This document shows, piece after piece, positions 1 to 64,000 of a stretch of 64,000 nt of DNA. Positions within the stretch are counted from its first letter, which is position 1; each line of letters opens with the position of its first letter. The stretch covers positions 9,738-73,737 of the forward strand of contig JAHBNG010000070.1 of NCBI GenBank assembly GCA_019217005.1. The letters run 5' to 3'. A program made the translations under genes and the position numbers. The notes under the pieces were generated by a model. That model was not told the origin of the DNA. It saw only the letters and a program-made list of their open reading frames with translations, and made no database searches. Origin of the DNA: Chloroflexi bacterium TSY. Its GTDB lineage: Bacteria; Chloroflexota; Anaerolineae; Caldilineales; Caldilineaceae.

Positions 1-1146
1 GAGGCTCTCGATCCCAGTAGCCAGTCGGTATGGGAGGAAGAGAAGCGGCTAAATGGGAAAGAAGATTGCCAGCCAGCAGCCCCAGTTCAGGTAAGCGGAA
101 GCAAGCCTCATCGGCATGAACAAATTGACGATGTAAGCCAATCATCTGCTTGGAAGCCAAGGGGGGATGTTCAACAGGCCAGCGCTCCAGATAGAAAAGA
201 TAAATGGTTTCAGCTTGTAAAGCCATGACGGTCGCCAGAACCAAAGGTGTGTGATAAGCAGGATCCTGAAAGACGTAAATCGAATAGGTGCGGTTGGCTG
301 TATCCACCTTGGTTGTCCTGGGGACGAGATTGTGCCATGCTTGATAGCGAATCAGGCGACCACTATAGACAAATTGACCAAACGAGTCTGGAGTTGTGGC
401 CTCGAGTCGCTTTCCCCTATAGCATCGAGAGAGCGGACGCACAATATCACCATATTCGGGTGGTCTGCCTTTTTCCTTACGTTCGGGTAACTCATTGCGG
501 CGCGCTGTGCAGTTAATCGCTTCCCGAAGGACAAATCGGTCGACGTCGCTTTCTAGCATTTCTCTGATTGTAAACCCGGCATCGACCACCGCCACTTCGT
601 CTGACTCCAGTGATTTCTTCGTCTCTTTCAGCAGCTTTTTCCGAAACTCACTTTCCTTTGTGCCTACCTCGCATCTCATGATTGCCTTGAGCAGTGGCAC
701 TCGTTTCCCGCCTATCTCCCCCCGAGCTTATCATCACTCCAAAGATGAGCGCGGGCAATGCCCGACGAGCCGTTGAGTTATAGAGTCGGTTCACTTTCCC
801 TTGCAGCTTCGGTCGCCAGAACCCTGTGATATCTATGCTTTTCACTCGGTATCCTTCTAACTTTTTTGCCTCCCATTCCCCCTTTCCACTCCACTTCTTC
901 TTGCCACGATGAGAGCAGGCTTGCAATATCCCATGATCCATATCGAAAGCTCCACCAGCTTCGCCGGAGCTCCTCATCTTCAAACCCGCTTTCACTCAAT
1001 CCACTATGGATTGCTCCTCGACTTTTCAGAAACGACCCATTCATCATCGCCCACATCAGACGCATTACATTTACGTTTGTTCCCACCGGCGTTACTTGCA
1101 ATACATTCATCAGTACTGCTATAGTTATTTCTGGCGCGGTTAGCAT
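1..1146 (-). pseudogene. IS4-like transposase, frameshifted and truncated
   Basis: The reading frame starts at 1146 and matches the intact 431-residue transposase of the copy at 29489-30784. A run of five C on the plus strand at 878-882 (five G in the gene) replaces the four of the intact copy, so the frame breaks after about 88 residues. The remaining DDE-domain sequence continues in another frame and leaves the window before the C-terminus. This copy probably cannot make a functional transposase but its ends could be mobilised in trans by the other copy. Confidence 0.85.
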
Positions 1147-1239
1147 TCCTTCCTCCTTTTTGGGTTCTCTACCTTTAGGATGAAACGCTAACCGCTTTTT
1201 GTCACATTTCTCACCTCATCTCTTTTACCAGAAAGTAAA
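1..1239 (-). mobile_element. IS4-like insertion sequence, 3' part cut by window start
   Basis: This is a second, inverted copy of the complete element at 29391-30892, nearly identical to it. The visible end is the transposase 5' side, finishing with the terminal inverted repeat TTTACCAGAAAGTAAA at 1224-1239. The other end lies outside the window. The flank that would be the 8-bp target duplication starts at 1240 (GAGAAAAA) but its partner cannot be seen. Two nearly identical copies in opposite orientation 29 kb apart could mediate inversion. Confidence 0.9.
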
Positions 1240-1249
1240 GAGAAAAAGT

Positions 1250-1297
1250 ATCCAGTCAATCCCGTCGATCTGTGGATCGTTTAAAAATTAGATTCGC
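1250..1297. repeat. short intergenic repeat F, copy 1
   Basis: A roughly 50-bp sequence containing GATCTGTGGATC recurs with variation at 6331-6381 and 27171-27212. Here it lies between the IS end and the MOSC gene. It resembles the short 'CTGTGGAT' intergenic repeats seen in several environmental bacterial genomes. Its function is unknown. Confidence 0.45.
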
Positions 1298-1319
1298 CTA
1301 AAAGCGCAAGGAAGTGCAG

Positions 1320-1760
1320 ATGAACACTGGAAAAGTAGAAGCTATTTGGATTAAGCGTGCCCATGGAGGCGTGATGGATCGCGCGCAAACGGCTGAGGTG
1401 AAGGCTGGGCGTGGGATTGTGGGAAGTGCTGATCAGGGTGGAAGACGGCAGGTCACCATCCTCGAACGAGAAATTTGGGATGAGCTGATGGCACAGTTTA
1501 GTAGTTTGCTTGATCCCTCTGTTCGCCGTGCGAATGTACTGGTCAGTGGAATCAAATTGGCCAACTCACATGGGCAAACTCTACAGATCGGCTCGAGTCG
1601 GATTCGGATCTATGGTGAAACGAAACCCTGTCACATGATGGATGAAATTTTGCCTGGTTTGCAAGATGCCATGTATCCAGAATGGCGGGGTGGAGCCTTT
1701 GGGGAAGTCCTTGACGATGGGGAAATTGCTGTCGGAGATGCTGTTCGCTGGGTTGAATAA
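1320..1760 (+). CDS. MOSC domain protein
   Basis: The 146-residue product matches a stand-alone MOSC domain, the beta-barrel module found at the C-terminus of molybdenum cofactor sulfurases and in YiiM/YuaD-type proteins. The conserved cysteine expected to carry sulfur or bind cofactor lies in the motif KPCHMMDE about residue 99. The family handles sulfur transfer to molybdenum cofactor or reduction of N-hydroxylated compounds; the exact substrate here is not evident. I chose the ATG at 1320 over the GTG at 1314 because AAGGAAG lies a suitable distance upstream. A molybdo-hydroxylase subunit gene lies at the far end of the window, so a Moco role is plausible but not shown. The stop codon abuts the first hairpin repeat of family G. 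Confidence 0.85.
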
Positions 1761-1943
1761 TCTCTACGCTTATCTCCCAAATGTGTGCAAACCACCGATT
1801 GCTGGTCAGAAGTGTCTCCATTGCGCACATTTGTGGTAGATGAGCCAATCTCTACGCTCATCTACCAAATGTGTGCAAATCACCGATTGCTGGTCAGAGA
1901 GTGTCTCCATTGCGCACATTTGTGGTAGATGAGTCAATCTCTA
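1759..1943. repeat. two tandem hairpin elements (family G) with AATCTCTA duplications
   Basis: Two near-identical 80-bp hairpins stand side by side. Each has arms of the type CATCTACCAAATGTGTGCAA pairing with TTGCGCACATTTGTGGTAGATG. The 8-mer AATCTCTA occurs before the first (1759-1766), between them (1847-1854) and after the second (1936-1943), as expected for two insertions each making an 8-bp target duplication. The second hairpin forms the end of the sirtuin reading frame. No coding capacity. Confidence 0.8.
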
Positions 1944-2673
1944 ATATCGTGGGCAATATCTCCCCGCTTGGTCCTTGGAGAAAGAGATCGGCCATTCCCG
2001 ACAAGGCGCTGAACTCTGGATTGACATCAATGACCGTGGCGCCATTTTCCTGCACAATGTAAGGAAGGTGGGCTGCGGGGTAGACAATGCCGCTGGTTCC
2101 AACAACCAACATCACATCGCATTTCTCCGCTGCTTGCCAGGCAGACTCTATCTCACGCAAGGGCAAAGCTTCACCAAACCAGACAACGCTCGGACGGACC
2201 ATTCCTCCACAATGAACGCAGGATGGCGGTAATTCTGCACTGCGTTCGGCCGGCTGGAGAGAATGTTCCATTGTGCAATCATTGCAATGAAAGCGGCTAA
2301 TATTGCCGTGTAGATGAATGACGTGCTGACTTCCTGCTTGTTCATGCAAATTGTCCACATTTTGCGTGACGAGAGTAAAGTTCCTGGTCTGTTCTTCTAG
2401 ACTGGCCAAAGCAAAGTGACCCGGATTGGGCCTCGCTTCTTCTGTACAACCGTAAAGACGCTCCATATACCAGCGCCAAACCAATCCAGGATCTGCCAGA
2501 AAACCAGCAACCGAGGCCAGTTTCTCCGGATCGAACTTGGCCCAATGGCCAGTCTGTGGATCGCGAAAGGTTGCAATACCAGATTCGGCACTTACGCCGG
2601 CGCCAGTCAAACAGGCAATCGAGTCAGCATCCGCCAATATCTTCGCTGCATCTTGAAACGTTTGGATGTTCAT
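1894..2673 (-). CDS. cobB: Sir2-family NAD-dependent protein deacylase
   Basis: The 259-residue protein has all sirtuin signatures: GAGVSAESGIATFR near the N-terminus for NAD binding, TQNVDNLH, the catalytic histidine in HLHGN, and a structural zinc site formed by CNDC and CVHC. It would remove acyl groups from lysines, using NAD and giving O-acyl-ADP-ribose and nicotinamide. I chose the ATG at 2673 because the domain begins directly after it; the longer frame adds unrelated sequence from the K+ channel gene. It is the last gene of a minus-strand run, 31 bp after the channel. Its final codons (about 13) are read from hairpin repeat G, so the native C-terminus has been replaced. The core domain is complete and activity is likely retained. 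Confidence 0.93.
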   Translation of the reverse strand: MNIQTFQDAAKILADADSIACLTGAGVSAESGIATFRDPQTGHWAKFDPEKLASVAGFLADPGLVWRWYMERLYGCTEEARPNPGHFALASLEEQTRNFTLVTQNVDNLHEQAGSQHVIHLHGNISRFHCNDCTMEHSLQPAERSAELPPSCVHCGGMVRPSVVWFGEALPLREIESAWQAAEKCDVMLVVGTSGIVYPAAHLPYIVQENGATVIDVNPEFSALSGMADLFLQGPSGEILPTILEIDSSTTNVRNGDTL

Positions 2674-2704
2674 AACGTGGCTCTTGTAATCAAACGAAAT
2701 TTTG

Positions 2705-3109
2705 TTATTCGTGCTCTTCGTCCCTAGAGCTTTGTTCCTTCGTCGCTGACCATTTGTGGCTCTTATCAGAGAGAATTGCAATGAAGGCCCCGAGTACACC
2801 CAAGCCCAATAGAATATAGAGCATGGAAAAGAGCTTGCCTAAACTGGTCTGCGGCGAAAAATCACCATAGCCAACGGTCGTCAGCGTAATGATCGTAAAA
2901 TAGAATGAATCTAAATAGCTCCAGCCCTCTAATCGATGATAAATGTGCGCACCCGAGGCCAAGATGATGCCCACGAGTCCCAACAAACGGACAAACTGGG
3001 CATCCTGAAACAACACTTGAAACACCTTGAGCAATTGTCTCCCAAAGAAGAAGAGCACGACAAGCCAAATAAAGGCCATCAAACTGATGGGTTCAATTGT
3101 TGGATCCAT
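2705..3109 (-). CDS. two-TM potassium channel
   Basis: The 134-residue membrane protein carries the K+ selectivity filter TVGYGD at about residues 78-83, preceded by a pore helix and followed by a strongly hydrophobic second transmembrane segment. One or two hydrophobic helices occupy residues 10-60. This is the compact KcsA-like pore module (Ion_trans_2), expected to work as a tetramer in the cytoplasmic membrane. The C-terminus is short, charged and lacks an RCK/TrkA-N domain, so gating by NAD or Ca2+ through such a domain is not expected. The start overlaps the end of the upstream small frame by 17 bp, suggesting cotranscription. Confidence 0.88.
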   Translation of the reverse strand: MDPTIEPISLMAFIWLVVLFFFGRQLLKVFQVLFQDAQFVRLLGLVGIILASGAHIYHRLEGWSYLDSFYFTIITLTTVGYGDFSPQTSLGKLFSMLYILLGLGVLGAFIAILSDKSHKWSATKEQSSRDEEHE

Positions 3110-3398
3110 CTTGATCGATTGCTCCTGAATCGGCGAGTTTTTGAATCTGTTCTTGGGACAATTGAGTTAGCTTCGCAACGTTCGCTACATCTGCGCCTGA
3201 CGCTAACAAGGCACGGGCGATTGTTTTGCGTTCTTCTTCGCGACCTTCTTCGAATGAACTTTGCTTCAGTTCTTCTTCGTGGTGTTCTTCAATCATGCGC
3301 GCTCGCTCCACGGCTGTGACGCTGTCTTTCTCGATAATATCAAAAATGCGGTGGATTTCCGAGCGTGTGTAGAGCGCTTCATCTACTTCTTCATCTAT
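3093..3398 (-). pseudogene. C-terminal remnant of Rpn-type PD-(D/E)XK nuclease/transposase protein
   Basis: A short open frame (GTG at 3311; the frame stays open upstream to the end of rpe) encodes a Glu/Arg-rich stretch (EEGREEERK) followed by a helix of the type VAKLTQLSQEQIQKL. That tail is typical of the C-terminus of Rpn/YhgA-like recombination-promoting nuclease proteins, whose N-terminal PD-(D/E)XK domain is about 200 residues. That catalytic domain is absent, replaced by rpe sequence. It is most likely a leftover fragment still translated between rpe and the channel gene; a genuine small protein cannot be excluded. Confidence 0.55.
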
Positions 3399-4075
3399 AT
3401 TTCCAAGGCGTTGCGCAGAGCCGCTATATTCGTCGCAACTGATGCCTTATCGTTATAGACTCCGCTCCCCACAACGAACACATTCGCCCCACATTGTACG
3501 ATTTCGGCAATGTTTCGAACACCCACTCCACCATCGACCTGTAGATCACAAGCAGGTTTGACTTTGTCCAAGAGTGCCCGCATACGCTGTAATTTCTCTT
3601 TGGTCTGTTCGATGAAACGCTGACCGCCAAAGCCAGGGTTGACGCTCATGAGCAGAACAAGATCAACGAGCGGAACGACTTCTTCGATGGCTTGGATAGA
3701 TGTAGCGGGATTGATGGCAACCCCGATCTGAAGCCCTAAATCCTGGATCGATTGAAGCGTACGATGGAGGTGTAAGCAGGCTTCTGCGTGAACAGTGATA
3801 CTATCTGCTCCAGCATCTTTATAATCACTCAAGTACCGAACCGGCTCCTGCACCATCAAATGAACATCTAAGGGCAGTGATGTTGCCCGTCGAACCCACT
3901 GGATAACCATTGGCCCAAAGCTTATGTTTGGCACAAAGGTTCCATCCATCACATCAAGGTGAATGGTGTCGGCACCTCCTTCTTCCGCAGCCCGAATTTG
4001 GGCATCCAAATGACCAAAATCGGCAGTTAAAATTGAAGGGGCGATCTTGATTGTGTTCTGATCGATGTTATCCAT
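3395..4075 (-). CDS. rpe: ribulose-phosphate 3-epimerase
   Basis: The 226-residue TIM-barrel protein interconverts D-ribulose 5-phosphate and D-xylulose 5-phosphate in the non-oxidative pentose phosphate pathway. Visible signatures are APSILTADF at the N-terminus, the metal/catalytic [12 protein letters not shown] segment, [16 protein letters not shown], and the second catalytic aspartate in LQVDGG. The length equals the family norm and no key residue is missing. It lies about 110 bp downstream of rpiA on the same strand, so the pair probably works as a pentose-interconversion unit in one transcript. Confidence 0.97.
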
Positions 4076-4185
4076 ATTTTGCGGCTCTACGCGAGAAAAT
4101 GGGAGAACAGGCTGAAACCATCTTTAGGGCGCTGCCAAGCGTCCACCTACGCGAACGCTTGGTCCAGTGGCTCAGGTCAGCGCTT

Positions 4186-4881
4186 TCAGTCGCTATTTCG
4201 ATGGTCAACGCCGTGTTCACTGGCAACAAGTAGATCTGTTGTGATTCCCAAAAACAAGCCATGCTCGACAACGCCAACACGGTCATTTAGAGTTTGAGCA
4301 AGTTCCGCTGGTTGAGCAATCGGGCCAAAATTTGCGTCTAGAATTAGATTGCCATGATCGGTCTCGAAGGGCGTTCCATCAACTTTCGTGCGTAAAATCA
4401 CTTCGGCTCCTAACTCCTCCAGGAAATTCCGTTGCGATCCCCAACCGAAGGGAATCACCTCAATTGGAACAGCCCATGCTGTCCCAAGAACAGGCGACAA
4501 TTTAGAATTATCTACGATGATTATCTCGCGACGGCTGGCTTGAGCGACAATTTTTTCACGTAATAGTGCACCTCTTGCACCTTTGATCAGATCCAAATTA
4601 GGTGCAACCTCGTCGGCGCCATCTATCGTTAAGTCGACAATCGGATGTTCTTCTAATGTGGTGAGCGGAATGCCCAATTTGCGCGCTTCTTGTTCAATGA
4701 CCGACGAGGTAGGCACGCCAATAATATCTTGCAATACCCCCTGATGCAATCGCTCTGCAATGCGCCGCACAGCGAGAATTGCTGTTGTGCCAGTACCAAG
4801 GCCAAGCACCATGCCCGACTCGGTAAACGTAACGGCCTTATCTGCTGCAGCTTGCTTTAATGCTTGAATTTGATCGTCCAT
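4186..4881 (-). CDS. rpiA: ribose-5-phosphate isomerase A
   Basis: The 231-residue protein converts ribose 5-phosphate to ribulose 5-phosphate. It shows the family phosphate-binding segment LGTGTTA, the catalytic DGADE, and [12 protein letters not shown] chose the ATG at 4881 (MDDQIQ) because it begins just before the first RpiA helix; the frame remains open further upstream through unrelated sequence. The C-terminal EHGLF segment is present. It directly precedes rpe and follows two glycosyltransferase genes on the same strand. Confidence 0.96.
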
Positions 4882-5044
4882 GTTTGTATTTCTTTTGAAA
4901 ATTTGATTCTCTATGATGATGACATGATCTACAACTATACCGCACTCGCTCATAAATTTAAAATGTAACAGTTCACCCTGCTGCACCGAACAAGGAGGTG
5001 ACAGTCTCTTCATGAGAAAATCTTCGCACAAAGTGATACGAAAA

Positions 5045-6307
5045 TCATCGGCGTTGCACAAATCGAAAACGACCTCCCTTTTCAGTCTGCATAACATGAC
5101 CACGCCAAACAATCCGTTGCGGAGAGAGTAATGCCACCAAAAGTTGAAGCGGAAAGACAATCTGGATCAATGGAACCAGCCACGAGCTTTTCCAAGGGGA
5201 AGCACTGCGCAAATAAGCGATATTCAGATGGACAAAGATAGCATAACTATAAAACAAGTAAATGAGGACGAGCGTCGTCAGTAGCCAGGATGGCCAGAAA
5301 ATAAGCAGGGTGATGAGCGCAAGCGGCGCGATGGTGGGCAACAATGCGAGAGTATAGAGAAGCAGCTGTTCCCGTACAGATAGATATCGCATGAGTGATT
5401 CGCGTGGGAAGATAAACCATCGCTGTATGAGACTCATGTACTGTCTCCAATCTCGAACGTAGATATTGATTGGGTGGCAAAGGGGTGTTTGCTGAAGCTG
5501 GTAACCGTGTGAACGAAAGCGCTGCGCAACGGCAAAATCATCGGCCAAGATCGATTCCAATCCTCGAAAGCCACCAACCCTATCGAGCGTCTTTCGGTAT
5601 ATGATGTAGAACATCCCATTGATGGTAAATGGTTCGTTGAGCGTAATGTAAGGGATATAGGTGACCAAGCTGCTGCTATTGACAAAGTAGGCAACCAAGC
5701 TCGACCAGAAATTGGAGAAATTGACCTGATAAGGTAACCCAAAGGCTAGCCCGACTCCCGGCTGATCCAAATAGGGGATACAGCGCCAGAATCCATCTTC
5801 AGGTAGCATGGTATCATCGTCCAAAACACAGATCAGATCACCGACTGCAATCTCTAGCCCTACGATCAACTTCATCATCTTCGGACTCTCTCCTTGTGCC
5901 GGCGGAGGCAATAACTGAATCTTGATTGAACGATTGGGGAACCGTTCAACCAAGTCTCGACAGATTTTCTGTCCCTCCTGATCATCATCGTCGAGCAACC
6001 AGATATATTCCAGCGAATAATGGCTCGACTTCCCCAAAAAAGTTCGTTCCCGTCCTTGAGCATTAAATTTTGATGAGGCGAGGTGTGGTTCAGAGCTTTT
6101 CTGATAAACTTCATGGAGGGTCAAATTGTGGGCCAGACAGTCCGCAAGTGTTGGATCACCGCTCAAGATTGGCTGTAGAATGCTAATTTTGAGCGGCGTT
6201 TGGTCGGGTTGTGGAGCAGGAGATCGAAAAAAACGAACAACTGTGATATGTTTCCAAACGCGTTCGCTGATCAGAATCAAAGCGAATATAGTGCAAAATG
6301 TAGTCAT
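5045..6307 (-). CDS. GT2/GT21-like membrane glycosyltransferase (first paralogue)
   Basis: The 420-residue protein resembles ceramide glucosyltransferase and HpnI-type enzymes. An N-terminal transmembrane anchor is followed by a GT-A domain with an acidic WLLDDDD, a DxD-type [12 protein letters not shown], an acceptor-side acidic motif [10 protein letters not shown] and the product motif QRW in LIQRWFIF. Three or more hydrophobic helices follow at about residues 320-400. The expected reaction is sugar transfer from a nucleotide sugar to a lipid acceptor at the inner membrane face. It lies 31 bp downstream of a paralogue on the same strand. An unusual insertion before the WLLDDDD segment is hydrophilic and low in conservation. 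Donor and acceptor are not determinable from sequence. Confidence 0.88.
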
Positions 6308-6330
6308 ACAGTATCGAGATTTCCTCTTCT

Positions 6331-6381
6331 CATCCTATTCATCCTGTCAATCTGTGGTTCGTTCTTTCTTTGGAATCACCT
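6331..6381. repeat. short repeat F, copy 2, overlapping a gene 3' end
   Basis: This copy of repeat F contains CCTGTCAATCTGTGG and lies across the boundary between the two glycosyltransferase genes. It encodes about the last eleven residues and the stop of the upstream glycosyltransferase. The equivalent copy at 27171-27212 likewise ends the 2-hydroxyacid dehydrogenase frame. Confidence 0.5.
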
Positions 6382-7631
6382 AAATAGTCCATACCGCCCC
6401 CAGGTTGCGCCCGCCATCGTTGACCACGCCACTCAAATTCATCATTGCCTAATAGCGCCGCAAATACCTGCAGTGGAATGATAAACCCAGCAACGATCAA
6501 TAAAGGCCAATGTTTAATTGGCATCGTACGCTGCAGAAATAGACGTTCAGACAGAGAATATGCTCCGATTAGAACGAGGAGACAGATTTGCAGTGGGCGA
6601 TAGTTCTTTTGACGTTGATCAGTTTGCAGCAAGGATATAAAGGAAAGAAGCCCGACGAGCGGTGGAATGAAGTTTCCCAGACTGCTGATCAACATGACAA
6701 GTTTCTCATAGCGCGTTAAAAAGGGGATCATGGCCACCCGTGGCATCGTAAACCAGCGTTTCATTTGCTTGTGGTAGGCTTCCCATGATGCCAAATCATT
6801 TTCAACATCATAAATCAGTGGTGTCTGTACACAACGCAACCCAGAGCGACGGATGCGACGGGCGAGCTCGTGATCATCGTCGAAGTGTTTTTCCATTCCT
6901 GTTAGCCCCCCAATTGCATCAAAGACGTTACGCTTGATGGCAAAACAGTGTCCCGTTATCGTAAATGGCTCGGTCAGATAGCTTAAAGGAACATAACTAA
7001 AGAGAGCGTTGGCATTGACAAAGACACTCATTAAACTGGACCAGAGATTGTGCCAAGAGCGATAACGGGCTAAGCCAAAGGTAGCACCGACCTCTTTATT
7101 TCTAGCTTTTTGAGAGTAAAGCGGTTGGATTAGTACCTGTAGTGCATCAATGGGCAGGGCAACGTCGTCATCAACAAAGCACAATATATCTCCAGTGGCC
7201 ATTGGTAGGCCAGCCAGCAACTTATCCGTTTTGGGAGCAATAGATTCCCACTCATTCTCTTGCGATGAGTCTGCGTGACTCGCACTGTGCTGATTGTTGG
7301 CTGAGACAGGAATGAGGCGGCCAGCCAGGTGAGATTGTGTTGCGAGCCAGATACGACAAGTATCGAGTGTCTCATAATCGGACGCGTCACAAAGCAACAG
7401 ATGCTGAATCGAGCCAGGATAGTCCAATTGTGCTCGACAATCTAACATCTGTGCCAAATTCGTGGCGCCACGAGTGATCGGTTGCAAAAGTGTCACTGAA
7501 GGCCACTGCTCGTCGGCAAAGGTTGGTTTGGATGAGGAACGGTTAAAAAACTGTATAAGAGCGAACAACTTGAGCAAGCGGTCGAGCGCGTAAAACCACA
7601 CCAACACTATACTGAGTTTATTGATCCACAC
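6339..7631 (-). CDS. GT2/GT21-like membrane glycosyltransferase (second paralogue)
   Basis: The 430-residue protein has the same plan as its neighbour: N-terminal membrane helix, GT-A domain with FVDDDVALPID, the acidic FDDDHELARR segment, the QMKRW product motif, and about three C-terminal membrane helices. It is expected to be a lipid glycosyltransferase of the ceramide glucosyltransferase/HpnI type. Its start overlaps the end of the alpha/beta hydrolase gene by 14 bp, implying translational coupling. Its last residues and stop come from repeat F. Two tandem paralogues suggest two successive sugar additions or two acceptors, which is inference. Confidence 0.88.
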   Translation of the reverse strand: MWINKLSIVLVWFYALDRLLKLFALIQFFNRSSSKPTFADEQWPSVTLLQPITRGATNLAQMLDCRAQLDYPGSIQHLLLCDASDYETLDTCRIWLATQSHLAGRLIPVSANNQHSASHADSSQENEWESIAPKTDKLLAGLPMATGDILCFVDDDVALPIDALQVLIQPLYSQKARNKEVGATFGLARYRSWHNLWSSLMSVFVNANALFSYVPLSYLTEPFTITGHCFAIKRNVFDAIGGLTGMEKHFDDDHELARRIRRSGLRCVQTPLIYDVENDLASWEAYHKQMKRWFTMPRVAMIPFLTRYEKLVMLISSLGNFIPPLVGLLSFISLLQTDQRQKNYRPLQICLLVLIGAYSLSERLFLQRTMPIKHWPLLIVAGFIIPLQVFAALLGNDEFEWRGQRWRAQPGGGMDYLGDSKERTNHRLTG

Positions 7632-8458
7632 GATCCCTCCTCAAAGATTGTTCGTAAATCTCAATATAATCCTCGATCTTGTCAAGCGTTGCCGCGTGAC
7701 CCATTCCATCCACGGCAGCCCGTTTGGCATGGGGATAGAGTCTCTCTAGTTCGGCTCGCTCTTCTGCAGTAAAGACTTGATCATCGTTGGCGTCAACAAT
7801 CAATATGGGACCCTGGAACATTTGCGCCGCCTCATGTGCAGCCCTCTCTTGTTTGTCCATGTCGACTAAAATGCGCACGCGGTTGATCAGTTCTGCGCGG
7901 GTAAATTGAGGAATGATTTCCGCAAAATAGTTTCGCCAAAAACGTTGCTCGGGCGAATTGTTTGTCAGAAAAACGGCGATGCTCCCGCGCATCAGACGAT
8001 GAACGAGCCCGATCGGAAGTCCTGAAAGCAGCTTAATGAAGCGCTCATATCGTCGTGCACGTTTGAGACTGGGAACACCCGTGTTGGTCAGAATCAGCGA
8101 GGCAACCTTATCTGGATGCTGACGTGCAAAAAATTGAGCAACCAGTCCGCTGTAGGAACCACCAACAATATGGGCCTGATCGACCTGCTCTTTTGTTAGC
8201 AATTCTGCCATCCCATCAACCAAAGCCTGAATCGTATCTAGGGCGGGTGGATAAGAGAGAGAGGATGCGATAAGTCGTTTCGAAGTGCAAAATGGTCTGA
8301 AACGATGTCTCTCCAAAACCTAATGCACCTGGCAGTAGAAGCATTGTCTCTGGGCCAACACCAGATCGAATATACTCCCATTGAATACCATGAATCATCT
8401 GGGAAACATAGGCGTGCGTTGAGCGGAAGTGGGTTAGTGATTCGCGCAGGTTATTCAT
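7618..8458 (-). pseudogene. alpha/beta hydrolase, split by a dinucleotide-repeat frameshift
   Basis: Two overlapping frames together give one alpha/beta hydrolase of about 278 residues. The N-terminal frame (ATG at 8458) runs through MLLLPGALGFGETSFQ. The second holds the nucleophile elbow GGSYSGLVA (catalytic Ser), VDANDDQVF (acid) and GMGHAA (catalytic His). The shift falls in an (AG)5 tract at 8254-8263 (CT repeats in the gene). The protein would be intact with one dinucleotide more or less, so it may be phase-variable, a recent mutation or an assembly error. The place between a KAS III gene and glycosyltransferases suggests lipid chemistry, with OleB-like hydrolases as one analogy. Confidence 0.82.
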
Positions 8459-8469
8459 CGGAACAATAC

Positions 8470-8557
8470 ACTATACAGCGGTTGTGACGAAAACCGGAGT
8501 TTTCCGAAGTCCTACCAGAGAGACCAAACTCTCGTTTTCATACAGAGCAAAGTATAG
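8470..8557. repeat. 88-bp palindromic repeat E, copy 1
   Basis: This sequence recurs at 57770-57857 with few differences and in diverged form at about 52083-52168. It is palindromic overall: CTATAC at one end and GTATAG at the other, with GAAAACCGGAGTTTTC and its counterpart ACTCTCGTTTTCA inside. It lies between the KAS III stop and the hydrolase start. It resembles a small MITE or a structured RNA-forming repeat; it has no reading frame. Confidence 0.75.
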
Positions 8558-8561
8558 CAGA

Positions 8562-9551
8562 CTAAAATATCAATGTAACCGCTCCCAATGTCAGCCCTGC
8601 ACCACTCCCAACCAGCAGGACTTTGTCGCCGCGCCTGATTCTTTGCGCCTCGACAGCCTCTGCCAGCCCCAGCGGAATCGATGCCGCAATACAATTTCCG
8701 CGTTCAGCTAAATTCGAAAAGATCTGCTCTGAACGAAAACCCAGCCGCGAAGTCAATACCGCCAAACCGTGCCGACTGGCCTGATGAGGAATGACACAAT
8801 CGATTTCGTCTTGGCTCCAGCAGCAATGCTCAAAATAGCTCGTCAGAAAGGGACCGATCAAGCGCGTTGCCTTCTTAAAAACAGCGGGACCATCCATGTG
8901 GAACATGCTCATCTCTGGCGTGCTATCGGGTGCATTGGGATGATGAAGTGTGCCAGAACCGATCATACAAGTTAGATCGGCACCACTGCTATAGGTTGCA
9001 AACTGGCTGTGTCCGAGCTGACTAATCTCGTCTGGATTTGAACGGGTGATGATGGCTGCCGCGGCGGAATCGCCAAAGAGAACGGCACTCTCCGGTTCCT
9101 TTGGATTGAGTGAATGAGTTGTCACTTCGCTGCTGTAGATCGCCGCCACGCGATAGACGTTTGCGGCCACTAGATGCGAGACTGACTGCAAGGTATAGAG
9201 GAAACTTAAACAGGTTGCATTGATGTCAAAACAAGTACTGCGCCCCTCTGGCGCTCCTAGCTCGCGTTGAACGAGCACTGCCGTACACGGAATTGCCTGT
9301 TGTGGACCAGTCGATGCCCCAACAATGAGATCAACCTCATCAACCTCAAGCCCCGCCATCTCCAGCGCTCTGAGAATAGCGACGGCTCCCATACCTGCAG
9401 AGGTCTCATTTGTGGCATATCGTCGTTCCCGAACACCAGTTACGCGTTCGATCCAGCCAGGAGGCAATGACCAAGCTTCCTCCAAGTCCGCACTGGACAC
9501 GCGCTGTTCAGGCAAGTGATAGCCAAGTCCGGCTATCTTCACTGGTAACAT
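8562..9551 (-). CDS. 3-oxoacyl-ACP synthase III-like (KAS III/OleA type) enzyme
   Basis: The 329-residue thiolase-fold protein carries the Cys-His-Asn triad: Cys in DINATCLSF, His in IPHQAS and Asn in RGNCIAASIP. C-terminal GSGAGLTLG is also conserved. KAS III enzymes join an acyl-CoA or malonyl-ACP to start fatty acid or polyketide chains; OleA-type relatives join two acyl-CoAs. It is the first gene of a minus-strand set with an alpha/beta hydrolase and two lipid-type glycosyltransferases, which argues for a specialised lipid product more than housekeeping FabH. No acyl carrier protein or ketoreductase is adjacent. Length and motifs are complete; a possible start at 9551 follows directly after an intergenic repeat region. 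Confidence 0.88.
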   Translation of the reverse strand: MLPVKIAGLGYHLPEQRVSSADLEEAWSLPPGWIERVTGVRERRYATNETSAGMGAVAILRALEMAGLEVDEVDLIVGASTGPQQAIPCTAVLVQRELGAPEGRSTCFDINATCLSFLYTLQSVSHLVAANVYRVAAIYSSEVTTHSLNPKEPESAVLFGDSAAAAIITRSNPDEISQLGHSQFATYSSGADLTCMIGSGTLHHPNAPDSTPEMSMFHMDGPAVFKKATRLIGPFLTSYFEHCCWSQDEIDCVIPHQASRHGLAVLTSRLGFRSEQIFSNLAERGNCIAASIPLGLAEAVEAQRIRRGDKVLLVGSGAGLTLGAVTLIF

Positions 9552-9935
9552 GACAAACTCCTAATCTCATGCTTTTATATTCGGTTCAGAATGAAAACCG
9601 GAGTGTCAGCGAGATTGGAGACTCAGTAGATCCAAATTTCAGGTTTAGAGAGAGAATTTGGGCTAATTAGTTGACATAAATACGTATTTGCCAGTCAATA
9701 CCTAGCATTTACGTAAAATTTAAGCGATTTCTAGATATGAAATTGGCTGTTTTTGGCAACTGAGATCTGAAAAAATGGCCCCAAAATCCCTTCTCTCCCG
9801 ACTGAAAATAGTCAAAAACGCCAAATTTGGATCTACTGAGACTAGAGAATAGAGATTTTCCTCGGTGGCAGCCAATCTCCAACCTCGAATCTCAAAACCT
9901 CCGTTTTCAAATTGATTTCTGTATAGGCGTAAAGT
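9552..9935. other. intergenic region with nested repeats
   Basis: No gene is apparent. The region holds the family A element at 9624-9838. The flanks of that element are themselves partly complementary: TGAAAACCGGAG and ATTGGAGA to the left, TCTCCAAC and CTCCGTTTTCA to the right. This suggests the element landed in the loop of an older hairpin repeat. Confidence 0.6.
9624..9838. mobile_element. MITE family A, subtype A1
   Basis: This is a 215-bp non-coding element with terminal inverted repeats CAGTAGATCCAAATTT / AAATTTGGATCTACTG. It is flanked by the 5-bp duplication AGACT at 9619-9623 and 9839-9843. It is nearly identical to the copy at 32016-32230. It has no transposase and must be moved in trans. 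Confidence 0.92.
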
Positions 9936-12147
9936 TTAGTCCGGTCTCTTGCTGACACCAAACCACGGACTATCCATCATTCGTTCTGCTGCTTCCTCGG
10001 CGGCCAGCTCGGCGGCAAGAAATTTCTGTAGGAGAGACTGGGGTGGTTCATTTTAGGCGGACAATTAGGTTTACATTTTTGCAAAGAGAAAAGATGTTTA
10101 TATTTTCTACTTTGAGCCATGCTCAGGCAGAAAATGACCTCATATAGATTTTTATCTATGTATCAAAAGTGTAAACCTAATTCTGAACCACCCCGAGAGA
10201 CCAATCAAAAAATCGTCTCTCTTCAATCCGAATAGCTTGAGCAGATGCGAAGGATACTTGGAGCACCTCGTCGACTGCCGTGGGAATTTTTTGCCAATAA
10301 CCGATACGACGCGCTGTGGACGGACGCGCTGGAATGTGGCGCGCTCGAGACACTGGACGTTGGGTGCTCAAAAACTCGATCCACTCCCAGGCCGCTCGTG
10401 GAGATACCGAGTGTTGACTGATCACATTGCCGGCGACACGTAGGGGAGTGATGAGAATCTCCTCCTCGCTAATAAGGGGCAGAATGTGCGGGCTATGCTG
10501 CTGCTGATAATGCTCATAGTGGGTAGGGGCGCCAATCCAATACACGACTTGAGGTGGTACGGATAGAGCGTTGAGTACAAGTTGTTTGCGTTCTTCGTCA
10601 GCCAAGGCGCTCAAGTCGGGTGTGAAACTTTGCGTTACCTGCTGCTGATACCATTGGATTGTCTCAATCAGATCTTGCTTCCGCAGCGGACGAGAACAAT
10701 CTATCTTTCTTTCGCTTTGATCGGCGTCTGCCGGGGCCGCCACCATCGTAGTGGACACCCAATTGAACGGTGTATCTATGCGGCATCTGCGTGAGAGCGC
10801 ACGGGCAAATAACAGATCGCGCGTTTCATCGATGTACATCCATTTGAGCCGCGCATTGTCCAACTGGCGTTGAATCACGCTCATCTCATGCTCAATCAGA
10901 TCCCTACTCAACGAGCTATTCTCGATCAGATTTTGCAAGCTGTCATCAGCCTGACTCACATAGAGCAAGCGCAGAGAGGCAGAGTGTGGTAACATCCAGA
11001 GCCGCTTCTGCCACACTCCCCCATCCCAAATGGCCGGATAGAAATCGGCCATGTCAAATGCAACCTTGTTTTCCGTAAAATAGGTTAAGTCATGAATATG
11101 TCCCGCTGTGATGAGTTCGGGCGTCGGGATCATATAGGCACTATCGACGAGGGCAAGTAAGTCGTCTGAATCATTCGGTAAATCCGCTTGCGAAACAATC
11201 CGCACGCGCCGTTGAGAATGGTTGAGCATGAAAGTGGTCGCAAGCTGCTCAAATCGGTTTGTGAGATGGGTTGGGACGGCGTGTCGAATCTCTGGCGGTG
11301 CCAAATATTCATGAAGGCGCTGCTCTAACAGTTGCCAAAATCGCTCCGCAGGTTCATTGGCCGTCGTTAGCGCAATCAGACGTGGGGATGGCACCTCGAC
11401 TGTATGGGGTGCTGCAGTTGTGCCAAAGCGAGAGCGAACAGTGAGCGATAGGGGCAGACGCTTGGACAGGCATTTCTTGTTCTCTTCCTGTTCTGAGGGG
11501 TTTGATGCGGAACTTTTCTGGGACGTTGGCGGACAGAGTTCACTGATGACCTGCTCAACAAAGTGGCCGATTTCTGTTTGCCACAACGTATCTTTCTCAT
11601 AGATTCGCAGTGTTCCCCAACTCTGCTGGCTCTCCTCCTGGTCACCCCAATAGGAGCGAATGTAAGGGACACGCACCAGTGCTCCCGCCTCGCGTTGATA
11701 AAAGAAGACCCGTTGCAAATACTCTTGATCATTCCTCCATTGGACAGTTGCCCAAATATTCGCTGCCCGACCGCCCACATCGACAATCTCTACTGTTTCT
11801 TGTCGGATCGCCTGATTGAGTGGATGAAACTGTGTCGCAATCCAAGCGGGGTCGTCTGCTTGTGTCGACAAAAATAGCGCAGGATCACCAGACGACGCAG
11901 CTCGTTGTTCAAGATCGAGATACAGATTGAGTGTACGGTGTAGTTCGATCCTTTCTTCTTCTGACAGTGCAGGCGAAAAAAGTGTACGCAACCATGTGCG
12001 TGAAGTGGGCCAGGCGAGCAATGAGACAACGAATAAGCTGAGGATACCCAGCAGAAACCAAGGCCACAATCGACGTCGGCTTTTTTGCTGCAAAGAGCCT
12101 TCATCTCTCTGTTCATCCTGTACCCGCCATTGAAACTCAAAGCTCAT
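9936..12147 (-). pseudogene. membrane-anchored protein with solute-binding-like domain, 3' end split by MITE B
   Basis: The open frame 10177-12147 encodes 656 residues. After a short cytoplasmic N-terminus there is one transmembrane helix near residues 28-48, an extracytoplasmic region, then a domain like ABC solute-binding proteins (AWEWIEFLST near the end is typical of family 1 binding proteins). MITE B lies at 10040-10194, close to the C-terminus, so the present protein ends in four foreign residues. Removing the element and one duplication restores about 30 more codons to a TAA at 9936-9938. The product may still be functional because only the tail is affected. Ligand unknown; no permease or ATPase is adjacent, so a sensory role is as likely as uptake. 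Confidence 0.78.
10040..10194. mobile_element. MITE family B, subtype B1
   Basis: This is a 155-bp element with inverted ends GGGGTGGTTCA / TGAACCACCCC. The flanking 8-mers are GAGAGACT (10032-10039) and GAGAGACC (10195-10202), a target duplication with one mismatch. It has no coding capacity. Sister copies are at 16649, 25780, 50126 and 58168. Confidence 0.9.
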
Positions 12148-12234
12148 AACTTGCCACGCTTACTCGCTCAGAAGAGGAGTATCCCTCAGCGCTCAGAACG
12201 GAAGCGGGACGCCCCTTTTCTGAGGGAACAATAA

Positions 12235-14583
12235 TTATATATCCCCAGAAAAGTTTTGTCCCGTCTTTGCTCTGGGAGACGTGGTACAAAACTTTTCTGA
12301 GGATATATAGACGGGGCTACTCCATGCTTTCTCCTGATCGACCTGAACAACGCGTATCCAATAGGGTGTTTCGCCAATCAGCGGCTTCGTATCGAGATAA
12401 CTCAGTTCGATCTGGTGAGGACCATCTTCCTTCGGTGCAGGGCCAATCTGTACGCAGCTATTTACATAACCGGCTTCGATAGTCATCGGGGCACCCCTTA
12501 CTTGGTTCTTGGAGAATTCAAACGTCGACACAGGCGAATCGAAGCGGCAAAGGGCATCGACCCCTTGTGCCGCCTCATTTGTATCCCATCGAAAGATGAA
12601 TCCCGCGGCATTGCCTGCTGTCGCAGAGCGCCAGGCTAACGTTGTGTCATCCACCAAATTAACGTCATCAGCTGCGCTCTGGAAGCCAACCGACCGAATC
12701 TGGGAAAAGATGCCAGCCGTTGCGCGGAGTGTCCCATCCCAAACCAGTCGTTGCGCACCAGCCGTTCCCATAGAACGTGCACCGCTCCACAAAATACGCA
12801 ATAGGTCATCGTGATAGGAAGCGATTTGCCAGCGACAGAGAACTTGCGTACCCCGCAACAGATCGATTCGCTCAATTGCAGCAGTCCCCTCTACTTCTAG
12901 TTTGATCCGCGGGTAACCACTGGTCTTGTAAGTCGAACCCATCGGGTGACCATCTACCTCCACCCAGAGCCGGATCCGTTTTCCCGTGGTACCATAGCAG
13001 CGTCTAGCTTGAAAGGCTTCCCAAAGTGATTCTTTATTTAGCTCAGCAGCATAAACACCGGTGATACCGCTACGGACATTGCGGTTGAGTCGCCAACCGG
13101 GATGATCGGCACCGGGACGGCCTGCCACGCCATCAGCCCCCGCAGTGATGCCCACTTTGTAGCCCCGACTCAGGGCATCTTCCACAAACCATTCGGAAGT
13201 GCCGTGGGTGGAATGGATTTCGGCCAGTGGTTCAAGTTCGGGCGCATGGTAATCCAGATTGGTGGGACGCCCGCCCACATGCATATTGACCATGATGGGT
13301 TCGTCTCGGAAGGCTGCATGGAAGTCGGGGGCCGTGGGAATGTCTGGCTCTGGATCGGGATCCGTCTCCGTAAAAAATCGACCCGATCGGCGCAGACGTG
13401 CCTCATCGTGGTGGTAGATTACGTTGCGGTCGCCACCATCTTTGGTGGGAGGACTCCATTCGCAGCCAAGGAAGACGACAAAGTGATGGGGATCATCAAA
13501 TGCAATGGCTTGCTCGCGCGTATGTTGCCAAAGGTCGCGTGTGATGTAGTGGTCGTTGGCCTGATGAGTCACAAATTGCAGGCCAGCCACGTCCCGCGCA
13601 AAATGATAATGATCGATCAGGCTACCTGCACCACAGCCGATTTCGGTCTGTCCAGAATGAAGGTCGCCCCAAAAGAGTTGTAGATGAGGGCGTTCGGTAT
13701 TAATGTGGAAGGGATTGCTCTGTGTCCTGAGTTCAAGTTTCGAGATCGAAGCCGCAATGCAATAGCTTCCCGGCTGGTCAATGGAGAGAGAGAATCGATA
13801 TGCCGTCGGGTTGTCGGACATTGTACCCTCAGAAACTGTCATCGTGGCCGTGGATGATGCATTTTGTATGGGCATCAAATCAAGTTGAGGCATTGCTTCG
13901 CCAAGAGACGCTGCATTGCCCCATCGATCTTCTGCACGTACCAGAACATCAAGTCGTTTACCGATTTCGCCTTGAGCCGGTGCGACTGCTACCAGGCGCT
14001 TTGGTGAACCAGCCTGAATCGCATAGGAGGGTGGATCGAGCAGTTGAATCCAGCGGTCACTGTTATCTGGATTCAAGAGCATGAGGAAACCAGCCTGCTT
14101 GACGCGACAGGTTGGTGCACGCCAACCCATCCCGCGACCAGAAGAATCACCACAAACGAGACGTACCTGATCACCACGCACCAACTGTCCCCGTCGAAGA
14201 ACCAATTCGACACAGTGCATCCAAGGATCGAGATCCCCCATTTGATGATAAATCAGTTCAAACAAAGGAGCTTCGCCCTGAACAGGTGAGACCGATTCAA
14301 CAGAGACAGTCATATACCCATCTTCCTGAGGGGTGTCACTCTGTAGATCGCTCCAATCGAGAGGCCAACGCCAGGCAATCCGCAAGCGTCCGCCCATTGG
14401 CAGACCCGTTTCACCCATCGTAAACTTGAAGGTAACGGTGGTGAATTCCCCCGCTGTCAGAACATCCGCCATCTCGATCGTACCGACCCCATAGAGTCGA
14501 TTGCGTTCGTCTGGTTCAATTTCTGGCAGATGCCACACGTGAGGGAAACTTGGTTTTCCGCTTGTTTTTAGCATTGACATCAT
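12235..14583 (-). CDS. DUF3604 / PHP-type metal-dependent hydrolase-like protein
   Basis: The 782-residue protein contains an N-terminal beta-rich region, then at about residues 300-560 a segment opening with WGDLHSGQTE and followed by HQANDHY, GCEWSP, NMHVGG, EIHSTHG and TAGADG. These His/Asp/Glu-rich motifs mark DUF3604 proteins, relatives of the PHP phosphoesterase domain that bind several metal ions. A C-terminal beta domain follows. Such genes usually sit among glycan or natural-product catabolic genes; the substrate is unknown. There is no clear signal peptide. The last roughly 15 codons derive from a hairpin at 12236-12309, so the native C-terminus has been altered. Start could also be the ATG at 14574. 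Confidence 0.82.
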   Translation of the reverse strand: MMSMLKTSGKPSFPHVWHLPEIEPDERNRLYGVGTIEMADVLTAGEFTTVTFKFTMGETGLPMGGRLRIAWRWPLDWSDLQSDTPQEDGYMTVSVESVSPVQGEAPLFELIYHQMGDLDPWMHCVELVLRRGQLVRGDQVRLVCGDSSGRGMGWRAPTCRVKQAGFLMLLNPDNSDRWIQLLDPPSYAIQAGSPKRLVAVAPAQGEIGKRLDVLVRAEDRWGNAASLGEAMPQLDLMPIQNASSTATMTVSEGTMSDNPTAYRFSLSIDQPGSYCIAASISKLELRTQSNPFHINTERPHLQLFWGDLHSGQTEIGCGAGSLIDHYHFARDVAGLQFVTHQANDHYITRDLWQHTREQAIAFDDPHHFVVFLGCEWSPPTKDGGDRNVIYHHDEARLRRSGRFFTETDPDPEPDIPTAPDFHAAFRDEPIMVNMHVGGRPTNLDYHAPELEPLAEIHSTHGTSEWFVEDALSRGYKVGITAGADGVAGRPGADHPGWRLNRNVRSGITGVYAAELNKESLWEAFQARRCYGTTGKRIRLWVEVDGHPMGSTYKTSGYPRIKLEVEGTAAIERIDLLRGTQVLCRWQIASYHDDLLRILWSGARSMGTAGAQRLVWDGTLRATAGIFSQIRSVGFQSAADDVNLVDDTTLAWRSATAGNAAGFIFRWDTNEAAQGVDALCRFDSPVSTFEFSKNQVRGAPMTIEAGYVNSCVQIGPAPKEDGPHQIELSYLDTKPLIGETPYWIRVVQVDQEKAWSSPVYISSEKFCTTSPRAKTGQNFSGDI
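12236..12309. repeat. perfectly bounded hairpin at gene 3' end
   Basis: Ends ATATATCC and GGATATAT frame a stem whose arms are CAGAAAAGTTTTGT and ACAAAACTTTTCTG with a loop of about 28 bases. It is inside the reading frame of the DUF3604 gene and supplies its stop codon. It may act as a bidirectional terminator, and its form is like the other hairpin insertions in this window. Confidence 0.7.
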
Positions 14584-14962
14584 AAGATCGGTTTGTTGGT
14601 TTGTTGACAGAAGTGTAATTTATAGCCTTTCAGGAAAAGATTTTCCTCTCATGGATGGCATTTCAGCCGGTCAGCTCGTCAACTCTCTGGCTGACCGGCT
14701 GAAATGCTGACAAGCTACTGTTTTGCGTGGAAAAACATTATCTGAACATCTATAGTTTGAGGTCAGGATTGGATCCTCGTTGAGAAAGTTGACTACTAAC
14801 AATTGGCTTATGCAACCCCAAGGGGTCTTAGCAAAGCCAAACCGCAGCATAAGGCCATTCCAGAAAAAAATTCCCCATAAGATGGAACGTATCCCCCTGG
14901 AATGGCTTAGGCTTTTCCTTTTGAATGGGAGATTTATTTTTTGGAAAAGCCTAAGCCTTGTC
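14584..14962. other. intergenic region with three strong inverted repeats
   Basis: No gene is seen. The region separates two minus-strand genes. It contains one 17-bp stem (listed separately) and two interlocked inverted repeats near the enolase-gene end: GCCATTCCAG (about 14850) with CTGGAATGGC (about 14899), and CTTAGGCTTTTCC (about 14906) with GGAAAAGCCTAAG (about 14941). Overlapping arms allow alternative folds. Confidence 0.6.
14658..14710 (-). terminator. 17-bp stem hairpin between minus-strand genes
   Basis: CATTTCAGCCGGTCAGC pairs with GCTGACCGGCTGAAATG around a loop of about 18 bases. It lies between the enolase-superfamily gene and the DUF3604 gene. There is no clear U-tract, so it may be a repeat or a processing site instead of an intrinsic terminator. 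Confidence 0.5.
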
Positions 14963-16138
14963 CTACAAGCTTGGTGTCTTATATAGTATCTGTCCATTGA
15001 CATATATCTCTACATCCACTAAGTAATTTCTCACCTTGGCCTGATCGACGGTCATGCCTAGACCAGGAGCATCGGGAATCTGGATAGTGCCATCCTCATC
15101 CCGTTCAAGATGATTCTCGGTGATGTCTGTGGCCAGTGGCTTGAGTTCTACTGGATATTTGCAGATTTCGTCGTCTTTCACTCCTGCGAAGGGCTGGAGC
15201 GACGCGCTCAAGGCCAGATGAGAGGTAAAGGTGTGATTGACATAGGCAACGCCACGGGCTTGGGCATAGTCGGCTACCTGCTTGGCGATGCTCAATCCAC
15301 CGATACGACCCGCGTCGATCTGGACAAAGCCGACGCCAGCATAGTCGATCATATGTTGCGCCATGTAATAGTTATGGCTACCCTCGCCACCAGCCAGCTT
15401 GACGCTATCACAGCGCTGAGACAGGGTATGATAGGAACTCAGTGCGCCTGAGACGAATAGTTCTTCCAACCAGGTGGTGCGACATGTCTCTAATGCAGGC
15501 AAACGTTGTGTTGCCTTTTCCACATCGTCACGCCAGACGGTGCCAATGTCGATGAGCAGAACGCCTTCGTCACCCAACCCCTCTCGCGCTGCCATAAAGT
15601 GATCGGCATCTTCCTGTGCGCTCCCCAGACCAATGGGGCCCCAACCAAATTTTGCGGCTCGAAAGCCGTCGGTGCGTGCTTGACGCCCCTTTTCCAGCGT
15701 CTCTTGAGGGGTATCGCCAAAGAGCATCGAAGCATAGGGCAATTTGGGATAGGCGCGATCATAGCCAAGGAGCTTCCATGCCGGTTCGCTGAGTCTGCGG
15801 CCCAGCAAATCCCACAGTGCCATATCAATCCCAGATAGAATGTGATCGGTCTGAAGCAGATCCATACTCTCTTCCCGGACCAGATTGCCAATTCGATAGA
15901 TGTCAGTGACGTCATTCAACTCTTGCCCCAGCACCGATACCTGGACTGGTTTGCATGCGCTGTGGGACATCGGTGCGACCCAGCCAGCAAGTGACGGCAG
16001 CGGTGAAGCTTCGCATTCTCCCCATCCTTCTTCACCCCCCGCAGCGACCCGCACCAGCAATGCGTCCTGACTGCCATCACCAATGTCCAGAACCTCTGGC
16101 ATAGATAAATAAAAAAGGTCGACTGATTCAATTTTCAT
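14963..16138 (-). CDS. mandelate racemase/muconate lactonizing enzyme family protein
   Basis: This enolase-superfamily protein of about 391 residues has an N-terminal capping domain and a TIM barrel. Metal ligands are visible as Asp in LLIDIG, Glu in WLEELF and Glu in AGGEGS; the lysine in FRAAKFGW and the His in NHTFTSHLA are candidate bases. The family abstracts the proton alpha to a carboxylate, often to dehydrate sugar acids. I chose the ATG at 16138 (MKIESVDLF) because the family usually starts there; the longer frame runs into the IS630 end at 16171. That insertion lies about 30 bp upstream, so the native promoter may be lost or replaced. Substrate unassigned. Confidence 0.88.
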   Translation of the reverse strand: MKIESVDLFYLSMPEVLDIGDGSQDALLVRVAAGGEEGWGECEASPLPSLAGWVAPMSHSACKPVQVSVLGQELNDVTDIYRIGNLVREESMDLLQTDHILSGIDMALWDLLGRRLSEPAWKLLGYDRAYPKLPYASMLFGDTPQETLEKGRQARTDGFRAAKFGWGPIGLGSAQEDADHFMAAREGLGDEGVLLIDIGTVWRDDVEKATQRLPALETCRTTWLEELFVSGALSSYHTLSQRCDSVKLAGGEGSHNYYMAQHMIDYAGVGFVQIDAGRIGGLSIAKQVADYAQARGVAYVNHTFTSHLALSASLQPFAGVKDDEICKYPVELKPLATDITENHLERDEDGTIQIPDAPGLGMTVDQAKVRNYLVDVEIYVNGQILYKTPSL

Positions 16139-16246
16139 GATGACATGTTCAACTTTCTTCGCCTCTGCCATAGTGTTTTGTCAGATAAGTTATAATACGG
16201 TAAACTCTGCCAGAAAGTGACTAAAAAAACGAGGAGGCAGAGAGAA

Positions 16247-17552
16247 ATGAAGCAAGTATATAAAGTTAAACTAAGTGATAAAGACAGAAATGAATTAAGG
16301 CGAATAACGGCAAAAGGAAAAGAGAACGTAAGAAAGATAAGAAGGGCACATATTCTGCTCTTGTCAGATGGAGGAAAAACAGACAGAGAAATCATGGAAC
16401 GAGTGGGAGTGACGCGAGCAACGGTGGTGCGAATCCGCAAAAGATATGTGACGGAAGGGCTAACCAAAGCCCTAGAAGAGAGGCCAAGAAGCGGACGACC
16501 AGTCGAGATTAGTAACGAAGCCAGAGCCAAAATCACGGCACTAGCGTGTACGAAAGGACCAGATGGGCGAAGCCGATGGACTTTAAGGCTGCTAGCAACC
16601 ACAGCGGTTGAGTTAAAGTTTGTGGAAGACATTTCGCATGAAACCGTGGGGGTGGTTCATTTTAGGCGGACAATTAGGTTTACATTTTTGCAAAGAGAAA
16701 AGATGTTTATATTTTCTAATTTGAGCCATGCTCAGGCAGAAAATGACCTCATATAGATTTTTGTCTATGTATCAAAAGTGTAAACCTAATTCTGAACCAC
16801 CCCAAACCGTGAGTGAAATTCTGAAAAAAACGAACTGAAACCCCATTTGAAGGTGCAGTGGTGTATCGGAAAGTTAACACCTACATACTTGTGGCACATG
16901 GAACAAATCTTGGACCTCTATGCACAGCCCTATGACCCCAAGAATCCTCTCTGGTGGGTGTTACGATGAAAAACCTTGTCAGCTCTTGGGCGATACAATC
17001 GTGCCGATTGAGATGAAACCAGGCAAGAAATGGCGCTATGATCATCACTATGAACGCAAGGGCATCTGTTACATCTTGATTGCTTACCAGCCACACACTG
17101 GACAGCGGGTTGTTCAGATTACCGAACGGCGCAGAGGCCAAGAGTATGCTCGCTTCATGCATGATCTCAAAACGAAACACAATCCTGATGCCGATTCATT
17201 ACAGATTGTTCAGGATAATCTCAACATTCATTCACCCAGTTCCTTCTACACCATCTTTTCGCCTGAGGAAGCTTTCGCTCTGGCTCAGCACTTTCAGATG
17301 GTTTATACCCCCGTCAACGGGAGTTGGCTTAATATGGTTGAAATTGAACTCTCGGTTATCACTCGCCAAGTTCTTGATCGCCGCATTGATTCCAAAGAGC
17401 TTCTTGAGACTGTTGTCCTTGCTCTTGTCAACGAGCGCAATGAACAATCCGCTACCATTCAATGGCAATTTACCCCCGCTCTCGCTCGCCAGAAGTTCCA
17501 GCGTTTCTATCCTGTTTTGGATACCGATTCTGATGACCAACCTGTATCATAA
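16247..17552 (+). pseudogene. IS630 transposase, split by MITE B and frameshifts
   Basis: The gene starts at the ATG 16247, preceded by the strong Shine-Dalgarno GAGGAGG. The N-terminal HTH region (DREIMERVGVTRATVVRIRKRY) and linker (EERPRSGRP) are intact to 16648. MITE B follows; the 8-bp duplication AAACCGTG flanks it. After the element the sequence reaches an A7 run (16824-16830), where a -1 shift is needed to continue into the DDE domain, and a further shift near 16965. The catalytic region has CYDEKP, QDNLNIH and a final Glu in NMVEIELS. The first of these shifts occupies the same protein position as in the IS630 copy at 45069. Confidence 0.88.
16649..16803. mobile_element. MITE family B, subtype B1, inside IS630 transposase
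   Basis: A 155-bp copy with perfect 8-bp duplications AAACCGTG at 16641-16648 and 16804-16811. Its sequence differs from the copies at 10040 and 25780 at only a few positions, suggesting recent spread. Confidence 0.95.
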
Positions 17553-17571
17553 CTTATCTGACAAAACACTA

Positions 17572-17655
17572 CTGTTTATCCGAAAAGTTCTGTGACAAAC
17601 CATTCCTGCCCGAGAAGTTAGTCAGACTCACAACCACTTTGCGGATAGGTTCTTA
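17572..17655. repeat. hairpin repeat C, copy 1, at the 3' end of a PhyH gene
   Basis: An 80-bp inverted-repeat sequence bounded by TATCCGAAAAGT and ACTTTGCGGATA. Its reverse complement recurs at 21898-21980, there also directly behind a PhyH gene. The stop codon of the PhyH gene lies at its edge. It may be a terminator-like repeat or a small MITE. Confidence 0.65.
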
Positions 17656-18531
17656 GCCTCTTTCTCGCGGCATATCCAACGTACGAAAACGCTGTTGCCA
17701 GTGCCACTTGTCGCTACCCGAAACGAAGGCTTTGAGATGCTCTGGCGTCTGTTCTACATAAGCCGCGCTGGGCTCTTGTCCATTCCAGGCCTGGAACATG
17801 GGAGGCGTGTAGCCGCCAATGATGATGACTCGTTCACGGTCGCCACGAATTTGCCCTGTAGCGTGGATCAACGCTTCGCCAAAGAGCAAGGTAGAGCCAG
17901 CCGGTGCGATAACTTGGTGGATCAGCGATGGATCCTCATAGGCACAGGCAATGATATCTCTTTGCGAACACTGAACCTTATGGCTGCCTGCAATGACAAC
18001 GGTCCCACCATCGTCCGGCCCCAATTCAGTCAGGTTGGTAAGGGTTTTGACGAAGTTGCAGTGGTAGAGACCATTTTCTGTGTAGGTACCATACTGCGGT
18101 CGCGTGCCCGTATGAAAGCCATAGGTAGGTGCCGCCTTCAGATCGAAATTGGGGTCGAGCGAGTTGATAATGGCCTCAGATTCCTCCAGCCGCACGGTGC
18201 CACCCACCAATTCTTCGGCCATACCTACCAACCGCGGATGGGTCAAGTAATCGAGGATGGACGGATCGGTCTCCAAAATATGCGCAAAGTGCATGTGATG
18301 AGGTTGATAGTGGGAGACGCGGCAGCTGTGCACCACTGCGTTGGCTGGGTCGCCTGTGGCCTCAAAATCGCGTTTAAGTTTTTGTAATGCCTCGAGCAGC
18401 ATACCGACCTCGTTCTCAGTCAGCGTATTCTCGATGATGACATAGCCATTGACGTCCAGATAGTAACGTTGCGCCGGCGTCAATGCCGGGAAGGGACGAT
18501 GAAATCCGTTTGTTGATCCGTTTTTGTTCAT
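17653..18531 (-). CDS. PhyH-family Fe(II)/2-oxoglutarate enzyme with HTG in place of HxD
   Basis: The 292-residue protein aligns with phytanoyl-CoA dioxygenase family proteins: N-terminal LTPAQRYYLDVNGYVIIENTL, central DDGGTVVIAGSHK, distal histidine in ALIHATG (H223) and an arginine in the following RGDRERV for 2-oxoglutarate. The proximal iron motif, expected to be HxD about 35 residues before DGGT, reads H140-T141-G142. Loss of the carboxylate ligand is the hallmark of Fe/2OG halogenases of the SyrB2 and WelO5 types, where halide takes the open site. It could instead be an inactive paralogue or use another ligand. The three other PhyH proteins in this window keep HxD. It is separated from the upstream enolase gene by the IS630 element. 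Confidence 0.85.
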   Translation of the reverse strand: MNKNGSTNGFHRPFPALTPAQRYYLDVNGYVIIENTLTENEVGMLLEALQKLKRDFEATGDPANAVVHSCRVSHYQPHHMHFAHILETDPSILDYLTHPRLVGMAEELVGGTVRLEESEAIINSLDPNFDLKAAPTYGFHTGTRPQYGTYTENGLYHCNFVKTLTNLTELGPDDGGTVVIAGSHKVQCSQRDIIACAYEDPSLIHQVIAPAGSTLLFGEALIHATGQIRGDRERVIIIGGYTPPMFQAWNGQEPSAAYVEQTPEHLKAFVSGSDKWHWQQRFRTLDMPRERG

Positions 18532-18663
18532 TAGATTCTATGGTATATGATTCACTCGATCTTAATTTTACATCTACGATTCGATTCCGCAAAGAAGTGT
18601 TTTCGCAATGTCAAGAGTGACATCTCCAACATTCCATATCTCTCAGTCCCAGCTCCGCACGTT

Positions 18664-18932
18664 TTACCCCTTCATCCCTGTCAGAGTGATACCTTGAATA
18701 AAGCGCTTTTGGGCAAAAAGAAGAGGACGACGACCGGAACAGTGACCACTGTGGATGCGACCATCATCAGCTCCCCCTGCGTCCGAAACTGGCCACGGAA
18801 TACCGCCAACCCGACAGCTAGGGTATATTTGCTGCCGTCGTTCAGATAGATCAATGGTCCCACAAAATCATTCCAGGTGTACAGAATGGTAAAGAGCGCA
18901 ATCGTAAAGAGTGCTGGAGGGGTGAGGAGCAA
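18664..18932 (-). pseudogene. carbohydrate ABC transporter permease, C-terminal remnant
   Basis: Only the last roughly 90 residues of a MalG/UgpE-type inner-membrane permease remain. They contain the WNDFVGPLIYL segment, two membrane helices and the terminal QKRFIQGITLTGMKG that closes such permeases. A one-base shift at a T-run near 18720 separates the two parts, and everything upstream of about 18932 is gone. The rest of the transporter (binding protein, second permease) is not present nearby. This is a decayed sugar-uptake locus beside a GH4 glycosidase gene. Confidence 0.8.
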
Positions 18933-19033
18933 GATTACATGACAAACGTACAGAAAATCACCACGCCAATGGTTGGGGTCAGGCCACTATTGTTGAATCC
19001 AGCAATTCCAAATTAGACCGTTCCAGGTGACTG

Positions 19034-20353
19034 TCACCTGGAGTATTCATATCCTCTATCAAAATAGGCCAGAAGATCTCCTTCCGCAGCCCACATTTCA
19101 TCAAACATCTCTCGGATCTTGTGGAGCGGCAAAACTGACGCAGTGAGCGGCTCTAGCGCAACAGCATGGAAAGCGGCTTCTCTGTCTCGCTCAACAGCTG
19201 CCTTCACAGCCAATTCCTGCACGCTGATGTTCGTCATGTTGAGAGCTGCACACTGAGGAGGCAATGCACCGACATAGGTTGTGTGGACCCCCTCCCGATC
19301 CACCACACATGGCACTTCGACACAGCAATGGTTGGGCAGATTTGTGATAGAGCCATTGTTCATAACATTGCCGTTAAACGTAAAGGGAACGCCAGTGATC
19401 TGCGCTTCAATAATGGCTGAGGCATATTCGTGGGAGCGAATCAATTCGGGGACGGTTTCGTTGCCATCTTGGTCGACCCCCGTATCTTCTTGCCAATCAC
19501 GCTTTTTGAGCGGCTCCATGCTGACCGTGCGGCCAGTCAGTCCAAAATTATCCATCAACTCCTGGTTGCGACGGAAATAGGGCAAATATTCAGAATTGTG
19601 ACGGGTGCTCTCCGTCACAAAATAACCAAATTGCTTCATCATCTCGACCCGCACCTTATCCTCTGCAAAGATCTCATTGGTGTCAATCGCTTCTCGCACT
19701 AGAGGGTAGACGTCTTTTCCATGATGACGGAAGCGCAGAATCCATGCTTGGTGATTGATGCCCGCAACCAGATAGGAGATTTCTTCATAAGGAATATCAA
19801 TGCCGTCAGCTAGTTTCTTGGTCGTTCCTTGAACGCTGTGGCAGAGACCCACATTGTGAATGGTCGATTCAGTGGAGTGTAACCACGTGAGCATACACAT
19901 GGGGTTGGTATAGTTGAGCAAGAGTGCATCTGGACAGTGAACCTCCATATCCTTGCAGAATTGGAGATGTTCGGGAGCCGTGCGCAGAAAACGGAAGACA
20001 CCGCCAGGACCAATCGTATCACCTACCGATTGGCTGATGCCGTAGCGATCCGGGATTCCCATTTCTGATGCATATGGTTCACCCCAATAGGCGGGACCAC
20101 CGATGGAAACTGCCGTCACCACAAAGTCGGCACCGGGGAGGAGTTCATGGCGGTCTGTACTGGCGATACAGGTTGCGGGGAGGTTATGGGCATCAATGGC
20201 TCGTTGCACGTAGCGCTGCACACCATACAACCGCTCTTGGTTGATGTCGCAAAGTCCGATGGTGACATGTTGCAAGTGGGGGCGGGAGAGAATATCAATG
20301 GACAGACGGCTGCCAAAACCGCTTCCTGCTCCAATGATGACAATTTTGGTCAT
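19034..20353 (-). CDS. GH4-family glycosidase (alpha-galactosidase/glucosidase type)
   Basis: The 439-residue enzyme has an N-terminal Rossmann fold for NAD (IVIIGAGSGFGSRL) and the GH4 signatures NYTNPMCMLTW, GLCHSVQGT (Cys and His for the divalent metal) and AGINHQAW. GH4 enzymes cleave glycosides by a redox-elimination mechanism needing NAD and Mn2+. The NYTNP plus CHSVQG pattern is that of the MelA/AglA branch. It is intracellular with no signal peptide. The adjacent permease remnant at 18664 suggests it once belonged to a sugar-uptake operon. Length matches the family and all motifs are intact. Confidence 0.93.
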   Translation of the reverse strand: MTKIVIIGAGSGFGSRLSIDILSRPHLQHVTIGLCDINQERLYGVQRYVQRAIDAHNLPATCIASTDRHELLPGADFVVTAVSIGGPAYWGEPYASEMGIPDRYGISQSVGDTIGPGGVFRFLRTAPEHLQFCKDMEVHCPDALLLNYTNPMCMLTWLHSTESTIHNVGLCHSVQGTTKKLADGIDIPYEEISYLVAGINHQAWILRFRHHGKDVYPLVREAIDTNEIFAEDKVRVEMMKQFGYFVTESTRHNSEYLPYFRRNQELMDNFGLTGRTVSMEPLKKRDWQEDTGVDQDGNETVPELIRSHEYASAIIEAQITGVPFTFNGNVMNNGSITNLPNHCCVEVPCVVDREGVHTTYVGALPPQCAALNMTNISVQELAVKAAVERDREAAFHAVALEPLTASVLPLHKIREMFDEMWAAEGDLLAYFDRGYEYSR

Positions 20354-20394
20354 GGAAGTATTCCTTTGGCGTAAGATTGGTGATTCTCGCTAGA

Positions 20395-21591
20395 TTACCT
20401 GACCTTTTGAAACGTAATTTCGTAAGACCAGTGTGCGTGAAAAAAGGGCGGTTCACAGCGGTCATCGGGCGTGGGGCAGATGGCATATTCATTATCGACT
20501 GGCCCTAATTTGCCAATAATATCAGGGATATGAGGTTTGGCTGTGTTCATCTGATTAGAGACTTGGCTCGTTACTGGTCCACTTGGTATGGAAGCGACAT
20601 AGAGCTTGTAGGGTTCCCAAAACATCTCAAACTCTGTCCGCCCAGGGCCTTTGTTTCCCGTGACAACGGTCAGTTGATCGGCTAGAATATCTTTGACCAC
20701 TGCCCCGTCGATCCCGTTGCCGTTCTCATCGATCACATTGACAAAGATGATATGTTGACCGCCGTTGTTAAAGATGCCGCCATTGTTTTCACCAAAGCCA
20801 AGGATTCGGTAGTGAACGATATGAAACTGGGCATTTGGATCAAAATTGCCCGCTGTGCCGCTATGTGCTGGCGGCTGTGCATCTTCTACAGGAGGTGGAG
20901 TGGGAGCCTCTACGACAGAGATCGCAGTGGGTGTTGGAATTGGTGTTGGTGGAAGTGGTATATTTGCTGAGACAGGAACGCTGTCGGCATGTCGGACATC
21001 GAGTAGGGGACCATAGATCCATCCAGGCTGCTCACTCTCAAAACAACAGACCTGCCACCAATCCCCCTGCTGATTGCGTCCGATAGTTTTTAACTGCTGA
21101 TTGGCTGCCACGCTCCCCATGATGTCATACACTGTGCCTGGGCCTTGACGCACGTTGACGATCTCGGAAATGACAATTGCGACAGGTTCACTGGATAGAG
21201 TCAGTTCTTCACCGTTGTGCTGCGGCGTTTTTGTCTGCGTAGGAGTCTGAACTGGAGTTTGTGTTGATAACTGAGTGACGCGGGTATTTTCCGATGTATC
21301 TTCATCAGAGAGTTCGACACTTCCCTCTGTCAGAGTCATCACGTCAGGTGCAGCCGTTCCTTGTACCTCTTCTTCCCCGGTCGCTTGGTGCGCGGCGAGC
21401 GTACTAGTTGGTGTGAAAGTTGGCACCAATACCCTGGTAGGCGTGGGAGTGAAATCTTCAGTCTCTTCCGGCCCGAAGAAAGCGCCACAGCCATTGTTTA
21501 CAACGAGTGTAACAAATGCCAAACAGAGCCACAAGAACGTTTTAATTAAGTCATGTCGCTCACGGCATTTTTTTAAGTAATGAAATTGCAA
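20395..21591 (-). CDS. lipoprotein with bacterial SH3 domain and Thr/Pro linkers
   Basis: The 398-residue protein begins with a signal sequence ending in the lipobox-like VNNGC, so it is probably a lipid-anchored surface protein. A Thr/Pro/Glu-rich linker (residues about 45-130) is followed by an SH3_3 domain (IVNVRQGPGTVYDIMGSV ... WWQVCC ... GWIYGPLL) at about 140-205, another Pro/Thr linker, and a C-terminal beta-rich domain of about 160 residues with no recognised family. Such TPTPT linkers and SH3_3 domains are common in Chloroflexota envelope proteins. Function is likely binding to cell-wall or extracellular polymer. Confidence 0.85.
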   Translation of the reverse strand: MQFHYLKKCRERHDLIKTFLWLCLAFVTLVVNNGCGAFFGPEETEDFTPTPTRVLVPTFTPTSTLAAHQATGEEEVQGTAAPDVMTLTEGSVELSDEDTSENTRVTQLSTQTPVQTPTQTKTPQHNGEELTLSSEPVAIVISEIVNVRQGPGTVYDIMGSVAANQQLKTIGRNQQGDWWQVCCFESEQPGWIYGPLLDVRHADSVPVSANIPLPPTPIPTPTAISVVEAPTPPPVEDAQPPAHSGTAGNFDPNAQFHIVHYRILGFGENNGGIFNNGGQHIIFVNVIDENGNGIDGAVVKDILADQLTVVTGNKGPGRTEFEMFWEPYKLYVASIPSGPVTSQVSNQMNTAKPHIPDIIGKLGPVDNEYAICPTPDDRCEPPFFHAHWSYEITFQKVR

Positions 21592-21977
21592 AATAAAACT
21601 AAAGCCTATAAATATTTGGTCGGTGGCGAATGTGTTAGATGAAAAAAGCTTTCAGCTATCAGCCGTCAGCCAGGTCGAAACGACCACTCCGTGAACAGCT
21701 GGAATCGGGCCTTGTCTCGCTGCTGATTTTTATACTTTCCTATACTAGAACAAGACTCAACTTCCCAAACCCTTGTCGGTTTGAGGCGTAGCTTCATTTG
21801 GCAATTATAACGCAAGTGGAGGAACGACAGGAAACATCCAGCAAAGAAATAGAAGTTAAAGAGATACCTAAACATTGCTGAAACTGAGTGTGACTAAGAA
21901 CCTATCCGAAAAGTGGTTGTGAGTCCGACCAACTACTCGAGTGAGAGTGCATCACTACAGAACTTTTCGGATAAGCA
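21592..21977. other. intergenic region between lipoprotein and PhyH genes
   Basis: It holds a partial CAGCTATCAGCCGTCAGC motif near 21654, which recurs as a tandem array near 62960, and hairpin repeat C at its right end. A short open frame at 21666-21875 shows no recognisable protein features. Nothing else is evident. Confidence 0.45.
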
Positions 21978-21980
21978 CTA
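21898..21980. repeat. hairpin repeat C, copy 2 (inverted), at the 3' end of a PhyH gene
   Basis: This is the reverse complement of the repeat at 17572-17655, with ends CTATCCGAAAAGTGG and AGAACTTTTCGGATAAG. It abuts the stop codon of the PhyH gene at 21978. Confidence 0.65.
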
Positions 21981-22847
21981 AGGTCCACTCGCCGACAAAC
22001 GCTCGTCTGGAAAGCGGTTTGGCTTCATCGGTTCCACATCGCCAGTATAGCGGGGAATGACCGGTTCGATCTCGTCCAGCGCAGTCTGTGGCCAGTCGCT
22101 GTGTCTGCTGTGAAAATCCGCATGAATCCAGCTCTGGGTACTCGGATGAAGGCTGTCGAAGAGCGGATGAAACCATATAGTGATGACCGTGCGACGTTGA
22201 TCGGATCGGTTTTCATGGGTAGCGTGAAACATGCGTGCATCACCAATCACCAGATCGCCAGCACGTATCGGCACATCATGTTCGTTGGGGTAATCTAGAA
22301 AGCGTGGATCATTGGGATTCTCGACACTGTTTATATCGGCTGTGTGTGCTTCGCCCAGGTCGTGTAGGATATGGCGTCTGCGGTGGGTTCCCGGCAGCAA
22401 CCGTAGACATCCGTTTTCGACAGTTGTGTCTTCCAGATAGTACATCAGAAAGATCATCGGCGAAAAGTCGCTATATGCCCGTGGGTCTTGCCACATCAGG
22501 CAATCCTGGTGCCAATACAAACGGGGACCACCCGGTGGCTTGCTGATAATTACCGCTTTCCAGAACTTTGTGTCTGTCAGACCCATCTCATTGAGTGCCT
22601 TCAGCGCAATGGGATTGCCAATAATGCCAGCGAGTTCGGGATAGTTATTGGAGTCGATCAGCGTACCGGGCGCACGCCAACGCGCAAACCGTTCCGGATC
22701 CTGATCAGCAATTGCTTGTTTGACACATGCGCGCGTGCGGTTGAGCAAGACATCGTCCGCTATGCTTTCTAAGACGCAGTAGCCATTGTGCTGGAGTTGC
22801 CTAAGTTTGGTGGAAGGTTCTGATATTGAGAAGGTTTCTGTCGCCAT
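21978..22847 (-). CDS. phytanoyl-CoA dioxygenase (PhyH) family protein
   Basis: The 289-residue protein carries the full Fe(II) facial triad: H113 and D115 in YWHQD and H208 in MFHATHENR, with R219 as the 2-oxoglutarate carboxylate partner. TTVENGCLRLLPGTH is the typical core strand. The family hydroxylates small-molecule substrates using O2 and 2-oxoglutarate. It shares the WHQD class with the protein at 60259-61152. The genomic neighbours (lipoprotein, clpC) give no hint of substrate. The hairpin repeat C directly follows its stop. Confidence 0.92.
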   Translation of the reverse strand: MATETFSISEPSTKLRQLQHNGYCVLESIADDVLLNRTRACVKQAIADQDPERFARWRAPGTLIDSNNYPELAGIIGNPIALKALNEMGLTDTKFWKAVIISKPPGGPRLYWHQDCLMWQDPRAYSDFSPMIFLMYYLEDTTVENGCLRLLPGTHRRRHILHDLGEAHTADINSVENPNDPRFLDYPNEHDVPIRAGDLVIGDARMFHATHENRSDQRRTVITIWFHPLFDSLHPSTQSWIHADFHSRHSDWPQTALDEIEPVIPRYTGDVEPMKPNRFPDERLSASGP

Positions 22848-23010
22848 TTGAATTCTCTACGTATCATAAGTCGATGATGGTCTGCGTCATATACTTCCAC
22901 AACAGCAATTGGGATTATTGGGGCTCCGCGTGTTCGCGGAGCGGAACGAAGCGATGTGGCGAGTTGCGCATCACTCGCCCCTCGCCACATCACTTGTCCA
23001 GTACACTTTA

Positions 23011-23098
23011 TTAGGTGGTCTGCCAAATTGTGTGCAAATTCGATTTCTCTCTGACTGCAATCGGCAATCTACACAATTTGTGCTATACCACCTTTTAT
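23011..23098 (-). terminator. hairpin downstream of clpC
   Basis: Arms of the form AGGTGGTCTGCCAAATTGTG pair imperfectly with the sequence ending TTTGTGCTATACCACCT. The hairpin lies just past the clpC stop codon. In shape and in its CAAATTGTGTGCAAA core it resembles family G at 1759-1943. Further inverted repeats (GGCTCCGCGTG / CGCGGAGC and GATGTGGCGAG / CTCGCCACATC) lie at 22919-22993. Confidence 0.5.
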
Positions 23099-23117
23099 CA
23101 CGTAGAGCTGAATTGTT

Positions 23118-25619
23118 CTATGCCACCTCTTCTGCTTCTACACTCGGTAGCTCCACTGCAATAGGCGCTTGTTCAACCACGGTGAAGGTCAACTTATTTT
23201 CGCCTTCAGAGTCTGGATCATAGTCGACGAGAATGTGATCACCGGTTTTATATTCGCCCTTCAACAAACCTTTACTGAGCTCATTCTCTACACGGCGCTG
23301 TAAGAGTCGGCGCATTGGACGAGCTCCGTAGCTGGGATCATAACCCACATCGGCCAAATGAACAGCGGCTCCATCGGTCAGTTCCGCACTAATGCCCAAT
23401 TCGTCCAGTCGAACGATGATCTCATCCATCAACAGCATGACAATCTGGCGGATATTTTCCTCGGTCAACGTGTCGAAGACAATGGTTTCATCAATTCGAT
23501 TGAGAAATTCTGGACGGAATAGTCGCTTCAATTGATTGCTATATTCCCCCGATGCATATTTGCTCTCGTCAAATTCAGGGGTCGAGAACCCCAAGGGTCC
23601 ACGCTTGACAGCTTCCGCTCCCACATTGCTTGTCATAATGACAACTGTATTTCGGAAATCAACCGTACGCCCTTGACCATCTGTCAATCGACCATCATCC
23701 ATAATCTGGAGTAGACTGTTCCAGACTTCTGGGTGAGCTTTCTCGATCTCATCGAACAGAATGACCTGATAGGGGCGACGTCGTACCTGTTCTGTGAGTT
23801 GACCGCCCTGATCGTATCCGACGTAACCGGGAGGAGCACCGAAGAGACGGCTGACCGTATGTGGCTCGCGATATTCGCTCATGTCAACGCGCAACAATGC
23901 CTCATCGTCGTCAAACATGAAACCAGCCAAGGCTTTGGCCAACTCGGTTTTGCCAACACCCGTTGGCCCCAAGAAAAGAAATGTACCAATGGGGCGGCGC
24001 GGATCTTTCAGCCCACTGCGCGCCCGCCGGATTGCATCACTCACGGCTTCAATTGCTTCACTCTGCCCGATAATGCGTTTCCGAAGCGCATCTTCCATGT
24101 GTAACAGCTTTTCGGATTCGGTTTGCATGAGGCTATTTGTTGGAATGCCCGTCCAAGTACTGACAACGGATGCAACATCTTCTGATGTCACAGTATCACC
24201 GAGACCGGCTTCCTCTCGCCACGTTGCCACATCTTTCCCGTACTCCTCTTCAATACGCATGCGCTCAGACTTGTGTTGAGCGGCCTCTTCATATTCGCGT
24301 GCCGCCCAGGCCTCTTCTTCCAATTCTTGAAGCTCCTCTAGACGCACTTTCTTCTCTTTAAGATGGGGCGGCATCATATATATTGCAACTCGCAACTTGG
24401 CAGCCGCCTCGTCGATTAGATCGATGGCCTTATCTGGAAGCTTGCGGTCGGTGACATAGCGATGACTCAATTTGACAGCCTCGGTCAGCGAGTCATCGGC
24501 AAACTTTACATCATGGTGTTCTTCATAACGCGACCGTAGCCCTTTCAAAATCTCAATGCTATCATCAATATTTGGTTCATCTACGTAGACGGGCGCAAAG
24601 CGTCGTTCGAGCGCCGAGTCCTTCTCAATATGTTCGCGATATTCGTCCAACGTTGTTGCGCCGATACACTGCAACTCGCCTCGTGCCAAGGCCGGTTTGA
24701 GCATATTGCTCGCATCCATCGCTCCCGCTGCATTGCCAGCTCCCACAACTGTATGAAGCTCGTCAATAAAAAGGATTATCTCTCCGTCGCTATTTTGGAC
24801 CTCCTCGATGGACGCTTTGAGTCTCTCTTCAAATTCACCTCGGAAGCGAGTACCAGCTAACATGGCTCCAAGATCGAGAGAAATCACGCGTTTGCCCATA
24901 AGCGGCTCGGGCACATCGTTTTTGACAATATTTTGCGCAAGTCCCTCAACAATTGCCGTTTTACCAACGCCGGCCTCACCGATCAAGACTGGATTGTTCT
25001 TTGTGCGTCGGGAGAGCACTTGGAGAACGCGTAAAATTTCTGGATCACGACCAATGACCGGATCGAGCTTGTCTTCACGAGCGGCCTCTGTCAAATCACG
25101 ACCATATTTTTCCAAGACCCGATACTTGCTCTCGGCACCAGGTTCAGTCACCTTTTTGCCATCACGATTTTTGTCGATGGCCTCATACAGGCGCTCTTTG
25201 GTCACATTGGCTTCACGCAGGATATTCGCACTCGGTGTATTGCGCTCGCTGGCAATCGCCAGAAAGATATGTTCAGTGCTAATGAAGTCATCTTCCAGCT
25301 TTTTGGCCTCTTCGTTTGCCACATCCATCACGCGCTTCAGCCGGGGTGTGATAAATACCTGAGCCTGACCGCCACTCCCATAGGGATTGTTCGTGGATTT
25401 GGGTTGGCTCTCCAGAGCCGATTCCAGTTTACCCGATATGACATCAACCTGCGCTTCGAGTTTCTCCAATATCTGCGGAATAACACCTTCTGGCTGTTCT
25501 AAAAGTGCCAAGAAAAGATGCTCTGTATCAACTTGTGTATGCTTATAGCGCTGCAGAATTTCGTACGCCCGCATCGCTGCTTCTTGTGCTTTTTCGGTAA
25601 ATCTATCGAACCTCATCAT
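23118..25619 (-). CDS. clpC: ATP-dependent Clp protease ATPase subunit ClpC
   Basis: This is an 833-residue Hsp100 unfoldase. It has two N-terminal Clp_N repeats (residues about 5-145), a first AAA+ module with [13 protein letters not shown] and FIDELH, a short middle region with a UVR-like segment ([17 protein letters not shown]), and a second AAA+ module with [32 protein letters not shown] and the sensor GARPMRR. The short middle domain separates ClpC from ClpB. It would feed substrates to ClpP and work with adaptors under stress. It appears monocistronic. The upstream 25620-25779 region holds no HrcA or CtsR operator that I can identify. Full length and intact. Confidence 0.95.
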
Positions 25620-25779
25620 GTTTATTTGAATCCTCCGTCCATGATTCAGCTAACAGCTCATTCGCCTCATAATTCTCTGGTCTATAGTTGTACCTCAAAT
25701 CATACCACAAAAAGCGTATAAAAGATTACGAACTAACGTTTTTCTAACGGAATGCATATGCAATGGTAACACAAAGTTT

Positions 25780-25934
25780 GGGGTGGTTCATTTTAGGCGG
25801 ACAATTAGGTTTACATTTTTGCAAAGAGAAAAGATGTTTATATTTTCTACTTTGAGCCATGCTCAGGCAGAAAATGACCTCATATAGATTTTTGTCTATG
25901 TATCAAAAGTGTAAACCTAATTCTGAACCACCCC
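25780..25934. mobile_element. MITE family B, subtype B1, between clpC and a release-factor-like gene
   Basis: A 155-bp element with perfect 8-bp duplications CAAAGTTT at 25772-25779 and 25935-25942. It lies upstream of clpC and just downstream of the gene ending at 25949, so it could alter clpC promoter context or termination of the neighbour. Confidence 0.95.
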
Positions 25935-25948
25935 CAAAGTTTATCACT

Positions 25949-27034
25949 TTAATATCGCGTCAATGCTCCAATTTTCCCTAACTCTTCTAAACCATCGTGC
26001 TCTTCCAAAACCGTGACACCGATCCCTTGAACCATTGCTCTCCGTAAAACGCTATCGACAGCATCGGGCAGTTCCTGGACTCGGCCACTTCCCAGTTCAG
26101 ACTCATCATTTAACTCGAGGAGAATATAGCCGCTATCGACAAAGCGATAGGCTGGCTGAACAAAATCGGCGAGCGTGACAACATGTTGCGCTCGACCATT
26201 CTGAACTGCCGTGAGCGTTTCGGTTAAACCAGCCACAGCATTCCCCTGTTTCTGCACTTCTGCAATCAGCGCACTGGCCATTGCCTGCTCTTCTTGGGTA
26301 GCGGCCTTTTGAGCCAAATCGAGTGCCTTTTCGCTGATCTCAGCAGGCCCAGCATTGCTCGGAACGGCGATTTGTCCCACAACCATGTTGCGTAAGCGAT
26401 GACTCAACAACTCTTTGAAACGGGCAACATTGGTCTCTGTTCCGGCGAGAATCAGGCGTCTAGTATCTGTACGGCGGTAGAAATTCTCCGCCAACTCTGC
26501 CGCATCTTGGAGATTTTGCCGCGCCACTTCGGCCTCATGTCGCTGTAGGCGCGAGGCAGAACGCCCCCCCGCTTTATGAGTTTTTACTTCTTCACCAAGA
26601 TATCCTTCCGCTGCTTCTAAATTTCCCATGTGGAAAGTAAAGAGACGTGCGCCGATCTGCTCAACCTGTATGACACCATAGCGTTCATATGTATCCATTA
26701 ACATGGCCAATTGACGCACATACGGTCGATAGCTGACCATTACACTATCTTCAACAGGTGCCATGAAACTTTGCGACCACCAAAAGTCGTTGGCCACGCA
26801 ACTGAACATCACAATACCACGCCCCTGCCAATTATAACCCATTTCAACGAAATGCTGGATGCGTTTGATATCGTCTGCATTTGCGTTCTCTGCTCGATCT
26901 AAAAGAGCGCGTAACGCCAGTTTATATTTCTCGGGCGAACGGCGATGGGGATCAACATTCAGATAAACACTTAATACTGGATGTTCGGGGCTTTCAAATT
27001 CAATTACTTGGCGAATTTCAACATCGGTGAGCAT
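25949..27034 (-). CDS. bacterial eRF1/baeRF-like protein
   Basis: The 361-residue protein resembles the bacterial archaeo-eukaryotic release-factor-like (baeRF) families, especially family 10. It opens with [19 protein letters not shown], has a central domain with [18 protein letters not shown], and ends with a C-terminal mixed domain. The fold is shared with eRF1 and Pelota, and proteins of this group are proposed to act on stalled ribosomes; direct roles are little known. I chose the ATG at 27034 because GGAAGGAGAG precedes it; a longer frame adds seven residues. The MITE B duplication begins only a few bases after the stop. Confidence 0.75.
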
Positions 27035-27170
27035 CGTTTCTCTCCTTCCTATCAAATGATGAGTTGTGGCTCAAGATAGACCTACGATCCAGATTCCTTC
27101 AAGGCCAATCCAATTTCTAACTGATTCACAGATGGACGAGAGTCACTGGATTTTCCGCTTGCTAATCCTG

Positions 27171-27212
27171 TAAATCCTGTTCATCTGTGGATCATTTATT
27201 TTTTGGAATTAC
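27171..27212. repeat. short repeat F, copy 3, overlapping a gene 3' end
   Basis: The sequence AATCCTGTTCATCTGTGG and the following TTTTTTGGAATTACC match repeat F at 6331-6381. It contains the stop codon of the 2-hydroxyacid dehydrogenase gene; both genes ending in this repeat finish with LG-N/D-SK. Confidence 0.5.
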
Positions 27213-28194
27213 CCAACCAATTCTGAACGCGTGGATGCTCGAGTACGTCAGGGTTCAGAATATGATCGGGTTTGCGTCCCTGGATCGCGTCGGTTGCCTG
27301 TTCAATGCTTTTGGCGTCTAGCCGCATGGTCGATTCAACCGAAATACCCGCATTATGATTCGTGCAAATTATGCGCGGATGTCCTTTGTGGATGGCCCGA
27401 GTGCTATTGACTGGATCATCCACTACATAGTAATAAAGCTTTTCTTCTTGAATGGCCCGATTGACCGCTTCATCATCAACAAGATTGCCGCGAGAAGGGT
27501 TGATCAAAGAAGCGTGAGGCTGCATCAGGGAGAGCAGATCATACGTTACAATTGTCTCATCGCCTGACACATGGAGTGAGACGGTGTCGCATTCTTTGAA
27601 GAGGGTTGCAGGCGAGTCGACAACTTCTGCACCATACTGCGCTGCGATCTCCTCAATGTCGGGACGCAGATCGTAGACCAGTAGACGACCATGTTCGCCC
27701 AACAGCGGTTTCGCACGCATGGCAACTTCCTGTCCGATACGTCCACAACCATAGAGACCCAGGGTAGTGTGTTGCGCTTCGTAGGTACGGATAATAGAAA
27801 AATCGCCCTGATGGGACAGATTATTAAGGGTATAAACTCGCTTCAGCGTGGCCATCCACTGAGCGATCGTATACTCAGCCACTGCATCCATATGCACGGG
27901 TGTGACCGTAATAATCACACCGACCTGCGTGGCCTTCTCCACATTTACCTTGTCGAACCCAACACCCCAGCGGGCAACAATTCGTAGATCTGAGGCTGCA
28001 TCGTAAAAAGCGTCTGTATAGAGCGAGGAGCTTGCAATTGACGCGACCAAGCCAGGAGCATGTTCTGGACCAAGAACCGCTGGCTCATCAACCAATTCGC
28101 CCAAGGTTCGGAGATGATCCAATCCCTGTTGGCGCTCGACTGAGGCAAACTCGTCATTCCGAAATTGAGCAGTAAGCATAATTTTGGGTTTCAT
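27196..28194 (-). CDS. D-isomer-specific 2-hydroxyacid dehydrogenase
   Basis: The 332-residue protein belongs to the phosphoglycerate dehydrogenase-like family. It shows the NAD-binding GLYGCGRIGQEVA motif and active-site Arg in INPSRGNLVDD, with a His in CTNHNAG near the C-terminus. The usual catalytic Glu region (normally D-V-F/Y-x-x-E) reads YYVVDDPVNS, so the acid may be an Asp. It would reduce a 2-keto acid or oxidise its 2-hydroxy acid with NAD(P). No serine-pathway partner is adjacent. Its final codons overlap repeat F. Confidence 0.87.
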   Translation of the reverse strand: MKPKIMLTAQFRNDEFASVERQQGLDHLRTLGELVDEPAVLGPEHAPGLVASIASSSLYTDAFYDAASDLRIVARWGVGFDKVNVEKATQVGVIITVTPVHMDAVAEYTIAQWMATLKRVYTLNNLSHQGDFSIIRTYEAQHTTLGLYGCGRIGQEVAMRAKPLLGEHGRLLVYDLRPDIEEIAAQYGAEVVDSPATLFKECDTVSLHVSGDETIVTYDLLSLMQPHASLINPSRGNLVDDEAVNRAIQEEKLYYYVVDDPVNSTRAIHKGHPRIICTNHNAGISVESTMRLDAKSIEQATDAIQGRKPDHILNPDVLEHPRVQNWLGNSKK

Positions 28195-28378
28195 CTTGGT
28201 ATGTCCTTTTTGGGGTGAGTCATAACATCATATAATAGGTCAAGTATAGCACGCAAGCGAGCGAACAGCAATGGATTTGAAACTCCTTCTCTAGCGGAGG
28301 TCAAGTCGAAGTCAAAAAGGTGCCGCGAAGGAATACGAAGTTTTGACCTCTTCTTCATGAACTTCGTGGCTCCTTTTC

Positions 28379-29187
28379 GGTTCTCCCGCACTTTCGATGA
28401 AAGTGGATCTAGCTCAAAGCTGGGGACCAAGAACGCGGCGGCGCAGGAGGACAAAGTTGGCGCGGCCATACATCTGACGTTTGATGAACTTCAAGCGGTT
28501 GACCTGTCCCTCGGTCTGCCCGTTGCTCCAGGGAGAAGAAAGGGCATGGGTCACAGCGGAAAGATCCTGTCGAATCCCATTGGCAAAGGATGTCAATGCG
28601 GCGATTCCAGAAGCAGCCACATCGTGGAGCCAAGAAGTCAGTTGCTCCGGCTGTTGGTCCTGAACCATCCGGTGCTCGGCGAATCAAACGAATGAGCGTA
28701 TCAGGACTTGTCGGCATGCCCAGACTCTTCAGCAAACGAGCACCTGCCTCCCCACCTAATGCAAAGGCCACCTCTTGCTGTTGCTCTGTTCGTCGTTCCG
28801 TTCGGCGCGCATAGGGCGCAACCACACCAGGAAATCTTTCTGCAAACGTTCGATGACTACATCCCTCATTCTTGCAGAAGAAGCTTCTCACTTTCATCTG
28901 CAACTGGATTCCATTCCTTGCACACGGCAAATCTGATGGATTTCGCTCATATGATGTATTGACTTTGTCTGATTCCTGACCACAATCTGGACATCTCGCT
29001 GTCGGATGATTGCTTGACACCTTCAAACTCACTTGCTTGTTGTCAAACTCGACTTCATTCACTTCTAATTCTGCCTTTTCTGGCAACAGGAACTCTAGTT
29101 TTCTCATCGAACGCCTCCTTGATTGAGTCCGGCTTCCTATTATCCACATCCTGTCAAGTCCCTTTTCATAAATAGTGCGGGAGAACC
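28379..29187 (-). mobile_element. internally deleted ISL3-family element
   Basis: Inverted ends GGTTCTCCCGCACT and AGTGCGGGAGAACC bound 809 bp. Only the two ends of an ISL3 transposase gene remain inside, so this is a non-autonomous derivative. No clear 8-bp duplication is left at its edges. It separates the integrase fragment at 29188 from whatever preceded it. Confidence 0.85.
28409..29107 (-). pseudogene. ISL3 transposase with central DDE domain deleted
   Basis: The N-terminal part (about 140 residues from the ATG near 29107) has the zinc-ribbon motifs CPDCG and CKNEGC and the HTH-like segment TPDTLIRLIRR. The C-terminal part, in another frame, has WSNGQTEGQVNRLKFIKRQMYGRA, the classic ISL3 ending with the catalytic Glu region. 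The roughly 170 residues between, which hold the first catalytic Asp residues, are missing. ISL3 transposases are normally near 400 residues. Confidence 0.87.
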
Positions 29188-29390
29188 GCTTTTATCGTAT
29201 CAAAAACAAGAGACCGGATGTCTCACCTGCTGACCCACTCTTTGCCTCTATGACAGGTGGCAGGATGGACCGCAACAACATCAAACGGCTACTCAAGACA
29301 GCCGCCCGTAGAGCAGGTATCCAGAGTAACGTACATCCGCACAAGCTGCGACATACGTTTGCGATTGAGTTTTTAAGGAACGGAGGGAAC

Positions 29391-30892
29391 TTTACTTTCT
29401 GGTAAAAGAAAAGAGATGAGGTGAGAAATGTGACAAAAAGCGGTTAGCGTTTCATCCTAAAGGTAGAGAACCCAAAAAGGAGGAAGGAATGCTAACCGCG
29501 CCAGAAATAACTATAGCAGTACTGATGAATGTATTGCAAGTAACGCCGGTGGGAACAAACGTAAATGTAATGCGTCTGATGTGGGCGATGATGAATGGGT
29601 CGTTTCTGAAAAGTCGAGGAGCAATCCATAGTGGATTGAGTGAAAGCGGGTTTGAAGATGAGGAGCTCCGGCGAAGCTGGTGGAGCTTTCGATATGGATC
29701 ATGGGATATTGCAAGCCTGCTCTCATCGTGGCAAGAAGAAGTGGAGTGGAAAGGGGAATGGGAGGCAAAAAAGTTAGAAGGATACCGAGTGAAAAGCATA
29801 GATATCACAGGGTTCTGGCGACCGAAGCTGCAAGGGAAAGTGAACCGACTCTATAACTCAACGGCTCGTCGGGCATTGCCCGCGCTCATCTTTGGAGTGA
29901 TGATAAGCTCGGGGGAGATAGGCGGGAAACGAGTGCCACTGCTCAAGGCAATCATGAGATGCGAGGTAGGCACAAAGGAAAGTGAGTTTCGGAAAAAGCT
30001 GCTGAAAGAGACCAAGAAATCACTGGAGTCAGACGAAGTGGCGGTGGTCGATGCCGGGTTTACAATCAGAGAAATGCTAGAAAGCGACGTCGACCGATTT
30101 GTCCTTCGGGAAGCGATTAACTGCACAGCGCGCCGCAATGAGTTACCCGAACGTAAGGAAAAAGGCAGACCACCCGAATATGGTGATATTGTGCGTCCGC
30201 TCTCTCGATGCTATAGGGGAAAGCGACTCGAGGCCACAACTCCAGACTCGTTTGGTCAATTTGTCTATAGTGGTCGCCTGATTCGCTATCAAGCATGGCA
30301 CAATCTCGTCCCCAGGACAACCAAGGTGGATACAGCCAACCGCACCTATTCGATTTACGTCTTTCAGGATCCTGCTTATCACACACCTTTGGTTCTGGCG
30401 ACCGTCATGGCTTTACAAGCTGAAACCATTTATCTTTTCTCTCTGGAGCGCTGGCCTGTTGAACATCCCCCCTTGGCTTCCAAGCAGATGATTGGCTTAC
30501 ATCGTCAATTTGTTCATGCCGATGAGGCTTGCTTCCGCTTACCTGAACTGGGGCTGCTGGCTGGCAATCTTCTTTCCCATTTAGCCGCTTCTCTTCCTCC
30601 CATACCGACTGGCTACTGGGATCGAGAGCCTCAAGCCACTCCCGGCAGGCTGCGCCGCGTTCTCTCGAGTGCTCTTTTTCCAACTCCCGACCAACTCGAC
30701 CCTGACTTTCGGAAAAAGGCCTCGGTTTCACACCATTTCCCTAAAGGCGTTCTCGCTCATCGCCGCCTCAATGCCGCTGCTTAAACTAGCCGAGCACTAT
30801 TTTTACATTTTATCCCGTTTTTTCAGGGTGGATTCTTTTTTCCGCCCCTTTCGGTTTGCCCTTTGTCACTCAAGCCTTTACCAGAAAGTAAA
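29391..30892 (+). mobile_element. complete IS4-like insertion sequence
   Basis: This 1502-bp element has inverted ends TTTACTTTCTGGTAAA / TTTACCAGAAAGTAAA and perfect 8-bp duplications GAGGGAAC at 29383-29390 and 30893-30900. It carries one intact transposase gene and is probably autonomous. It is inserted in the integrase gene. Confidence 0.96.
29489..30784 (+). CDS. IS4-like DDE transposase
   Basis: The 431-residue transposase is uninterrupted. Candidate catalytic residues are Asp in KSIDITGFW (about residue 107), Asp in VAVVDAGFT (about 195) and Glu in the C-terminal segment SLERWPVEHPPLASK. The last fits the R-x3-E-x6-K part of the YREK signature of the IS4 superfamily, but the tyrosine is Ser. 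The upstream AAAAAGGAGG is a strong ribosome-binding site, and the start ATG follows it. Membership of a particular IS4 subgroup is uncertain. This is the only clearly intact transposase in the window, and it could also act on the damaged copy at 1-1239. Confidence 0.9.
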   Translation: MLTAPEITIAVLMNVLQVTPVGTNVNVMRLMWAMMNGSFLKSRGAIHSGLSESGFEDEELRRSWWSFRYGSWDIASLLSSWQEEVEWKGEWEAKKLEGYRVKSIDITGFWRPKLQGKVNRLYNSTARRALPALIFGVMISSGEIGGKRVPLLKAIMRCEVGTKESEFRKKLLKETKKSLESDEVAVVDAGFTIREMLESDVDRFVLREAINCTARRNELPERKEKGRPPEYGDIVRPLSRCYRGKRLEATTPDSFGQFVYSGRLIRYQAWHNLVPRTTKVDTANRTYSIYVFQDPAYHTPLVLATVMALQAETIYLFSLERWPVEHPPLASKQMIGLHRQFVHADEACFRLPELGLLAGNLLSHLAASLPPIPTGYWDREPQATPGRLRRVLSSALFPTPDQLDPDFRKKASVSHHFPKGVLAHRRLNAAA

Positions 30893-31030
30893 GAGGGAAC
30901 CCATTTGAGCTAAAAGAACTACTCGGACACGAGACCTTAACGATGGTGATGAATTACTTGGCTATAGCAGAGACGGATTTGGAAAATGCACAAAGAAAGT
31001 ATAGTCCCGCAGACAAATGGAGATTGTGAG

Positions 31031-31195
31031 ATGACAGTTCAAGAGACAGCAGAATACGCAGAGGTTCACCCTCTGACAGTGTACAAGTGGATTAAACCTG
31101 GATGGATTGAGGCAAAGCAGCGATATGACCGACGCTGGATTATCGACAAAGAAAGCGTTGACCAACTGCTAGAAGGCCCACCACAACAAAGCTAG
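31031..31195 (+). CDS. excisionase-type helix-turn-helix protein
   Basis: The 54-residue protein starts one base after the integrase stop codon. It is a single winged-HTH of the excisionase/MerR-like HTH_17 type: MTVQETAEYAEVHPLTVYKW, then RRWIIDKESVDQLL. In integrative elements this protein bends DNA and directs the integrase to excision. Adjacent location to the integrase fragment supports that, but with a crippled integrase it is now a relic. Length is normal for Xis proteins. Confidence 0.8.
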   Translation: MTVQETAEYAEVHPLTVYKWIKPGWIEAKQRYDRRWIIDKESVDQLLEGPPQQS

Positions 31196-31201
31196 TTTGC
31201 A

Positions 31202-31235
31202 CCTCTGACAGGTGGTAGGACACCTGCCAGAGGCT
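31202..31235 (+). terminator. hairpin after the int-xis remnant
   Basis: CCTCTGACAGGTG pairs with CACCTGCCAGAGG around a short loop immediately after the xis-like stop codon. It lacks a clear T-tract, but its position suits transcription termination. Confidence 0.5.
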
Positions 31236-31402
31236 AACCCATAAACCGTAGACATGGTACGGTTTGAGCTTGATTTGTCTACTTTTATTGACTAAATCAT
31301 TTCAGCTTGCAGAGACTCGGTATCAGGGGGATGGAGCAGTGGGGTTTGGGACTTCCCTCACTCCCTCTTTACTCATTATGTCAAACTATTGTTCCTTCTA
31401 AG

Positions 31403-31531
31403 AGAGTGTTTTAAATGTCATTCTGAGGAGGCTTTGCGACGAAGAATCCCTGGTTCTAAGTGCAAAAAGAGGATTCTTCGCTCCGTTCCTCCGCTCAGAT
31501 TGACACGCTGCCACACTTTTAAAACATTCTC
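31403..31531. repeat. widespread TGTCATTCTGAG palindromic repeat
   Basis: The unit begins TGTCATTCTGAG and contains CGAAGAATCC, mirrored by GGATTCTTCG and CTCAGATTGACA; the outer GTGTTTTAAA / TTTAAAACA also pair. Palindromes of this kind recur in many environmental bacterial genomes, including Chloroflexota. Only this copy was seen here. Confidence 0.65.
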
Positions 31532-32015
31532 CAAGGCGCTACAACTGCCAATAGATGCTTTGAGGCGGAAATTTCGCCAAATCTCCTATCGCCATCCGTG
31601 AAAGATGAAGGCGTGTTTTCAACATCACAGACACCTATTCATCCCGCCACGGTGGATCGGTCCATGTTTCAACCCAATTCCATTGCCAGATCACCTGTTT
31701 GGAATGGCAACTCTACCTCGTATTGGAGACCCGCGGTGAAAGGCAAAATTTGGGTTCGGTCACCGATATGGTTGCGCAGATCTTCCATGAACGCAAAGGG
31801 ATCATCGATATTGGGTGGCCAATGACCTTCTGGAATCGGATCTGATTTGCTGTCGGTGCGGTAGTGAGTTGGAATGAAGAAACGCGGTTGGACATAGTCC
31901 ATAAATTGTACTAGCTGATCCCACTTTTTGAGACCAAGCTTCATGTGAATGAGAAAATCTACCCGACCCTTAAGATTCTCTAGCGCAGGGTAGGCCATGT
32001 GCAGATCGCCAGTAT

Positions 32016-32230
32016 CAGTAGATCCAAATTTCAGGTTTAGAGAGAGAATTTGGGCTAATTAGTTGACATAAATACGTATTTGCCAGTCAATACCTAGCAT
32101 TTACGTAAAATTTAAGCGATTTCTAGATATGAAATTGGCTGTTTTTGGCAACTGAGATCTGAAAAAATGGCCCCAAAATCCCTTCTCTCCCGACTGAAAA
32201 TAGTCAAAAACGCCAAATTTGGATCTACTG
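32016..32230. mobile_element. MITE family A, subtype A1, in MBL gene
   Basis: A 215-bp copy nearly identical to the one at 9624. It is flanked by AGTAT at 32011-32015 and at 32231-32235; the right duplication is shared with the next element. Confidence 0.94.
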
Positions 32231-32235
32231 AGTAT

Positions 32236-32450
32236 CAGTAGATCCAAATTTCAGGTTTTGAGAGAGAATTCTGGCTAAACAGTTGACATAAATACAAATT
32301 TGCCGGTCGATATCTAGTTTTTGCGTTAGATTTGGGCGATTTTCAGATATGAAATAGGTTGTTTTCTGTAACCGAAATCTGAATAAATGACTCCAAAATC
32401 CCTGCAATCTCGACTGAAAATCGCCAAAAACGCCAAATTTGGATCTACTG
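32236..32450. mobile_element. MITE family A, subtype A2, tandem with the preceding copy
   Basis: A 215-bp copy of the diverged subtype A2, flanked by AGTAT at 32231-32235 and 32451-32455. Together with its neighbour it gives the order AGTAT-A1-AGTAT-A2-AGTAT, showing two separate insertions at the same 5-bp target. Confidence 0.94.
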
Positions 32451-32989
32451 AGTATGGTAAAAGGAGACATGCTTGGTTGTGTGGGTAATGAGATAGCCAC
32501 AAGTCGGGAGGTCGGGACGTGCGTTTTCACCGCTTTCAACTGCTTCTACCTGGATCGGCCCCAAGTCAACTTCAACTGGATGAGGGAAATGACGCGTCTC
32601 ATCGGCTAGATATTTGGGGTAAAGTACCTGAATCTGCTCGCGTGGGATGTGCTTGTCAATAGGCAGATCGCGGGAAAATGCTGCATCGCCGTAGTACTCG
32701 TCAATCGGTTCATTAGGGGCCAGACAGCCGATATTGACAAAGAGTTTTTTGAACCGATCACCCTGGCAAAGCTTGCGCAATGTTTTGGGATGACAGTGAT
32801 CAAAGTGTTCGTGGCTGATAAATATATAGTCGTAGATGGGTTTGGCGTTGGCGAGATTCTCGCCAAAGAGATATGGATCAATGGCAATGTTGACATCGCC
32901 AAACAGAATGTCGAAGGCCCCACAGCCCCACCAGCGTAAGTATATATTGTTCATCGATTAGACTATCCTCCGGAGTTCTCTATCTCACC

Positions 32990-35461
32990 TTATTCATACG
33001 CCAACGTCTCGCGCACCCGCAAACTAGCCGCGTTCCGCGCCGGAATTAAGCTCGCAAGAGCCGACACAAGCAAAACAACGATCAGCCAGAAGAGCGGTGC
33101 TCGCATGTCAAAGACATAGGTCAGCGGCAGCTTGGCAAAGTTCAACCCAATTTGGCGGCTCATCAAACGGCTCATGGGTTGAGAGAGAAGCAATGCACCA
33201 CACCAGGAGAGCATCCCGATGATCATCCCTTCGACCACAAAGATACGCAAGACGGATCGATCTGATGCACCAATCGCGCGCAACACACCGATCTCCCGTT
33301 TACGCTCCAACACATTGATGCTCATGGTCGCCATCAGTCCCAGACTGCCCACGGTGGCCAACAGAAAAGCCATGATCATCAAAAGGATCGTGACGATATT
33401 GAAGCGTTCGGTGAAGATATCGCGATCCTCAGTTGCCGTGCGGGTCGATTTGATCTCAATGCCAGCTCGCTGTAGTCGAGCTTCTGCCTCCTGAGCGACT
33501 CGCGCCAGCGTGGCTGCATCATGACTGGCTGTCACGAGACGGATTGTGTCTGTCTGTCCGTGATGACCTGCCACCTGCCAAAAGTGGGGGAGATTCATAT
33601 AGACAATCGGTGGTGCAATTGGCGGCTGAAATACTTCATTCAATCCAATCACGCGCCACACATCTTCCTCATCACCAATTTTAAGCGTTAATTCTCGATC
33701 TAGACCAATATCTGGTTCGTCCAAAAGAAGACCTGTCGAAACAACGATTCCATTCGAATCATTGGGCTCCAGCCACCGTCCTTCCACCAGATCTGGCTCA
33801 AAGATTACTGTGTCGGCCGGCAAAGCATAGACGCGAACGCTATCTCCTTCGCTGCCGTCCGAACGGATGGGAATCCCCTCGCGCAACCCCCAACTCTCCA
33901 CCGTTTGAACACCGGGAATCTGCAGGGTCAAGCTTTCCAATCGTTGGATCCGATAGGCGCGATCAAGCTGAATCTGAACATCAAAGCCTTGATCGCCCAG
34001 CATCTCTTCCAACGTACGAAAGAGCGAGGCACGAACGCTCAGCACGCTCATAAAGATCGCACCACCCAACATTAAAGGGATCAACGTGCGGATGAGACGC
34101 CCACGACGCCGCATGGTGTTGCGCAGCGAAAGGCGCAGCGGACGGGATAATTGAACGAAGGAGAGTGAAAGAGCGGTCATCAGCTCTTGGATTCGTTTAC
34201 CAATCGGATTTTCCCCAGGGGGCGGTGGCTCCAACCCCTGACTCTGTACAGCTTCGCGGACGGTTAGACGAGCAGCAACGAGAATCGGATAGAGAGCGGC
34301 CAGCAGTGGCACAAGGAGTCCAACCGCCAATTCCAAGAGCAGGATCATGGGACTCAGTTGGAATTGGTCAATATCGAAATTTAGCTGACCGGCAACAAAC
34401 CGCGCAAAGAGGCGCGCGCAAAAAGCACCAATCGGGATCGAGATGAACAGAGCACAGACTCCAAAGAGCAGAACCATTCGCAAGTAGAGAATGGTAATCT
34501 GTTCAGCCCGAGCCCCAATGGCCTTCATCACACCGATTTGGCGCGTCTGCTGAGTCAGCATGGCGGTAATGACGTTGATCACAAGAAAACCGCTCAGGAT
34601 GAGAGCGAGAACACCAAGTATCCCCAATATCAACAAAATAGTGGGCAGAAATTCCATGGCAAAATGGGTGCCAGGATCGGGCACTTCCGTCCAGAAAACA
34701 CTATATCCGCTCTCTTCTATTTTGTCAGTTGCAGCCTGCGCAACCTGCGTAATGTGAGCTTTGTCAAACTGATTCTCGGCAACGCGTAGATGAACTTCGT
34801 TGAAATTACGCGACAATCCAAGCCACTCTAGGGTATCGCGTTCAACATATGCGTAAGGAATACCCGTAATCTGTGCTGGCGGCTGGTTCATGTCGTGAAC
34901 CAATCCGACGATACGGAGCGGGCGCTGATCACCTTTTTCAGTTTCGAGCAACAGGGTGTCGCCGATCTGGGCTTCTGTCAAAGCCAGGGAGTTGCGCTCG
35001 ATTAGAAGTGTCCGTTCAGGAGGGGGCCAAGGTCCCTGATGCGGGCGTACAATATCTACATGGTGATCCTGATAGTCCTCCAACGCAAAAAGTCGTAAAT
35101 CTTGCCAAGCTTCTACTTCATTCCCCGTCCCCTCCAGATTGGCATTGCGATACCGCACTGGTGCCGTATGCCGACCTTCAGCATAGGCGACTTCGGGCAT
35201 CCGTCTGATCGACTTCACCATCTCATCGTCAATGGGTGTTGTATGTAGAACGGCGCTCGCTGGCTGAATGGCTTGATAATTTGCTGGGAGTTCAGTGCTC
35301 AGCGTACTGGCGGCGCCGGCGATTGTGCCAAAGGCAAACACACCGACGGCTATTGACAAGATAACGAGGAGTGTCCGTGACTTGTGGGTCCAGAGATCGC
35401 GTAATGCGTAACGCCAGCGTAAATCCAGGAATCGGTTGTTGGCAAAAAGATTTTTTAGCAT
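32990..35461 (-). CDS. FtsX-like ABC transporter permease, fused two-domain type
   Basis: The 823-residue protein has two FtsX/MacB permease halves. Each has an N-terminal membrane helix, a large extracytoplasmic MacB_PCD-like domain, and three C-terminal membrane helices (around residues 270-400 and 680-815). It ends with the typical ARNAASLRVRETLAYE. Such permeases move lipids, lipoproteins or drugs, or transmit mechanical force, powered by a separate ATPase. No LolD/MacB-type ATPase gene is adjacent, which is unusual. A TetR gene lies upstream on the same strand, and its operator sits just before this start, so expression is likely repressed until an inducer appears. Confidence 0.9.
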   Translation of the reverse strand: MLKNLFANNRFLDLRWRYALRDLWTHKSRTLLVILSIAVGVFAFGTIAGAASTLSTELPANYQAIQPASAVLHTTPIDDEMVKSIRRMPEVAYAEGRHTAPVRYRNANLEGTGNEVEAWQDLRLFALEDYQDHHVDIVRPHQGPWPPPERTLLIERNSLALTEAQIGDTLLLETEKGDQRPLRIVGLVHDMNQPPAQITGIPYAYVERDTLEWLGLSRNFNEVHLRVAENQFDKAHITQVAQAATDKIEESGYSVFWTEVPDPGTHFAMEFLPTILLILGILGVLALILSGFLVINVITAMLTQQTRQIGVMKAIGARAEQITILYLRMVLLFGVCALFISIPIGAFCARLFARFVAGQLNFDIDQFQLSPMILLLELAVGLLVPLLAALYPILVAARLTVREAVQSQGLEPPPPGENPIGKRIQELMTALSLSFVQLSRPLRLSLRNTMRRRGRLIRTLIPLMLGGAIFMSVLSVRASLFRTLEEMLGDQGFDVQIQLDRAYRIQRLESLTLQIPGVQTVESWGLREGIPIRSDGSEGDSVRVYALPADTVIFEPDLVEGRWLEPNDSNGIVVSTGLLLDEPDIGLDRELTLKIGDEEDVWRVIGLNEVFQPPIAPPIVYMNLPHFWQVAGHHGQTDTIRLVTASHDAATLARVAQEAEARLQRAGIEIKSTRTATEDRDIFTERFNIVTILLMIMAFLLATVGSLGLMATMSINVLERKREIGVLRAIGASDRSVLRIFVVEGMIIGMLSWCGALLLSQPMSRLMSRQIGLNFAKLPLTYVFDMRAPLFWLIVVLLVSALASLIPARNAASLRVRETLAYE

Positions 35462-35488
35462 TTGGATCTTCTAAATTTCCAGCTGATT

Positions 35489-35508
35489 TTGATTGATTGG
35501 TCAATCAA
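35489..35508. promoter_or_regulatory. TetR-type operator before the FtsX permease
   Basis: The near-perfect palindrome TTGATTGATTGGTCAATCAA lies 28 bp upstream of the permease start. A very similar site, TTGATTGATTGACCAGTCAA, stands before the tetR gene at 36401-36420. Sharing of the motif by both promoters points to binding by the encoded TetR. Confidence 0.75.
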
Positions 35509-35764
35509 AGTAAAAAGAAGCACAACCACCATCATCATCAACAATTTTATACCATTCGTATCTGCTCAGTCAGTATTGGTTGGGTAGAGCCGACCTTCCC
35601 GGAAGTGGTCAGAAATGGTCTCGAATGCCCGACAACTTTTGACCACATCCGGGAAGATCTTGTCCCACGCCATTTTATGCAATACCACTCCCAAATGACA
35701 AAAAAGGATTTTGCAACCCAACTAGATTTTCGACTGGTATCACGCAATCCGCACCACGCATAAC
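35509..35764. other. intergenic stretch with a large inverted repeat
   Basis: No gene is supported; a frame at 35497-35763 rich in His/Gln looks accidental. The region holds inverted arms TTCCCGGAAGTGGTCAGAA (about 35597) and TTTTGACCACATCCGGGAA (about 35637), and outer arms TTGGTTGGGTAGA and the sequence AACCCAACTAG. It may be a degraded MITE placed between the tetR gene and the permease. Confidence 0.45.
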
Positions 35765-36388
35765 CTACGGCTTCACAAGCGCTCCATGCAAAAAAACATC
35801 AACAGTTGTCTGCACTAGCTCTTCTGGTGTCGGTGCGCGTTCATCCGGCAATTCCAAAATACGCGTTGTAACGATATAGGCAAAGAGCGGCCCCATAAAA
35901 CTGCGCACGGCACAGCCAAGATCGATCCGACGAATCACGCCTCTCTCCATCAGACGCTCAAAATAACGATAGAGAAATCCTATCATATGCGAGCTGCCCG
36001 CTTCCCACATGAGTTCCGCAACTTCAGGTTGACGGAGAGCCTCTCCAAACACGAGACGAATCAAAGCAAGCGTCGTTGGGTTGGCAGTTACATCTAAAAC
36101 TGCCGCGGCAAAGAAAGCCAGCACCTGCTCAGGTGGCTGCTCAAACAGCAGATCCGTTGGCTGAGATGTCAATTCAAGCACAGGCGTTCGTTCCTGAATC
36201 ACAGCACGAAAAAGATCGCGCTTGTCCTCAAAATAGTGGTAGATCAAACCAGCGGAACCAATGCCTGCAGCCCGTGCAATATCACGATTCGTGGCTTCCA
36301 GAAACCCCTTCTTCGAAAACACTTCGAGTGCTGCATCGATAATTTGATTGCGTCGTTCAATCGATGCCTGTTTACGAGTTGTCGTCAT
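35765..36388 (-). CDS. TetR family transcriptional regulator
   Basis: The 207-residue protein has the N-terminal TetR HTH (IIDAALEVFSKKGFLEATNRDIARAAGIGSAGLIYHYFEDKRDL) at about residues 10-60 and an all-helical ligand-binding domain after it. I chose the ATG at 36388 over the upstream GTG because it gives the usual short N-terminal arm (TTTRKQASIERR). It lies upstream of the FtsX permease on the same strand. A palindrome matching the site before the permease lies in its own promoter, indicating autoregulation plus control of the transporter. The inducer is unknown. Confidence 0.9.
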   Translation of the reverse strand: MTTTRKQASIERRNQIIDAALEVFSKKGFLEATNRDIARAAGIGSAGLIYHYFEDKRDLFRAVIQERTPVLELTSQPTDLLFEQPPEQVLAFFAAAVLDVTANPTTLALIRLVFGEALRQPEVAELMWEAGSSHMIGFLYRYFERLMERGVIRRIDLGCAVRSFMGPLFAYIVTTRILELPDERAPTPEELVQTTVDVFLHGALVKP

Positions 36389-36400
36389 AAGCCTCACAAA

Positions 36401-36420
36401 TTGATTGATTGACCAGTCAA
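36401..36420. promoter_or_regulatory. TetR-type operator before tetR
   Basis: TTGATTGATTGACCAGTCAA stands 12 bp upstream of the tetR start and matches the palindrome at 35489-35508 in 18 of 20 positions. This position suits autoregulation. Confidence 0.72.
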
Positions 36421-36597
36421 ATTTTATCCTAAAATCCGTAACAGTTTTGTAATGGGAAATCCAAACGTGTTGCGTATTACGTGTTGCCTGGCGCTAGCAT
36501 TGCAAATATCTGTACGAATGCAATTACAGTAGGCATGTAACTCAACCTGCTTCAAGGCCAGTATCACAAATACGCAACACGCAATACGAATACCCTC
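36421..36597. other. intergenic region with inverted TTGCGTATTACG repeats
   Basis: The stretch contains GTGTTGCGTATTACGTGTTG near 36468 and its approximate complement ATACGCAACACGCAATACG near 36569. Similar text (CACGCAATACACAACACGC) occurs at about 57950. It looks like a low-complexity intergenic repeat; no gene seen. Confidence 0.4.
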
Positions 36598-37424
36598 CTA
36601 CTTCACTTTTTTCATGATCACCTTCCCAATTTCCCGAAATACGTTCGCCTGTTTTGTCTCTGGTGCTGCCTCGACAAGTGGATGTCCAACGCCAATGCCG
36701 CGGCTGATGTGGATGTCCATCGGAATACGCCCCAGGATTTCAACATCGTCACGTTCGACACCCCAATCTCGCTACGGTGCAAAATCTCAATCGGTTCATC
36801 ACAATGGGGACAGACCAGGTAGCTCATGTTCTCCACAACACCCAAAATCGGTGCATCGGCCTTGCGAAAGAAGGCCAAGGATCGTCCCGCATCCATCAGC
36901 GAGAGATCTTGTGGCGTGGTGACAATAATGACGCCATCGATCTCTAGGGTACGCAGCAACGTTTGTTGGGGTTCACCAGAACCCGGCGGTAAATCTACGA
37001 TCAAGTAATCCAACTCGCCCCACTTGACGTCTTGAAGCGTCTGACGCATGATATTTCCGCCGACCTGTGGATCGGGCGTCACGGCATCATCCTGCCCCAT
37101 CAGTAGACCGATGGACATAACCTTGAGACCAAAGCGCTCCAAGGGGGGGATGTAGGGCTTGGAAGCCGCACGTGCGATGGGCAGCATGCCCGATGGATCA
37201 TCGCTGACAATTGACTCTTTGCGATGAATGCCCAACATAATCGGCACGTTCGGTCCATAGAGGTCAGCGTCATACAAACCGACTCGTACGCCGAGCTGTG
37301 TCAGCGCCAAAGCAATGTTCACAGAAACCGTAGTCTTACCGACACCTCCTTTGCCGCTTGCCACCACGAGTAGATTTGATACATTCAAGATACGTTTGCG
37401 TTTCGCAGGCGGGTGTGAGAACAT
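36598..37424 (-). pseudogene. mrp: Mrp/NBP35-type P-loop ATPase with C-terminal frameshift
   Basis: The protein has the deviant Walker A ASGKGGVGKTT at residue about 25, the switch DADLYGPN, DLPPGSGEPQ and the CPHC motif that binds an iron-sulfur cluster. Mrp proteins carry and deliver Fe-S clusters. The frame breaks at about 36765, after EILHRSEI; continuation in another frame (VERDDVEILGRIPMDIHISRG ... ending at TAG 36598-36600) restores the family's normal C-terminus. The open frame as written ends at 36618 with unrelated residues. The N-terminal DUF59 domain seen in many Mrp proteins is absent. ATG 37424 is the first good start. Mutation or assembly indel cannot be separated. Confidence 0.85.
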
Positions 37425-37461
37425 TTGTATTTGCACCAAATTCTATTTGTTATTTGCTATA

Positions 37462-37481
37462 TGATAGCAAATATGCTATCA
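37462..37481. promoter_or_regulatory. palindromic operator between mrp and the PIN toxin gene
   Basis: TGATAGCAAATATGCTATCA is a near-perfect palindrome 12 bp before the PIN toxin start. Toxin-antitoxin loci are usually repressed by their antitoxin at such sites, and a ribbon-helix-helix antitoxin is encoded in the same unit. Confidence 0.6.
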
Positions 37482-37786
37482 TATTAGCTGCCATGATTGC
37501 AAAAATTGTTATTGACACCAACGTCTTTGTAAGCGCTCTAATCAGCGAAAAAGGACCAAACCGCCAGCTTTTACGAAAATGTTTTAAAGGCGAATATCAA
37601 CCCTTAATGGGAAATGCTCTTTTCAATGAATATGTAGATTTGATTAATCGTCCAAAAATTGGGCTGGTTCAGAAATAGGTTGACAAAGAAGAGAGTACGT
37701 TAACAAGAGAATAGGTTAGAGAAAGAGGCTCCTGTTCAGGCAAAATAAGGGTGTTCAGACCAAAATAGCCAAAAAGGAGCCTCTAA

Positions 37787-39365
37787 ATGTCAGAGTATCG
37801 AACAGACCCCCTATCATTGTCAACCCGAATCGATCTTGCGTTGGAAATGCTCAACCCGAATCGAGAGTGGGGGAGAGTGAGCGAACTGTCAACGGCGTAC
37901 AATGTGTCTCGAACGTGGCTCTATAAGTTGAGAGAGAGCGGTGAAGCGGCGCTGAAAGCGATCTTGTCGCCAGTGAGTCCAGGACCGCAGCCGAAAAGCC
38001 ATGTGATCGAAGTGGATGAGACGTTCATCCGACGAACCATAACGGTGTTGCCGATGCTGCGAGGAAGCGTACGAGATATCCAAAGGGGGTTGGGGTTGCT
38101 GCTAGGTGGAGCGGTCGGTGGGATTCATCCAAGGGACGCTGGCGGAAGTTGGAGAACTGGCATCGGCGTACAATGAGAGCATGGTGCCGACGCTGCCGGT
38201 GTTGGGGGAAGCGGATGAAATTTTCTGTGGCGACCAACCGTGCCTGACGGTGGTGGACGGAGCATCGTTTGCGCTGTTGAATATCTCAGCAGCCGATGCC
38301 CGAGATGAAACAACATGGGGGTTGAAGTTTCTCGAATTGCTCGAGCGAGGCATCACCTTTGATGACTTGGTGACCGATGGGGCTTTGGGCATTCAGGCAG
38401 GAGCCAAGGCAGCGGGGATGAATGCGCCACACTCCTATGACCTCTTTCACCAAATGCAGAATGGCACCAAAATCACCCAACGTCTGGAGAGAAATGGACC
38501 AGGCCATGACCGACCGTGACGTAGCTTGGCAAGAGTTGGACGAGCAGACTGCTCCTGCACGTCGCCCTGGGCGACCACGCAAATGCACAGTGACTCTCGA
38601 GGTTGCCGACCAAACGGTGCTGACAGCAGTTGACTTGCACGAGAACTGGACATGGCTTCTCCGAACGGTCCGTCAGGCACTGGAGCCGATTTCACCGACC
38701 GGGCAGCTTGTCAACACAGATGCCGCGCAACAAACCATTCTGGCTGCCACCCAACTTATGATGGAGATGAACCGCGATGAAATTGCACACTTTGCCACCC
38801 AACTGCAGCAGAATCTACCTACATTGCTGGCTCCCCTCCGTCGCCTGGAACTATCCCTGGCTCCCCTCCGCCAGAACCTCTCACCTGAGTACGAAGCCTT
38901 CATCACACACCTCTGGACTTATCGCCATGACCATCAACTTCCCATTGAACAGCTTTTCCCTCCCTCATTGCAGCCTCAGTAGATCCAAATTTCAGGTTTT
39001 GAGAGAGAATTCTGGCTAAACAGTTGACATAAATACAAATTTGCCGGTCGATATCTAGTTTTTGCGTTAGATTTGGATCTACTGAGCCTATGGCTCTTGC
39101 TTTCTGGCATGCACTGGATCGCTTCCATCGGGCTTCTTCTCTAGCTGAATCCTTTCATGCTTGGCTCAGGCCCTTTCTTGCAATCCATCGCCCTTTGCCC
39201 GATTGGTTGGCCGCTCTTTTACAGCTCTTTTGGAATCATCGCACCTTCTCACGTGGCAAACGCTCCGGTCACTCACCCTTAGAACTGGCTACCGATTCCT
39301 ATGTCCCTTCTTTGGCTGACGCCCTTGATGCCATTCTTCAGCCTCAACAGCAACTGGCTCTTTAA
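37787..39365 (+). pseudogene. transposase of unknown IS family, frameshifted and hit by MITE A
   Basis: Four frame segments make one protein of about 480 residues. The N-terminus has an HTH (VSELSTAYNVSRTWLYKLRESG). Possible catalytic residues are Asp in VIEVDETF, Asp in TVVDGASF or FDDLVTDGALG, and Glu in the C-terminal DRFHRASSLAESFHAWLRP segment, which resembles the end of several DDE transposases. One-base shifts occur near 38119 and 38495, and MITE A lies at 38977-39084. I cannot assign it to a standard IS family. AAAAAGGAG upstream of the ATG is a good ribosome-binding site. Confidence 0.75.
38977..39084. mobile_element. MITE family A, subtype A2, internally deleted
   Basis: This shortened copy (108 bp) keeps both ends CAGTAGATCC / GGATCTACTG and the 5-bp duplications AGCCT at 38972-38976 and 39085-39089. 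About 107 bp of the interior are missing compared with full copies. It is nested within the IS at 37661. Confidence 0.93.
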
Positions 39366-39707
39366 CCTATTCTCTTTTTAACGTGCCCATTTCAATTTTG
39401 TAAACCTAACTCATCCCTTGTTCTGAACCTGCCCCAAAAATTGAAGAACTATGTCCATTACCTGTTCATGAACGTTACGTTTTGCTGAATGCTTTTATGA
39501 GCGTCTGTCAGTGGGTTTCTATTTATTTCTTATGGCGACCAAATCTAAAAGACGAAGGTGACAACCATTTAATTGAATTAGCCGTTGCTGGTGGTGCCAA
39601 TATTATAGTAACGAATAACTTACGCGATTTTCGAAATGCAGAAATAGCCTTTCCCAATATCCAGATTCATCGACCAGAGGATCTGTTAAACATAGAAGGA
39701 ATATAAA

Positions 39708-39971
39708 ATGGCAACCCTAACAATCCGTCTTCCGGACGATAAACATGCTCGCCTCAAAGAGATTGCACGTATGCGTAAGATGAGCCTCAATCGGTTGATG
39801 GAAGAATTCTCTAATATTGCAATTGCAGAGTTTGACGCCGAAATTCGTTTTCGTGCAATGGCAATCCAAGGTTCACGAGAGCAGGGACTAGCGCTTTTGG
39901 ATAAGCTTGATCGACTGTTTGAGACACAGCTGGACCAGGAGTTTACACCCAACTCTGATCGTGAGGTCTAA
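39708..39971 (+). CDS. ribbon-helix-helix antitoxin
   Basis: The 87-residue protein starts one base after the toxin stop codon. The N-terminal strand-helix-helix MATLTIRLPDDKHARLKEIARMRKMSLNRLMEEF is the classic RHH/CopG fold that binds DNA and, with the C-terminal part, neutralises its partner. The order toxin then antitoxin is less common but known for PIN/RHH pairs. It probably binds the palindrome at 37462-37481. With the toxin gene split, it now stands without a functional partner. Confidence 0.83.
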   Translation: MATLTIRLPDDKHARLKEIARMRKMSLNRLMEEFSNIAIAEFDAEIRFRAMAIQGSREQGLALLDKLDRLFETQLDQEFTPNSDREV

Positions 39972-39972
39972 T

Positions 39973-40548
39973 ATGACTGCTCAAGTCCAATACCGTCTGC
40001 TCTCTGTAGGTGAAGTGGAGCAGATGGTTAAATCCGGCATCCTCACTGAAGATGACAAGATCGAACTCATCAAAGGACAACTGATCAATATGAGTCCACC
40101 TGGAGCTCGTCACGTGGCCAGCGTGAATCGGTTAAACACGAATTTTGCAAGTCAGTTGCAAGGGCGTTCAATCATTAGCATTCAGAATCCCATTCAGCTG
40201 CCACCCTTTTCTCAACCCGAACCGGACGTAGCGCTCCTGCGACCGCGTGATGATTACTACGTTGATGCCCATCCAACAGCCCAAGATGTCCTGTTACTTA
40301 TCGAGGTTGCAGATTCTTCTCTCAATTATGATCAGGATACCAAGCTCCCAGTCTACGCAGCAGCAGATGTGAGCGAAGTTTGGATCTTTAGTCTTCAAGA
40401 TGGTTGGCTGGACTGCTATCGTCACCCCTCCGCCAACGGATATCGAATTCGAGAGCGCTTCTTTCCGGGCGATAGTGTCCAACCTGATGCATTTCCTGAT
40501 GTAACGATTGATGTATCCACGATATTGGGGCAAGTGGCAGATAGATAG
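39973..40548 (+). CDS. Uma2-family PD-(D/E)XK endonuclease-like protein
   Basis: The 191-residue protein has the Uma2 pattern: an N-terminal helix pair, LIKGQLINMSPPGARH, PEPDVALLRPRDDYY with the catalytic Asp, and LLIEVADSS with the Glu, followed by a C-terminal beta region. The proteins are widespread in cyanobacteria and Chloroflexota; their biological role is poorly known. It starts one base after the antitoxin stop codon and so belongs to the same transcription unit. Length and motifs are complete. Confidence 0.87.
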   Translation: MTAQVQYRLLSVGEVEQMVKSGILTEDDKIELIKGQLINMSPPGARHVASVNRLNTNFASQLQGRSIISIQNPIQLPPFSQPEPDVALLRPRDDYYVDAHPTAQDVLLLIEVADSSLNYDQDTKLPVYAAADVSEVWIFSLQDGWLDCYRHPSANGYRIRERFFPGDSVQPDAFPDVTIDVSTILGQVADR

Positions 40549-40568
40549 CTTCGAAAGGATCCAACATC

Positions 40569-41036
40569 TTATTTCCTGAACTCTATCGGCACCCCATCCA
40601 ACCACCCGACCTCAATCATTCCCCAAAGGCCAATCAAAATTGCCTCGGCAGCATCATGGCGCAACGACGTAGGTTGCGGACCATTTGCCCATGTAATCAC
40701 CTGGCGCGCTAGCTCATCCGCGCTTTGCTTGGAGCGCGTCCCATTTCGCTGTTGCCTGGGATGTAGCAGCACTTGCCGCCATCTCTCAGCACCGATCTGA
40801 TGTACCGGGATTTCTCGACGCTTCACCTCGTGTAGCCAAGGTTTGCTGAGTGATCCGCCGCCCTCGAGAATTACCCAGCCCAAGTTGGGAATACTGCTCA
40901 AGATACTATAGACTCCGCTCCTCATACGGGTGATCGAGCCAAAGTTGAGCGACCGATACCAGAGCAGTTGACGATCTTTGCGAAAGAGGGCCAGTCCAGC
41001 CCGTAACCCCAGATCCACTGCTAGTAAGGTCTGCAT
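40569..41036 (-). CDS. RuvC/RNase H-fold protein
   Basis: The 155-residue protein begins LLAVDLGLRAGLALF, which matches the first strand and catalytic Asp of the RNase H/RuvC fold. A middle ILEGGG offers a second acidic residue (Glu), and the C-terminus has RHDAAEAILIGLWG like the final Asp-rich helix of RuvC. This suggests a small Holliday-junction resolvase-like nuclease. It is shorter than RuvC (about 170 residues) and lacks other resolvasome genes nearby, so the role may be in phage or plasmid biology. Convergent to Uma2 with a 20-bp gap. Confidence 0.65.
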   Translation of the reverse strand: MQTLLAVDLGLRAGLALFRKDRQLLWYRSLNFGSITRMRSGVYSILSSIPNLGWVILEGGGSLSKPWLHEVKRREIPVHQIGAERWRQVLLHPRQQRNGTRSKQSADELARQVITWANGPQPTSLRHDAAEAILIGLWGMIEVGWLDGVPIEFRK

Positions 41037-41249
41037 AGTAGTTTGTCAGGTGTACCAAACAATCTTCGTCCGCTCGGCGGAGGATGAAATTGGTGAATAT
41101 CGATTCTGCGCTTGTTGATTAGAGAGACAATTATATATTGCTCGCGCAAATATATGAAAACAAACTTCGTATCTGGGTTCTTCTTCCAAGTTTGAGTATA
41201 ATAAAATCATCAAATCCCCCGCAATCCAACTATTTAGGAGTGATACTCG

Positions 41250-42257
41250 ATGAATCCACCAACGATTGCTCAAATTCGCACTGCCCGCGAGGATCTCGCT
41301 GATTATATTGTGGAAACACCTGTGTGGCAATGGCGCAATCAAGAGATAACAGAGGTTGTCGGCGAGCAAACAGAGGTTTATTTGAAACTTGAACTGTTTC
41401 AGCATACAGGAACATTCAAGTCGCGTGGTGCTCTCATCAATGCTCTTGGATTGAGCAAGGAGGATCGCTTGCGCGGTTTCACTGCCGTGAGTGCGGGAAA
41501 TCACGCGATTGCGGTCGCGTTTGCTGCCAATTTGGTTGGCACGACAGCAAAAGTTGTAATGCCTAAGACTGCAAACCCGATCCGCGTTCAAAAATGTCGA
41601 GCTTATGGCGCAGATGTAATTTTGGTCGACGATGTGAGTAAGGCATTTGCCGAGGTCGAGCGGATTGAACAGGAAGAAGGGCGCTTTTTTATCCATCCAT
41701 TTGAAAGTCTACCCACCATCCTGGGCACATCCACTGTGGGTCTAGAGTGGTGCGCACAAGTACCGGAGTTGGATGCAGTCATCGTGCCAATTGGAGGCGG
41801 CGGATTGTGCGCAGGAATTGCCACGGCTGTGAAGTTGCTGCAGCCAAACTGTAAAGTCTATGGTGTAGAACCTGAAGGTGCCGATACCATGCGTCGTAGT
41901 CTGCAGGCTGGATCGCCTCAGTCGATAGAAGCCGTCGAGACAATTGCCGATAGCTTGGGTGCACCCTATGCTGCGCCCTACAGCATGAGCCTTTGTCAGC
42001 GCTATGTAGATGACGTCGTTCTCATCTCAGACATTGCGATGCAGCAAGCACAAGATCTGCTCTTTCACTCAATGAAATTGGCTGTAGAACCCGCCGGAGC
42101 AGCCGCGACCGCGGCATTGATCGGTCCCCTCCTGGAAGAGTTACGCGGCAAGCGCGTTGGCGTAATTGTCTGCGGCAGCAATATTGACATCGATGCATTT
42201 GCCACTCAGGTGAACATCGGGCATGATTCATCCTTCAAGGCCATTCCAAGAATATAA
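41250..42257 (+). CDS. PLP-dependent threonine/serine dehydratase
   Basis: The 335-residue protein is a fold-type II PLP enzyme. The cofactor lysine is in FKSRGA, SAGNHAIAVA binds the phosphate-side substrate, and GGGGLCAG contacts the PLP phosphate. There is no C-terminal ACT domain, so it resembles catabolic TdcB or serine/threonine racemase-type enzymes more than regulated biosynthetic IlvA. It converts threonine to 2-oxobutanoate or serine to pyruvate, releasing ammonia. It is followed 31 bp later by an amidase gene on the same strand, possibly for amino-acid salvage. Confidence 0.9.
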   Translation: MNPPTIAQIRTAREDLADYIVETPVWQWRNQEITEVVGEQTEVYLKLELFQHTGTFKSRGALINALGLSKEDRLRGFTAVSAGNHAIAVAFAANLVGTTAKVVMPKTANPIRVQKCRAYGADVILVDDVSKAFAEVERIEQEEGRFFIHPFESLPTILGTSTVGLEWCAQVPELDAVIVPIGGGGLCAGIATAVKLLQPNCKVYGVEPEGADTMRRSLQAGSPQSIEAVETIADSLGAPYAAPYSMSLCQRYVDDVVLISDIAMQQAQDLLFHSMKLAVEPAGAAATAALIGPLLEELRGKRVGVIVCGSNIDIDAFATQVNIGHDSSFKAIPRI

Positions 42258-42288
42258 GGGCCTAAGATAAGCGAAACGAGAAAGACCA

Positions 42289-43722
42289 ATGAACACCACC
42301 GAACTCTGTTTTACCCCGGCAACCGAGCTATCGCGCTTAATCCGGTCGCGAGAACTCTCGCCGGTTGAGCTGATGGATGCTGTTCTTGAACGCATCGACA
42401 GACTCAACCCGCAACTAAACGCCTTTCTTGCTATCAACCATGAGGGGGCACGAAACGAGGCCCGCAAAGCGGAGGCGGCTCTTATGCGTGGCGACGAGCT
42501 TGGCCTGCTGCATGGCTTGCCCGTTTCCATCAAGGATCTGGAACCAACTGATGGTTTGCGCTGTACATATGGTTCCAAGTTTTTCGAAGACAATATTGCT
42601 GACATCGATGGGGCCGTGACGGGGCGCGTCAAAGCTACAGGCGGCATTATCACGGGCAAAACCAATACGCCCCACTATGGTCACAAAGACATGTGTGACA
42701 ATTTGCTTGGCCCACCCTGCCGCAATCCTTGGAAGCTTGATCGCACGTCAGGTGGCTCTAGCGGTGGAGCGGCTGCTGCAATCGCTGCTGGCATGGGCCC
42801 TCTTGCCCAAGGCTCTGATGGCGCTGGCTCGATTCGGATTCCGTCTGCTCTCTGTGGGGTTTTCGGCTTTAAGCCATCATTTGGACGAGTCCCTTATTGG
42901 CCCAACCGTGACATCTGGGCTGCTCGTTCTCACAATGGGCCTTTGACCCGTACGGTAGCTGATGCCGCGTTAATGCTTTCTGCCATTGCAGGTCCCGATC
43001 CGCGAGATCCCACCACGATTGATAACCAACCAGATGATTATGTAGCGGCTGTAGCCAACGCCAGCGCCCAACCAGTCGAAACCCTGAGCGGCCTTCGTGT
43101 GGCATGGAGCGTTGATTTTGGCTATGCATTGGTCGAGGCGGATGTGCGAGATTTGACGAGTCAAGCCGCGGCTCGTTTCAGCGATTTTGGTTGTCATGTG
43201 GAGTCGGTCGATCCGGGTTGGCCCGATATGCGCGAAGCAGCAGCGACGTCTTGGTATGTCTCTTTCGCCGCCCGCATGGCCGATGACTATGCACGGCGAC
43301 CAGATTGGTTTGAACCAAGCTTGGTGGAAATGATCGAGGCAGGACGCAGAGTCTCTGGTGTGGATCATGCTCAGACATCGCTTGCGCCCACAGATTTTTA
43401 TATGCAGGTGCAGCGGTTTTTTGAGAAGTATGATCTGCTCTTGACGCCCCAAATGCCTATCGGGGCGTGGTCTATCGAGGGCTGGCCGACCCAGATTGAA
43501 GGAGCCGACCTGACATCCGTTTTCGACCGACTCCCCTTCACCTTCCCCTTTAACATGACGGGGCAACCGGCCGCCAGCGTGCCATGTGGATTGATGAGCG
43601 AGGGGTTGCCGGCTGCGCTGCAAATCGTTGGACGGTGGCATGCAGACACACTCGTTTTGCAGGCGGCAGCAGCCTTCGAGCAGGCACAGCCATGGGCTCA
43701 TTTGCGGCCACCGCTTACCTGA
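42289..43722 (+). CDS. amidase signature family protein
   Basis: The 477-residue protein shows the Ser-cisSer-Lys triad: Lys in PVSIKDL and the two serines within TSGGSSGGAAAA and GSDGAGSIRIP. It is similar to GatA-like amidases but no gatB or gatC is adjacent. It hydrolyses carboxylic amides to ammonia and acid in the cytoplasm; there is no signal peptide. It lies directly behind the dehydratase gene and may be cotranscribed. The family's normal length is about 470 residues and no defects are visible. Confidence 0.92.
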   Translation: MNTTELCFTPATELSRLIRSRELSPVELMDAVLERIDRLNPQLNAFLAINHEGARNEARKAEAALMRGDELGLLHGLPVSIKDLEPTDGLRCTYGSKFFEDNIADIDGAVTGRVKATGGIITGKTNTPHYGHKDMCDNLLGPPCRNPWKLDRTSGGSSGGAAAAIAAGMGPLAQGSDGAGSIRIPSALCGVFGFKPSFGRVPYWPNRDIWAARSHNGPLTRTVADAALMLSAIAGPDPRDPTTIDNQPDDYVAAVANASAQPVETLSGLRVAWSVDFGYALVEADVRDLTSQAAARFSDFGCHVESVDPGWPDMREAAATSWYVSFAARMADDYARRPDWFEPSLVEMIEAGRRVSGVDHAQTSLAPTDFYMQVQRFFEKYDLLLTPQMPIGAWSIEGWPTQIEGADLTSVFDRLPFTFPFNMTGQPAASVPCGLMSEGLPAALQIVGRWHADTLVLQAAAAFEQAQPWAHLRPPLT

Positions 43723-43750
43723 CGAACGGCGACTAATATCATTAAGGTCT

Positions 43751-43780
43751 GTAGAGACCATAAATTCATGGTCTCTACAA
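43751..43780 (+). terminator. hairpin after the amidase gene
   Basis: TGTAGAGACCAT pairs perfectly with ATGGTCTCTACA around a six-base loop, 28 bp behind the amidase stop. This 'TAGAGACCAT' palindrome is a common intergenic motif in related genomes. It could end transcription from both the amidase and the convergent HNH gene. Confidence 0.6.
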
Positions 43781-43795
43781 CCGCAAATGGTATAA

Positions 43796-44194
43796 TTATC
43801 TCGGTGGATGCCATCCAGCATTGACCCAACGTTGACGGGCATAAACGATCAATTCGTTGTTGATATCAAGGGCCAGAATCGTCGCTCGGCCAATGGCTGA
43901 AAGCCCAGTAAGACGAATTCCTGTCACATCCCATTCGAAATGGTCAGACCACGTATGTTGACGAGGGTTAAACAGTTGAACACGTTCGTTTGTCAGAAGA
44001 TCAATCGCAGAGGTTTGAGCACCTTTTGTTTCATTGCAACGTCTGCACGCACGACGCAAGTTCTGGAATTCCGTCGTGCCGTTCTGAGCAAGTGGAGTAA
44101 TATAATCGGTTGTTAATGCTTGTCCAGTTATATCTTCCCGAGTCTGGCAATAAGTACATTGACCATTATCAGCTTCATACAAAAGCTTGACCAA
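43796..44194 (-). CDS. HNH endonuclease
   Basis: The 132-residue protein has a zinc-binding HNH fold: CTYC, then TDYITPLAQNGTTEFQNL in place of the usual DHxxP...N, and CRRCNETKG. Asp-Tyr replaces the canonical first His pair, so catalysis may be impaired or use a variant active site. Start is a TTG at 44194; an in-frame stop lies just before. Similar small HNH genes are abundant in cyanobacteria and Chloroflexota and often belong to selfish DNA. It faces the amidase gene. Confidence 0.75.
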   Translation of the reverse strand: MVKLLYEADNGQCTYCQTREDITGQALTTDYITPLAQNGTTEFQNLRRACRRCNETKGAQTSAIDLLTNERVQLFNPRQHTWSDHFEWDVTGIRLTGLSAIGRATILALDINNELIVYARQRWVNAGWHPPR

Positions 44195-44472
44195 TTCTCA
44201 AATAGTTTACTACGCAAATGTGTGACCAATGAACCAATAAAGCGACGTATTTGAGTGTAGCATACTGTTTTCTCCAATACAATACAATCAGCATACAATT
44301 GCTGTTGCGGACAATTATTCAAAGTTCAAATGACGTAGCTGCAAGAATAACGCGGTTGAGGTGATCGAGCAGATGTCAAAGGGATACAACACCACAGCCG
44401 ATTTTGACAATTAAGTTAGACACTGATATTCTAGCAAAATATTGCTATTATTCTGCTAGAGTGAAAATTTAA

Positions 44473-44772
44473 ATGAATGCAACACCACAGATTATACCAG
44501 TAAGTGAATTACGCAATAACTACAATCGCGTGCTCGATTTGGCACAAATTGAACCAGTCTTTCTGACGGAAAATGGACGTGCGGCTGGTGTATTGATTTC
44601 TACTGATGCCTGGGACAGATTGGCCGAGAAGCTCGAAGACTTTCAGGACGTGATTGCTATATTGGAAGCCGAACTAGCCGTTGCACGCGGTGAGGATGAA
44701 GTAGCCGATATAAATATCGAGGAATTGAAAACGATGGCTTTAAGCAATGAATTACAAGCTGAAGCAATTTAG
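44473..44772 (+). CDS. Phd/YefM-type antitoxin
   Basis: The 99-residue protein has the Phd/YefM N-terminal fold (IIPVSELRNNYNRVLDLAQIEPVFLTENGRAAGVLIS) that dimerises and binds the operator. The acidic, probably disordered C-terminus would wrap the toxin. Its end overlaps the toxin gene start by 26 bp, the normal coupling for these pairs. Confidence 0.9.
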   Translation: MNATPQIIPVSELRNNYNRVLDLAQIEPVFLTENGRAAGVLISTDAWDRLAEKLEDFQDVIAILEAELAVARGEDEVADINIEELKTMALSNELQAEAI

Positions 44773-45034
44773 TAAACGCATTCAGAATCAATTGCGTCGA
44801 TTGCCAAATCGAGTTCAAAACGAAATAATTGAAATTATCCTTGAATTAGCATCTGATCCTTACCCTCTCATCAGTGAACCTTTACGTGATCAATATGATG
44901 ATCTAAGAAAAATCAAAGTTGATGGCTATCGTATTATCTATAAGGTGAATGAGGCTGACCGAACCGTAACAGTTAGCGCTGTAAAACGAAGAGATCGGGA
45001 CACGTACACAAATATCTATTCCCTTCTGTTTTGA
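44747..45034 (+). CDS. RelE/ParE-type toxin
   Basis: The 95-residue protein belongs to the RelE/ParE superfamily: basic N-terminal helices, then LRKIKVDGYRIIYKVNEADRTVTVSAVKRRDRDTY, with the conserved Arg and Tyr of the RNase toxins. RelE members cleave mRNA on the ribosome; ParE members poison gyrase. The GYRIIYKV...VKRRDRD pattern favours RelE. It partners with the antitoxin immediately upstream. An IS630 element begins 35 bp behind it. Confidence 0.9.
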   Translation: MNYKLKQFSKRIQNQLRRLPNRVQNEIIEIILELASDPYPLISEPLRDQYDDLRKIKVDGYRIIYKVNEADRTVTVSAVKRRDRDTYTNIYSLLF

Positions 45035-45160
45035 GCCGTTGCTTATAACGGCTTTTTTTATAACCAACTAGTACAGAAAGGCATAAATGATTACATAGAT
45101 AATTGCAGGAGTTATGTAAACTGGAGGCATCGATAATATCCCAAAGAAGGAGAAAAAGAG

Positions 45161-46375
45161 ATGCCAGGTCCAGAAGCCGAAAAAATCGAACTAAGCCCAA
45201 AAGCGAAAGAAGGTCTAGAGCAGTTAGTCAAGGGGCACACAACGGGCCAACAGATGGTCAAGCGAGCGCAGATAATTTTGTACGCAGCTGCGGGTAAAGA
45301 TTCTGGGACAATTAGCCTAGAAGTGGGCGTGTCTCGCAAAACGGTCTTCAACTGGAAAAAAGAGATGGCTAGCTCTAGAAGCGATACCGCTGGAAGAACT
45401 CACAGCGCAAGAGAGGTTGGAAGACCTGCCACGTCCTGGGGCACCGTCCGTAATCACGGCAGACCAAAGATGCCAACTGGAAGCCTTGGCCTGTGAATCG
45501 CCAGAGAAGTGCGGGCGTCCCATCAGCGAATGGACAGGGCGAGAAATCGCCGACGAACTGGTCAAGCGAAATATAGTAGAAAGTATCTCACCCAGACATG
45601 CGGCGAGGCTTTTAAAAAAGATGCATCAATTCGGCCCCATATGAGTCGCTACTGGCAAAACACGCCCAAGGATGAACTCTTTGAGGTGAAGAGCCAAACC
45701 ATCAATGACCTCTATGCCCGTGCTTCTGAACTGGCGAAGAAGGGTGAACTCGTTGTTTCCAACGATGAAAAGACAGGGGTTCAAGCCCTCGAAAGGAAAT
45801 ATCCCGATCGTCCAACTGTCCCTGGCAAAGACCGTCTCATTGAGCATGAGTATATCCGTCATGGCACCTTAGCCTTCATCCTGACATTCAATGTTGCCTT
45901 GGGTGGCATTCTCTGGGTCACTGCTGAACCCACCCGCACCGAGCACGATTATGTTGCACATATTCGCCAGATGGTTGAGGCACACCCTCACATCAAACGT
46001 TGGCATATCGTGGTTGATAATCTCAACATCCATTGCTCCGAATCTCTTGTTCGCTACGTGGCCGCTGAGTCGGACATCACCTGTGATCTTGGTGTAAAAG
46101 GCAAATCTGGCATCCTCGAATCCATGAAGACTCGTGCCGAATTCTTGTCCCATCAAGAACATCGCATTGTCTTCTACTATACGCCTAAACATGCTTCCTG
46201 GATGAATCAGATTGAAATCTGGATTAGCATTTTGGTCCGTAAACTATTGCGCAAAGGTTCTTTTCTTTCTCTTGATGACTTACGCAACAAAGTTTTCGCT
46301 TTCATTGACTACTACAACCAAACTATGGCTAAACCTTTCCAGTGGACCTACAAGGGCAAGGCTCTATCTGCGTAA
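45161..46375 (+). pseudogene. IS630 transposase in three frame segments
   Basis: The start ATG 45161 follows AAGAAGGAGA. The N-terminal HTH region (SLEVGVSRKTVFNWKKE) is in one frame. The linker LEDLPRPGAPSVITADQ and [11 protein letters not shown] follow in a second frame after a +1 change near 45362. The DDE domain ([25 protein letters not shown], and the final Glu in NQIEIWIS) continues in the first frame after a -1 shift at A_AAA_AAG (45614-45620). That heptamer is the canonical bacterial slippery sequence, so the second shift may be programmed; the first looks like a mutation. Confidence 0.87.
45614..45620 (+). other. candidate -1 programmed frameshift site A_AAA_AAG
   Basis: Zero-frame codons are TTA AAA AAG. 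Slipping back one base yields AAA AAA GAT and opens the DDE domain. The IS630 transposase at 16247 needs the same -1 shift at its A7 run (16824-16830), at the same place in the protein. Confidence 0.6.
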
Positions 46376-46522
46376 TCATTTATGCCTCTTTGTACTAGAT
46401 TTATGGTAAGTGGTGTGGTTGAAGAGATGGGTTTTAGGATGTGAGACTGTTTTCCGTCGAGCAAGGCCTAGACACGTTGGTCATAGGAGAAACTGTTACC
46501 TATTACATTTAGAGGAACCAAA

Positions 46523-47539
46523 ATGACAAATTCTCTAGTGCGAATTGGCTTTGTCGGATGTGGACGGCAAGCAACGGCTTCCTGGTATCCCAACTTTGCC
46601 ACGATTCCCGAGTTAGATCTGACTGCTTGTTGCGACATTCAGGCCGATTTGGCAGAACGCAATGCGCGCTTTTTTGGTGCAAAACATTGGTATACCAAGG
46701 TTGACGCAATGTTGGATCAGGAAGATTTGGATGCCGTGATCGTGGTCGGCCCGCCCGATATGCACTACACGTGCGGCAAGCAAATCCTCGAGGCCGGACT
46801 ACCGCTGATGATGGAGAAACCGCCGGCGCGAATTCCAGCTCAGGCCGAGGAATTGGTCGAATTGGCTAAAGCAAAGGGTGTCCTGACACAGATTGGTCAC
46901 AACATGCGTCACGCGCCTGGTGTTCGTAAATTCAAGGAACTAATGGCCACACCTGAATTTGGGCAATTGCTCTTTGTCGAAAGCCGCTATTTTATGCCCA
47001 GCCCCATGTGGCCCGAAACCTCGGATTATCGCACTGGCTGGACTTATATGATCTTCCAATCCACCCATGCCGTTGATCTGGCGCGCCACATCGGTGGCGA
47101 AATCACAAGCATCTATGCAGATCATTCGGTTGGTGCCGAAGGGCGCTTCTCCATTGCGTCTGTTGCCAGCTTCAAGAGCGGTGCCACGGGTACCATTACT
47201 CTCACGGGCTGCACGCCCAACTGGACTTGCAAACTCGAAGCGGCTGGCGATGCCCGCGCCCATTTACGCTTGGTCGATCTGCATACATTGCATTTCGAGC
47301 CGCACACGGATGAAAGCGGTTATGGACCGACCCCTGGAATTCCCGGTCACTACTGGGCGCCCGCTGTCCGCGACAATGCTGAAAAGCGGGGCGGCTACTG
47401 GCACCAAATGCAGGCATTTGCCCATGCCGTTCAGTCCGGCAAAACAAGCGTACCAACACTCTATGACGCCTATCGTGCCATGGTGATTTGTGATGCAATG
47501 TTAGATAGTATTGAACGCAAAGAGCCGATTGAGGTATGA
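46523..47539 (+). CDS. Gfo/Idh/MocA-family oxidoreductase
   Basis: The 338-residue protein has an N-terminal Rossmann domain (IGFVGCGRQATASWYPNF) and the catalytic-lysine motif MMEKPPA at about residue 96, followed by an alpha/beta C-terminal domain with the HAVDLARHIGG segment that usually holds the catalytic His/Asp. It oxidises or reduces a hydroxyl of a sugar, inositol or related polyol with NAD(P). Its stop lies 53 bp before a PhyH gene with a strong ribosome-binding site, so both are probably one operon for a single catabolic or modification pathway. Confidence 0.9.
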   Translation: MTNSLVRIGFVGCGRQATASWYPNFATIPELDLTACCDIQADLAERNARFFGAKHWYTKVDAMLDQEDLDAVIVVGPPDMHYTCGKQILEAGLPLMMEKPPARIPAQAEELVELAKAKGVLTQIGHNMRHAPGVRKFKELMATPEFGQLLFVESRYFMPSPMWPETSDYRTGWTYMIFQSTHAVDLARHIGGEITSIYADHSVGAEGRFSIASVASFKSGATGTITLTGCTPNWTCKLEAAGDARAHLRLVDLHTLHFEPHTDESGYGPTPGIPGHYWAPAVRDNAEKRGGYWHQMQAFAHAVQSGKTSVPTLYDAYRAMVICDAMLDSIERKEPIEV

Positions 47540-47592
47540 GCGTGTTGCGTTCTGACAACCAACCCCATCGTGATAACTCTGGAGGAACCTTC

Positions 47593-48525
47593 ATGACAAA
47601 TAATTCTTATCCCCAACCGACTCGTGACCTGGCACTGGCCAAATCACATCTGGACGAATTTGGCTACTGCATGTTGGCCGAGGCGCTTACCAGTAGCGAA
47701 GTAGCGGCATTGCGCACGCGGCTTGAAGAGCAGGCTGCGGCTGAGTTAGAACAAGACCTTGCTTATAAAGACGGCGGTCCCAATCGGTCGGGCATCAATC
47801 AGCGGGTCTGGTTTCTGGTGAACAAAGGACGCGTCTTCCGCGAGTTATTGCTTCATGAGGAAGTGCGTGAACTTGTCGGACATGTGCTTGGTGACGATTA
47901 TCTTCTCTCGAGCTTTACAGCCAACATTGCCAACCCAGGAGGCGTGATGACGATGCACACCGATCAGTGGTGGATGCCACCACCTGCCAAGCCAGAGAAG
48001 ACACTGGTGCGGCCTGGGTCGATGACGCGGGAGAGCTTCCGCGGTCATCATGTTGGGGGCGATGAGACCATGGACCAGCCGTTGATTGCGCCAGCCGTGG
48101 CTTGCAACGTCATGTGGATGTTGTGTGACTTTACGGCAGAAAATGGTGCAACCCGCATTGTGCCGGGTAGCCACCAAAGCGGTCGTCAGCCAGATCCTGA
48201 GTTGGATCAGGATGCCGAGTGGCTTCCCGCAGAGGGATCAGCCGGGACAGCGGTTGTCTTTGAAGCACGTACTTGGCACAGCACTGGCGCCAATATCTCC
48301 GACGCCCCACGCCTGGGTACGCTGAGTTATTTCTGTGCCCCACAATTTCGACAGCAGGAGAATCTAGTCCTTGGCACAGCGCCCGAGGTGTTAGAAGATG
48401 CACCCCAAGAGCTACTTGATCTTCTTGGATTTAAGCTCTGGCAAGGGTATGGTCGGATTGAAAGTCCCAAGAGTGAGTATATCGAACGGGGGCAGTATGC
48501 ATTGGGGGAACTGCGGCCAGCTTAG
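47593..48525 (+). CDS. phytanoyl-CoA dioxygenase (PhyH) family protein
   Basis: The 310-residue protein has the iron ligands H122 and D124 in MTMHTDQWW, and the distal His in TWHSTGANIS. TAENGATRIVPGSHQ is the core strand. I chose the ATG at 47593 because GGAGGAA lies immediately upstream; the longer frame starts within the end of the preceding gene. It probably hydroxylates a small carbohydrate- or lipid-like substrate made or used by the oxidoreductase encoded before it. The loop between HTD and the core strand is long, with His-rich GHHVGGDE, unusual for the family. Confidence 0.9.
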   Translation: MTNNSYPQPTRDLALAKSHLDEFGYCMLAEALTSSEVAALRTRLEEQAAAELEQDLAYKDGGPNRSGINQRVWFLVNKGRVFRELLLHEEVRELVGHVLGDDYLLSSFTANIANPGGVMTMHTDQWWMPPPAKPEKTLVRPGSMTRESFRGHHVGGDETMDQPLIAPAVACNVMWMLCDFTAENGATRIVPGSHQSGRQPDPELDQDAEWLPAEGSAGTAVVFEARTWHSTGANISDAPRLGTLSYFCAPQFRQQENLVLGTAPEVLEDAPQELLDLLGFKLWQGYGRIESPKSEYIERGQYALGELRPA

Positions 48526-48938
48526 AAGTGCAACGTAGTGTGTGTTGGGCATTGTGATATCAGCAAAAGACCATAGAGCAGGTCATCGTTTCGACTATTC
48601 GTAGAACAAACAGCTTGTAAATGGACGTAGGACTTTACCCCGATCTAGTCACGAAGTCTTACCCCACCTGCTCGAGAGCTTCAAGTCGGTGCGACGAGAA
48701 CTGACCTGAACAAGCCCGTATTTAGTCGAGCAATTTATGGTACAAATCCTAGTTGCTCACTACCTTACTCTGAAAGGGGGGTAAGACTTTGTGACCAAAA
48801 GGGGGGAAAGTCCTACGTCCATTTACAAGCTGTTTGTTCCGCATCACGAACAAATAACTCATGCCATCTGGCCGAAACGATGAGTACTGCATGGTTCGGC
48901 TGATTACCAACTAACCAAATCTTGATGCTCGTCAGACC
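48526..48938. other. intergenic region filled by one long inverted repeat
   Basis: No gene is seen between the convergent PhyH and enolase-superfamily genes. The middle of the region is the large palindrome at 48575-48892. Confidence 0.7.
48575..48892. repeat. long palindrome of about 300 bp
   Basis: The inner arms, 48604-48668 and 48772-48840, pair almost perfectly over about 65 bp; AACAAACAGCTTGTAAATGG in the left arm finds its complement in the right. Outer arms TCATCGTTTCG (48586) and CGAAACGATGA (48873) extend the symmetry. The central 100 bases hold a smaller hairpin, GAGCAA / TTGCTC. It could be a MITE-like foldback element, a structured RNA or a strong bidirectional terminator. Confidence 0.8.
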
Positions 48939-50087
48939 TTACGGCTTTTTAGGCTGCACTTTCGATGAATCAACGTTCTTGGCCTTCTCGATTCGATGCG
49001 CTTCCACAACATCCCAATTGAGTTGATGACCCAAGCCTGGTCCAGCGGGCAGAATGAGGTGACCATCTTCGATTCGTTCGGCTGGTGTCAGTAGATCGGC
49101 TCGCCAATCTGCTTCACCCCAGGCATATTCTAAGATATAGAAGTTTGGGATTGTACTGACAACCTGAGCTGTTGCCGCGCTAGCCACTGGTCCAGCCGGT
49201 TGGTGAGGAGCAACAAGAACCTGATGCATCCGCGCGGCGGCGGCAATCTGTTTCGTTTCCAATAGTCCTCCATCATGCTTGACATCCGGCATGAGTACAT
49301 CGACAATTCGCTCAGTGAGAAAGGGTCGGAAGCCTTCGAGACCAAAGACACTTTCGGCCGAAGCGATCGGCATGGGTAAGGCTTCGCCGACCCGACGCAA
49401 ACCGTCTGGATGGCGATGATGTACAGGCTCCTCATACCAGAAGAGGTTGCAATCGATGAGTTCTTGGCCCACAGCGATTGCTTCTGATGGTTCCATACGG
49501 CTATGGCAGTCGATGGCCAATTCTATCTCGTCGCCGATGGCGGCACGCACGGCGCGGACGCGTGCGACACCGTTCTGCCAAGCGGCTTGCGGCCCTGTTC
49601 GCACGTGATTGGGGGCTTGAAGCTCATCAAATGGAGCAATCTTAATGGCCGTAAAGCCTTCGACAACAGCTTGTTGAGCAGCTCGGGCAAAGCCTTCTGG
49701 TGTTCGGTTTCGAACATGACGGTTGATATTGGCATAGAGTCGTAGACGTTGCCGCATCTCTCCCCCAAAGAGGGTATGAATCGGCGCATCTAAGTGTTGT
49801 CCCAAAATATCCCAGAGAGCTTGTTCGATGGCGCTCAATGCCGTATAGGCAATGCGCCCTCCATTTACGCGTGCCAGTTCATGCCAGATCGCTTCAATTT
49901 GACGTGGATCACGACCAATCAACCGTTGGGCAAAGCTTTCGAGCACCGATAGGAGAAGCGCGTCGTTTCCACTATGGCTTGCTTCGCCCAGCCCAGTGAT
50001 TTCGGTGTCTGTGTGGACGAGCACAAAGATCCAGTCTCCGCGGTGATTGACGTGGACGACAATTGGTTCAATTAAATTAATGATCAT
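48939..50087 (-). CDS. enolase-superfamily dehydratase (mandelate racemase/galactonate dehydratase type)
   Basis: The 382-residue enzyme shows the metal triad Asp in ELAIDCHSR, Glu in FWYEEPV and Glu in IASAESV, a lysine in FTAIKIAPF and the general base/acid His in VAPHQPAGP. The cap domain has GLGEASHSGN. The His-rich PVHHRHPDG and C-terminal domain are like D-galactonate or related sugar-acid dehydratases. The reaction would be loss of water from an aldonate to a 2-keto-3-deoxy acid, which the HpcH-type aldolase at 52202 could then cleave. This pairing is inference. Confidence 0.9.
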   Translation of the reverse strand: MIINLIEPIVVHVNHRGDWIFVLVHTDTEITGLGEASHSGNDALLLSVLESFAQRLIGRDPRQIEAIWHELARVNGGRIAYTALSAIEQALWDILGQHLDAPIHTLFGGEMRQRLRLYANINRHVRNRTPEGFARAAQQAVVEGFTAIKIAPFDELQAPNHVRTGPQAAWQNGVARVRAVRAAIGDEIELAIDCHSRMEPSEAIAVGQELIDCNLFWYEEPVHHRHPDGLRRVGEALPMPIASAESVFGLEGFRPFLTERIVDVLMPDVKHDGGLLETKQIAAAARMHQVLVAPHQPAGPVASAATAQVVSTIPNFYILEYAWGEADWRADLLTPAERIEDGHLILPAGPGLGHQLNWDVVEAHRIEKAKNVDSSKVQPKKP

Positions 50088-50125
50088 ATCGGTTTCCCTT
50101 GAATTGTTTTTCTTGATAGAATGTG

Positions 50126-50280
50126 GGGGTGGTTCATTTTAGCTGGATAGATAGGTTTACACTTTTAGAAACAGAAAGAACGTTTATATTCTCTGATTTC
50201 GCCGGTTCTCAGAGAGAAAACGGTCTCATATAGATTTTTGTCTATATATCAAAAGTGTAAACCTAATTTTGAACCACCCC
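50126..50280. mobile_element. MITE family B, subtype B2
   Basis: A 155-bp element with perfect 8-bp duplications AGAATGTG at 50118-50125 and 50281-50288. It differs internally from subtype B1 but matches the copy at 58168. It lies just upstream of the enolase-superfamily gene and could change its promoter. Confidence 0.95.
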
Positions 50281-50481
50281 AGAATGTGTGATATAATTCC
50301 GGCTTTTATAGATTCATAGAAACGGGTTGAACTATCATCCACTGGTTGCGGTGTATGAGGATGGATGATATGATACGTCGCTGATCTATCGACTACCCCC
50401 AGCCGATGGATTTCTATTTTCCCCATAGTTCCGAATGAATATTCGTGCAGATGATTTTCTGTTCACCATTTAATCATGGAT

Positions 50482-50554
50482 GTGTACCACGAAGTATGTA
50501 AATTGAGTCGGTTCTCTGACTAAGCAGTCTCTATTTACACACTTTGGGACACAC
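50482..50554. repeat. hairpin repeat between B2 and an IS
   Basis: GTGTACCACGAAGTATGTAA pairs imperfectly with TTTACACACTTTGGGACAC. Its architecture is like family G and the clpC hairpin, but the sequence differs. The remaining 50289-50590 region shows no gene. Confidence 0.45.
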
Positions 50555-50590
50555 TGTTTTAATCATTGACTCGGCTACTTCGTGTTTATT

Positions 50591-52057
50591 ACCTTATTTT
50601 TGCGCAACGGGAAGGGAATTCTATTCGTTGACGCAATAAGAGCCTGATTCTATTCGATCAAATTCGTCAAAATGCCGAAAAAAGGATAGCCTCAAAGAAA
50701 TTCATTAGAGATACCCGATCCAAGGAGGCATTCATGGCAATAGAATTCGGACTAACGAACGAGATCAGCAATACTCAGTATGCACCATTAGCTGCGTTGC
50801 TGGCACACTACCATCAAGAGAAAGTGCTAACTGCGTTGAAGAAGATCGAAATACCGGTCAAAACGTATGAATATACACCAGCAAGTAAGTTGGAACAGGT
50901 GCTGGTTAGCATATTATGTGGTTGCGCAACGCTGACTGAGTTCAATACAAAGGTCAGACCAGAAAGACTCCTTGCGAAAATTTATGGGATGGAGCAGCTT
51001 AGTGAGCAATCAAATATGTCTCGTACATTAGACGCCCTAACTCTAATGAATATCGGTAGAGTGCGGTCAGCGAAATCTGCAAGCCTCTAAGCCAAATACA
51101 CAACCACGATTGGCGAGGGTTCTTGTGGTTAGACTTTGACCTATCCGGATTACCATGCGGCAAAAAGGCACAGAAAAGTCAAAAAGGCTATTTTAGCGGC
51201 AAAAAAACGCAACGGGACGCCAATTGGTCCGTGTAAGTTCGGTTAAATACCATGAAACGGTTTGGTCAGACCTCTATCCAGGAGTCAGCATACAGCTCCA
51301 TCGTTTCAGCCAGCCGTGCTTGCCACGGAAAGTTCATTAGAGTTAGACGAGAAAAACGCGAGCGAGTCGTCTGGCGCACCGATGGCGGTGCAGGTAGTGA
51401 AGAAAATATTCGGTGGCTGCTCAACCGCAACTATCAATTTATGATGAAGGGCAACTCCAACCGTCGTGCCCATCTGTGGGCGCAACAGGTGACTCGATGG
51501 GATCCTTGCGGTGACGTCTTTCTGGCTGAAATTCCATCCCCTATCAAGTTTAATCGCCCTGTACGCATTTTTCTCAAAAAAAGAGTGAAAAACGAGCAAA
51601 TTTGTGTCAGTTACTACATTTCGACCATCAAATTGCCATCCAAGCGTCACTTCATTTCATATTATGACAATCGAGGTGCGGCTGAAATCGAACAATTCCG
51701 TAATGATAAAATGGGGTTACACTTAGCTTCTCGTCGCAAGACCCTATTTCTAGCTCAAAAATCTCTTATCCTTTTGGCTGATTTGGCGCATAATTTGATA
51801 GGCCATTTCCATCAGCAAGCTCTCGTGGATACTAGATTTGAACCTTTCCGGCAGAAACGAATTGTTCGAGATCTATTACAAATACCTGGTTTTCTCTCTT
51901 TTCAGAACGGCTCACTTTCACGGATTGACCTGCTAAGTTCACATCCTTATTCTCGTGACCTTCTGATTTGCTTGAAATCCTATCTAGAGGCCGATTAGAA
52001 ACCCCCTCTAGTTGCATGAACGAATAGAATCACGCTCTCGTTGCGCAAAAATAAGGT
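50591..52057 (+). mobile_element. degenerate DDE insertion sequence (IS1380/IS4-like)
   Basis: Inverted ends ACCTTATTTTTGCGCAACG and GTTGCGCAAAAATAAGGT bound about 1467 bp. Short ATT sequences flank both sides. The transposase is decayed. Confidence 0.75.
50734..51998 (+). pseudogene. IS1380/IS4-like transposase, several frameshifts
   Basis: The start ATG 50734 follows CCAAGGAGGC. The N-terminal 118 residues are open; then the frame changes near 51080 and again near 51330. The catalytic pieces are recognisable: Asp in WLDFDLSGLP in the middle frame, RTDGGAGSEENIRWLLNRNY with the second Asp, and the Glu in NRGAAEIEQFRNDKMGL. The pattern DGG...NIxWL...GxxF is typical of IS1380-like DDE transposases. 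No functional product is expected. Confidence 0.8.
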
Positions 52058-52082
52058 ATTAATGGTTAATTTGATTCTTACA

Positions 52083-52168
52083 CTTATACTTTGCTCTGTA
52101 TGAAAACCGTCGTCTGTCTCCCTTGTCGATTTGTCGAAAATTACGGTTTCTATCACAAGCGCTGTATG
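52083..52168. repeat. 88-bp palindromic repeat E, diverged copy 3
   Basis: TATACTTTGCTCTGTATGAAAACCG matches the right end of repeat E read inward, and CGGTTTCTATCACAAGCGCT matches the left end in complement. This copy lies between the IS and the aldolase gene, so it could affect the aldolase leader. Confidence 0.5.
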
Positions 52169-52201
52169 AATCGTCCCAATCAATTATAATAGAGGAACCT
52201 T

Positions 52202-52990
52202 ATGAGAGCGAACAAGCTTCGTGAATTGCTAAACAACAACAAACCAAGTTTATCCACTCATATTCATTCAACCTGGCCATCGATTGTTGAAGCGATTGGC
52301 TATACGGGGATGTTCGATTATGTTGAGTTTGTGGCTGAATATGCACCGTATGACCTATACGATCTGGATAATCTTTGTCGGGCCGCGGAGTTACATGATT
52401 TGGGTATGATGATTAAGGTGGACCAAGAACCGAGCCGATTCTATGCACAGCGCGCCATCGGCTCTGGTTTTCAGAGCGTCTTGTATGCGGACTGCCACAA
52501 CGTTGCTGAGTCAAAAGCTGCGATTGCAACAGCGCGACCAGATACACCGGAAGATCAGGGTGAGTTTGGGGTTGGTACACGCCGCCATGCTTATATGGGA
52601 TATGGTGGAAGCCCGGATTATGTGAAGGCTCTCCAAGACGTTGTTGTGATGCTAATGATTGAGAAGAAGGGCGCTGTAGAAGAATTGGAGGAAATTTTGG
52701 CCTTGCCCGGACTAGATATGGTTCAGTGGGGCGGCTCAGATTATAGCATGAGCGTCGGAAAGGCAGGCCAACGTGCATCAGATGAAATTATAGAAGTTGA
52801 AAAACATGTGATTAAAACTGCATTGAAGATGGGCATCCAACCCCGAGCGGAAATCGGAAAGCCCAGCGATGCAGAGTATTATCTTGATTTGGGTGTTCGC
52901 CACTTTTGTATTGGAACGGACTTTAGTATTCTGTATTCATGGTTCAAGCAAAATGGTGAAGAGTTGCGTAGACTTGTGGAGGATGCGTAA
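52202..52990 (+). CDS. HpcH/HpaI-type aldolase/citrate lyase family protein
   Basis: The 262-residue TIM-barrel protein has a D-Y-V-E-F-V-A-E-Y strand and the IKVDQEPSRF motif typical of the HpcH/HpaI class II pyruvate aldolases; the residues QWGGSDYSMSVG occupy the place of the usual GxxDLxxxxG metal/phosphate site. The reaction would be reversible cleavage of a 2-keto-3-deoxy acid to pyruvate plus an aldehyde. The ribosome-binding site AGAGGAACC is near the ATG. Together with the upstream enolase-superfamily dehydratase it would make a non-phosphorylative sugar-acid route. It is 5 bp from the TerC gene start. Confidence 0.85.
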   Translation: MRANKLRELLNNNKPSLSTHIHSTWPSIVEAIGYTGMFDYVEFVAEYAPYDLYDLDNLCRAAELHDLGMMIKVDQEPSRFYAQRAIGSGFQSVLYADCHNVAESKAAIATARPDTPEDQGEFGVGTRRHAYMGYGGSPDYVKALQDVVVMLMIEKKGAVEELEEILALPGLDMVQWGGSDYSMSVGKAGQRASDEIIEVEKHVIKTALKMGIQPRAEIGKPSDAEYYLDLGVRHFCIGTDFSILYSWFKQNGEELRRLVEDA

Positions 52991-52995
52991 ATATC

Positions 52996-53973
52996 ATGGA
53001 AGTAACCATCTGGTTTTGGATAGTATTTAATATTGTTGTTGTTGCTTTATTGCTCGTTGACTTATTGGTTTTTCAGCGAGATGCACATGCGATTAGCTTA
53101 AAAGAGGCCGGTCTTTGGAGTGCATTTTGGATATTCTTGTCATTGGTATTTTGTGGCGGCATTTATGTATATGCTGGGCAAGTGCCTGCTCTTGAATGGT
53201 TAACAGCCTACGTTGTTGAAAAATCGCTCAGCGTCGACAATATTTTTGTCTTCGTGGTGATCTTCCAATTTTTCAACGTGTCACCAGCTTACCAGCACCG
53301 TGTGCTCTTTTGGGGAATTTTGGGTGCCCTGATCATGCGGGCAATCTTTATTCTCGTGGGGGTGAGCGCTGTCGAACGATTCCCTTGGGTGATTTATCTC
53401 TTTGGTGCGTTCTTGATCTACACCGGCATCCGCATGGCGCTCCAACGGGACGATGAGCACATCGATCTGGAGAACAATTGGATGCTGCGCATGGTGCATC
53501 GATTTTTGCCCATGACTTCTGACTACCGTGGAGCGAACTTTTTTGTGCGCGAGAATGGCAAGCTCTTTGCGACTCCGCTTCTGATGGTCTTGATATTGGT
53601 TGAGGGGATCGATCTGATTTTTGCCGTCGACTCAATTCCCGCCGTGATTGCCGTGACGCAAGATCGATTTTTGGCCTATACCTCAAATGTGGGCGCTATT
53701 TTGGGCTTACGTGCTCTTTATTTCCTCTTGGCTGGCGTTGTGGATAAGTTTCACTATTTACAATTGGGTCTGGCGATTATCTTGACCTTTGTTGGTGCCA
53801 AGATGCTCACCGAGCCTCTCTTCCATTTCCATGTCCCCGTGACATTTTCGCTGATCTTCATCTTGGCTGTCTTGACTCTCTCAATTGTGGGATCTCTCAT
53901 GTTCCCAGCACGGGAAACACATTCAGAAGCGCACCCTGAACCGCGGAAAGAGTTAAGCCCTGCATCAGAATGA
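52996..53973 (+). CDS. TerC/Alx family membrane protein
   Basis: The 325-residue membrane protein has about nine hydrophobic helices and the family motifs VEKSLSVDNIFVFVVIF and VEGIDLIFAVDSIPAVIAVT, with conserved acidic residues inside the membrane. TerC/Alx/MeeY proteins are linked to manganese efflux, tellurite resistance and metal loading of exported enzymes. No yybP-ykoY riboswitch is visible because the gene starts 5 bp after the aldolase gene. It probably shares that transcript, which is an odd partner. Length fits the family (about 320 residues). Confidence 0.92.
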   Translation: MEVTIWFWIVFNIVVVALLLVDLLVFQRDAHAISLKEAGLWSAFWIFLSLVFCGGIYVYAGQVPALEWLTAYVVEKSLSVDNIFVFVVIFQFFNVSPAYQHRVLFWGILGALIMRAIFILVGVSAVERFPWVIYLFGAFLIYTGIRMALQRDDEHIDLENNWMLRMVHRFLPMTSDYRGANFFVRENGKLFATPLLMVLILVEGIDLIFAVDSIPAVIAVTQDRFLAYTSNVGAILGLRALYFLLAGVVDKFHYLQLGLAIILTFVGAKMLTEPLFHFHVPVTFSLIFILAVLTLSIVGSLMFPARETHSEAHPEPRKELSPASE

Positions 53974-54008
53974 GATGGCGTTTGAGTTTAATAGAGATTG
54001 TCATGAAC

Positions 54009-54063
54009 CATGAAGAGCTTGAAGGAATTGAAGAAGAGATAAACAATCCAGCAAGCTCTTCAT
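54009..54063. terminator. hairpin between TerC and creatininase genes
   Basis: CATGAAGAGCTTG pairs perfectly with CAAGCTCTTCATG around a loop of about 29 bases. It lies between two convergent genes, as expected for a bidirectional terminator. Confidence 0.6.
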
Positions 54064-54084
54064 GATTGAATGTAAGTTCATCTC

Positions 54085-54864
54085 TTACATCTGACCAAAT
54101 GCCGTTAGAAACTCTGCCACCCGCTTCACGACAACGTCTAAAATCTCTTTCCCCTGCACGGCGGTTGATTTCGCTGGCTCGTCAGTATACCCGGAACCAG
54201 CAGCCCAAACGCCATGTTTCTGGATCGTAGCACCAGCCAACGGTGCAAAGAGTCCTGCCCCTTCTCGTGAGACAGGTTGAGTTTGTGTTAAACCGTCCTC
54301 GTTTACCAGCTCGGGCCGAATCGCCATAACCATTGCCGTCTCAAATTGTCCAGCATGACCGGGAATCAGCCAATCTTCCAAGAGCCCTTTCTCCGTTAGT
54401 GCGGCACGCGCAATGTCCCAATAAGCTGCCGTGGCAATAGAAACTTCATGACCGAGGCGATTGGGAAAATCGAGGCCCACAACCGCATTCGAATCCGTAT
54501 TGCCGCCGTGGCCGTTGAGCACAACGAGTTTACGAAAGCCACTCAACGCAAGGCCCTCCAGCACCTCCGTCACGGCGGTCATGAACGTTTGGCTGGTCAA
54601 CGAAAGAACACCGGCAAAAGGTCGATGGTGGTGTGAATTTCCGTAGCAAAGCACGGGGGCAACAACAATCGAAACGTTGCTAGAGGCAGACTCTGTTGCT
54701 GCTTGCGCTGCCCGCTCTGCAACTGTGCCACACAAGAGTGTATCTGTGATGACAGGTAGGTGCGGTCCATGCTGCTCAACTGAAGCCGTCGGCAGCACGG
54801 CAACTGCATTCGGCGCCAGTTTAGCAATTTGATCACGCGTCATTTCTGCAAGTAAAACGGTCAT
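54085..54864 (-). CDS. creatininase/formamide hydrolase family protein
   Basis: The 259-residue protein has the creatininase metal motifs: EQHGPHLPVITD with Glu and two His, LNGHGGNTDSN, and HAGQFETAMVMAI with the Glu that binds the second zinc. The family opens cyclic amides or acts on formamido compounds (creatininase, ArfB, MftE). The last reaction class is set by context, but no cofactor genes are adjacent. I chose the ATG at 54864 because AAAGGAGAT precedes it. The gene is divergent from the split dehydrogenase at 54949. Confidence 0.92.
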   Translation of the reverse strand: MTVLLAEMTRDQIAKLAPNAVAVLPTASVEQHGPHLPVITDTLLCGTVAERAAQAATESASSNVSIVVAPVLCYGNSHHHRPFAGVLSLTSQTFMTAVTEVLEGLALSGFRKLVVLNGHGGNTDSNAVVGLDFPNRLGHEVSIATAAYWDIARAALTEKGLLEDWLIPGHAGQFETAMVMAIRPELVNEDGLTQTQPVSREGAGLFAPLAGATIQKHGVWAAGSGYTDEPAKSTAVQGKEILDVVVKRVAEFLTAFGQM

Positions 54865-54948
54865 TTGGGATCTCCTTTGGATTGATGATTTTATACTCAC
54901 ATCCGCCATCTACTATTCACTGAACGTACAACGAATCATGGAGTGATT

Positions 54949-56143
54949 ATGCCCAGTGTACTCTTTTTCACATCGTTAGACCAAGAAATCGCCGAACTAA
55001 TTACCCGAAATGCCCCTGCTGATTTTCACGTTGCGATTCATCCGCCAAACTTACCTGATGAACAGACGATCGAGCTTGTAGCAGAGACTGATTTTGTCAT
55101 ACTCAGTAGATCCAAATTTGGCGTTTTTGGCTATTTTCAGTCGAGATTGCAGGGATTTTGGAGTCATTTATTCAGATTTCGGTTACAGAAAACAACCTAT
55201 TTCATATCTGAAAATCGCCCAAATCTAACGCAAAAACTAGATATCGACCGGCAAATTTGTATTTATGTCAACTGTTTAGCCAGAATTCTCTCTCAAAACC
55301 TGAAATTTGGATCTACTGATACTCTTCCCAAGCCGCATTGCGGATGATGCGTTGCGTGCCGCCCGCCAGCTAAAGCTTATTCAGTTGGTCAGTGCGGGGT
55401 TTGATCAGATGAATATCGGACTCTGCAATGAGTTGGGCATTCCGATTGCCAACAATGGGGGGACCAATGCCATCGACGTGGCGGAGCATACGATTGCGAT
55501 GATCTTGGCTCACTATCGCCGTTTTCGCGAAATGGATCCAAATGTGCGCAATGATGGATGGCGCGCCATTGATTCGGGGCAGACAACCTATACCATTGAA
55601 GGCAAGACAATTGGGATTGTCGGCTTGGGAAAGATTGGCCAACGGCTTGCTACACTGCTCGGTCCATGGGGCGCACGGCTGCTCTTCTACGATCCATTTC
55701 CACCTGCTGAGGAAATTCAACGAGCGCTCAATGTTCAACAAACGCCTCTCAACGAGCTATTACAACAGTCAGACATCGTGACGCTTCACGTTCCGCTTTC
55801 GCCAGACACAGACAAGCTAATCGGCGCAGAGCAACTGGCTCTCATGCAGCCTCATGCCTTGCTCGTCAATACTTGTCGTGGCCCCGTCGTCGACGAGACT
55901 GCCCTGATCCAGGCGTTGCGCAACCATCAAATTGCTGGTGCCGCGCTGGATGTATTGGAGGCAGAACCACCAGCTCTCGACAATCCACTCTTTGACTTGG
56001 ATAATGTATTGTTAACCCCACATACTGCAGGTGTCACGCGCGATACATGGCCACGGCGCGGTGCTTTCATCTTCGAGAATTTGCAACGCGTTTGGAATGG
56101 CGAAGCACCGATGGCCGTGGTCAATCCGGGCTATCAGACGTAG
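54949..56143 (+). pseudogene. D-isomer-specific 2-hydroxyacid dehydrogenase split by MITE A
   Basis: The 5' part (54949-55103) encodes the N-terminal strand VLFFTSLDQEIAELITRN. The 3' part (from 55324) has FPSRIADDALRAARQLKLIQLVSAGFDQMN, the NAD motif GIVGLGKIGQRLA, and catalytic Arg in NTCRGPVVDE, Glu in VLEAEPP and His in LTPHTAGVT. Removing MITE A plus one ATACT joins DFVIL with FPSR in frame to a protein of about 325 residues. The large 3' part could be translated alone from an internal start but would lack the first strand of the substrate domain. This is a second enzyme of the same class as 27196-28194. Confidence 0.93.
55104..55318. mobile_element. MITE family A, subtype A2
   Basis: A full 215-bp copy in opposite orientation to the one at 32236, with perfect 5-bp duplications ATACT at 55099-55103 and 55319-55323. 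ATACT is the complement of the AGTAT target used in the MBL gene. Confidence 0.95.
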
Positions 56144-56149
56144 TAGCCA

Positions 56150-56215
56150 CATCATTTAAACTTCGGACAATAGTCTCTCGACAGAAAACTGTTCGATTAT
56201 CTGAAGTTTAAGAGG
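56150..56215. repeat. hairpin repeat D, copy 1
   Basis: The sequence AGCCACATCATTTAAACTTC and its continuation pair with ATTATCTGAAGTTTAA. The left half recurs at 60233-60258 next to a PhyH stop codon. Possibly a terminator for the dehydrogenase gene. Confidence 0.5.
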
Positions 56216-56288
56216 CGTCTCTATAAGACAGAATATTTTTTCAAAGATAGGGACAATAAATCCGCTTGATCTGTTACCAAATCCGCGG

Positions 56289-57688
56289 CTAATAGACCGG
56301 ACTCATACGTCGGTACCACCCCAAGACTGGATCACCCAATTCTGTCATATATTGTTCCATCCGTCTCATCAGATCCCTCTGCACGCTGGCATACATTGGA
56401 TCATCATAGCGATTGTCTAGCTGATAAGGGTCGACCTGGAGATCGTACAGTTCACCAATGTCACTGGAATTGAACGTAAATTGGTGTGTTTTGGTGCGCA
56501 CCATCCGTTGGTTGGCCACAGTAAAATGACGATCAAAAACGCAGTAGACGTCATCACGCTCATTTGTCCAACCATCTGTTGATGCTTTGCCCAATATACC
56601 AGAAAGAAATGATTTGCCGTCGAGATCATCGGGCACCGGTTGCCCAACAGCATCTAACATCGACGGCAATGTCTCATGCAGATAAATGAACTCGTCGCAA
56701 ACGCTCCCTTCTCGATCAGCTTATGCGCACCCAGACAATCTCCATGATCGGCAGTGTAGATCACAATCGTGTTCTCCAATTGACCCAATCGCTTTAACGC
56801 GCTCAGGACATGACCCACCATATCATCAATCAGCGTGCAGTGTCCGTAGTAACGAGCCGCAATCTCCTGAAAGCCTCGCCAACCATAATCACCCAGTCCC
56901 CACATGCGCTCAATTATGCTCTGCACGCGTGGCTTACGCTCGAAGGTTTCACAATAGCTGGGATGTTCAGGAATATCGTCTGGATTGTACATGGAAAAGT
57001 AAGGTTCTGGCACTAGGCAGGGCGTATGTGGACCCCAGAAATTGGCCCACAAAAAGAATGGCTTCTCCTGATTGACCAACGATTCCATGACCCGGATGGA
57101 TTCGTGCGCCACAAAATATTCAACACAGGACTCGACCGGCCCTTCATGCAGCGCAAACATCTCCTGAGCACTACAGCCTGGATTGGTTCCAACATAGCGA
57201 TGCGAAACGGTGGGCAGACCGAACCCCTTTTCTTCCAGGTAGTCAGCATAGGGATTGCCACCTCGTGGTTTCGCACCAAATTGCAGTCCCGGCAACAATC
57301 CAGACCCTGGAAAGGCATAGCCCATAAAGTCTTGCCCCCTAAAGCCCATCTCGGAAGGCCCTCGCCCTTCATCGATGTGCCACTTTCCCGCGTAGCCAGA
57401 GACATATCCAGCCTCTTCCAGATATTGATTGAAACCACGAATCCCCTCACGAATGCACAAGCCGTTGCCCGTCACACCATGATGATGTGGATAGAGACCG
57501 GTATAGAAAGAAGCACGGGCTGGAGAACAGATCGCTGTCGGTGTAAAGGCATAGTCAAAGCGTACGCCACGCTCTGCAATGCCATCAATATGGGGCGTGC
57601 GTACGATCTCATTCAAACCATAGGCGCTGACCGTATCCAATCGCTGCTGGTCAGACATAAGGACGAGGATGTTGGGTTGTTGGGACAT
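56289..57688 (-). pseudogene. sulfatase with an internal deletion and frame break
   Basis: The N-terminal frame (ATG at 57688) opens with NILVLMSDQQRLDTVSAYG and has the formylglycine motif CSPARAS at about residue 54, GYAGKWH, and YTADHGDCLGAH with metal ligands. After KGAFA the frame breaks near 56698. The second frame resumes with DEFIYLHETLPSMLDAVGQP and runs to the family's end. In intact relatives a strand with the PLIIRxPG motif lies between these points, so about 20 residues seem deleted as well as the frame being lost. The enzyme is an alkaline-phosphatase-superfamily arylsulfatase type that removes sulfate from glycans or other esters. Probably non-functional. Confidence 0.87.
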
Positions 57689-57769
57689 GGGAAGGCTCCG
57701 TGAAAATTTTCTGGGGGACAGGCTTATTGGTTATCGATAAAATAGAGTGATGAAAGCATGTTGGGTGAT

Positions 57770-57857
57770 ACTATACAGCGGTTGTGATGAAAACTGGAGT
57801 TTTCCGAAGTCCTACCAGAGAAACTAAACTCCCGTTTTCATACAGAGCAAAGTATAG
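57770..57857. repeat. 88-bp palindromic repeat E, copy 2
   Basis: Closely matches the repeat at 8470-8557, with the same ends CTATACAGCGGTTGTGA and AGAGCAAAGTATAG. Here it lies upstream of the sulfatase gene. Beyond it, 57858-58118 holds low-complexity intergenic sequence with no gene. Confidence 0.75.
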
Positions 57858-58118
57858 TTGCGAAATTGATTGTGCTGAATGCATTTTGTGGAACCCTGTA
57901 TCAATCTCCCCAGTAATAACAAGCAGCAAACCAGATCATCAGTTGGCACCACGCAATACACAACACGCAATATTTCCTCTTGTCAGCCAAAAAGGCGCAA
58001 ATTACCAGATTTAGGTCATGCAGCCGACAGAGTTTCAAGCTATAATTAGGGAAACAGCGCATATTCTGCACTACTATACCAATTTATCATACCAACTTAT
58101 CATAAGGACTCAACCAAA

Positions 58119-58616
58119 TGAGCGAACAGACATCATCGATTTCTCGTGAATTTTTCCAAGGCTTTGGGGGGTGGTTCAAAATTAGGTTTACACTTTTGAT
58201 ATATAGACAAAAATCTATATGAGACCGTTTTCTCTCTGAGAACCGGCGAAATCAGAGAATATAAACGTTCTTTCTGTTTCTAAAAGTGTAAACCTATCTA
58301 TCCAGCTAAAATGAACCACCCCGGCTTTGGAATTGCCAAAGTCGCGGGCTTGATCTTTGCATTGATTGGCATGATTATAGCCATTTGGATGGTCTACTTG
58401 GTTGATGCACTCTTCCGAGATCCACAGAGCTTGGGGCTCATTCAGCAGCTTGCCGCCGCCGATTTTCAGATCAGCATCACCTACAGCGACCTTCCGATCC
58501 GGTTTCATGCACCCGATCTCTTGACCTATGGTGTGCCGATTATTTTGTTGGGCACACTGACTCGCATGGTGACAGCCTTTGTGACCTTAGGCGGGAATCT
58601 GTTACGGAGTCGGTAA
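58119..58616 (+). pseudogene. small membrane protein split by MITE B2
   Basis: The 5' part (ATG at 58119) encodes MSEQTSSISREFFQGFG. After the element the frame continues with IAKVAGLIFALIGMIIAIWMVYLVDALF, a membrane helix, and a second hydrophobic segment at VPIILLGTLTRMVTAFVTLGGNLL. Excision of element and one duplication gives an uninterrupted protein of about 111 residues with two transmembrane helices. I do not recognise a family. The 3' part has its own ATG within the element end (at about 58311) and could be translated with a short foreign N-terminus. Confidence 0.8.
58168..58322. mobile_element. MITE family B, subtype B2
   Basis: A 155-bp element, inverted relative to the copy at 50126, with perfect 8-bp duplications GGCTTTGG at 58160-58167 and 58323-58330. 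Confidence 0.95.
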
Positions 58617-58720
58617 GGAATATCAGTAAACCTCAATCGTTAGATTCTTCACTTCGTTGGTGCGATGCACCCACTACGTGAACGGAATGACACGATTGCG
58701 GTCTACTGAATATAGATTTC

Positions 58721-59408
58721 TTAATCATCACTGGACAGACCTTTTTTGCTGCTGGGGCGCTCAAAATCGGTGCGCATAATATAGGTGTAAATCCGTTTTC
58801 CCTGAATCTCTTCATCAAAATCAAGTGTATCTTGCTCGGTATGCTTATTGCTGAAGACAACATAATAACCTTCAGTAAGCTTTTCGGATTCAAGATGGTC
58901 GGCTAATTGAACCTTACCATTTTGAAAGCGGGTATGGTTGACAAACACCTTGGTTTCAATGATATATTTGTGTTGCTGAAACAAGATGAGGATATCAGTT
59001 CGCCCGCGTCCGCTAGGAACTTCGACAAACGTTTCCCCTTGCCATGCCTCAACAAAAAAATTGATGAAACCGTCAAGTGAATAGTGCCACGCACCTTCCT
59101 TTAAGTGTTGAGTATCAAATGCGCGAAAGCCACGGCGGCGCACATAATCTCGATATTTGCCCAAGATGGCATGTAGGTTGAGACCATCAGACGCTAAATA
59201 ATCCTGAAATGTGTCGTGAGCTGCGACATAATGTCTTGCCTCGCCGTTGATATGGGGCCGAAAAGCAGTGATCAGATCTTGGGGCAAAAATCGTGAAATA
59301 GCGACCTTGATCCACTAATTTCTGGCCGCGGGCCACGAGTGCATCACGCATCACCGTATAGTGCTGATCTGGATTACATGGACCAGAAGAATTGAATCGA
59401 CGCAACAT
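58721..59408 (-). pseudogene. AAA-ATPase/PD-(D/E)XK nuclease protein with ATPase core deleted
   Basis: The N-terminal frame (ATG at 59408) starts MLRRFNSSGPCNPDQHYTVM ... GRYFTIFAPR, the standard opening of AAA-ATPase-like proteins of the PDDEXK_9 group; the Walker A motif should follow APR directly. Instead sequence jumps to the C-terminal nuclease domain in another frame, with GRGRTDILILFQQHKYIIETKVF giving the D...ExK core. Some 250-300 codons of the ATPase domain are missing. Full-length proteins are about 520 residues. The nuclease part alone (188 residues from 59287) has an ATG/TTG-type start possibility and might still be translated. Confidence 0.8.
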
Positions 59409-59440
59409 AAGAACTCCTTTGAGGATATAATTTTACTCCA

Positions 59441-60056
59441 CTATATTATATGTGCACCAAGGTTCCCCACTGCAAAACAAAGCCGCAACGAGAGACAGTC
59501 TACACCCCTTAAGGCAGACAAGGCAGGCGTTTGCTGAGCTATCCAGCTATCGCCTCCATCCTCCGTGATCACTGCAATTCCAGAATCACCTACTGCAAGA
59601 CAACCCTTTTGTGACGGGCAAGTAATGCTGCTGAGATGTTCTTCTATATCATTAAACGAAAAAAAACGATTTTGGATCGAGAGTTGTCCATGATTTTCGA
59701 CCGTCAACGCTGCAGAGCACTGAACCAAATGCGCCCACGCTGATACAGAAATCTAGCAAAGCTGCGCCTCAAACCGACTAGGAAGGTGGTGGAGTCCAAG
59801 GTCCAGAGTCGTTGCAGTCGTGCAGCTTTGTCTGACATCTTAAGACTGTTTGGCAAAACATATCTGGCTTCGTTTGCCACAGATTTGCTTTATGAAGATG
59901 TCTAGTGTCGGACAGCTGATAGCGCTCATGAAGTTTGGAATTTCTTCATCATCGACAACTCTTGATATCAGCTCTTTTCATGACCAGCTCTGCCCTCCAT
60001 CATTTGTTTCGAAATAGATATTCCCCGATGGAATTACACACTCCATTGTGGAAAAT
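59441..60056 (-). pseudogene. degenerate YCF48/BNR-repeat protein
   Basis: Fragments in several frames match beta-propeller repeats of the YCF48/photosystem II stability factor kind: FETNDGGQSW near 60030, and SITCPSQKGCLAVGDSGIAVITEDGGDSW and GVDCLSLRLCFAVGNLG in the frame 59441-59728. The gene is broken by multiple stops and shifts. Such repeats are common in exported proteins of Chloroflexota. No function can be assigned. Confidence 0.65.
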
Positions 60057-60232
60057 CAGGTAATGCGATGAAAAGATCTCGTGGTGGAGCGCGGGCGACG
60101 CAACGTCCAGCTCTTATCACCCTCCTCGAATTGGGCATAAGTAAGTTTCGTAAAGATGAGCGCCATGTAGAACAAATACAGAATCAGGAGATATATATGC
60201 CGGAACATGGTTTCATCCTTGTTGACCTAATA

Positions 60233-60258
60233 GCCACATCGTTTAAACTTCGGACAAT
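60233..60258. repeat. half copy of repeat D at a PhyH 3' end
   Basis: ATAGCCACATCGTTTAAACT and the following TCGGACAAT match the left half of repeat D at 56150. It directly abuts the TAA of the PhyH gene. Confidence 0.5.
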
Positions 60259-61152
60259 TTACGCGACTTCACCAATTACGCAGTGCTCCGGCCGCCCTGC
60301 CAACCAATCCGTCAATGTCGCAACCCGTTCCGGATAGAGATAACTCCGCGCCAGAAAGCCAGCGCCGTGCTCTGGCATCGGATCCTGATCTGTCGGTTGA
60401 TAGCGCAGATCCACGGCCCAGCGTACTTGTTTGGAGCGATTGGGGGTCGACATGTGGATGCAGCGATCGTTGAAGAGAATTGCGTCGCCAGTCTTGACGG
60501 GCAGGGCCAATGCTTGCTTTTCGGGCCCCAGATGTTCCTCATCAACTTCTGTGTAGCCTGTGCCCGAATAGGTTTCTCTGTGCCAGGAGAGGATCTTTTG
60601 GCGATGGGTGCGGGGCATAATGTGCAAGCAGCCATTCTCCAGAGTAGAGTCGACCAGCGAGACCCAAACAGTGATCACGGGGTTGGCGTTGGCACCTGGC
60701 CAGTAGGATTTGTCCTGATGCCAAGGCACGGCGCCCGCGGCAACGTGGGGTACTTTGGGTCGGGTGTTGTAGACGGGATTGGAGAAAATCTCGCCACCGA
60801 TTAATGACTCAACAGCATCCAGTATTTTGGGATTGGACATCAGATCAAAATAGTCCGGTAGACGGTCGCGCCAACTACGCCCAAATGTCAGAAAGTCGGC
60901 ATCAGTTAACCCTTCAAAGAGTTCAGCCAAGCGTCGATCAAATGGACGATTCTCCCGTTTGTCTGTGATCAATCCAGATTCGACCAGTGCATCGGCAATC
61001 TCATCCACTCGCTGATTCATCGATATTTTGACTGCTCTCAAGTCAGCCTCGTCGAGTAGGTTTTCCAAAACAAGGTAACCTTCTCGATCATAGAATTTTA
61101 CTTGTTCGCTGGTCAGACTTCCACCGTGGTCGCTGCGATAGGTATCAAGCAT
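60259..61152 (-). CDS. phytanoyl-CoA dioxygenase (PhyH) family protein
   Basis: The 297-residue protein has H145 and D147 in VPWHQDKSYW, H233 in CIHMSTPNRS and the co-substrate arginine R244 in KQVRWAVD. STLENGCLHIMPRTH forms the core strand. The FDRRLAELFEGL segment and WHQDxxYW arrangement resemble the large PhyH group expanded in Poribacteria and Chloroflexota. The aldo-keto reductase gene lies 11 bp upstream on the same strand, so the two are very likely cotranscribed, with the reductase acting before or after hydroxylation. Confidence 0.92.
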   Translation of the reverse strand: MLDTYRSDHGGSLTSEQVKFYDREGYLVLENLLDEADLRAVKISMNQRVDEIADALVESGLITDKRENRPFDRRLAELFEGLTDADFLTFGRSWRDRLPDYFDLMSNPKILDAVESLIGGEIFSNPVYNTRPKVPHVAAGAVPWHQDKSYWPGANANPVITVWVSLVDSTLENGCLHIMPRTHRQKILSWHRETYSGTGYTEVDEEHLGPEKQALALPVKTGDAILFNDRCIHMSTPNRSKQVRWAVDLRYQPTDQDPMPEHGAGFLARSYLYPERVATLTDWLAGRPEHCVIGEVA

Positions 61153-61163
61153 GATTTCTCCTT

Positions 61164-62096
61164 CTACGATGCTACGGGCGCATTCGATTCAATCAATCCC
61201 TCTTTCTTCAATTCCGCCCATAAATCGTTTGGAACTTCCCGTTTTTGGGCCGCTAGATTAGCGATCACTTGGTTCGGTGATTCGGCTCCGATCACCATCG
61301 ATGTGACGGCTGGATGAGCCAGCGGGAATTTTAGCGCCGCCACATTCAACGGTACATTGTGGCGACCACAGACTGCGTTGATTTTGCGCGCTTTCTCCAA
61401 TATGTCTGATGGTGCAGCTCTGTAATTGTACGTTGCATCGGCCTGCAGGTCACTGGCCAGAATGCCACTATTATAGACACCACCCAAAATCACGCCGATT
61501 TGCTTTTCGAGGCAGAGATCGAGAAAGTCGAGTGAAGTCTGTTCCAGCAAGGTGTAACGACCCGCAAGCAGAAAACAGTCAAAGTCGGCATTGCGCGCAA
61601 AATCACGCAACATTTGCCATTGATTCATGCCCGATCCAATGGCCTTGATGACGCCCTGGCTACGCAAATCAGCCAATGCGGGAAATGCCTCATCGAGTGC
61701 TTGACGATAGTGGTCATCGGGATCGTGGATGTGGAGAATATCAACTGAATCGAGCTTCAATCGTTGCAAGCTCTCTTCGAGGCTCTGCAAGATACCGTCA
61801 CGGCTATAATCGATATGGAATCCCTCGCCTGGAAGGACTAGCTTCCCCACTTTGGTTGCCAAGACATAGCTCTCACGCGGCACATCCGTTAGGGCCTGAC
61901 CGATAAACCGCTCTGAACGTCCCGCGCTGTAAAGCGGTGCCGTATCGATAAACTGAACACCTTGCTCGATGGCTTTGCGGACAGTCGCAATGGCCACCTT
62001 CTTCCCACCCTCAGGAATGTGTGCTGCTCCCAATCCATAGGGCAAGACTTTGACTGCTGTTGTGCCGAGTTGCCTTAGTTGTAAGTTACTGGTCAT
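61164..62096 (-). CDS. aldo/keto reductase
   Basis: The 310-residue TIM-barrel enzyme has the AKR tetrad Asp (FIDTAPLY), Tyr (PLYSAGRSE), Lys (VLATKVG) and His (DILHIHDPDDHY). The form DTAPLYSAGRSERFIGQAL is that of the L-fucose/D-threo-aldose dehydrogenase branch. It uses NAD(P) to interconvert aldehyde/ketone and alcohol or to oxidise free sugars to lactones. I chose the ATG at 62096 (MTSNLQLRQLG) since the core begins there; the longer frame starts in intergenic sequence. It precedes the PhyH gene by 11 bp. Confidence 0.92.
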   Translation of the reverse strand: MTSNLQLRQLGTTAVKVLPYGLGAAHIPEGGKKVAIATVRKAIEQGVQFIDTAPLYSAGRSERFIGQALTDVPRESYVLATKVGKLVLPGEGFHIDYSRDGILQSLEESLQRLKLDSVDILHIHDPDDHYRQALDEAFPALADLRSQGVIKAIGSGMNQWQMLRDFARNADFDCFLLAGRYTLLEQTSLDFLDLCLEKQIGVILGGVYNSGILASDLQADATYNYRAAPSDILEKARKINAVCGRHNVPLNVAALKFPLAHPAVTSMVIGAESPNQVIANLAAQKREVPNDLWAELKKEGLIESNAPVAS

Positions 62097-62201
62097 GAGC
62101 CACCTATTGTTTTTGGAAGATTGTGGGTTTACTACGTCAGTCACGCCGGAGGCGATGACCTACGAGGGGAGGTGTTACCTTGTCGCCCACTCACCTCGTC
62201 C

Positions 62202-62912
62202 TTATTCTCGCTCAACGAGGTACCGCTCGCCTTCGCCAGAGCGGTCGAGGGGAACGGTCACTGTCTGTGGCGCGTATCCGCTGATCAGATCGTGGGCCCG
62301 AATCCGTATCTCTGTGACATCTTCTGGAAGCGTCATATTTCCAAGACTGCGGGTGAAGGGCATTTCGTTGACATGGGGATGAAACAATATGCGAGTGCCA
62401 AGAATTTCTCCTTCTGGCGTCTCCACATGCCAGCCATCCGTGTAATCTTCCCAGCCGGTATCGGGGTGATTGAGCGTCACATCAAAAGACCACGTATCAT
62501 TTGCGCTCTGTCGGGCACGGACGAAGAGGATCTCGACATCAGGTGGATTTGTGTTCACTGATTCAATGGCTGGTTCTACGGTAGTGGACAAATGTGTTGG
62601 GTCGTCAATAAATTCTGGTGCAGCGAGTCGTACCGCGACCATTCCGCCACTTTGTATTGGCTGTATAATCTGAACCGACTCTTCAGAGTAACGCAGCAGT
62701 TCTCCTTGCCACGTTACCCCAGCATCATCTTCGAATTCCACATAACGATGTCTGAGAGGCACGCCCATCTCTTGGGCATCTGAAGGTTTTTGTTCTGGCA
62801 CAGTTCCTTCTTGCCTGGGCAAAGGCGTTGCAACAGGTAGTGAAACACCCACGCATCCAGTCAAAACAAACGCCAAATAAAGCCCTATCCTAATCAGCTG
62901 CATCACTTTCAT
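62202..62912 (-). CDS. putative lipoprotein
   Basis: The 236-residue protein starts with a lipoprotein signal sequence (IGLYLAFVLTGC) giving a lipidated Cys at about residue 20. The rest is a Pro/Glu-containing spacer followed by beta-rich sequence with WSFDVTLNHPDTGWEDYTDGWHVETPEGEILGTRILFHPH, reminiscent of immunoglobulin-like or DUF-type envelope domains. I do not recognise a named family. It is likely attached to the outer side of the cytoplasmic membrane. Upstream sequence has tandem CAGCTATCAGCCGT repeats. Confidence 0.75.
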   Translation of the reverse strand: MKVMQLIRIGLYLAFVLTGCVGVSLPVATPLPRQEGTVPEQKPSDAQEMGVPLRHRYVEFEDDAGVTWQGELLRYSEESVQIIQPIQSGGMVAVRLAAPEFIDDPTHLSTTVEPAIESVNTNPPDVEILFVRARQSANDTWSFDVTLNHPDTGWEDYTDGWHVETPEGEILGTRILFHPHVNEMPFTRSLGNMTLPEDVTEIRIRAHDLISGYAPQTVTVPLDRSGEGERYLVERE

Positions 62913-63342
62913 CGCCCTTTCTCCTTGTATCTAATTTTGGCTATACTTACATTCCCTATCCAGCTATCAGCCGTCAGCTATCAGCCGTCAGCTATCGGCT
63001 ACTAACCGCTAGCCACCATCCCTTTTGACCAACTAGACAACCCTGCTGTACACTTATACTATCTGACCTTGGCAACTGGCAAACCAGACACCTCATGCTT
63101 GTCGGGAACCTAAACCCTAACCTGAACAAGCCAGAATCAAAATGGTATAGACGAAGGACGATCAAGTTTTAATCTTATCTTCGGATATTTTCTTAACTCA
63201 TTATCTCGCCTGATAAATCTAGATTCTTGGACAAAAAAGCTAGAAAATAACTAACAATTAATCGCCAATCATTAATTATTAGTTATTTGGGCATAGACAG
63301 CTAATTTTATATCGATAACCCACTCTCAAAGGAGGTATACCC
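62913..63342. other. intergenic region with short tandem and inverted repeats
   Basis: It holds about three tandem AGCTATCAGCCGTC units at 62958-63000, a motif also found once near 21654, and an AT-rich inverted repeat (CTAACAATTAAT / ATTAATTATTAG) near 63250-63290. The divergent promoters for the lipoprotein and the molybdo-enzyme genes should lie here; I cannot fix their -35 and -10 boxes. Confidence 0.45.
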
Positions 63343-64000
63343 TTGCAAGCATTCGATTACGTAACAGCAAATAGCATTGATGATGCCGTTCTTGCCCTCC
63401 AAAAAGGCGGCGAAACTGCACGCGTATTGGCGGGTGGAACAGACCTATTAGTGGCACTGCGCGAAGGTCGCATGAATGCCAGTACAGTCGTTGATGTCAA
63501 ACAAATTCCGGAAACCACCCAGATGACCTACAGTGCAAGTAGTGGTCTGCGTTTGGGCGCCGCCGTGCCTTGTCATCGTATGTATGATGACGCAGAAGTT
63601 GCTGCCGCCTATCCCGGTTTGATGGATGCTGCATCGCTCATCGGCGGGACCGCCATTCAAGGACGGGCAAGTATGGGAGGCAATCTCTGCAATGCTTCGC
63701 CCGCGGCTGACTCGATTCCTGCGCTCATTGCCTACAGCGCCACTTGTACAATTGCGGGACCAAATGGGCAGCGTCAAGTCGCTGTCGAAGATTTTTGCAC
63801 TGCACCAGGCCGCAATGTAGCGGGCTGGAGGAATTTCTGGTTTATATGGATATGGCAGCGCCTCCAGCTGGCTTTGGCGCTGCCTATCTACGTTTTATCC
63901 CGCGCAACGAAATGGATATCGCTGTTGTTGGTGTTGGCGCATCGGTTCAGTTGGATGAGTCGCAGCAATGTCGTTTCCGCGCGGATCGCGTTGGCTGCTG
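63343..64000 (+). pseudogene. FAD-binding subunit of a molybdenum hydroxylase, frameshifted, cut by window end
   Basis: The TTG start at 63343 follows a strong AAAGGAGGT. The product has the CoxM/XdhB-type FAD motifs VLAGGTDLLVALREGR and GGTAIQGRASMGGNLCNASPAADS. It transfers electrons from the molybdenum subunit via FAD in xanthine, CO or aldehyde dehydrogenases. The frame breaks near 63825: LEEFLVYMDMAAPPAGFGAAYLRF is in the next frame. A second break near 63970 is needed for VSARIALAA. Two indels in one gene may be decay or sequence error. Its usual partners (large Mo subunit and 2Fe-2S subunit) should lie beyond the window. The MOSC protein at 1320 may be functionally related. Confidence 0.83.

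Follow-up and report, generated by a model that had tools for sequence, protein, structure and literature searches.

Introduction

In the Fe(II)/2-oxoglutarate (2OG) oxygenases of the PhyH fold, the minor sheet carries both iron histidines, the proximal one on strand II and the distal one on strand VII, as described in the available sections of a study on 2'-O-methylnucleoside demethylases, enzymes that are related to human PHYH and PHYHD1 (PMC12709175). The solved structures of PHYH (PDB 2a1x) and PHYHD1 (2opw) have the canonical HxD motif, and PHYH has a proline at the position four residues ahead of the distal histidine (H-4). Searches for Fe/2OG halogenases take HXA/G instead of HXD as their sequence flag, according to the accessible part of a paper that also describes human AspH as an HXG...H hydroxylase, holding its iron on two histidines without a protein carboxylate, and FIH as retaining some activity after an Asp to Gly exchange (PMC10947486). 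HxG marks real halogenases in other families, and an example is the plant enzyme DAH (PMC12346261, in the sections available). HxG by itself is, however, no proof of halogenation.

Another solved enzyme of the PhyH fold, HygX, belongs to the pathway of the antibiotic hygromycin B and reads LHGG in place of HxD and NEALMH up to the distal histidine, that is, HxG with a Glu at H-4. Its PDB entries are 4xc9, 4xca, 4xcb and 4zpi, whose titles state nickel with 2OG, iron, and bound hygromycin B. A variation in the metal coordination of HygX is reportedly mentioned in the abstract of McCulloch et al. 2015. In the available portions of open-licence papers on HygX, orthosomycin oxygenases and the HxG motif, no description of the HygX metal site or of a shifted acid was found.

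The protein described here (the query) was found in a stretch of 64,000 nucleotides, which was analysed as a whole and is called the window. It is, with good confidence, an active Fe(II)/2OG PhyH oxygenase of the HygX kind, in which the carboxylate of the iron site would have been relocated to give H140, E219 and H223.

A PhyH protein with HTG in place of HxD

The query is encoded by a complete frame (Table 1) and matches the PhyH profile PF05721 with 44.6 bits against a curated cut-off of 22 (E 2.7e-11); its AlphaFold2 model has a pLDDT of 86.1 and a pTM of 0.83. The canonical HxD...H iron triad is missing. The proximal histidine lies in the sequence YGFH140TG142TRP, and the HMMER alignment sets this HTG opposite the HQD of human PHYH. 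The kinship with the PhyH family rests on fold and profile, not on the triad, and the PF05721 label is also carried by the 120 listed HxG homologues described below. An earlier note on this DNA had placed HTG at 140-142, 35 residues ahead of the GGT strand, together with H223 and the 2OG arginine. All of this was found again in the 292-residue frame, with G175 of the GGT strand 35 residues past H140 and with R234 as the arginine. The three other PhyH proteins of the window have HxD, just as had been read before, with WHQD, HTD and WHQD in the order of Table 1.

Table 1. Features of the window, with positions counted from its first nucleotide
Feature	Position	Strand	Basis
PhyH-fold Fe(II)/2OG oxygenase, 292 aa, HxG / ExxxH type (the query)	17653..18531	(-)	PF05721, AlphaFold2, Foldseek
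H140-T141-G142, proximal His and site of the Asp of HxD proteins	18106..18114	(-)	homologue conservation, HMMER
D174, a further invariant acid of the HxG clade; weaker rival ligand candidate	18010..18012	(-)	D in 51/51 HxG rows
E219, at H-4; putative replacement carboxylate ligand	17875..17877	(-)	conservation, HxG/HxD row comparisons
H223, distal iron His	17863..17865	(-)	conservation
R234, expected 2-oxoglutarate arginine	17830..17832	(-)	conservation: 119/120, 81/81 and, in thinned HxG/HxS rows, 51/51
DUF3604/CehA-like protein, beyond the transposon on the other side	12235-14583	same as HxG PhyH gene	Pfam
Enolase-superfamily enzyme, beyond the transposon on the other side	14963-16171	same as HxG PhyH gene	Pfam
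GH4 glycosidase	19034-20353	same as HxG PhyH gene	Pfam
SH3 protein	20395-21591	same as HxG PhyH gene	Pfam
Second PhyH protein (WHQD)	21978-22847	same as HxG PhyH gene	Pfam
PhyH protein (HTD)	47536-48525		Pfam
PhyH protein (WHQD)	60259-61152		Pfam
Transposon with 28-nt inverted repeats	16171-17571		
HTH frame of its transposase	16217-16756		
DDE_3 frame of its transposase	16920-17552		
Element of ~155 bp, first copy	about 10040-10194		
Element of ~155 bp, second copy	about 16649-16803		
Element of ~155 bp, third copy	about 25780-25934		

Conservation in the family of the query

Among the best 120 of 1079 homologues (the query included, the others being 70-83% identical), H140, G142, E219 and H223 are each present in 120/120 and R234 in 119/120. 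The same five residues are all found in 81/81 sequences when the query is joined with 80 genome loci, which were kept of 91 relatives and are 43-79% identical to it (one of them, L073, being partial). The records of these loci are named Chloroflexi, Latescibacterota, Gemmatimonadetes, Planctomycetota, Verrucomicrobia, Poribacteria and others, and the nearest named homologues among the matches listed come from Caldilineaceae, Litorilinea and Latescibacterota. Glycine at position 142 is a fixed property of the query's family. Since the HxD carboxylate is absent throughout the family, its loss reflects neither a sequencing error nor the private decay of one gene; the loss claimed in the earlier note is real, and the conservation of G142, which the note had proposed to check in orthologues, extends down to 43% identity. 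E219, which the note had overlooked, is as strictly kept as the iron histidines.

An inactive paralogue had been named as one alternative. The query indeed departs from two near-invariant arginines, with H68 where 119/120 and L125 where 117/120 of the best 120 of 1079 homologues have Arg, which could fit a non-catalytic protein and which may also indicate that its substrate differs from that of its relatives. The residues for the metal and 2OG are nevertheless all intact and kept in relatives of 43-83% identity, and the strict conservation of H140, E219, H223 and R234 makes a loss of catalysis extremely unlikely.

An acid at H-4 accompanies HxG

A single-profile alignment of the PhyH frames from the window and from 140 loci gave 180 rows, only identical frames being removed, so that a gene may be doubled where loci overlap and a frame is cut. 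Within the query's family (at least 38% identity, 91 rows), 89 rows combine HxG with Glu at H-4 and two are gapped. Outside it (89 rows), 12 rows are HxG and 2 HxS, and 14/14 of these are acidic at H-4 (Glu in 9, Asp in 5), in comparison with 5 of the 71 HxD rows (Asp in 4, Glu in 1); the remaining four rows comprise one DxD, one HxR, one misaligned and one gapped. In a set thinned to below 70% identity, the acid at H-4 is present in 51/51 HxG/HxS rows versus 5/54 HxD rows. Rows were labelled by their third motif letter; L053, counted as HxD, therefore reads DHD, and L138, counted as HxG, is out of register at the first histidine. The thinned set keeps 105 of the 180 rows; those dropped were shorter than 150 residues, had a gap at either histidine or were at least 70% identical to a kept row.

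The clade looks large: at E <= 1e-3, searches from three of its members found 1079, 4049 and 555 proteins, in overlapping sets of which the best 120 were read in each case. The search from a distant HxG member gave Asp at H-4 in 120/120 (best 120 of 4049), and that from a distant LHGG-type HxG member gave Glu in 116/120 (best 120 of 555). The type of acid therefore varies by subfamily, Glu in some and Asp in another. Four LHGG-type proteins are without the Glu: P0313 stops short of the region, the tails of P0318 and P0347 are unrelated, and P0330 is a true exception. This last protein, the only exception keeping the region among the best 120 of the LHGG type, reads HGA, has no acid at H-4, and its C-terminal part is unlike that of its relatives.

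A tree built from the 105 rows places the 51 HxG/HxS rows in a single group (SH-aLRT 98 by a quick method), which also contains L130. The latter (L130:1-648), a fragment of a PhyH protein, combines HxD with Glu at H-4 within the HxG clade and is possibly an intermediate or a reversal. The HxD/HxG label needs two changes on this tree, so the correlation with H-4 does not amount to many independent observations, and about one evolutionary switch would underlie the pattern. Furthermore, the HxG rows were gathered by searches with clade members, while the HxD rows stem for the most part from top-scoring PF05721 matches and from flanking genes; because of this sampling, HxG PhyH proteins without the acid elsewhere in the family could be missed. 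Independent of the tree are, at the level of sequence, the strict retention of an acid over long divergence, the exchange of Glu and Asp, and the serine of SyrB2 and CytC3 at the same position.

The columns that are fully acidic in the thinned HxG rows are 26, 174 and 219, and column 169 is acidic in 50/51. In the AlphaFold2 model, residue 26 belongs to the first helix. Another acid than E219, most likely D174, could be thought of as the carboxylate ligand, as this column has Asp in 51/51 HxG rows, whereas Asn prevails in the HxD rows (N 37/54, D 3/54). D174 belongs, however, to the turn that joins strands 161-166 and 177-180 of the model and is not next to the distal histidine, and the Asn of most HxD proteins at this same turn also speaks against such a role, which is very unlikely. 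E219, on the other hand, is placed just past strand 214-218, and H223 opens strand 223-225. As the histidines of strands II and VII share the minor sheet, an acid of strand VII is a plausible third ligand.

Comparison with halogenases

From the HTG motif, the earlier note had suggested an Fe/2OG halogenase, in which chloride or bromide would occupy the site freed by Gly142. In such an enzyme, the halogen would be passed to the substrate radical. Given the HxG of halogenases such as plant DAH, this lead was reasonable. The query has a halogenase-type residue (G142, strictly conserved) in place of the HxD acid, and SyrB2 and CytC3, which are of the same fold family, likewise have the HxD Asp replaced by a small residue and are weak matches to the profile of the HxG clade. 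The difference lies at H-4, where SyrB2 (HQA, FWSTLMH) and CytC3 (HQA, FWSNTMH; PDB 2fct and 3gja) have Ser and the query has the invariant E219, besides an Ala where the query has G142; this comparison covers these two halogenases. The profile searches proposed in the earlier note gave a match to PhyH and, for the halogenase side, no match of the query to the NCBI chlorinating-enzyme model TIGR01762 at E <= 10, although frames of all ten related genomes searched match this model at E <= 1e-3. None of those frames is over the cut-off of 226.3, and the best of them, L141 with 97 bits, reads HSD. As for engineering, the available text of PMC2767507 states that exchange of the Asp for Ala or Gly did not convert a prolyl hydroxylase into a halogenase, and that Asp or Glu introduced into SyrB2 abolishes its halogenation activity. 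With a conserved acid at H-4 and HygX as the best solved match, halogenation by the query is quite unlikely.

In the PhyH proteins sampled, largely by similarity to the clade, the HXA/G flag marks proteins with a putatively compensating acid at H-4, and inspection of this residue could strip many false halogenase calls. The pattern is broad and testable, and it corrects an inference based on the motif, with HygX already being a solved member of the kind.

Relation to HygX and proposed iron site

HygX is the best-scoring solved relative by the HxG-clade profile (E 8.2e-27, next best 2e-10) and the top Foldseek match of the query (E 1.3e-15). Both share the PhyH fold and the signature of HxG with an acid, here Glu, at H-4. 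They are, however, only 21-24% identical, and HygX stands at rank 49 among the 50 matches listed by VIA-align.

In the favoured reading, the iron of the query would be held by H140 of strand II and by H223 and E219 of strand VII, the latter replacing the aspartate of HxD, and the small residue at 142 would make space for the side chain of E219. A ligand supplied from elsewhere, which the earlier note had listed among its alternatives, is hence the option now favoured. If protein ligands take three sites of the iron, 2OG two and O2 one, an ordinary ferryl cycle would be expected, in which decarboxylation of 2OG is followed by hydrogen abstraction from the substrate and by hydroxylation, demethylation or oxidative cyclisation, with no halogenation. 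What is observed is the sequence pattern, with its conservation and its absence from SyrB2 and CytC3, and the relationship to HygX; both the contact of E219 with iron and this chemistry are inferred.

The same residues could also be read as those of a two-histidine hydroxylase similar to AspH, with water at the third site and E219 in a second-shell or substrate role. AspH is itself a natural HXG...H oxygenase and no halogenase, the FIH variant is partly active, and L130 shows that Glu at H-4 can be combined with HxD. AspH differs from the relocated triad by having no protein carboxylate on its iron, and a site of this type would leave unexplained why those sampled subfamilies that lost the HxD acid have a fixed Glu or Asp at H-4; it is an unlikely reading.

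The relocated carboxylate also allows a bolder proposal, which is put forward as doubtful: a very large and uncharacterised PhyH clade would have its iron carboxylate shifted to strand VII and may let the moved Glu or Asp leave the metal during turnover, thereby opening oxidative cyclisation, epimerisation and even halide or anion transfer, which would be barred to the fixed HxD triad. No description of the chemistry of the clade outside HygX was found in the accessible parts of the open-licence literature searched.

Gene neighbourhood and PhyH gene content

The Pfam scan of the window covered 40 proteins, taken from 74 frames with a minimum length of 120 aa, many of which overlap. No antibiotic, orthosomycin, aminoglycoside or halometabolite cluster was seen among these 40 proteins, in contrast with the setting of HygX and as a further point against a halogenase. 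An orthosomycin-pathway oxygenase was considered and rejected by location, the nearest neighbours being GH4, enolase-superfamily, SH3, DUF3604/CehA-like and transposase proteins.

Around the homologues, no widely shared partner was found among 98 of 129 neighbour proteins at 25 loci, the longest and some outer ones having been left out, and the gene neighbourhood was dropped as a clue to the substrate. The commonest neighbour families (25 listed of 88) are PhyH (5), GFO/IDH/MocA C3 (5), lactonase (4) and MR_MLE (4). The close relatives L008-L015 form one group with common neighbours, a cluster that is present in 8/34 loci. Relatives of the GH4 protein of the window lie near the homologue in 2/34 loci, and relatives of its enolase-like protein also in 2/34, at 24-26% identity. 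HygX and the mixed sugar-catabolism neighbours lead us to guess, by analogy, at a small polar or sugar-like substrate.

Poribacteria are rich in PhyH genes, with more than 1.9% of their genes according to the available part of PMC3909097. Across six genomes searched here, the PhyH matches number from 20 to 153 per genome, the values being 'at least' in four of them. One Planctomycetota locus (L036, G010:C49:27682-31590) has four tandem HxG PhyH paralogues.

Mobile elements in the window

The transposon listed in Table 1 separates the HxG PhyH gene from the enolase-superfamily gene, and its transposase is split into two frames. The three elements of ~155 bp are near-identical (153-154 of 156 positions alike) and have the inverted ends GGGGTGGTTCA. 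An exact 8-bp duplication flanks two of them and one of 7/8 positions the third. One of these elements interrupts the transposase of the transposon. A diverged relative is found near 58180, and there is a single arm around 50250.
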